Shown: piece by piece, positions 1-11,066 of the stretch | Layout: every line of letters starts with the position of its first letter | How positions within the stretch are numbered: the stretch's first letter is position 1 | NCBI GenBank assembly: GCA_021790495.1 | Contig: JAJYGZ010000165.1 | Span: 1 to 11,066, forward strand | Reading direction: 5' to 3' | Source of the DNA: Actinomycetes bacterium | GTDB taxonomy: Bacteria > Actinomycetota > Acidimicrobiia > Acidimicrobiales > Acidimicrobiaceae | Length of the DNA: 11,066 bases | Program-made: the position numbers and the translations under genes | The notes under the pieces: model-generated | What the model saw: the letters and a program-made list of their open reading frames with translations, nothing else | Told to the model about the DNA's origin: nothing | Databases searched by the model: none

Positions 1-1
1 T

Positions 2-721
2 TCCACCTTGATCTTTGATTTGGGGGACCTCGAGAGTGTTGCGAAGGCGACTTCGAGCTATCGGTCGTCGGGTCGCGGGCTCGACACCCTGATAAACAAT
101 GCGGGCGTCATGGCGCTACCGGCCCGCCTCGAGACTCGCGATGGCTTTGAGATGCAGCTTGGGATAAACCATATCGGGCATTTCGCGTTGACGGTGGGGC
201 TATCTGAGGTACTCGAGACATCCGCCCAGCCAAGAGTGGTGACCGTCTCAAGCGTTATGCACCGCTTCGGTCGGATCAACTTTGCCGACTTGAATTCGGA
301 GATTGCGTATAGCCCTTGGGCTGCATATAGTCAGTCCAAGCTGGCAAACCTGCTTTTCGCCTTCGAGCTAGGGCGACGCTTTGACGCGGCGGGATCCGGT
401 CTCGTCTCGGTCGCGGCGCACCCCGGATATAGCGCCACTAACTTGGTGGCGTCCGGACCGATGATGGGTTCGAGGTCTGCATCCACGTTTAGCGCTCTGC
501 AGCGAGTCGTCGCCCAGAGCGCCGCACGCGGAGCTGCTCCGGTGGTTATGGCCGCGACGGCGTCTACTGTCAGCGGGACATATTTTGGCCCCGGGGGACC
601 GGGGCAGCTTCGTGGACGCCCTGTCATCGTAACAGCGGCGCAAAGAGCATACGACTCCGATGTCGCTAAGCGCTTAGTTGCCCTAACCGAGAAGATGACC
701 GGGGTGACTCTTCCTTTTTGA
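2..721 (+). CDS. Short-chain dehydrogenase/reductase (SDR), 5' end cut by window edge
   Basis: This is the C-terminal three quarters of an NAD(P)-dependent SDR oxidoreductase of the retinol-dehydrogenase-like type. The frame is open from base 2 (Ser-Thr-Leu-Ile-Phe-Asp-Leu), where the family has the end of beta-3 and the LxDLxxxxSV motif. The TTG at 8 is therefore an internal Leu, and the TGxxxGIG cofactor-binding start lies outside the window. Counting from that Leu, the visible motifs are NNAG (30-33), the catalytic Asn in NHIG (about 54), VTVSS with the catalytic Ser (78-82), YSQSK with Tyr107 and Lys111, and HPG after beta-6. The active site is complete. The substrate cannot be read from sequence; lipid, steroid or xenobiotic carbonyls are typical of the family. 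The gene converges on the ABC permease, with 43 nt between the stop codons. Confidence 0.9.
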   Translation, partial: STLIFDLGDLESVAKATSSYRSSGRGLDTLINNAGVMALPARLETRDGFEMQLGINHIGHFALTVGLSEVLETSAQPRVVTVSSVMHRFGRINFADLNSEIAYSPWAAYSQSKLANLLFAFELGRRFDAAGSGLVSVAAHPGYSATNLVASGPMMGSRSASTFSALQRVVAQSAARGAAPVVMAATASTVSGTYFGPGGPGQLRGRPVIVTAAQRAYDSDVAKRLVALTEKMTGVTLPF

Positions 722-738
722 CGCTAGCTACCGATTCG

Positions 739-763
739 ACCCGCCCGAAGACGCGGGGTGTTT
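739..763. terminator. Weak stem between convergent genes
   Basis: ACCCGC (739-744) can pair with GCGGGGT (753-759) with one bulged G, followed by GTTTG. It lies exactly between the convergent SDR and permease stop codons, where a terminator is expected. The stem is short and the T tract poor, so this is only a candidate. Confidence 0.25.
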
Positions 764-764
764 G

Positions 765-1973
765 TCAGGTCGGGCTCTTGGCGACGGCGGCGCGGCGAAC
801 ATCGCCGAATTTGACCCGGGCCCCGATTCGAAGTATTGAGGCCGTGTAAACCCGCACGGCAACGCGGCCGAGAAATACCGTGGCCAGGACTGAAACCGCG
901 AGCGAAATAGCCATTTTGGCCAAAGATATCTCGTGCAAGGAATAGAGAACCGGTGACAGAAATGGGGATATTCCCGGTATGAAACTGAGAACCGCCGCCA
1001 TTGACGAGGGTAGATTTCCGGCCAACGTGAACACTACCGAGATATACCCAACCAGCATCGGTACCGCGACCGGGAAACTTGCCGCTTGCGCGTCTTCGGT
1101 TCTTGATACGGTCGAACCTACCGCACCGAAGAGCGTGCAATAAAAGGCGTAGCCGACTACGAACCAGATCGGCGCAGTGATAAGCAGTGAACCAGAAATC
1201 ACATTGGTTGGGCCAGATCCAATCACGAAGAGGCCTGCGATAAGAGAGACGATTACCAGTCCGGCGTGAATCACCGCAACGGTGCCGATTCCGACGATTT
1301 TGCCGACGAGTAGTTCAGTAGGTTCGACGGCGGCGAGGAGAACCTCGATTACCCGGGTGGACTTCTCCTCAACGACACCGAGCATGACCCAGGCACCGTA
1401 CTGCCCGAGCAATACATACATCAGAATCGACTCAAAAATAGCGGCCTTCTGCTCGGCGGGCAGCGGCGAGGGTCCGTGGTTTAGCCCGACGATTGCCGGG
1501 AGCTTGGGGTTGCGGAGCATAGATAGCTGCGCAGGAGTCAGTTTGGCCTTGGAAATAGCCGCCGCCTTGGCGATTTCGGCCGCGGCGCGTTCGGCAAATT
1601 GAGTCGCGCTGTCGCCAGAGGCGAGTTTTTTTACGATTAGGCCGCTCTTGGCGTCGTAGGCGACGAACGCCGAGCCGCCGTTGATCGCCGCCTTGGCGGC
1701 GATGACCGAGTGGTAAGTCCGGAGCGTTACCTGAATGCCGTCAGCCTTGGCGGCGTCTTTAAAGAGATAAGGGATGGATGCGGCGTAAGGTTTTACGAGC
1801 CCGACGACCTTGTTGGATTGCTTTGTCGCCAAGATATGGGGAATTGCCACGTAACCAATGGCGGCGACCATGGTAATCGCCGTCGCAATCCGAAATCCGC
1901 GCGATGAAGTCCGTTGGCGGATCTCGCGGCCTGCGACGAGCGAAATGTTTTTCGCTTGAGTCCCAAGGCCCAT
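765..1973 (-). CDS. ABC-2 type exporter permease, NatB-like
   Basis: This 402-residue membrane subunit of an ABC exporter most resembles the NatB/YhaP type, which is known for Na+ or drug extrusion; the substrate here is unknown. One N-terminal membrane segment (about 28-48) is followed by an extracytoplasmic stretch rich in Ala and Lys (about 50-180). A cluster of about six hydrophobic segments runs from about 184 to 376. Between them lies the family's cytoplasmic coupling motif, EEKSTRVIEVLLAA followed by ELLVGK (202-225). The ATG at 1973 begins 22 nt after the ATPase stop codon, and the Shine-Dalgarno is weak. The order ATPase then permease in one operon is the usual NatAB layout. ATP is supplied by the neighbouring subunit. 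Confidence 0.88.
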   Translation of the reverse strand: MGLGTQAKNISLVAGREIRQRTSSRGFRIATAITMVAAIGYVAIPHILATKQSNKVVGLVKPYAASIPYLFKDAAKADGIQVTLRTYHSVIAAKAAINGGSAFVAYDAKSGLIVKKLASGDSATQFAERAAAEIAKAAAISKAKLTPAQLSMLRNPKLPAIVGLNHGPSPLPAEQKAAIFESILMYVLLGQYGAWVMLGVVEEKSTRVIEVLLAAVEPTELLVGKIVGIGTVAVIHAGLVIVSLIAGLFVIGSGPTNVISGSLLITAPIWFVVGYAFYCTLFGAVGSTVSRTEDAQAASFPVAVPMLVGYISVVFTLAGNLPSSMAAVLSFIPGISPFLSPVLYSLHEISLAKMAISLAVSVLATVFLGRVAVRVYTASILRIGARVKFGDVRRAAVAKSPT

Positions 1974-1995
1974 CAGCTTGCCGCTTTGGATGGTC

Positions 1996-2979
1996 TCACG
2001 GCGATTTCACGTCGTCTAGGGTCGAGGGGTCGAACTCGGCGAGCGTTTTCGCCGGCGCATCTTGGCCGTCTTCGAAATTCCGCTCTTTGTTGTCGGCTTC
2101 TACCGCAGCTAAGAATACCTCGCTAAGGCGGCGGTCTTCGAAGTTGTAACGTTCTAGCTGTCCGGCCTCTATCGCCGTTCGAAGCACCAGCTGTGCGTCC
2201 TGGTCGTCTTCGACCTGAACGCGTTGGCCGGTCGAAGTGCTCTCAAGCACCTTGATCCGCGGAATTGTTTTCAAGAAGTTCCCATCGGGGTCCTCGCGAA
2301 CCGATATGGCGAGCACAGTTGCCGTTTTGGTTAGCTCCGCCAGACTGCCCGACACTACGATTCGTCCGCGGTTCGCGATTGCGACGCTGTGACAGAAGTC
2401 TTCGACCAATTCGAGTTGGTGCGACGAGAACAAGACTGTTCGGCCCCTTTTCGCGTAGTCAGTGAGGATCTGCCGTACTGCGCCTACAGAGAGCGGGTCG
2501 AGACCGGAAAATGGCTCGTCAAGCACGAGAACGTCCGGCTCGTGGATGAGCGCGGCGGCGATCTGGGTACGTTGGCGGTTGCCAAGTGAAAGGGATTCGA
2601 TCTTGGAGAATCCGCCGCCGGCTATCTCGAGCCGATCGATCAGTTCGCGAGCTTTGCCGAGGGCGTCTCCGCGGCTGAGTTCGTGCAATCGCGCCAGGTA
2701 AACGAGGTGTTCAATAACAGTCATCTTCGGATAGAGGCCGCGTTCCTCGGGCATGTAGCCAAAGCGGGTGAGTTCGTCGCGGCCCAATGCGCGGCCCTGG
2801 TACAGCACGCTTCCGCTGTCGAGTTTCACCAGTCCGAAAATCGCCCGCATGGCCGTGGTCTTCCCTGCCCCGTTCGGACCGAGGAATCCGAAGACTTCCC
2901 CAGCTGGAACGGCAAAACTCATCGCATCCAATGCGCTGGTCGAGCCAAAGGTCTTTGTCAGTTCACGAAAGTCAAGCAT
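1996..2979 (-). CDS. ABC transporter ATP-binding protein, NatA-like
   Basis: This 327-residue cytoplasmic ATPase energises the permease encoded just downstream. Visible motifs are Walker A GPNGAGKTT (34-42), the Q-loop region replaced by GYMPEERGLYP as is usual in NatA-type proteins, and a divergent signature SLGNRQ (131-136). Walker B LVLDEP (151-156), D-loop SGLDP (158-162) and the switch His187 in SSHQLE follow. After about residue 210 there is the C-terminal extension common to ABC-2 exporters, ending its conserved part at RLSEVFLAAV. About 30 acidic, probably unstructured residues follow it. The ATG at 2979 has no convincing Shine-Dalgarno, but Leu-Asp-Phe-Arg-Glu-Leu-Thr-Lys-Thr-Phe-Gly is a standard N-terminus for the family. 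Confidence 0.95.
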   Translation of the reverse strand: MLDFRELTKTFGSTSALDAMSFAVPAGEVFGFLGPNGAGKTTAMRAIFGLVKLDSGSVLYQGRALGRDELTRFGYMPEERGLYPKMTVIEHLVYLARLHELSRGDALGKARELIDRLEIAGGGFSKIESLSLGNRQRTQIAAALIHEPDVLVLDEPFSGLDPLSVGAVRQILTDYAKRGRTVLFSSHQLELVEDFCHSVAIANRGRIVVSGSLAELTKTATVLAISVREDPDGNFLKTIPRIKVLESTSTGQRVQVEDDQDAQLVLRTAIEAGQLERYNFEDRRLSEVFLAAVEADNKERNFEDGQDAPAKTLAEFDPSTLDDVKSP

Positions 2980-3138
2980 CGCCGCCGCATTTCGTAGCTA
3001 TGGACGCGGCGCGCAATGCATGCCGTAATCCAATGCGAATTCCACGGATCGCCGATCGGCCCCCGCCAGCGAATATCACTTTGCCAATGGAGCGCGTGAC
3101 GTCGGCCTCAGCTCATAGTAGGGGTGACATTCCTGGGA

Positions 3139-3151
3139 GCGCAAATTGCGC
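3139..3151. repeat. 13-bp palindrome between coiled-coil gene and ABC pair
   Basis: GCGCAA-A-TTGCGC is a perfect dyad 27 nt beyond the stop of the small coiled-coil gene and 160 nt ahead of the ATPase start. CTG and CAG extend it imperfectly outside. There is no T tract on either strand, so it does not look like a terminator. It could be an operator for the ABC pair. The rest of 2980-3177 holds no gene that I recognise. Confidence 0.35.
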
Positions 3152-3177
3152 CAGCTAGACCCTGGTGCGGGAATTTT

Positions 3178-3438
3178 TCACTTGGCACCCCCGCTCTCGG
3201 CCACGGCGCTGCTATTCGTGGCTTTGGCGGGCTCTTCCATCGCGACGATCTCGGCTTCGATCTCGGCTATTCGAGATTCGAGAGCGGTGAGTCGCGCCCT
3301 TCGATCCGTGGTCGGCTCCGCCTGGGCCAAAGTGGGTATTGCGACGTGTTCTGTTTGTGGCGAGCTTTGTGGCGATGGGGGAATTCGATCGGCGGGCGCA
3401 GTCTCTTGGTTCACCGACGTCTGGTCGGAGGTGTCCAT
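3178..3438 (-). CDS. Small hypothetical protein with disordered N-terminus and coiled coil
   Basis: An 86-residue protein of unknown function. The first 45 residues are rich in Pro, Ser, Gln, Thr and Glu and are probably disordered. RRARLTALESRIAEIEAEIV is a clear short coiled coil (about 47-66). A low-complexity tail ends Glu-Ser-Gly-Gly-Ala-Lys. I chose the ATG at 3438 because it starts 4 nt after the MoaD stop and is preceded by a G-rich tract (GGGGGG) usable as a ribosome binding site. The frame remains open upstream to 3522, but that part would overlap MoaD out of frame. The tight spacing argues for co-translation with MoaD. No membrane segment or signal peptide is visible. Confidence 0.55.
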   Translation of the reverse strand: MDTSDQTSVNQETAPADRIPPSPQSSPQTEHVAIPTLAQAEPTTDRRARLTALESRIAEIEAEIVAMEEPAKATNSSAVAESGGAK

Positions 3439-3442
3439 GGCG

Positions 3443-3679
3443 TCAACCCCCCGACACGGGAGGAAGTATGGCGATCTCGGCGGGCTCTTCCACCGCTTCT
3501 GATCCGTCGCACGGCTCGCCATTCAACCATATTCTGCAGTGTTTAAGCAGGGCTTGGAATTCGGTACCGAAGCCCGCCGCGGCATTGGCGACGACCTCGG
3601 CAACAGTGTCGCCCTCAACGGTCGCCTCTTTGGTGCCAGCGATTTCGCGCAGTTGGGCAAATAGCTTGACGGTTGCCAT
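3443..3679 (-). CDS. MoaD/ThiS-family sulfur carrier protein
   Basis: A 78-residue beta-grasp protein. MoaD-type proteins carry sulfur as a C-terminal thiocarboxylate, for molybdopterin, thiamin thiazole or other sulfur transfer. The N-terminal strand ATVKLFAQLREIAG, the central RIWLNGEP strand-turn and the C-terminal AILPPVSGG are all typical. The terminal Gly-Gly needed for adenylation and thiolation is intact. The ATG at 3679 is preferred; a TTG at 3688 would add three residues (Met-Ile-Ser). It starts 10 nt after the stop of the membrane protein gene. No MoaE, MoaA or E1-like enzyme lies in the window, so the partner is unknown and the specific name moaD is not justified. Confidence 0.85.
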   Translation of the reverse strand: MATVKLFAQLREIAGTKEATVEGDTVAEVVANAAAGFGTEFQALLKHCRIWLNGEPCDGSEAVEEPAEIAILPPVSGG

Positions 3680-3689
3680 GGAGATCAAC

Positions 3690-4781
3690 TTAGCCGTTCG
3701 GATTCTCTGGCGTTCTGTTGACGATGGTCGGGAAATTTACCACTACGTTTTTCCAGCGGCGAGTTCCAGACCACGGAGCCGGAACAGCGTCGATCTCGTA
3801 AGCCAATCGATACGCGAGTTCCTCGTAGTTAACCCGCCAGCCAGCAAAGTGCCTATAGGCCTCTTCTCCTTCGCGTTCGATCGAGAACCCCGAATCTCGC
3901 AGCGATTCTACCACTTCATTGAACTCAAGCAATGAGATCGAGATTGGGTCGCTCGGCAGCGGGTCGGGGTTGAAAGGTATTTTGAGCGAGCCAGCTATTT
4001 GGCGCATTGCCCTGAACCCCATCTGTACGCAAAGGCGTGCTTGCATGGGTGCATCACTGGGAGATAAGGCCAGGTGGAGCGCCGCCGCGTCAAGTACCGC
4101 AAGCAGCGAGATGATCCAAGAGGTGGCTACCGCAGGCGAGCGAAAGCGGAGCAAGCTGGGATAGGAGATATGAGTTTCGGCGACTTCGGCGGCCCACCTC
4201 TCCCACGCCAAATAGATGATCGGCAACTCGTCTCGAACAGTGCCGATACTGGCGCGTCTCAGTACCTCTGGACCCCAGGCGGGCCGTCCCGCACGACCAA
4301 CTAGTAGCGTTACTTCGGTTTCGCGCCGGTTGTAGGCATTGTAGAGAGTCGGGAGATACGCGATCTGGAGCGCGACGACGATCATGCCGGTGAAGCCGGT
4401 AAGAAAGTCGACCGCTGTGGCCCAGGGGCGATCGGTCGAAACGAAACCTAGGGTCACCAATGACGCTCCCGCTTCGCGAATGGCATTGCCGAATGTTTGG
4501 GTGACTGGCCAAAGCAGCAGGGAGGACGCTGCGAGAAAGCTGGTGGCCCAAACTCCCAGAGTTACGAAAAGCACCGCCGCTGGCTGTGACGCCAACACCG
4601 CGTTTTTCTTGTCGTAGCTCTTGGCTGACCGTATCACGAAGTGGTACATCGCAAGTACTATCCGGTCGACGATCCGACTGATTCGCGTGACGGTTCCAGC
4701 TGGAACCACAAGAGAGCGAAGGACGCTGGCGATGGTAATGGCGAACAGCGCCATACCGAGAACCGCACCTGCGTACTTCAA
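3690..4781 (-). CDS. Channel-like multi-pass membrane protein
   Basis: A 363-residue integral membrane protein of unknown function. Hydrophobic segments lie at about 5-23, 68-92, 121-145 and 218-238. Between the second and third is a short amphipathic stretch and SLVTLGFVS (107-115). The third segment continues into AYLPTLYNAYNRRETEV. This layout matches a two-transmembrane ion-channel pore (helix, pore loop, helix), but the K+ filter TVGYG is not present. The remaining cytoplasmic part contains WERWAAEVAETH and a soluble C-terminal domain of about 120 residues. From memory, actinobacteria have uncharacterised proteins of this pattern, some annotated as potassium-channel-like. The TTG start at 4781 is supported by AGGAG five bases upstream; ATG at 4754 is the alternative. 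It heads the MoaD/coiled-coil group. Confidence 0.75.
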   Translation of the reverse strand: MKYAGAVLGMALFAITIASVLRSLVVPAGTVTRISRIVDRIVLAMYHFVIRSAKSYDKKNAVLASQPAAVLFVTLGVWATSFLAASSLLLWPVTQTFGNAIREAGASLVTLGFVSTDRPWATAVDFLTGFTGMIVVALQIAYLPTLYNAYNRRETEVTLLVGRAGRPAWGPEVLRRASIGTVRDELPIIYLAWERWAAEVAETHISYPSLLRFRSPAVATSWIISLLAVLDAAALHLALSPSDAPMQARLCVQMGFRAMRQIAGSLKIPFNPDPLPSDPISISLLEFNEVVESLRDSGFSIEREGEEAYRHFAGWRVNYEELAYRLAYEIDAVPAPWSGTRRWKNVVVNFPTIVNRTPENPNG

Positions 4782-4969
4782 ACCCGCTCCTAAGATAGCC
4801 CGTACAAGAAACTATCGCTTTGGCTCGCAGCTTGAGCCACCCGCTGGGTAATTTCGCGCTTGCCCGGTTCCCCGGGGGAGATCAGCGGCGTATCTTCGAT
4901 AGTGGCTCCAAAGAGCGCCTCTTTTCTGGAACCCGTTTATCCTTTTGCTGGCTTTCAAGTGAGGTTTGG
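4782..4969. promoter_or_regulatory. Divergent control region between membrane protein and MFS genes
   Basis: 188 nt separate the divergent TTG starts at 4781 and 4970, so promoters for both directions should lie here. Dyads seen are TCCCC-G-GGGGA (4869-4879) and the widely spaced inverted pair ACTATCG (4811-4817) and CGATAGT (4897-4903). TATCCT near 4939 is a possible plus-strand -10 hexamer, but no good -35 accompanies it. The plus frame is open from 4820, but the extra N-terminal residues do not resemble a transporter start. Confidence 0.4.
4787..4791 (-). promoter_or_regulatory. Ribosome binding site deciding a TTG start
   Basis: AGGAG on the minus strand, five bases before the TTG at 4781. 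The in-frame ATG at 4754 has no such site at the right distance. Confidence 0.65.
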
Positions 4970-6166
4970 TTGACGGATTCAGATTCTGGTAATCGCGGCA
5001 CTGCGCGCCTGACCAGGTCATCGATCTGGGTTTTCGCGGCGATATGCGGCTTCACCGTAGCCAGCACCTACTACTTCCAGCCGCTTTTCCCAGTGGTGGG
5101 GAGCGATCTTCACCAGAGTGCCGCGACAGTTTCCTGGGTTTCCACAGTTCTTCAGGTGGGCTACTCGGTGGGCCTGTTCTTGATCGTGCCGCTGGGAGAT
5201 TATTTCGATCGCCGGCGCCTGGTGCCAGCACTTATGGCGGCTTCTGCGGTCGGTTTGATAGGAATTGCTACGGCCACCAGTCTTGCTTCGGTACTGGTGT
5301 GGTGCGTCGTAGTCGGGCTGAGTTCCGTTGTCGCCCAAGTAGTGGTGGGACTCGTCGCCACGATCGCCAACCCCGAACAGCGCGGCAAAGCGATTGGTAA
5401 CGTAATGACCGGACTTCTGCTCGGCGTTCTTCTGGCCAGGACCGTATCGGGCTTTGTGGCCCAGTATCTCAGCTGGCGCTATATGTTCGGAGTAGCCGCA
5501 GCCGCCGTCGGGATCCTGGCGCTATTCGCAGCGCGGAGCATTCCGTTCGTCGAGAGGTCCTACAGGGGAAGTTATCTTGCGCTCTTGCGCTCTCTCGGTG
5601 AAACATTCGTAGCAGAGGCTACGGTTCGACGCGCCGCTTTGACCGGGGCACTTAATTTCGCGTGCTTCTCGATATTCTGGAACACCTCGTCTTTGCACTT
5701 GTCGGCCTCGCCTTTCAGATTTGGCTCTGCGGTTATCGGCCTATTTGGACTCATCGGGGTGGCTGGCGCGCTCGCCGCTCGCCTGGCGGGCAGAATGGCC
5801 GATAGCGGCCGCCAATGGCTGACATCGGCGATAATGAACGCCTTGATTCTGGTTGCCTTCGTGTTGCTTGCAATAGACGGATTTAACTTGATTGCGGTGA
5901 TATTGGCAGTGGTTGTGCTGGACTTTGGCGTTCAGGGATCGCATATAACCAACCAGTCGATGATTTACGGAATCCGGGCTGATGCCCGCAGTCGCATTAC
6001 CAGCATCTACATGACGTCGTACTTTGTGGGAGGAGCTCTTGGTTCCTTCTATTCGACCTTGGCATTTCGGTCAGGTGGCTATCAGCTCGTAGCCTTAGGT
6101 GGAGTTCTAGCCGCAGGTGCCTCGACGGCCTTTCGCCTGTTCTCCCCACGAACTCAAGCTGGGTAA
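4970..6166 (+). CDS. Major facilitator superfamily transporter
   Basis: A 398-residue, 12-helix secondary transporter, probably a proton-coupled exporter of small molecules (DHA1-like or YgaY-like type); the substrate is unknown. YYFQPLFPVV (34-43) in helix 1 matches the NIYYNQPLLP motif of this MFS branch. The loop 2-3 signature is GDYFDRRRL (76-84), and LLLGVLLARTVSGFVAQYLSWRYMF is the usual helix 5/6 region. The TTG at 4970 is chosen because GAGG (4961-4964) precedes it by five bases and it gives a normal family length. An in-frame TTG at 4820 would add 50 residues that do not look like an MFS N-terminus. The gene diverges from the channel-like protein. Confidence 0.93.
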   Translation: MTDSDSGNRGTARLTRSSIWVFAAICGFTVASTYYFQPLFPVVGSDLHQSAATVSWVSTVLQVGYSVGLFLIVPLGDYFDRRRLVPALMAASAVGLIGIATATSLASVLVWCVVVGLSSVVAQVVVGLVATIANPEQRGKAIGNVMTGLLLGVLLARTVSGFVAQYLSWRYMFGVAAAAVGILALFAARSIPFVERSYRGSYLALLRSLGETFVAEATVRRAALTGALNFACFSIFWNTSSLHLSASPFRFGSAVIGLFGLIGVAGALAARLAGRMADSGRQWLTSAIMNALILVAFVLLAIDGFNLIAVILAVVVLDFGVQGSHITNQSMIYGIRADARSRITSIYMTSYFVGGALGSFYSTLAFRSGGYQLVALGGVLAAGASTAFRLFSPRTQAG

Positions 6167-6188
6167 CGCACGCGCAAACAGGCTCTAA

Positions 6189-6416
6189 GGTCAACCTTCG
6201 ACGCCCTGGGGTGCGAGGGGGTTTGCGCCGACCCACATTGCAGCTTACGCCCACTTTTGCGCTTGCGAAAGAGTGGTTAGCCAAGGCATCGCGCGCCAAA
6301 TTCGACTCGATCGGGTTTTCGGGTTGCGCGCCGGTCGTCTCATCGCGCCCGAGGCTCCACGTGGGACCGGGGCGGCTGATGAGCGCGAGATCCAGCTTCT
6401 GGTTGAGCTACGCTAG
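6189..6416 (+). pseudogene. Possible C-terminal gene remnant without a start codon
   Basis: A frame open between TAA (6186) and TAG (6414) encodes 75 residues with a coding-like appearance, for example RQIRLDRVFGLRAGRLIAPE and, at the end, ADEREIQLLVELR. There is no ATG. The only usual initiator is a GTG at 6273, with no ribosome binding site, which would give 47 residues. It could be the tail of a deleted gene or simply a chance open frame. I do not recognise the family. Confidence 0.25.
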
Positions 6417-6506
6417 GTTCTGAAATTCAGTGCCAAATATTCGTCGGTTGTTTTGGCCCCGCGCCTATTTGCTGGTGAGAATGAAGCCTTGGGCGAACGA
6501 GGCTTT

Positions 6507-6511
6507 GGAGG
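6507..6511 (+). promoter_or_regulatory. Ribosome binding site deciding the thioesterase start
   Basis: GGAGG, five bases before the ATG at 6517. The in-frame upstream starts at 6430 and 6481 lack a comparable site. Confidence 0.8.
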
Positions 6512-6516
6512 TCATA

Positions 6517-7299
6517 ATGGGTGCGGCGTTTTATCGCAGACTTTCAGAGTCAAGATTTCTCTCCCAAAGCGAAACCATTGGACCTTGGTCCAATGATGCC
6601 CAGCATGGAGGCCCTCCCTGTGCGCTTTTGGCGTCCGCCATTGATCGAGCCTCAAGCGCTCCGGATACTTCAATAGCAAAGTTGTCTATCGAATTTCTTC
6701 GACCGGTACCCATGGGTGAGCTACGAGTAGAGGTAAAGCCAATTCGCGCTGGTCACAAAGTTGCCCTCTACGAGGGGATACTTGTCAACGACGACGGCCC
6801 GATCCTCTTGGCTCGTGCCTGGAGAACGCGTCGTTCAAGAGATGTCGTACCCAGCGTGTCGATGTCGGAGACGGGTCATGCAGACCCGACGACGGTCGCG
6901 GTAAATCAGTTGGATTCGTTTCCGTACGTCTCCAATATCGAGTGGAGATTCGAGAGCGGGGAGTTCTATGCGCCAGGACCAGCTTTGGTGCACGCGAGGG
7001 TGAAGATTCCGCTGGTGGAGGCCGAGGAAACCAGTGGTCTTGAGGCATTGCTGATCCTCGCGGATTCCGCAAATGGAATTTCTCAGGAACTTGATATGCG
7101 CGAGTTCATCTTCGTACCAGTGGACTTAATGTGTTCCCTACTTCGGATTCCGGATCCGAGCGGTTTCATAACTTTCGACGCACGGACCAGAATTTCCGAC
7201 GAGGCATCAGGGCTGAGCGAAATGAAGATATCCCAAACAGGGAGATTCATCGGAAGCTCTCTGCACACTCTCTATCTCGAGCCGATCAGAAAAAGTTAG
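6517..7299 (+). CDS. TesB/4HBT_3-type acyl-CoA thioesterase family protein
   Basis: A 260-residue double-hotdog protein, expected to hydrolyse acyl-CoA thioesters in the cytoplasm; chain length and true substrate are unknown. Visible family features are the N-terminal Met-Gly-Ala-Ala-Phe-Tyr-Arg-Arg-Leu, GPW (22-24) and AQHGGPPCALLA (28-39), which leads into the first hotdog helix. IEFLRPVPMGEL follows, and the second hotdog begins near residue 125. The ATG at 6517 has an excellent GGAGG five bases upstream and gives the N-terminus typical of actinobacterial members. Longer in-frame starts at 6430 and 6481 are rejected. No partner gene adjoins it. It is followed seven bases after its stop by the proposed 5' edge of the intron-like block. 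Confidence 0.83.
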   Translation: MGAAFYRRLSESRFLSQSETIGPWSNDAQHGGPPCALLASAIDRASSAPDTSIAKLSIEFLRPVPMGELRVEVKPIRAGHKVALYEGILVNDDGPILLARAWRTRRSRDVVPSVSMSETGHADPTTVAVNQLDSFPYVSNIEWRFESGEFYAPGPALVHARVKIPLVEAEETSGLEALLILADSANGISQELDMREFIFVPVDLMCSLLRIPDPSGFITFDARTRISDEASGLSEMKISQTGRFIGSSLHTLYLEPIRKS

Positions 7300-7306
7300 C
7301 GCCGAC

Positions 7307-7735
7307 GTGTGCCATGAGCGCAATCAGCGACTGTGGGCTAATGGGTTGTGATTGCAGCGCCGCGTCAGGGATGGAGGCGCGTTCCCCGCAGCCACCTTGC
7401 AGGAGGAGGCTGCGAACCGCCGCAAGGGGAGTCGGCTGAAGGCCGGTGCTGTGGGCTGAGAATGCTAACCATAAACCATCTCTTGGAGCCGCTGGCCGCA
7501 CAGTGCGATATGAAAGATGACGGGAGGAGCTTTAACTGCCTGGCCCTCCGGCGTCAAGGAGCGTCGATGGCACGCTACCCCGACCACGACACTTGCATCC
7601 AGATAGCGCCGTCCAACGGAGTACGGTCCAATAGCCCACCCGGTGTGGTCAGGGAGGATTGCGTGTTAATCCAAGGGACCCCTGTGTCTCAGCTAGCCTG
7701 GGTCTCATCGCGCATGTCGCGGGTTATATAACCGG
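7307..7735 (+). ncRNA. Stem-rich region upstream of zwf, possible group II intron domains I-III
   Basis: No convincing gene. Stems visible by eye are CGCAGCC/GGCTGCG (7387-7393 with 7408-7414), CGGC/GCCG (7433-7436 with 7442-7445), GACCAC/GTGGTC (7582-7587 with 7645-7650, three more pairs after a mismatch) and GGGACCC/GGGTCTC with one G-U (7675-7681 with 7700-7706). Two 6-mers complement the bases just before the proposed 5' edge, as exon-binding sequences would: GTCGGC (7431-7436) against GCCGAC (7301-7306), and GCTAAC (7464-7469) against GTTAGC (7295-7300). Their order is the reverse of the usual EBS2-then-EBS1 order, and GTCGGC overlaps a local hairpin, so at most one may be real. An ordinary long zwf leader is the alternative. 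Confidence 0.35.
7722..7733. repeat. 12-bp perfect palindrome at the zwf ribosome binding site
   Basis: GGTTATATAACC is perfectly self-complementary, AT-rich at its centre, and abuts the GGAGG of zwf. It could act as an operator, as a hairpin affecting translation, or as the end of intron domain III. TATATAA could also serve as a -10-like element, but that would leave almost no leader. Confidence 0.4.
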
Positions 7736-7738
7736 AGG
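7734..7738 (+). promoter_or_regulatory. Ribosome binding site of zwf
   Basis: GGAGG, eight bases before TTG 7747 and fourteen before ATG 7753. The spacing favours the TTG. Confidence 0.65.
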
Positions 7739-7746
7739 AACGACAC

Positions 7747-9327
7747 TTGGCAATGCCTCGCAAAAGTACGCACCGGACCGATCCTTTCGAAGCTGATACA
7801 CCCCACGGGCGTATTCCTCCACCATGCACTCTTGTCATCTTTGGTGCGTCGGGAGACTTGGCCCGACGAAAACTTATACCTGCGTTGTATGTCCTCTCGC
7901 TTGAAGGCTTGCTGCCCACCCCATTCTTTGTCGTAGGGGCTGGTCGAACTCCCTTGACAACAGATACATTTCGTTCAAGCATGGAAGAAGAGGTCCGAAC
8001 GCACAGCCGGGTTCCATTTGACGCCACAGCATGGAGTATCTTTGCGAAAAGCTTGGAATACGTTCGTGTTGATGTTTCATCTCTAGCAGGTATCGCGCCG
8101 CTTGTTTCTCACCTGCATGAAATTGATACGCTCCGTGGTGGAGCCTCGAATCATCTGTTTTACCTCAGCATCCCACCAAGTGGAATCGCCCCCCTCGCAA
8201 GTCTCCTAGGAGAGTCAGGTTTGAGTCGTCCCGCCTCATCCTCGTTTACACGGCTCATCATCGAAAAGCCCTTCGGCCTAAATTTCAGCACCGCACAGGC
8301 TCTCAACGCCTTGCTGCACCAATCGTTTGAGGAAGAGCAAATATATCGGATCGATCATTACCTTGCGAAAGAGACCGTGCAGAATATGATGGTATTTCGG
8401 TTTGGAAATGAGATTTTTGAACCACTTTGGAATCGCCAACACATCGATCATGTGCAAATCACCGTTGCCGAGCCGATCGGAATTGAAGGCCGTGGCGAAT
8501 ATTACGAAGAATCGGGCGCTCTTCGAGATATGGTGCAAAGCCACGTGATGCAACTCCTAGCCATTGTCGGCATGGAGCCGCCGGCAAATTTCCGAGCAGA
8601 AACGATTCGCGACGAAAAAGTGAAACTCCTGCGCGCCGTACGTCATATTCACCCTGATGACGCGTTGTCGTATACCGTTCGCGGGCAGTACGCTTCGGGA
8701 AGCATCAATGGCGAACATGTTGTCGCATACCGCGACGAACCAGGCGTTCCAGAAGGAACGCTTCGTGAAACATTTGTCGCATTGAAGGTTGATATTGATA
8801 ATTGGCGTTGGGCAGGGACCCCTTTTTATATTCGTTCCGGCAAGCGATTAGCCAAGCGTGTCTCAGAAATCGCAATTCAATTTCGGAGCGTTCCCCATTC
8901 GCCATTTGTCGGGAATGTGCCGACTCCTTCAGCAACGTTGTCCGAGGATGTCATCGCACCTAATGTGCTGGTTCTGCGGATTCAACCGGACGAAGGAATC
9001 TCGCTCGCATTTAGTGCCAAAGTACCTGGGCAATCGATGGAAATTCGCGAAGTAATTATGGATTTTCATTACGGAAGTAGTTTCCTCACGCAATCCCCCG
9101 AAGCCTACGAACGGTTGCTTTTAGATTGCATGCTGGGAGATGCCACGCTGTTTGCCCGCGAAGACGAGGTTGAAGAAGCCTGGCGTTTTTGTACCGCATT
9201 GCTTGACGGCTGGAGAGCCCATCCCCCTGATCGGGCTAATTGTCCCAACTACCCAGCGGGTTCTTGGGGACCAACGGAAGCAGATCAGCTTCTTGAACGT
9301 GATGGTCGTAAATGGAGAGAAATATGA
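7747..9327 (+). CDS. zwf: Glucose-6-phosphate 1-dehydrogenase
   Basis: A complete 526-residue cytoplasmic enzyme oxidising glucose 6-phosphate to 6-phosphogluconolactone with NAD(P)+, the entry to the oxidative pentose phosphate or Entner-Doudoroff route. Motifs are the Rossmann start IFGASGDLARRKL (31-43), EKPFG (173-177), RIDHYLAKE (201-209, substrate His204) and YYEESGALRDMVQSH ending in the catalytic His266. YIRSGKRL follows at 361-368. The signature Gly of RIDHYLGKE is Ala here. The C-terminus NYPAGSWGPTEAD is normal and nothing is truncated. TTG 7747 is chosen for its GGAGG at eight bases; ATG 7753 would remove two residues. GC is visibly lower than in neighbours: 8401-8460 has 23 G/C in 60, against 36 in 60 at 5161-5220 of the MFS gene. 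This suggests separate origin. No opcA, gnd or pgl adjoins it. Confidence 0.97.
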   Translation: MAMPRKSTHRTDPFEADTPHGRIPPPCTLVIFGASGDLARRKLIPALYVLSLEGLLPTPFFVVGAGRTPLTTDTFRSSMEEEVRTHSRVPFDATAWSIFAKSLEYVRVDVSSLAGIAPLVSHLHEIDTLRGGASNHLFYLSIPPSGIAPLASLLGESGLSRPASSSFTRLIIEKPFGLNFSTAQALNALLHQSFEEEQIYRIDHYLAKETVQNMMVFRFGNEIFEPLWNRQHIDHVQITVAEPIGIEGRGEYYEESGALRDMVQSHVMQLLAIVGMEPPANFRAETIRDEKVKLLRAVRHIHPDDALSYTVRGQYASGSINGEHVVAYRDEPGVPEGTLRETFVALKVDIDNWRWAGTPFYIRSGKRLAKRVSEIAIQFRSVPHSPFVGNVPTPSATLSEDVIAPNVLVLRIQPDEGISLAFSAKVPGQSMEIREVIMDFHYGSSFLTQSPEAYERLLLDCMLGDATLFAREDEVEEAWRFCTALLDGWRAHPPDRANCPNYPAGSWGPTEADQLLERDGRKWREI

Positions 9328-9389
9328 ACAGGGCGATGGACGTCCCGGGTCGGGCTCATCATCCGCGCATGTTGGTCAACAGCCTTTAG
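9324..9389 (+). pseudogene. Short coupled frame overlapping the zwf stop, possible truncated operon partner
   Basis: ATG 9324 overlaps the zwf stop as ATGA, with GGAGAG a few bases upstream, the usual signature of a translationally coupled next gene. The frame runs only 21 codons (MNRAMDVPGRAHHPRMLVNS, then Leu and TAG). Base composition rises to the local level just after the start. It may be the first codons of a donor-operon gene cut off when zwf arrived, or a chance overlap. Confidence 0.3.
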
Positions 9390-9774
9390 TTATCTCCAGA
9401 CAAAGTTTCATCTTGCCATCGCCTGTTCAACATGGATCGCGCTTCGCCCCTCTCTTGGTCTTCGTGCCCTCGGTCGGGGGTCGGGCGAGCCCGTTCATGA
9501 CCAAAGCCAACGACGACGCACTGGGTCCGGAGTCGCGACGACAGCGCCATTTTGAGTACGGCCTCGAAAACGGTGGCGGTTTACAACATGAGCTGCTCAG
9601 GTTCGCCCCTGAGGCGGAGAGGAACGAAACCTGCGAAACCTCCGCCAGGTTCTCGCCGGTTGCATCGAACCAGGCGTTGAAGACGCTTCGTCAAACAAGT
9701 CCGCAACTGGCTGATTGACCGCTGGAATAATGCCGATTTTCGACAACTGGCGTGCGGATCTAGCTAGATGTTGG
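9328..9774. other. Unassigned region between zwf and the domain V-like hairpin
   Basis: About 450 nt with no recognisable gene. One plus frame is open from inside zwf to 9718, but its residues match no family I know and it lacks its own start and ribosome site. Structure seen: GGCGGAG (9613-9619) pairs with CTCCGCC (9640-9646); inside that loop CGAAACCT occurs twice (9625-9632, 9634-9641). TGTTG/CAACA arms flank GT at 9370-9381. If the block is an intron this would be the distal part of domain IV. Remnants of a reverse transcriptase C-terminus were looked for and not found. Confidence 0.4.
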
Positions 9775-9808
9775 GAGCCGGATGAGTCGAGGGGTTCGTG
9801 TCCGTCTC
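9775..9808 (+). ncRNA. Group II intron domain V-like hairpin
   Basis: A 34-nt hairpin beginning GAGCCGGATG and ending GTCCGTCTC. It has the length and order of domain V: GAGC with the AGC triad at positions 2-4, lower stem C5-G6-G7-A8 against T27-C28-C29-G30, a two-base bulge at 24-25, upper stem 10-14 against 19-23, and a four-base loop. Departures are T at position 31, which leaves C4 unpaired, and loop GAGG instead of GNRA. This is the strongest single sign of a group II intron here, but the departures suggest an inactive copy or a coincidental match. Confidence 0.5.
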
Positions 9809-9844
9809 TGAGCGAGCGGGAGGAGGATTACCTCCGCCTCTCAC
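9809..9844 (+). ncRNA. Domain VI-like hairpin and proposed intron 3' end
   Basis: GCGG-G-AGG (9816-9823) pairs with CCTCCGC (9831-9837), with GA (9814-9815) against TC (9839-9840). This is followed by TCAC, which fits a 3' end in AY. It starts directly after the domain V-like hairpin, as domain VI does. The bulged base on the 3' arm appears to be C9838 rather than the branch-point A. Alternatively it is a terminator-like stem between zwf and the convergent pirin gene, although it lacks a T tract. Confidence 0.4.
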
Positions 9845-10794
9845 CTGTAACTGGCTGGGATGACGCCCATTTTGCCCTTCTGAAAGTCTTCGAAGGCCTG
9901 CTCGATTTCGCGCCTGGTGTTCATAACGAACGGACCTGCCCATGCGACGGGCTCGCCGATGGGCACCCCGCCAAGGAGCAGGACTTCAAGGCGTTCTTGG
10001 GCGTGGGTAACGCCGTTTTCAAGGTATAGGTAGTCGCCGTCGTTGAGAACCGCTAGACGGCCCGTGCTTATGGCTGCTCGCTCGGCGCCGACGTAGCCTT
10101 GCCCTGAAAGCACGTAAGCCAGCGCATTGAAGTTGCGCGGCCAGTTGATGCTCGCTTGCGCGCCGGGTTCGATACTCAGATGAAGGAAGTTGATCGGCGT
10201 TGTCGTAGAGCCTGGACCCTTATGGCCATCAAGCTCTCCGGCGATAACGCGTATCAGAGCACCTCCGTCCGGCGTGGAGAGCAACGCCACGTCATTTGGT
10301 TCGAGATTCTGATAGGCCGGAGTTGCCCACTTCTTGGCGCTCGGCAGATTCACCCAGAGCTGAACACCGTGGAACAGCCCCCCACTAACGACGAGTTCTT
10401 CGGGCGGTGCCTCAATGTGGAGAATGCCGGCTCCTGCGGTCATCCACTGGGTAGCGCCATCTTGGATCACCCCGCCGCCACCCGTATAAGAGTGATGGAC
10501 GAAGATGCCGTCGATCAAATAGGTAACCGTTTCAAACCCTCGATGGGGATGCCAAGGCGTTCCCTTGGGCTCCCCTGGCGCGTATTCGACCTCGCCCATT
10601 TGGTCCATGTGCACAAAGGGATCAAGTTCGGACATCTCCACCCCTTGGAAAGCCCGCCGCACTGGGAAACCCTCGCCCTCGAAACCCTTGGGCGCGGTGG
10701 TTAGGGAGCGAACTTTGCGTGCTTGGGCAACGGCCTGGTCGACTTTGTGAGTACGGGGGAGGATTAAGAGATCTTCAACTGATACGGCTGGCAT
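9841..10794 (-). CDS. Pirin family protein (bicupin)
   Basis: A 317-residue cupin protein of the pirin/YhhW family. Some members are quercetin 2,3-dioxygenases; others bind enzymes or transcription factors. The role of this one is unknown. The N-terminal cupin carries all four expected metal ligands: His82 and His84 in WHPHRGFETVTY, and His126 and Glu128 in GAGILHIEAP. The pirin motif QWMTAGAGILH and the second cupin (about 180-285) are intact. ATG 10794 is preferred, since GGAGG lies six bases upstream; a start at 10824 would add ten residues through the operator-like dyad. The C-terminus ends Ile-Pro-Ala-Ser-Tyr-Arg. Its TGA (9841-9843) falls in the proposed last bases of the intron-like block, so the native end may have been altered slightly. 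Confidence 0.93.
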   Translation of the reverse strand: MPAVSVEDLLILPRTHKVDQAVAQARKVRSLTTAPKGFEGEGFPVRRAFQGVEMSELDPFVHMDQMGEVEYAPGEPKGTPWHPHRGFETVTYLIDGIFVHHSYTGGGGVIQDGATQWMTAGAGILHIEAPPEELVVSGGLFHGVQLWVNLPSAKKWATPAYQNLEPNDVALLSTPDGGALIRVIAGELDGHKGPGSTTTPINFLHLSIEPGAQASINWPRNFNALAYVLSGQGYVGAERAAISTGRLAVLNDGDYLYLENGVTHAQERLEVLLLGGVPIGEPVAWAGPFVMNTRREIEQAFEDFQKGKMGVIPASYR

Positions 10795-10800
10795 GTTTAT

Positions 10801-10805
10801 CCTCC
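10801..10805 (-). promoter_or_regulatory. Ribosome binding site of the pirin gene
   Basis: GGAGG on the minus strand, six bases before ATG 10794; this decides the start. Confidence 0.8.
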
Positions 10806-10810
10806 GGGAG

Positions 10811-10834
10811 ATATAGTTGCACACGCAACGATAT
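10811..10834. promoter_or_regulatory. 24-bp dyad in the pirin leader, candidate repressor operator
   Basis: ATAT-A-GTTGC, spacer ACAC, GCAAC-G-ATAT: nine of ten arm positions are symmetric. It lies 17 nt upstream of the pirin start codon, just before the ribosome binding site. The size and the TTGC/GCAA core suit MarR- or HxlR-type dimers, which often control pirin genes. An RNA hairpin in the leader is the alternative. The remaining 10835-11066 holds no gene I can support; promoters are expected there but none is clear. Confidence 0.5.
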
Positions 10835-11066
10835 CCATAATGTTTCGTGCTGCCATATTATTCCCGCCCCGCTTTAGGAGGCGTTCCCCGACGCGCGTTT
10901 TCAACTTTCGGCTCGCGAGCTGGCCAGGACCTTCCCAAACAAGTGTCAAGCAAGTTAATTCGCTAGCCAGAGGGAGGTAAATATTTGTTTATGCGGCCAA
11001 ATATCGGCGGTAAACCTTAAGCTAGGGGAGATGGGCCTAAAGAAGTTTCCTGGACGTTCGAGGCCC

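Follow-up and report, generated by a model that had tools for sequence, protein, structure and literature searches.

The stretch of DNA analysed here (the window, 11,066 nucleotides) is a single contig, C15, of a MAG which consists of 390 contigs with 1.93 Mb and is 65% complete; the whole arrangement is known from this one contig of an incomplete MAG. Between an acyl-CoA thioesterase gene and a convergent pirin gene lies an intact gene for glucose-6-phosphate dehydrogenase (zwf), with stretches of group II intron type on both sides. The features are as follows.

6430..7299, plus strand: acyl-CoA thioesterase gene (ORF; PF13622 and PF20789), upstream neighbour
7307..7448, plus strand: 5′ end of a group II intron, with the first half of its domain I (nhmmer profiles; RF01999 match under the cut-off)
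7449..7746, plus strand: decayed intron (3′ part of domain I to domain III) or imported DNA (no collinear profile match, no Pfam family, no reverse transcriptase remnant)
7734..7739, plus strand: GGAGGA, probable ribosome-binding site 7 nt before the TTG start (read directly from the sequence)
7747..9327, plus strand: zwf, intact, 526 aa (TIGR00871; PF00479 and PF02781; tree)
9328..9649, plus strand: decayed reverse transcriptase (RT) gene or imported DNA (no Pfam family for the tested ORFs; outside the RT match)
9650..9752, plus strand: RT remnant, about 34 codons of the C-terminal half, frameshifted (frameshift-aware profile alignment; nhmmer)
9773..9844, plus strand: domains V and VI of a group II intron and its 3′ end AC (covariance model R1; plasmid Blastn; D5 damage)
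9841..10824, minus strand: pirin gene (ORF; PF02678 and PF05726; C-termini of relatives), downstream neighbour

The first-pass annotation had placed the 5′ edge of the block at a GTGTG motif and had described 7307–7735 as a structured non-coding part. A DNA profile of eight relatives (nhmmer) matches 7307–7448 with E 4.5e-7, its match starting exactly at GTGTG, and a 21-sequence profile matches 7306–7448 with E 5.5e-11 in a search of the window alone. From Rfam, RF01999 (group-II-D1D4-2) matches 7373–7486 with 31.9 bits and E 0.002, under its curated cut-off of 36 bits; this is its sole match in the own 1.93 Mb, 65%-complete genome. In the relatives a GTGYG-like start precedes the domain I (D1) block by about 65–90 nt. 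The conserved 5′ end and domain I sequence of a group II intron are both found at 7307–7448, and the block starts at a true intron 5′ end, at 7307. The edge proposed earlier is thus the right one, but of the structured 5′ part only about 142 nt are recognisable as intron and the remainder is not. Blastn of 7300–7745 against 396 genomes of the phylum returned the own genome and two others; the matches in these two lie amid unrelated ORFs and without an RNA family, so we took them as chance. The same query had no match among plasmids.

At the other end, hairpins resembling domains V and VI and an AY 3′ end had been proposed. Rfam alone is weak here, with RF04356 reaching 20.4 bits (E 1) and RF00029 18.6 bits (E 0.35 in a search of 581 bases). 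Covariance model R1, which was made from the D5-D6 region of eight relatives with the window left out of training, finds 9773–9845 with 46.9 bits and E 4.4e-8, the second-best match in the window having 10.1 bits. The D5-D6 regions of the relatives align with that of the window, the terminal AC of the intron lies at 9843–9844, and a DNA profile matches 9737–9844 with E 6e-11. Blastn of 9310–9860 against 72,556 plasmid records matched 16, all limited to 9746–9855 (best E 5e-7), and each of the eight fetched of these 16 has group II D5-D6 there, one of them under the Rfam cut-off. A phage search gave no match, and RNA folding of 9720–9860 was no better than that of shuffled sequences, 88 of 200 folding equally well. 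Domains V and VI and a 3′ AY end are found together, and the block closes with a true D5-D6 and intron 3′ end at 9773–9844. The lack of any significant covariance match at the ends had been named in advance as an outcome speaking against an intron; R1 at D5-D6 and the profile at the 5′ end are both significant.

The earlier reading had further supposed that zwf is housed in the intron in place of the RT, and it had left the stretch after zwf, 445 nt in length, unexplained. When frameshifts are allowed for in the alignment to a profile built from 14 RTs, 9650–9752 scores 79.1 half-bits, which none of 200 shuffles attains (mean 35.6, maximum 49.4). The same profile does no better than shuffles on the reverse strand (129 of 200 attain the score) or on the two strands of 7449–7746 (112 and 177 of 200). 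With an nhmmer DNA profile the match is 9633–9752, E 2.5e-4, about 190 model positions being absent before 9737. Other approaches were less sensitive: tblastn (best E 0.25) and single-frame hmmsearch (E 0.044 and 0.072) were not significant by themselves, of 14 pairwise comparisons with RT DNA one scored above all 100 shuffles, and a 75-nt profile of the stretch immediately before D5 had no match there. We gave most weight to the frameshift-aware result, since both frames are collinear with RT and immediately precede D5, the point at which the RT of relatives ends. A broken piece of the original RT thus persists, and the RT was not simply exchanged for zwf. An intact RT or maturase, as a mobile intron needs, was not seen: in cis there is only this frameshifted scrap, and RVT_1 has no match in the own, 65%-complete genome, whose incompleteness leaves some room for supply in trans.

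The remnant accounts for 9650–9752, while 9328–9649 is still without a family match. Pfam at E 1 had no match in seven ORFs of 7449–7746 and 9328–9649 (two translated ORFs in the former), and among five ORFs of these stretches PHROGs gave three matches, none better than E 0.27. Blastn of 9325–9772 against 60 relatives returned one other short match, in ORFs without a link to introns, which we took as chance. We also considered a decayed second copy of zwf as the source of 9328–9772. A 52-nt part of the RT-remnant stretch resembles zwf DNA (score 24.9, reached by one of 200 shuffles); the zwf protein profile has no match there (43 of 200 shuffles reach its score), and such a copy would be a weak alternative.

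How much of the intron itself has survived? Compared with 20 chosen relatives, three of 20 invariant columns of D5 are altered in the window. The loop is GAGG where all 20 relatives have GAGA, a C-G pair conserved in 20 of 20 has become C-T, and the pair adjoining the broken one is G-C instead of the G-T found in 19 of 20. The comparison left out L208, L209, L212 and, except those listed, L246–L258, as 5′-truncated or already divergent; L208 likewise deviates at the tetraloop and at the broken-pair position. Among the 20, L135 (no long ORF), L141 (split by a transposase) and L211 (annotated as several short ORFs) do not count as clean RT introns. Past 7448 no collinear profile match was obtained in 7449–7746 for the rest of D1, D2 and D3, and the EBS region falls in the unrecognisable part of D1. 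Of the marks of a functional group II ribozyme, then, neither intact D5 invariants nor complete domains I to III are seen. Because the D5 invariants are broken and the rest of D1 to D3 is undetected, the intron is a relic with a decayed core.

The gene in the middle is, as the first-pass annotation stated, one large gene, zwf, and it is intact. TIGR00871, an equivalog, matches it over its full length with 613.3 bits against a curated cut-off of 400.6. Translation would start at TTG, with ATG at 7753 as a possible alternative. Its GC3 is 0.471 against 0.56–0.68 in six window genes, which bears out the earlier remark on the lower GC of an imported gene, and its closest relatives are 71% identical. 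The tree of 64 rows included the 19 closest zwf of the order and left out the 42–44% zwf of congeners and of the own genome. In it the gene groups with L025/P0002 in a clade of 28 rows (Candidatus Dormiibacterota, Chloroflexota and unlabelled rows; support 100/100), while the order's 19 closest form a separate clade (100/100), so the gene stands outside them. Lateral acquisition is the natural reading, and the tree and base composition together point to a Dormiibacterota-like donor. In L025 zwf lies within an apparent pentose-phosphate operon, its genes named by eye. The same genome has a second zwf of native type (C163, 43%). No D5-D6 match was found at the 18 loci of related zwf (the closest named relatives). 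Rfam, run on three related zwf loci, gave no RNA family at E 0.1.

Comparison with the 11 other genomes of the genus shows what the site looks like elsewhere. A thioesterase relative is present in nine and a pirin relative in 11 (weak in G006, G010 and G011), and both genes share one contig in five of the 11. The matches are separated by 40 nt in G007, 44 nt in G001, 46 nt in G008 and 111 nt in G002, so that the empty thioesterase–pirin junction to which attention had been drawn exists in four congeners, none with zwf; in G003 the distance is 2.6 kb and two further ORFs intervene (glycosyltransferase-like and acetyltransferase-like, named by eye). None of the five has a zwf match in the gap, and the D5-D6 model has no match in these five or in six further congener loci. 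A zwf at this site without intron-like flanks, the other outcome named beforehand as contrary, was seen in none of the relatives examined. The block of intron and zwf is thus an insertion, at a place where congeners have the two genes side by side. The thioesterase stop codon is 7 nt upstream of the intron start, and the pirin stop codon, the complement of 9841–9843, is provided by the intron 3′ end, the intron being antisense to pirin. A repeat search around the block revealed no clear flanking duplication.

Taken together, zwf does lie inside what used to be a single group II intron, with one intron end on either side, which keeps the core of the earlier idea of a housed zwf; the RT scrap at 9650–9752 speaks against a plain replacement. 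We put a probability of about 0.8 on the explanation that foreign zwf DNA landed in, and partly deleted, an RT-bearing intron that was already integrated. The two intron ends, the empty sites, the decay, the RT scrap and the foreign placement of zwf are shown; in what order things happened, who the donor was and how the DNA was joined is inferred. An RT-bearing group II intron would first have inserted between the thioesterase and the convergent pirin gene, antisense to pirin and within its final codons, and the insertion itself is shown by the empty congener sites and the homologous intron ends. Its function would next have been lost through decay of ribozyme domains and RT, and this decay is shown by the broken D5 invariants, the missing D1–D3 sequence and the frameshifted RT scrap. 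DNA with zwf from a Dormiibacterota-like donor may then have landed inside the relic and replaced a segment running from mid-domain I across most of the RT gene, joined by illegitimate recombination or by a mobile element since lost. The gene would now be an ordinary open gene, possibly co-transcribed with the thioesterase, and the host would have gained from it a second, distant glucose-6-phosphate dehydrogenase. The relic would have served as a tolerated landing site and would not have carried zwf. A related intron split by a DDE transposase (L141) is a precedent for such nesting.

The bolder explanation is a mobile group II intron with zwf in domain IV, inserted as a unit and helped by an RT in trans. 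Both ends lie on one strand with an intact gene between them, relatives without an ORF exist (L135), and an RT in trans is conceivable, as congener G002 has nine matches to related introns. However, D5 and the remaining ribozyme are damaged, an RT scrap sits beside zwf, none of the 18 loci of the closest named zwf relatives has a D5-D6 match, and RVT_1 has none in the 65%-complete genome, all of which makes this origin highly improbable. The same holds for its general form, in which introns would exchange the RT of domain IV for a metabolic gene and spread it with a trans RT, this locus being a decayed carrier from a Dormiibacterota-like donor to an acidimicrobial host; we consider it very doubtful. 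The new kind of intron cargo proposed by the first-pass annotation is therefore not borne out. Nor is its route of gene transfer, since the decayed core, the RT scrap, the zwf loci and the RVT_1 result all leave it unsupported: the intron looks like a landing site, not a vehicle, and zwf seems to have come by chance into a dead element, not to be the load of a new gene-carrying intron.

It is quite unlikely that separate 5′ and 3′ fragments trapped zwf by recombination of two intron copies. Fragments of group II introns are common (the 3′ fragments L209 and L212 adjoin other genes) and a further decayed D5 lies at C57 of the own genome, but here an exact 5′ and an exact 3′ end are retained and jointly fill one site that is empty in congeners. 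Least probable of all is an assembly chimera, with zwf misjoined into the contig by way of shared intron sequence. That the 90% identity cluster of this zwf has one member on one contig, in an incomplete MAG of 390 contigs, would fit a misjoin; yet two wrong joins would be needed, and no second copy in the genome is close enough to the decayed ends to act as a repeat.

Related introns are common in the order. In the 396-genome sample of the phylum, RF01999 has matches in 24 genomes besides the own one; the stretches around 20 such places contain Rfam D1 and D5-D6 together in eight, six of which carry an RT ORF with YADD. Among 346 other genomes of the order, 44 have a D5-D6 match to R1. With RT/maturase introns of this type, such as L138 (G442) and L245 (congener G002), the window shares the GTGYG start, the 5′ half of D1, D5-D6, the 3′ AC and the RT C-terminal part before D5. 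In contrast to them it has zwf in mid-block, only a scrap of RT, a damaged D5 and an unrecognisable remainder of D1–D3, and it spans 2.54 kb where L138 spans about 1.96 kb.

Foreign DNA nested in an intron with a broken RT recalls L141 and the transposase-divided intron of Methanosarcina mazei S-6 (PMC8919778); in the window the nested gene encodes a metabolic enzyme, and no match to a transposase family remains. The same paper terms about 30% of 1,949 representative IEPs incomplete (PMC8919778). According to PMC4424553, what some group II introns carry as non-RT cargo is LAGLIDADG genes. Those introns too hold a non-RT protein gene, but it is a mobility endonuclease presumably moving the intron, whereas the window has a housekeeping enzyme in a decayed one. 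Slow decay into fragments is described in PMC5894124, with remnants such as FRE652 of RmInt1, where loss of the IEP was followed by decay with lasting fragments, as seems to be the case here; FRE652 is reported there as a D1–D4 fragment, while the window keeps both intron ends around an acquired gene. In the titles and abstract openings of the open-licence literature, most subscription literature lying outside, we found no report of a metabolic gene within a bacterial group II intron.

If our explanation holds, metabolic genes acquired laterally can come to rest in intergenic intron relics, which then act as neutral landing sites. The locus is also a clear case in which an unrelated gene flanked by two intron ends mimics a cargo-carrying intron. 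Surveys for cargo introns should then test ribozyme integrity and look for RT remnants. If the bolder cargo-intron explanation were true after all, it would mean a new vehicle for gene transfer.

Some minor observations concern the neighbouring genes and signals. The best named relative of the window pirin is that of Acidithrix sp. C25 (68%; Acidimicrobiales, Actinomycetota), which makes an acidimicrobial host probable. In a comparison of C-termini, pirins P0121 (99%) and P0122 (95%) terminate at the final residue of the window pirin, P0123 (88%) is two residues longer, and P0124–P0127 have different ends. A terminator scan gave one terminator-like site against 2.7 expected, and a promoter scan three sites against 1.3 expected, all three within zwf.

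Recent intron activity in G002, a congener of the window's source, is suggested by nine D5-D6 matches, some of them scoring 88-92 bits, in this single genome of the same genus. The window's own genome (G000) has another decayed group II D5, at locus L249 (G000:C57:3400-7000), with RT C-terminal sequence upstream of it:

C57:3926-3978, minus strand, decayed group II D5 of L249 (36.6 bits)

At L141 (G257:C1:1256300-1260200), a group II intron in which D1 and D5-D6 are both present, a DDE transposase ORF (PF13701) comes after the RT region, a common type of nested insertion. The intron at L135 (G457:C157), where D1 and D5-D6 lie near each other, is probably ORF-less, and no ORF longer than 150 aa was found within the locus.

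Plasmids of Rhizobium acidisoli (L209) and Methylobacterium nodulans (L212) each carry D5-D6 with RT-like 3′ sequence. Here, RF01999 (D1D4-2) had no match upstream of D5-D6 at either locus, unrelated genes adjoin D5-D6 at both, and the two are 3′ intron fragments.

The pirin of the window reads HSYTG at positions 10480-10496, whereas its relatives P0121-P0124 have HDSTG; this is either a local substitution or an assembly error.
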